Shown one piece after another: positions 1 through 11,014 of a DNA stretch of 11,014 nt. The notes beneath the pieces were generated by a model. The model was given only the letters and a program-made list of their open reading frames with translations. It was not told the DNA's origin and did not search any database. The position numbers and the translations under genes were made by a program. This stretch comes from Lachnospiraceae bacterium (GTDB taxonomy: Bacteria > Bacillota_A > Clostridia > Lachnospirales > Lachnospiraceae). The stretch is from assembly GCA_017437705.1 (NCBI GenBank), contig JAFRYJ010000067.1, positions 1 through 11,014 on the forward strand, given 5' to 3'. How positions within the stretch are numbered: the stretch's first letter is position 1; every line of letters starts with the position of its first letter.

Positions 1-832
1 TAACGCCCACCAGCTCGTATATGAGCTCGCTCTTCTCCTGCAGAAGCTTTGCCGTCGTCTCCTCCAGATTGTTCTGGTTGGCGGAAAGCAGCTTGCCGGC
101 GGCATCGATTGCCTTGCGCTTGATCTCGTAATCCTCCAGAGCCCTTCTTCCGCATAGTATGTTGATGCGGACGCCGCCCTTAAGATTCATGAAGGATACC
201 ACCTTCAGGATGCCTATCTCTCCGGTCCTTGCCACGTGGGGTGCGCAGCAGGCGCAGGTATCATAGCCGGGATAAACGATGAGCCTCAGCTGACCCTCGA
301 TCTCCTTCTTGCTCCTGTATTCCATGGAGCATGCCTCCTGCTTCGTCGGATACAGGGCGATGCTCTCGATATTTTTGAAGATGGCCTCGTTGACCTTGCG
401 CTCAATATCAAGGATCTCCTCTTCCTTAAGAGGTTTGTTCAGATCCAGTGTGACCTCGTTGTCGCTCAGATGAAAGCCAACATTCTCACAGCCATAGTCA
501 TTATGGGCGATGCCGCTGAAAAGATGCTCACCGGAATGCTGCTGCATGTTGGAGAACCTGTGGTCCCAATCGATGCGGCAGACGGCCTCGGTGCCTGCGG
601 GCACCGCCTCGTTCGTGATGTGATAAATGATGTCGTCCCTTATCTGTACGTCGATGACGGGAACGCCGTTGATCGTGCCCCTGTCGGGGCTCTGACCGCC
701 TTCCTCGGGGAAGAACGCGGTTGAGTCCATTACGATCTCGTATGTCCCGTCGCCCTTTTCGATGCACTCCCTTATCTCCTCTTTGAAGGATGTGAGATAG
801 GCGTCATCATAATAAAGCTTTTTCGTTTCCAT
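1..832 (-). CDS. alaX: Alanyl-tRNA editing protein, AlaX family (3' end outside window)
   Basis: Not a closed ORF here because it runs off the left edge; 277 codons are visible from ATG at 832. The protein would hydrolyse mischarged Ser- or Gly-tRNA(Ala) in trans in the cytoplasm. It begins METKKLYYDD and has the editing-domain zinc site: HSGEH (H99, H103) and CACCAPH (C195, H199). The FFPEEGGQ stretch near residues 41-47 is also typical of the AlaRS editing fold. The visible end (about residues 233-277) turns into a charged helical region, as expected at the start of a DHHA1 domain, so this is probably a long AlaX form. The start follows the LURP-like gene by 9 nt, and an AAGGGA ribosome binding site overlaps that gene's TAA stop, so the two are translationally coupled. 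It is the last visible gene of the hisS operon. All four zinc ligands are present, so I expect an active enzyme. Confidence 0.88.
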   Translation of the reverse strand, partial: METKKLYYDDAYLTSFKEEIRECIEKGDGTYEIVMDSTAFFPEEGGQSPDRGTINGVPVIDVQIRDDIIYHITNEAVPAGTEAVCRIDWDHRFSNMQQHSGEHLFSGIAHNDYGCENVGFHLSDNEVTLDLNKPLKEEEILDIERKVNEAIFKNIESIALYPTKQEACSMEYRSKKEIEGQLRLIVYPGYDTCACCAPHVARTGEIGILKVVSFMNLKGGVRINILCGRRALEDYEIKRKAIDAAGKLLSANQNNLEETTAKLLQEKSELIYELVGV

Positions 833-841
833 AATGATCCC

Positions 842-1318
842 TTAACTCATCTTCAGTGATTCCATGGCAATTACGGTGAGCATGAAATGACAGCAGTACT
901 TTATATCCTCTCCGTCCCTTATATCAAGGGAATAATACTTCCTGTCCTTGGGATTCTCGGTGGACACACGCATCACGCGTTCGCCGTACTCATCCTTTAC
1001 CTCGTATTTCCACTTGGAGAATTCGCCCTGGGCCTCCCAGGCCAGCTCTGCGGAGATGTATTTGGGGTGGAAGCCGGTCCTGTAGGACATCTCGTCGATG
1101 TATTCGCCTTTTCCGTCCGTCATGTTGGATTTCGTTATGAACGATGACGTAATAAGCTCGCTCTTTCCCACGGGATTGTCGTAAGCGTCTGTCATGGTAA
1201 CTCTTCTGTGCATGGATTTATTGTCGATCTTTGCCTTGTAAAGGACCTCCTCGTCCATGTTCAGAAGCTCGAATTTTTTCATGAGCCCCAGCTCCATGTA
1301 TTTAACAAGTATCCTCAT
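842..1318 (-). CDS. LURP-one-related (YxjI/Tubby-like) protein
   Basis: A 158-residue soluble protein, beginning MRILVKYMEL. The start is fixed by a strong GGAGGT ribosome binding site that overlaps the TAG stop of the preceding gene, 9 nt away. The pattern of short beta-strand-like segments, the stretch YKAKIDNKSMHRRVTMTD (residues 27-44) with a following GKSELI, and a final hydrophobic segment (YCCHFMLTVIAMESL, about 141-155) fit the LURP-one-related/YxjI family. That family has a twelve-stranded barrel around a central C-terminal helix, related to Tubby and scramblase folds. No catalytic residues are known for the family and its bacterial role is unclear; phospholipid binding is suggested by the fold only. 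It is the third gene of the hisS operon. The family call rests on overall look rather than a strict motif, so another small barrel protein remains possible. Confidence 0.5.
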   Translation of the reverse strand: MRILVKYMELGLMKKFELLNMDEEVLYKAKIDNKSMHRRVTMTDAYDNPVGKSELITSSFITKSNMTDGKGEYIDEMSYRTGFHPKYISAELAWEAQGEFSKWKYEVKDEYGERVMRVSTENPKDRKYYSLDIRDGEDIKYCCHFMLTVIAMESLKMS

Positions 1319-1327
1319 TTCTACCTC

Positions 1328-2086
1328 CTATTCATCCAAAAAACCAAGGTATTCGTCAAAAAGATTGAAAAGCATGTCCCCCGAGCATACCGGTATCTCG
1401 CCGGTGGTGCCGGGCAGGGGTGCGTAACCGTAAAGGTCCAAGGCCCCCGTAAGGCACAGGGCCGGTATTATATCCGCTTCGTTTCCGAATATTATTTCCA
1501 GATAGGGCGCATACTTTGCGCTCTGCAGCACCTCGTCCTCAAGGAGCCTGTCCTTCATCTTGAACTCTATCGAAAAGACTCTCTCCGGCATGATGACCAG
1601 CACGTCCGCATAGATCCGGACGCTTTTGGACAGGCGTATCCTGGTCTCGAAGGCGATCTCCCAGAGGCTTTTGTCCACATCATCCATGTCGCGGAAGGTG
1701 TTCTGCATTACCTCGTAAGTATCCCTGAAGGAATGGAACAGCCCTCTCGTATCGTTGAGGTTCCGGCCTGCGTCCGTGCAGCCCTCCATCATAAGGGCGA
1801 ACCAGGTCTCTTCATCCGTCTGCAGGAATTCCTCCACGGAGGCGTAGTACCCGCAGAAATCCCTTAAACCTTTGTGGGGGTACCCCTGGCTTATCCTGCC
1901 GTACCACTTGTGGTCCGCATCCTGCCTGCAGAGCTGCTGCATATAGGGCGACGTGTAAAGGTAGTGGTTCACCGTCGTCCGGTCCGCGTTCAGCCTGCGG
2001 GCGATGTCCCTGGCTTTGATGCCTGATGACGCGCATATTACGGAATAGATGTCCCTTTCAATGGGATCCGCTGCTTTTCCCGCCAT
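1328..2086 (-). CDS. Winged-helix protein with PD-(D/E)XK nuclease-like domain
   Basis: 252 residues, not recognised as a named family. Residues about 8-45 read as a helix-turn-helix or winged helix (RDIYSVICASSGIKARDIAR, then RLNADRTTVNHYL), with WYGRI at 61-65 as a likely wing. The second half contains a PD-(D/E)XK-like pattern: helix with E147, then D161 in RIYADVLVI, then the strand FSIEFK (E174, K176), then a helix with Q188 and Y192. This D-x12-ExK plus Q order matches restriction-endonuclease-like cores, but it is a visual match only. The ATG lies 3 nt after the full-length hisS stop (TAG at 2090-2092). The only ribosome-binding-like bases, AGGA, lie too close to the ATG, so translation probably depends on ribosomes that have just finished full-length hisS. 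The gene ends in TAG, which overlaps the next ribosome binding site. Role unknown; DNA or RNA binding with possible cleavage is an inference. Confidence 0.6.
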   Translation of the reverse strand: MAGKAADPIERDIYSVICASSGIKARDIARRLNADRTTVNHYLYTSPYMQQLCRQDADHKWYGRISQGYPHKGLRDFCGYYASVEEFLQTDEETWFALMMEGCTDAGRNLNDTRGLFHSFRDTYEVMQNTFRDMDDVDKSLWEIAFETRIRLSKSVRIYADVLVIMPERVFSIEFKMKDRLLEDEVLQSAKYAPYLEIIFGNEADIIPALCLTGALDLYGYAPLPGTTGEIPVCSGDMLFNLFDEYLGFLDE

Positions 2087-2089
2087 ATC

Positions 2090-3346
2090 CTACGATCTGT
2101 AGATCTTCCTGAATTCGGTGAAGCCCTCTTCCGTGAGCCTGTCGATCTGCTGCTTCATGTTCTTCCTCATGGGCTGTACCGTTACGGTATAGCCCTGATC
2201 CCTTCAGGCCTTCGCCTCGGTAAAGGCGTCGATCTTCATCCGGCTGTCGGCCTTTCTGTCCAGAAGTATGGCCAGGTTCTTCTCGTCGATCGAGGGCTTC
2301 TTCTCCATGTGCTCCGCCATTATCGTTATGATGCGCTCGAAGCCAATGGATATTCCCGTGGCAGGCACGGGCTGTCCGCAGAAATTGCCTACCATGTTGT
2401 CGTATCTGCCGCCGCCTGATACCGAGAAATTATACCCGTCCATGGTGATCTCGAAGATGGGGCCGGTATAGTAACCCATGCCGCGCACCAGGGTGGGATC
2501 GAACACCACGCTGACGGTGCCGGGCACCGTTACCTTCGTGCTGTCCAGTATCTCCTGAAGGTTTTCGGCAACGGCCGGGTCCAGGCCTTCTATCCTGCCG
2601 CAGAAATCCTGCAGGCTGATGCCCGAGATATCGCTGTATTCCCCGAGGAATCTGTCTATGCTTTCTTCCGCGTAGCCGTTCTCAAGAAGCTCTTTCTTTA
2701 CGCCGTCGGCGCCGATCTTGTCAAGCTTGTCCAGGGTGATGAGCACCGAAAGCACGTCCTCTTCCTTAAAGCCCGCTGCCACAACGGCCGCCGAGAGGAT
2801 CCTCCTGTCGTTTACGTGTACCGTAAAATCGGTGATGCCGGCAATGCTCAATATATTGGTAAGAGTCTCGCATGATGCAGCCAGAAGCTCTATCTCCGCA
2901 AGGTTCGTCTCGTCGCCCAGAATGTCTATGTCGCACTGTACGAACTGGCGGAACCTGCCCTTCTGGGGATTGTCGGCCCTCCACACGTTGCCTGTCTGAA
3001 GCGCTTTGAAAGGCGCAGGGAGCTTTTCCCTGTTGTTTGCGTAATACCTTGCAAGAGGCACGGTAAGGTCGTATCTCAGGCCGTTGTCGGCAAGATCCGT
3101 GCTGCCTGCGGCGATGGCCTTTTCCAGATCCCTTCCCCTTTTAAGCACCTTGAAGATAAGCTTTTCATTGTCTCCGCCCTGCTTCGAGGTGAGGTTCTCT
3201 ATGTGCTCCATAACGGGAGTCTCTATCTCCATGAAGCCGTATCTTGCGTAGTTTTCCCTTATCATGCCGAGGACCTGATTCCTGAGCCTCATATCGGAAG
3301 GGAGCATGTCGCACATTCCCTTTACCGGTGTTTTAATATAGTCCAT
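2090..3346 (-). CDS. hisS: Histidyl-tRNA synthetase with in-frame UGA at codon 381
   Basis: Class II aminoacyl-tRNA synthetase charging tRNA(His) in the cytoplasm. Starts at ATG 3346 after a GGAG ribosome binding site. Class II core: the substrate-binding segment RYDLTVPLARYY (91-102), motif 2 around GNVWRADNPQKGRFRQF (119-135), the histidine-specific LVRGMGYYTG (286-295), the GGGRYD turn (311-316) and motif 3 GISIGFERI (331-339). The anticodon-binding domain starts near 356 (KNLAILLDR). A TGA at 2204-2206 would end the protein at 380 residues, part-way through that domain. The same frame continues with 37 codons (RDQGYTVTVQPMRKNMKQQ, then IDRLTEEGFTEFRKIYRS) to TAG at 2090. This looks like the normal end of this short HisRS type and gives about 418 residues, the usual length. 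The span given is the full frame. Possible explanations: nonsense mutation, base error (one change, TTA to TGA, would restore leucine), or UGA readthrough. Strict reading gives 2204-3346. Confidence 0.9.
2171..2195 (-). other. Hairpin 8 nt downstream of the in-frame UGA in hisS
   Basis: On the coding (minus) strand the arms are GGGCTATACCG and CGGTACAGCCC around a TAA loop. Ten of eleven positions pair, with one internal A-C mismatch. The hairpin starts 8 nt after the UGA, a spacing familiar from programmed recoding signals. It lacks a U tract, so it is not an intrinsic terminator. Its apical loop is too small for a typical bacterial SECIS element. It may equally be a chance palindrome in coding sequence. 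Confidence 0.55.
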
Positions 3347-3378
3347 GTCTTACTCCTTAAATTTGCTCGGTCAATCAT

Positions 3379-3470
3379 CAAGGATCGCTTGCGATCCTTG
3401 CGCGCTGCGCGCAGTTGCCGCAGGCAACAATTACAAATGTGCGCGCGTGCGCATCAAACGCGAAGCGTTT
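3379..3470 (-). repeat. Cluster of five short hairpins in the hisS leader
   Basis: Five inverted repeats lie almost end to end between the hisS promoter and its ribosome binding site. They are: a 22-bp perfect palindrome at 3379-3400 (arms CAAGGATCGCT / TTGCGATCCTTG as seen around the centre); TGCGCG-CTG-CGCGCA at 3399-3413; GTTGCC-GCA-GGCAAC at 3414-3428; TGCGC-GCGT-GCGCA at 3440-3453; and AAACGC-GAA-GCGTTT at 3456-3470. Stems of 5-11 bp have loops of 0-4 nt. The region is non-coding on both strands. It could be a structured 5' leader or a compound intergenic repeat. There is no T tract, so these are not ordinary terminators. Confidence 0.75.
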
Positions 3471-3560
3471 TATCTCAGCCGGGGATCAGACCCCCACTGA
3501 GATAAGTTTATAAGAACCCACATATATAGATATGGGGGGCTTATCACGGCTGAGATAAAA
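3468..3560 (-). promoter_or_regulatory. Inverted-repeat element with competing pairings upstream of hisS
   Basis: TTTTATCTCAGCC at 3468-3480 is matched by a perfect 13-nt inverted copy at 3548-3560. A third related copy, CTGAGATAA at 3497-3505, can pair with the same left arm over 9 bp. Only one of the two can pair at a time. Inside are a GGGG/CCCC hairpin (minus strand, 3495-3481) and a GATAAG/CTTATC helix (3501-3506 with 3540-3545) closing a mismatched CCCACATA/TATGGGGG stem. As minus-strand RNA this could switch between a junction and a long hairpin, which would suit an attenuator or riboswitch-like leader. The outer arm touches the candidate -10 box, so part of it may lie before the transcription start. 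In that case it would act as DNA or be a small repeat element. Confidence 0.5.
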
Positions 3561-3588
3561 TTATACCGTAAAACTGTCCTTAATACAA
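3560..3588 (-). promoter_or_regulatory. hisS: Candidate sigma-A promoter for the hisS operon
   Basis: On the minus strand a perfect TATAAT (3560-3565) lies 17 nt from TTGTAT (3583-3588), which matches the -35 consensus at three of six positions. It lies between the tetR terminator and hisS, so hisS would have its own transcript with a leader of about 200 nt. Confidence 0.55.
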
Positions 3589-3620
3589 TAAGAGCGGGCC
3601 GGCATCACTGCCATGAAAGC

Positions 3621-3651
3621 AAAAAAACAGGAGCATTCCGCTCCCGTTTTT
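3621..3651 (-). terminator. Intrinsic terminator after tetR
   Basis: Minus-strand arms AAAAACGGGAGC and GCTCCTGTTTTT pair with a single G-U wobble around a GGAAT loop. The 3' arm runs into a seven-T tract. It starts 10 nt after the TetR stop. The A-rich 5' side means it could also work on the other strand, but no plus-strand gene precedes it. Confidence 0.85.
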
Positions 3652-3661
3652 CTTCGCAACG

Positions 3662-4276
3662 TTATTCCGCGCGTTTTTTCCTCTGTTTTTTCTTCAGCTC
3701 CCTGTCCTCGGCCTTCTTTGCCGCTTCCTTTAAGGCTGCGCCGCCGCTTTTAACGCCGTGCTTGATGATGAGAAGCATCTTGCTTACCACCGCATCCGGG
3801 TCCTCTTCCATGCCGGTCACGATCCAGTCCAGTGCGAAAGCGACCATGCCGCTCAGATAATACGAAGTAAGGAACTCCCGGTCTTCGTCCGTAAGCTCCG
3901 TGGTCTTAAGGCTCTCGGCGACATACTCGTCCATGAGAGGCTTCGTATTTGTGCAGATGACCTCCTCGAGATGCTCTCTTCCTATGGAATGATATATGTT
4001 CGTAAACATTTTATTGTTTTTCTTAATATATCTGAAGACCTTTTTCGTCGTGCTTCCCCAGGGCGATTTCGGCGACATGGTATCGTAGATATCCATAAGG
4101 GCCTTCATGAGTATCTCTTTTAACAGATCGTAAATATCATCATAATGATAATAGAAGGTCATCCTGCTGACACCGCATTTATCGGTGATCTCGCTGATAG
4201 TGATCTTGTTGATGGGCTTCTCGTTAAGAAGTTCAATAAAAGCACTTTCCAGCGCTCTTTCAGTGATCTTTGACAT
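3662..4276 (-). CDS. TetR/AcrR-family transcriptional regulator
   Basis: 204 residues. The N-terminal 60 residues are a TetR DNA-binding domain: MSKITERALESAFIELL, then ITISEITDKCGVSRMTFYYH (residues 25-44), whose turn and FYYHY recognition helix are diagnostic. The rest is helical. The combination of a TetR N-terminus and a region like FRYIKKNNKMFTNIYHS resembles the TetR_C_7/DhaS-like group, in which the ligand is usually unknown. The final 22 residues are very rich in Lys and Arg (KKKQRKKRAE at the end), an unusual basic tail that could add non-specific nucleic-acid binding. The start is supported by an AAAGGGG ribosome binding site. The gene is divergent from the yibE/F-like pair across 284 bp, so it probably controls itself, that pair, or both. 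It has its own terminator and is not part of the hisS operon. Confidence 0.9.
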   Translation of the reverse strand: MSKITERALESAFIELLNEKPINKITISEITDKCGVSRMTFYYHYDDIYDLLKEILMKALMDIYDTMSPKSPWGSTTKKVFRYIKKNNKMFTNIYHSIGREHLEEVICTNTKPLMDEYVAESLKTTELTDEDREFLTSYYLSGMVAFALDWIVTGMEEDPDAVVSKMLLIIKHGVKSGGAALKEAAKKAEDRELKKKQRKKRAE

Positions 4277-4560
4277 CTCCGTCCCCTTTCCCCAACACAG
4301 GAACTTTGCAAGTCAACATGTTTTTCAGCAGAATTCAAAAAGTGTTCAATTATTTGGATAGAATTCTACCATATACGATTTAAGATAAAAAGACACAAAT
4401 TAAAAAAATACACATCCGGCATAAAAAATGCGGGATGCGCCGTTTATGTGCCTTTTCTGATGCATCATACCCGTACATGGTCCCTGCCCTTCCCCTGCAT
4501 GCAATGATGCTCACTTTATGTTAAAATAAAACATAACGATCCTCAGGCAGGCATTATTGA
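4277..4560. promoter_or_regulatory. Divergent tetR / YibE-F intergenic region
   Basis: The 284-bp gene-free stretch is AT-rich near tetR. On the minus strand a possible tetR promoter is TTGTGT (4393-4398), 17 nt, TATATG (4370-4375). A 10-bp palindrome TAGAATTCTA at 4359-4368 lies at its expected start point and could be an operator. A mismatched hairpin (ATCCGGCAT / ATGCGGGAT) lies near 4414-4436. The dyad near the plus-strand gene is listed separately. I see no small gene or RNA gene. Confidence 0.35.
4516..4536 (+). promoter_or_regulatory. 7-7-7 dyad, candidate operator/promoter of the YibE/F pair
   Basis: TTATGTT and AACATAA form perfect arms around AAAATAA, 25 nt before the first YibE/F start. 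A TAAAAT that could serve as the -10 box lies inside the dyad, with no convincing -35. A regulator bound here would block RNA polymerase. The divergent TetR protein is the obvious candidate, by position only. Confidence 0.4.
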
Positions 4561-5637
4561 ATGAAGTATATCAAATATCTGATACTTGCAGCGGTGTCCG
4601 TACTGGTCCTCGTATTCGTGTTCAACGACCACTTCCTTTACGATTCCGTTATCGTCAAGGTAGGGCCCATCGAATCCGGCGAGCCCATCGGCACCGGTGA
4701 AAAATACATACAGACGATAACCGGGCGCATCGAGAACGGGCCTTACAAGGGGGAGCTTATAACCTTTGAGAACACCACTTCGAAGTCCGGCGTATTCGAC
4801 GAGCAGCTCCACGGCGGCAGCGAGGTGTTTGTAACTCTGTCGGAAGACGGAAAGGAAGTGCTTTCCGTAAACGGCGTAAAAAGAGACAAGTATATCGCGG
4901 TACTCGCCGTTATTTTCGTGTGGGCTGCGCTGCTGGTAGGCAAAAGCCGGGGCCGCAGGTCTCTTATCTCCATGGCCCTCAACATGCTGGTGGCGGGCCT
5001 TGTGATCTGGATATACATCAAAGGGCATCTCGGCACAGGCATACTGCCGATGTTCATGGTCGCATCGGTGGTGTTTATAACATCATCGCTTCTTATATGC
5101 AACGGGCGCAGCCGGAAGACCACGGCGGCTGTGATATCGTCGCTGATCTCCATGACGCTGTCCTTCCTGCTGGCCTATATCGTGATATCGATCCACGGCA
5201 GCTCCATCAGCTACTGGAACATGGATTATATAGACGCGCTCCATCAGGACTACAGGGGCATCTTCTATCTGAACATACTGCTGTCAGGGCTGGGGGCCAT
5301 AATGGATATATCGATCACCATGGCGTCGTCCCTCAACGAGCTGAAGGAAAAGGACCCTCATATAACCAGGGCCGCCCTGCATAATTCCGGGCGGATGATA
5401 TCCCGCGACATCATGGGCACCATGACGAACGTTATGCTGTTCACCTGCTTCATCTCCGTGATCCCCATAACCGTCCTGGCAGTCCGCAACTGGATGACCG
5501 TATCAGAGGCCATCGCATCCTACGGCGAGATCGAGATGATCCGCACGCTCACAAGCTGCATAGGCATCGTTATTTCCGTGCCGGTGTCCCTCTATGTGTC
5601 GCTGTGGATATTCGGAAAGGAGGCCTCAGATGGTTAA
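4561..5637 (+). CDS. YibE/F family membrane protein (long form)
   Basis: 358 residues, integral membrane. A signal-anchor helix (4-21) is followed by an extracytoplasmic domain of about 85 residues, predicted beta-rich (ITGRIENGPYKGELITFENT, 53-72). Then come about seven membrane segments (near 111-127, 135-153, 160-180, 187-210, 233-253, 288-307, 328-350). The family signature is GLGAIMDISITMASSLNEL (243-261), followed by the conserved loop with DPHITRAALHNSGRMISRDI (265-284). The family is common in Firmicutes; its transport or other function has not been settled. The ATG at 4561 is preceded by AGGCAGG, a weak ribosome binding site, and the hydrophobic N-terminus fits this start. The next gene overlaps its end by 8 nt, and the two probably form one complex. 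Confidence 0.85.
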   Translation: MKYIKYLILAAVSVLVLVFVFNDHFLYDSVIVKVGPIESGEPIGTGEKYIQTITGRIENGPYKGELITFENTTSKSGVFDEQLHGGSEVFVTLSEDGKEVLSVNGVKRDKYIAVLAVIFVWAALLVGKSRGRRSLISMALNMLVAGLVIWIYIKGHLGTGILPMFMVASVVFITSSLLICNGRSRKTTAAVISSLISMTLSFLLAYIVISIHGSSISYWNMDYIDALHQDYRGIFYLNILLSGLGAIMDISITMASSLNELKEKDPHITRAALHNSGRMISRDIMGTMTNVMLFTCFISVIPITVLAVRNWMTVSEAIASYGEIEMIRTLTSCIGIVISVPVSLYVSLWIFGKEASDG

Positions 5638-6481
5638 GATCCTTTCCGTAATACTGCTGGTCCTCCTGCTCATAGTCGGCAGGCTGAAGGGCCTTAAGAA
5701 CTTCATATGCTTCTACCTTAACTATTTCCTTATACTTGGATACATATTCCTGATGGGCTGCGGCATAAACGCCATCCTTTTAAGCCTATTGACCTGCGTC
5801 GTTTCAGCGGCCAGCACGTTGTTCATAGTTAACGGATACAACGTGAAGACCCGGTCGGCATTCAGATCCGTCCTTATCATCCTCGCTGTGATGTTCGTCC
5901 TCGTCCTTATCATCGGCAGGCTTGCAAACATACAGGGCTTCTCGAAGGAGAACGCGGAGACCATCGGCATCTACAGCATGGACATAGGCTACAGCATGGC
6001 AGACGTGCTGGTGGGCATGGTGATCCTGTGCACCATCGGCACGGTCATCGACACCTCGCTGTCCGTCAGCACAGCCCTGAACGAGGTCCATGTGAACAAT
6101 CCGCATCTGGACCGCAGCGAGCTCTTCAGGTCGGGCATGAACGTGGGCAGGGATATACTCAGCACCACCATCAACACCCTGCTGTTCGCCTTCATGGGCG
6201 GCCTGGTGGCCTTTTTCCTGTGGCATCAGGCCGACGATCCGGAAATGATAATAAACGGCAAGGCACTGGTGCAGGGCGTATTTGAGCTGTTCTCCTGCCT
6301 CATCGCATCGGTACTGGTGATACCCGTGACGTCCCTTATAACGTCAAAGCGCCTGCTTTCTGAAGACAATGACGAAGATACGGGCAATGATGCCCCCGCC
6401 CTCCCGGAGGCCCCCGCGGATGATGGCGCTGCTCCCGCTGAAAGGGCAGCCTCCTGGCAGGACTATCCCGACGACGAATAA
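5630..6481 (+). CDS. YibE/F family membrane protein (short form)
   Basis: 283 residues from ATG 5630. I chose this start over an upstream in-frame codon at 5594 because AAAGGAGG lies directly before it and the protein then begins with a membrane helix (MVKILSVILLVLLLIVG). It lacks the extracytoplasmic domain of the preceding paralogue and corresponds to its membrane half. It has the same signature, TIGTVIDTSLSVSTALNEV (135-153), then NPHLDRSELFRSGMNVGRDI (157-176). The pair shares an 8-nt overlap, so translation is coupled, and a heteromeric membrane complex is likely. The last 40 residues (from about 244) form a hydrophilic, acidic, Ala/Pro-rich cytoplasmic tail with no recognised domain. 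No terminator is evident after it; the next gene has its own promoter. Confidence 0.85.
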   Translation: MVKILSVILLVLLLIVGRLKGLKNFICFYLNYFLILGYIFLMGCGINAILLSLLTCVVSAASTLFIVNGYNVKTRSAFRSVLIILAVMFVLVLIIGRLANIQGFSKENAETIGIYSMDIGYSMADVLVGMVILCTIGTVIDTSLSVSTALNEVHVNNPHLDRSELFRSGMNVGRDILSTTINTLLFAFMGGLVAFFLWHQADDPEMIINGKALVQGVFELFSCLIASVLVIPVTSLITSKRLLSEDNDEDTGNDAPALPEAPADDGAAPAERAASWQDYPDDE

Positions 6482-6536
6482 AACAAATATGAACCGAATT
6501 GCATATATACTGTCTCCTGTACCTTATAAAACATCA

Positions 6537-6565
6537 TTTACACCTGCGTAAAGCGTTACTATAAT
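6537..6565 (+). promoter_or_regulatory. Sigma-A promoter for the glycosyltransferase gene
   Basis: TTTACA (6537-6542, five of six matches to TTGACA), a 17-nt spacer, and a perfect TATAAT (6560-6565). The start would be near 6572, giving a leader of about 40 nt to the ATG at 6612. This is the best-matched promoter in the window. It separates the glycosyltransferase from the YibE/F pair. Confidence 0.7.
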
Positions 6566-6611
6566 TCAATGCTGTACGCATTTTGACCCTGTTATAACGG
6601 TGATAAGAGTT

Positions 6612-7937
6612 ATGGAGAAATATGCTAATTTCCTGAACTGGTCACGGTATATGGCCGTACGCGACATCTTCGAAACGGTATTTCTGATACTTTCGATTAT
6701 AATGACGGCCCTTACCTTTTATCAGCTCATCTACATAGTGATAGGCCTGTTCGGAAGAAAGATCAAAAACCGCAGAAACCCCGCCGTGATGCACCGCTAC
6801 GCGGCAGTAATACCGGCGAGGAACGAGGAAACGGTAATAGCAAACATCATACGCTCGCTTAAAAAGCAGAACTATCCTGTAGAACTGCTCGATATTTACG
6901 TGCTGGCGGATAACTGCACCGATGATACTGCGGCAAAGGCCCGGGAGGCCGGCGCTCTTGTATACGAGAGGACCGACACCGTACTACGCGGCAAGGGCTA
7001 CGCCATGGACTGGTTCTTCGACCGCCTTTCTTCAGAGGGAAAGGACGTTTACGACGGATTCTTTGTCTTCGACGCCGACAATCTTGTGTCCCCGGATTTT
7101 GTCCGGGAGATGAACCGGATGTTTGATACGGGAGAATACGGTGCCATAACGTCATACAGGAATTCCACCAATTTCGGCAGGAACTGGATAACCGCAGGAT
7201 ATGCGATCTGGTTCCTTCGCGAGGCCCGTTATCTGAACAGGCCGAGACAGCTTCTGGGAACTAACTGCCACATTTCCGGCACCGGTTTCCTTATCTCTGC
7301 AGAGCTTATAAGGAAGAACGGCGGCTGGCCCTACAACCTTCTGACCGAGGATATACAGTTCTCGGTGGACTGTGCGAAAAACAACGTCCGCATAGGCTTC
7401 TGCGAAAACGCTGTCGTCTACGACGAGCAGCCGGAGACCTTCAGGCAGTCCTGGCATCAGAGGCTCAGATGGTCCAAGGGATTCCTGCAGGTGAACGCTA
7501 AATACGGCACATCTATAGTAAGGGAGTTCTTCTCCCTGGATCTGCGCCACGCATGGTCCTGCTACGATATGTTCGGGCTCATCATCCCGTCGGTGCTGGG
7601 CGTGGTGCTGCCTTTCATGGCCGTTTTCGCCCTGATATCGCTTCTCTTCGTGATCCCCGGCTTTTTGCTTAACGGCGCCGCCGTGGAGCTTGGCATGACG
7701 ATACTTGAATTCCTGTCAGCCTACTATGCGGGAATGTTCTCCTACGGCCTGCTTACCACCATCACCGAATGGAAACATATACATACGACCCCGGCCCGTA
7801 AGATACTTTACAATTTCACCTTCCCGATCTTCATGATCACATACGTGCCGATAAACATCGCGGCATTCTTCAAGAAAAAGGTGGCGTGGAAACACATAGA
7901 ACATCTTGGAAAAAACACTCCGAAAGTGTTACAATAG
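6612..7937 (+). CDS. Membrane processive glycosyltransferase, GT2 family
   Basis: 441 residues from ATG 6612; a GTG at 6600 in the same frame adds four residues but has no ribosome binding site. The enzyme would transfer sugars from a nucleotide-sugar on the cytoplasmic face and perhaps extrude the polymer. Order: a membrane helix (about 22-46); a GT-A domain opening with AAVIPARNEETVI (64-76); the nucleotide-binding Asp in ADNCTDD (99-105); DAD in FVFDADN (154-156); catalytic TED (245-247); and the processivity motif QRLRW (283-287). C-terminal membrane segments lie near 320-348, 360-384 and 402-420. DAD, TED and QxxRW together place it with synthases such as PgaC/IcaA, hyaluronan and cellulose synthases. 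The product cannot be told from sequence. It is followed at 23 nt by a lipoprotein gene, which may be co-transcribed. Confidence 0.88.
   Translation: MEKYANFLNWSRYMAVRDIFETVFLILSIIMTALTFYQLIYIVIGLFGRKIKNRRNPAVMHRYAAVIPARNEETVIANIIRSLKKQNYPVELLDIYVLADNCTDDTAAKAREAGALVYERTDTVLRGKGYAMDWFFDRLSSEGKDVYDGFFVFDADNLVSPDFVREMNRMFDTGEYGAITSYRNSTNFGRNWITAGYAIWFLREARYLNRPRQLLGTNCHISGTGFLISAELIRKNGGWPYNLLTEDIQFSVDCAKNNVRIGFCENAVVYDEQPETFRQSWHQRLRWSKGFLQVNAKYGTSIVREFFSLDLRHAWSCYDMFGLIIPSVLGVVLPFMAVFALISLLFVIPGFLLNGAAVELGMTILEFLSAYYAGMFSYGLLTTITEWKHIHTTPARKILYNFTFPIFMITYVPINIAAFFKKKVAWKHIEHLGKNTPKVLQ
7906..7935 (+). promoter_or_regulatory. Possible lipoprotein promoter with dyad in its spacer
   Basis: TTGGAA (7906-7911), an 18-nt spacer and TACAAT (7930-7935) lie at the very end of the glycosyltransferase gene. 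An inverted repeat AACACT-CCGAA-AGTGTT (7914-7930) fills the spacer and could be an operator. The lack of a U tract argues against a terminator. Moderate-to-weak evidence. Confidence 0.35.
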
Positions 7938-7960
7938 TGATGTAAAAGGAGGTATAGAAA

Positions 7961-8362
7961 ATGAAAAGGTTTATATCATTATTCCTTACATTCATGATGA
8001 TCTTCGCACTTGCAGCCTGCGGCGGCGGTTCTTCGGACGGCGGATCAGGTTCCGATGACGGCGGTGCAGCAGACGCAGCCGGCACCTACAAATGCCATCA
8101 GATCAAGCTCGTCGGGGATTCGGACTGGACCGAAGAGGATTCCACTCTCACCCTGAACGCAGACGGTACAGGTAAGCATGCCCGCGACAACAATGAATTC
8201 AACGTTACCTGGAAGCTCGACGGCGAGAATTTCTCCATGGAAGAGACTTTCATCGGCGATCCCATCGTGTATACCGGAACGCTTAAAGACGGCAAGCTGG
8301 ATATTTTCAACGGAGACCCCGAAGATATCTGGACGTACGAATATCTGTATGAGAAAGAGTAA
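7961..8362 (+). CDS. Small lipoprotein with lipocalin-like C-terminal domain
   Basis: 133 residues. The AAAGGAGGT ribosome binding site is the best in the window and fixes the start. A lipoprotein signal peptide (MKRFISLFLTFMMIFA) ends in the lipobox LAAC, with the lipidated Cys at 20. A Gly/Ser/Asp-rich linker (21-40) follows. The domain from 41 (GTYKCHQIKL) has the strand pattern STLTLNADGTG, then VTWKLDGENFSM, then GTLKDGKLDIF. This resembles the small lipocalin-like or DUF-type lipoproteins common in clostridia, where a GTY opening and the DGTG turn recur. The family's function is not known. It would be anchored to the outer face of the cytoplasmic membrane. It follows the glycosyltransferase by 23 nt and is closed by a terminator whose stem starts 5 nt after the stop. 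Confidence 0.8.
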   Translation: MKRFISLFLTFMMIFALAACGGGSSDGGSGSDDGGAADAAGTYKCHQIKLVGDSDWTEEDSTLTLNADGTGKHARDNNEFNVTWKLDGENFSMEETFIGDPIVYTGTLKDGKLDIFNGDPEDIWTYEYLYEKE

Positions 8363-8367
8363 AAAAT

Positions 8368-8430
8368 CGGATACCTGTTTCCTCTCGGACCCTTCGGGCA
8401 TGTTCGGAAAACAGGTATCCGTTTTTTTTT
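8368..8430 (+). terminator. Terminator 1 with large conserved apical core
   Basis: Arms CGGATACCTGTTT (8368-8380) and AAACAGGTATCCG (8409-8421) pair perfectly over 13 bp, and nine T follow (8422-8430). The apical region is large for a terminator. It holds a 27-nt core (8381-8407, starting CCTCTCGGACCC and ending GTTCGG) that recurs identically at 8509-8535. Inside it CCC-TTC-GGG can form a small hairpin. It terminates the lipoprotein transcript. Confidence 0.9.
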
Positions 8431-8461
8431 AGCGGGACCAAACAAGCAAAATAATAACACT

Positions 8462-8486
8462 CCGTACTCTCGGACCTTACGGGTAA
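8462..8486 (+). repeat. Partial third copy of the terminator core
   Basis: CTCTCGGACC (8467-8476) matches ten bases of the core in the two flanking terminators, then TTACGGGTA follows where the core has CTTCGGGCA. It is enclosed by CCGTA/TACGG (8462-8466, 8478-8482), a short stem unrelated to the others. It may be a decayed copy. Confidence 0.45.
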
Positions 8487-8489
8487 ACT

Positions 8490-8557
8490 AAAACTGTATA
8501 TCTGTTTTCCTCTCGGACCCTTCGGGCATGTTCGGAAAACAGATATACAGTTTTTTT
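8490..8557 (+). terminator. Terminator 2, same core on a different stem
   Basis: A perfect 19-bp stem (8490-8508 with 8536-8554, including CTGTATATCTG / CAGATATACAG) carries the same 27-nt core as terminator 1, at 8509-8535. A T tract runs 8551-8557. The stem bases outside CTGTTT differ from terminator 1 on both arms, yet pairing is complete. No gene lies between the two terminators. On the minus strand it ends TTTTAGTTT and may also help stop transcription from the LTA-synthase-like gene. Confidence 0.85.
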
Positions 8558-8582
8558 GTGTGCAGGAACTCAAGACAATTGT

Positions 8583-8629
8583 AAAAGCCTTCACCGTTTC
8601 AGCTGTGCTGTAAAAAGTGAAGGCTTTTT
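8583..8629. terminator. Terminator 3, probably bidirectional
   Basis: Perfect 12-bp arms AAAAGCCTTCAC (8583-8594) and GTGAAGGCTTTT (8617-8628). The 22-nt apical region contains a small CAGC-TGT-GCTG hairpin (8600-8610). It has T runs on both strands and lies about 74 nt after the stop of the convergent LTA-synthase-like gene, so it most likely ends that minus-strand transcript. The remaining bases to 8702 show nothing else. Confidence 0.8.
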
Positions 8630-8702
8630 AGTTGCTTTTAAATGGGACGAATTCCAAGGTTATTGAAAGTTCTACAGATCTCCTGGGGTCTGAGTGCTGC
8701 GT

Positions 8703-10745
8703 TTAATATACACTATGCACCGGCACCTGGGGCTCGTCGCCCACGTCTATGGTCGGGAACAGGCGGGTGCTCCTGTGCTCGATATCGAAAAGATTGTTGT
8801 ACTGGAGGCACCTGTACTTGAAGATCCACTCGGCCTCTATGCCCTCGGCATCATCATACTCGATGAATCCCCCCTGGGACTTCGAATAGTAACCCAGGGC
8901 GTTCCATGTAGGAATTACTTCCTTCATGTCCTGGAGAAAACGGTTGTAGGGGGGCTGCTCGATGCCGGCCACATCGTAAACGATGGAGGACATCATGCTG
9001 AGGCAGGTGAGATCGGGATCCTCTTCCTTGATGTCATAGTTTGCCCATACGATATAGGGCACTGTCTGCTTCAGCTGCTGCTCGTCCAGCGTCACGAATT
9101 CGCCGCCGTGGAGCTCCTCCAGGAATTTGCTGTTTATATTGGGGAAGTGATCCCCGAAGATGCAGATGACCACCGGATCATCCACTCTCGAATAATAATC
9201 AAGCAGGAACTGGATGGCAGAATCGCTCTCGTGGGCGCAGCCAAGATACTGCTCCACGTCGGGATAGGTGCCCTCGTAGCCCTCCAGCTTGACCGTAGGC
9301 GTACGCCCCTCACCCGAGTAATAGTAACCGCCGTGATTCTGCATGGTTATGCCGAAGATAAACATGCTCTCGCCTTCCTTTTTCTGGCGCCACATGTTGA
9401 TCACATGACGGAACATCTCCCTGTCGGATACGTACTTCCGCACCATCTCCACCTGGGGATAACGTGCAAGCCAGCTCGAGCTGTGGAAGGCCATGTACGG
9501 GTATACCTTCCTCCTGGACCAGCCCGTTGAATAGAAGGGATGGGTGGATTCGCAGGTGTAGCCCATGGACCTGAGGTACGATGCCATGCCGCAGACCGGG
9601 TCGTATATGTAAAGCTGGTAAGGCGTCGCGCCCGAGCTCAGAAAGCCCATGGTATTTCCGGTAAGGACCTCCCACTCGGAATTGGCCGTACCGCCGCCGT
9701 ACACCGACGACAGGGCGTAGCCCTTCACCGCGTTTTCTCCCAGCGCGTTCCAATAGGGAAGGATCTCAACATCGCCGTCGACATCATCACCCACCACGGA
9801 GAGATCGACAAAGGATTCCTCCAGGATAACGATGATGTCCGGCCTCTTCCTTTCACCGTCTGCATCCTGCGCCGTTTCCGTATCGGTGCCGGCAGGATCG
9901 GTATTCTCACCGGTCTCCGTATCGCCGCCGGGAATCGTATCATCAGCGGTCTCCGAATCGGGAAGACCAGGATCCACGCTGCCGCCACTTTCTATAAGCA
10001 GCATCTCCATTGCCATGTCCGCGCCCGTCTCGCCCAGAGAAGGATCGGCGCCGGCATATTCTATCTCCAGCTGCCTGATGACATCAAGGGAGTAGCCCTT
10101 CGGCTTCTTGACGGTAAGCTCCGATTTCAGCTGCAGCGAGAAATTGAGGAAGAATCCGTTAAACTTGGAGCCGTTGTTGCCCCAGGTCTCCATCTTTACG
10201 GATCTTGAAAGGAAGAACCATGAGAAGAACAGTACCACCGTAAGGCCCAGGAATTTCGCCCTGTGCAGCAGATGGCCTTTCAGGCCTTTCTGCTTCTCCT
10301 GCTTCGGCAGCAGGAAGCCCAGAATGACGAAGACCAGCCAGATAACGGCCGCCATCACCATTCCCTCGGTGATCTCAAATGTATAATTGGACGCCACGTT
10401 GGCCGCGGTCTGCACCGAAAGGATGTCCAGCGGCATCAGCTCCGTGCCGCGGAAATGGTAGACGTAATAGCTTGCCACGGACAGCACCAGAAGCAGGAAG
10501 GTGCCCAGCACCGTGGAGATGTAGATGCGGCCGGTGATGATGAAGAAGATCATTACCACCAGCTCGATGATGATCATTCCCAGCAGGATCTTGTAAAAGC
10601 CGATGTAGAGGAAATCGTGGTCCAGGATGGTCTGAGAGCACAGCGAAGTAATGACAAGCATGACTATGTTCCATATAGTCCACGCAAGCCATACGGGCAT
10701 TATCCCTTTAACTTTTTCCCTGACCCTGTCTATGGTCTTCCTCAT
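8703..10745 (-). CDS. LTA synthase family membrane sulfatase-fold enzyme
   Basis: 680 residues from ATG 10745, starting MRKTIDRVREKVKG. An upstream in-frame ATG at 10838 gives 711 residues, but that extension is not membrane-like and a promoter-like sequence lies within it, so I prefer 10745 (GGCGG before it). Five membrane helices (about 18-36, 47-69, 74-96, 129-146, 165-180) are followed by an extracellular sulfatase-fold domain. It would transfer glycerolphosphate from phosphatidylglycerol to a growing chain. The metal and catalytic residues of LtaS are matched: E310 in EESF, nucleophile T353 in GGGTANSE, W409/R411 in STGWSRRK, H471 in TMQNHGGYY, and D532/H533 in FGDHFP. PLDILSVQTAANVASNY (105-121) is also typical. 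An acidic Asp/Thr/Gly linker (about 254-301) separates membrane and catalytic parts. The chain continues about 125 residues beyond FGDH, with a long tail. Close relatives can modify other envelope polymers, so the exact product is open. Confidence 0.9.
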   Translation of the reverse strand: MRKTIDRVREKVKGIMPVWLAWTIWNIVMLVITSLCSQTILDHDFLYIGFYKILLGMIIIELVVMIFFIITGRIYISTVLGTFLLLVLSVASYYVYHFRGTELMPLDILSVQTAANVASNYTFEITEGMVMAAVIWLVFVILGFLLPKQEKQKGLKGHLLHRAKFLGLTVVLFFSWFFLSRSVKMETWGNNGSKFNGFFLNFSLQLKSELTVKKPKGYSLDVIRQLEIEYAGADPSLGETGADMAMEMLLIESGGSVDPGLPDSETADDTIPGGDTETGENTDPAGTDTETAQDADGERKRPDIIVILEESFVDLSVVGDDVDGDVEILPYWNALGENAVKGYALSSVYGGGTANSEWEVLTGNTMGFLSSGATPYQLYIYDPVCGMASYLRSMGYTCESTHPFYSTGWSRRKVYPYMAFHSSSWLARYPQVEMVRKYVSDREMFRHVINMWRQKKEGESMFIFGITMQNHGGYYYSGEGRTPTVKLEGYEGTYPDVEQYLGCAHESDSAIQFLLDYYSRVDDPVVICIFGDHFPNINSKFLEELHGGEFVTLDEQQLKQTVPYIVWANYDIKEEDPDLTCLSMMSSIVYDVAGIEQPPYNRFLQDMKEVIPTWNALGYYSKSQGGFIEYDDAEGIEAEWIFKYRCLQYNNLFDIEHRSTRLFPTIDVGDEPQVPVHSVY

Positions 10746-10779
10746 GATATCCGCCGTCCAAAAAAGAATGTACCGCTCA

Positions 10780-10810
10780 AATATACCACATTTATGAGTA
10801 TATTTGTCAT
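10780..10810 (-). promoter_or_regulatory. Possible promoter for the LTA-synthase-like gene
   Basis: On the minus strand ATGACA (10805-10810) and TATATT (10780-10785) each match five of six consensus bases, but the spacer is 19 nt. It would give a leader of about 30 nt to the ATG at 10745. The surrounding 10776-10835 is AT-rich. From 10839 to 10907 I see no further feature. Confidence 0.35.
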
Positions 10811-10907
10811 TTGTTTGTTTATTTATGCAATACTGCAAGGGTGTCAGCCGGTGTACTTTAATTTACTGCCGCCCATAATTCCGTACCCGTTCATACAGCA
10901 GGGTCAC

Positions 10908-10942
10908 TTAAAAAGCTCCCCGGCACTGCTGCCGGAGAGCTT
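10908..10942 (-). terminator. Intrinsic terminator of the gene at the right edge
   Basis: Minus-strand arms AAGCTCTCCGGCA and TGCCGGGGAGCTT pair over 12 of 13 positions (one A-C mismatch) around GCAG, followed by a T run. It lies about 40 nt after the TGA at 10983-10985. Confidence 0.85.
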
Positions 10943-10982
10943 ATTATTCCGTTTATCAGACCGGTCCGCGCCGCGTACGGCA

Positions 10983-11014
10983 TCACGCCTCGACCTCAAC
11001 CTCCTTGGCAACGA
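10983..11014 (-). CDS. C-terminal end of an unidentified gene
   Basis: The minus strand reads VAKEVEVEA then TGA. The other two frames are less likely: one stops within six codons and the other shows no stop near the terminator. The position of a strong minus-strand terminator just downstream supports a real gene end. Nine residues are too few to name the protein. It would be the only gene in this window ending in TGA. Confidence 0.5.
   Translation of the reverse strand, partial: VAKEVEVEA

Follow-up and report, generated by a model that had tools for sequence, protein, structure and literature searches.

Question raised by the in-frame stop codon

An in-frame TGA interrupts hisS, the gene for histidyl-tRNA synthetase (HisRS), and the question is whether UGA is recoded here within an essential gene or whether the codon is a mutation or base error. 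The window, as used below, is the whole stretch of 11,014 nucleotides that was analyzed. The hisS frame starts with ATG at 3346 on the reverse strand and meets TGA as codon 381 (2206-2204, reverse strand); beyond it the frame runs on without a stop through codons 382-418 (37 codons) and closes with TAG (2092-2090, reverse strand). These positions, re-read from the open reading frame and its codons, are exactly those given in the preliminary description, and the frame was found to carry no other lesion besides the TGA. The TGA is very probably an isolated nonsense change, either a contig error or a real recent mutation, in an otherwise ordinary hisS of a Lachnospiraceae-like bacterium. The features of the locus are as follows.

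2204..3346, reverse strand: hisS reading frame from its ATG through the TGA (380 aa, covering the catalytic domain and the first part of the C-terminal domain), from a match to TIGR00442 hisS
2204..2206, reverse strand: the in-frame TGA (codon 381), at which alignment shows Leu for the closest relatives
2090..2203, reverse strand: 37 distal codons and TAG; remaining HisRS C-terminal (anticodon-binding) domain, from homologue alignment and the P0001 model
2171..2195, reverse strand: 25-nt hairpin of 10 pairs and one A-C mismatch, -14.0 kcal/mol, starting 8 nt after the TGA; probably chance
1328..2086, reverse strand: gene that follows hisS, 252 aa with an HTH_24 domain, separated from the distal TAG by 3 nt; gene order shared with G282, the sister genome

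The distal codons and the HisRS C-terminus

Read through, the hisS product is 418 residues, which is the usual length, as had been claimed, given that the 120 best homologues listed range from 417 to 446 aa (none of the 120 is shorter than 417 aa). The 380-aa part scored 287.9 bits against the NCBIfam model TIGR00442 (hisS), narrowly over the cut-off of 286.75, and the closest protein found, P0001, scored 304.8. Identity to P0001 was 30/37 after the TGA and 349/380 before it (Fisher p 0.064), and identity to the sister protein P0002 was 27/37 after and 279/379 before (p 1.0). Because the distal 37 residues match both proteins, the distal codons are the genuine HisRS C-terminus rather than a chance open stretch, which bears out the initial proposal. 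Relative to P0002 the distal segment has not diverged more than the rest, as is to be expected if the change is very recent or an error.

An AlphaFold2 model of P0001 had a mean pLDDT of 79, with values of 87 to 96 by tens of residues from residue 351 on and values below 50 at residues 1-12, 46-75, 82-92 and 125-130. The C-terminal domain of this model consists of a strand (357-362), a helix (368-383), a strand (387-392), a helix (397-407) and a strand (412-415). Termination at 381 cuts the chain off within helix 368-383, the first helix of the domain, so that three of the five C-terminal elements are lost and the standard-code product is left without a complete anticodon-binding domain. Given that the modeled chain ends in this helix, a 380-aa HisRS would be unlikely to work.

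Residue 381 in related proteins

P0001 (418 aa) is identical to the window's frame at 379 of 418 positions, with the stop counted as X, and has Leu at 381; no DNA of the same species was found, P0001 is known as a protein only, and Leu there is a residue and not a codon. In the closest genome found, G282, hisS is uninterrupted and codon 381 is CTT (Leu). Comparison with codon 381 of close HisRS relatives had been suggested as a check, and leucine was the outcome in both. Among 39 aligned homologues, chosen by us out of 120 listed, residue 381 was Leu in 37 and Met in two. A broader count over 98 loci, from which rows below 45% identity had been removed and which includes duplicate loci of the same genomes as well as distant homologues down to 45% identity, gave Leu 52, Glu 27, Asp 6, Ala 4, Met 3, Gln 2 and one each of Ile, Tyr, Arg and Val; we think that the alignment at 381 is uncertain for the distant homologues in this count. 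The best 26 of the 98 rows, several of them duplicates, had Leu (24) or Met (2).

No stop codon was seen at 381 in the 98 loci or the 39 proteins. Strong full-length hisS matches without an internal stop were found in 10/10, 7/7 and 4/4 genomes of overlapping sets, where the 7 genomes are those of 299 that reached E 1e-170 and the 4 genomes those of 392 that reached E 1e-150. The plain reading of the TGA as a mutation or base error, put forward at the outset, is supported by the Leu codon in the close relatives examined and by the absence of a stop from all of them.

Gene neighborhood and the sister genome

G282 belongs to the same family as G002, which is the Coprococcus catus genome that contains locus L002. 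The hisS of G282 is 74% identical to P0001 and 73% to the window's frame, and the order tetR, hisS, HTH gene, 158-aa gene and AlaX-like gene is common to G282 and the window. The six other window genes with a counterpart in G282 align without a stop or frameshift (in this comparison the AlaX-like gene runs off the contig, and the termini of yibF and tetR do not agree), an indication that the contig as a whole is not of poor quality. Open frames are also found in three window genes outside this six-gene comparison, those for a glycosyltransferase, a lipoprotein-like protein and a sulfatase.

The ATG of the HTH gene was confirmed at 2086, where it had been placed before; it shares the hisS frame and is separated from the hisS TAG by 3 nt (GAT). 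The HTH gene of G282 starts 4 nt after the hisS stop and has no evident ribosome-binding site, which makes coupling by termination and restart from hisS to the HTH gene plausible in both the window and G282. Translation of the HTH gene in the window is probably coupled to hisS termination, and the earlier remark that this gene depends on such termination appears reasonable. The HTH neighbor (P0121) is recorded from one contig of 11,014 bases, as long as the window itself, so that the window seems to be an entire short contig with no replicate.

The HTH gene (1328-2086, reverse strand) had 2359 homologues at E ≤0.001 among 2511 candidates; among the 120 listed, four carry an organism name, three of them Lachnospiraceae and one Eubacteriales. 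Its C-terminal half carries a D...ExK-like pattern, which we take to be reminiscent of PD-(D/E)XK nucleases.

Other HisRS-like proteins

Each of five relatives searched (G282, G293, G002, G355 and G080) had two proteins matching the tRNA-synt_His family, one of hisS type and one other. The second match was scored against further models in G282 and G080. In G282 it is a HisZ-HisG fusion, a better match to the HisG and HisZ models than to hisS (hisG model over cut-off; HisZ 175.9 bits, under cut-off; hisS 96.4 bits); the second match of G080 scores above the cut-off for HisZ. The only HisRS seen in G282, a genome whose completeness is not given, is therefore the hisS described here.

The fusion of G282 lies at L112 829-2469 on the reverse strand and encodes 546 aa; it scores above the cut-off of TIGR00070 (hisG), and its HisZ-type first half stays below that of the HisZ model. 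L108 seems, by eye, to carry a similar fusion. The HisRS type itself is patchy. Among 58 genomes of the family of G001, high identity was found only in G001 (64%), 55 had weak HisRS matches (23-45% in the rows listed) and two had none, a pattern that suggests replacement or transfer.

Decoding of UGA

The in-frame TGA is the only one in the 3261 codons counted in the window, which include 44 TGG codons. The eight remaining gene stops of the window are TAA (six) or TAG (two) and never TGA; this would also fit a freed UGA and is suggestive, in a small sample. In the G282 stretch, 1/10 gene stops is TGA, so that few TGA stops are normal there, and hisS of G282 itself ends in TGA. Release factor RF2 was found over cut-off in 5/5 relatives searched, G282 among them. 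A selB over cut-off was found in one of the five (G293) and not in G282. No tRNA gene, and hence no suppressor tRNA, was found in the window. From these comparisons UGA is taken to remain a stop codon in this lineage, the window's own organism being judged by its sister.

The hairpin downstream of the TGA

The strength of the hairpin depends on the measure used (25-mer or 45-nt energy), and the structure was noticed after the fact. Among the window's 9499 overlapping 25-mers of coding sequence, it ranks second by energy. Over 45 nt, 172/5000 synonymous shuffles were as stable (z -2.3, the lowest of 130 overlapping hisS segments), and 99/3037 coding positions are followed by 45 nt of equal stability. 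G282 does not have the hairpin (-8.9 kcal/mol). When segments of relatives were folded, leaving out rows below 50% identity or ending before residue 400 and merging identical segments, 1/79 distinct segments was as strong (L083, where codon 381 is CTG). The hairpin is probably chance, and it is the one feature that keeps the recoding reading alive.

The spacing from the UGA to the apical loop (18-19 nt) and the energy of the whole hairpin fall within the limits for bacterial SECIS elements (bSECIS) given in the available text of PMC13188914. The minimum-energy apical loop is UAA and contains no G; when the closing G-C pair is opened, the loop becomes GUAAC with G first, and the upper stem-loop is then only -3.3 kcal/mol. 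When the bSECIS rule was scripted with an unbroken stem, the hairpin failed, and 155/3037 coding positions and 18/350 TGA triplets passed.

No Rfam family reached its gathering score in the window; the two weaker matches both lay outside hisS. A promoter and terminator scan of 1200-4300 returned nothing bearing on the stop, and viral contigs held no relative and no match to the local DNA pattern. In the literature searched, nothing related was found on stop codon readthrough and nothing on truncated HisRS. Elsewhere in the window, short GC-rich palindromes were seen by eye at 3350-3500, upstream of hisS; they were absent from the repeats of at least 20 nt, and no Rfam match fell there. The segment 8361-8557, at the end of and after a 133-aa ORF (7961-8362), holds two direct repeats of 52 nt (92%) along with two inverted repeats (21 nt, 100%; 20 nt, 95%), flanked by A/T runs; it looks terminator-like or may be a small mobile repeat.

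Alternative explanations

The alternative of UGA recoding, raised together with the plain reading, found no firm support: the site is Leu, the sister has RF2 and a TGA-ended hisS and lacks a selB over cut-off, and the hairpin is near chance and absent in the sister. Leaky or programmed readthrough is quite unlikely in our judgment; in this reading a near-cognate or suppressor tRNA would sometimes decode codon 381 with the aid of the hairpin, so that some full-length HisRS is made and translation of the coupled HTH gene is maintained. It draws on the wholly preserved frame after the TGA, on the stability of a hairpin so close behind it and on the start of the next gene 3 nt after the distal stop, but equally strong 45-nt folds occur at the coding positions counted above, the hairpin was a post hoc observation, and the stop and its putative stimulator are not conserved among relatives, since TGA was seen in no relative examined and the hairpin is missing from the sister. 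The more specific proposal that the TGA is real and fixed in the lineage, with hairpin-stimulated readthrough giving a small amount of full-length HisRS, is very unlikely. If it were true, readthrough efficiency would set both the supply of HisRS and translation of the coupled HTH gene, and UGA readthrough in an aminoacyl-tRNA synthetase would place an essential gene under a translational control loop. The idea that codon 381 specifies selenocysteine and that the hairpin serves as its bSECIS has a probability close to nil despite the permitted spacing and energy and the G that comes first once the loop is opened. Cys occupies the site in 0/39 homologues and 0/98 loci (a published selenoprotein screen required TGA/Cys pairs, according to the available text of PMC1088965), the minimum-energy loop has no G, the opened stem-loop is weak, and selB over cut-off is limited to one of five relatives and was not found in the sister. 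This reading was rejected because homologues have Leu, not Cys, at the site.

A reassignment of UGA to an amino acid across the genome or clade could account for the absence of TGA among the eight other stops and is given hardly any weight, given that no other in-frame TGA accompanies the 44 TGG codons, that the sister ends hisS with TGA and keeps RF2, and that the known bacterial reassignments described in the available text of PMC8629427 give Trp or Gly, not Leu, and occur in other clades. Codon counts, stop counts and the sister genome led us to reject a code change. Alternatively, this hisS could be a decaying pseudogene or second copy, in which an internal stop would be tolerable given an intact HisRS elsewhere. 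This is quite improbable: the frame carries no further lesion, and the five relatives each have one other tRNA-synt_His protein, which in G282 and G080 fits the HisG and HisZ models better than hisS.

Most probable explanation

The isolated nonsense change would have arisen either as a consensus error in a single, probably metagenomic contig or as a genuine mutation that the sampled strain acquired recently; we take the organism to resemble G282. Of the two, a consensus error is somewhat more likely, because an enzyme lacking most of its C-terminal domain would not be expected to sustain growth as the only HisRS; this choice is our inference. Several observations count against an isolated change. 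The distal segment is somewhat less conserved than the rest relative to P0001 (p 0.064). The preliminary description invoked a single base change from TTA to TGA, and this stands as a possibility; TTA, the one-step Leu neighbor of TGA, is rare (6/305 Leu codons in the window and 33/336 in the G282 stretch), and in the sister the codon is CTT. A change of one base has to start from this rare codon, and from the other Leu codons several changes are required, which also tells against an isolated change, as do the clean state of the other genes, the 0/8 TGA stops and the strong hairpin.

The case illustrates that a lone stop codon in one contig can pass for recoding, with an intact downstream frame, a coupled neighbor and even a well-placed hairpin, all of which are accounted for by relatives and chance rates.

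Comparison with known systems

Compared with HisRS as described by TIGR00442 and PF13393, the window gene has the same catalytic domain, the same length when read through and the same C-terminal part, and differs in having TGA where its closest relatives have a Leu codon. With bacterial selenoprotein genes that carry a bSECIS, as presented in the available text of PMC13188914 and PMC1088965, it shares an in-frame UGA and a stable hairpin at a permitted distance; here, however, the homologues have Leu and not Cys, the minimum-energy loop is without G, and the sister is without a selB over cut-off. With a nonsense mutation or consensus error in a contig it shares the single stop, the intact frame on both sides and the sense codon in relatives.
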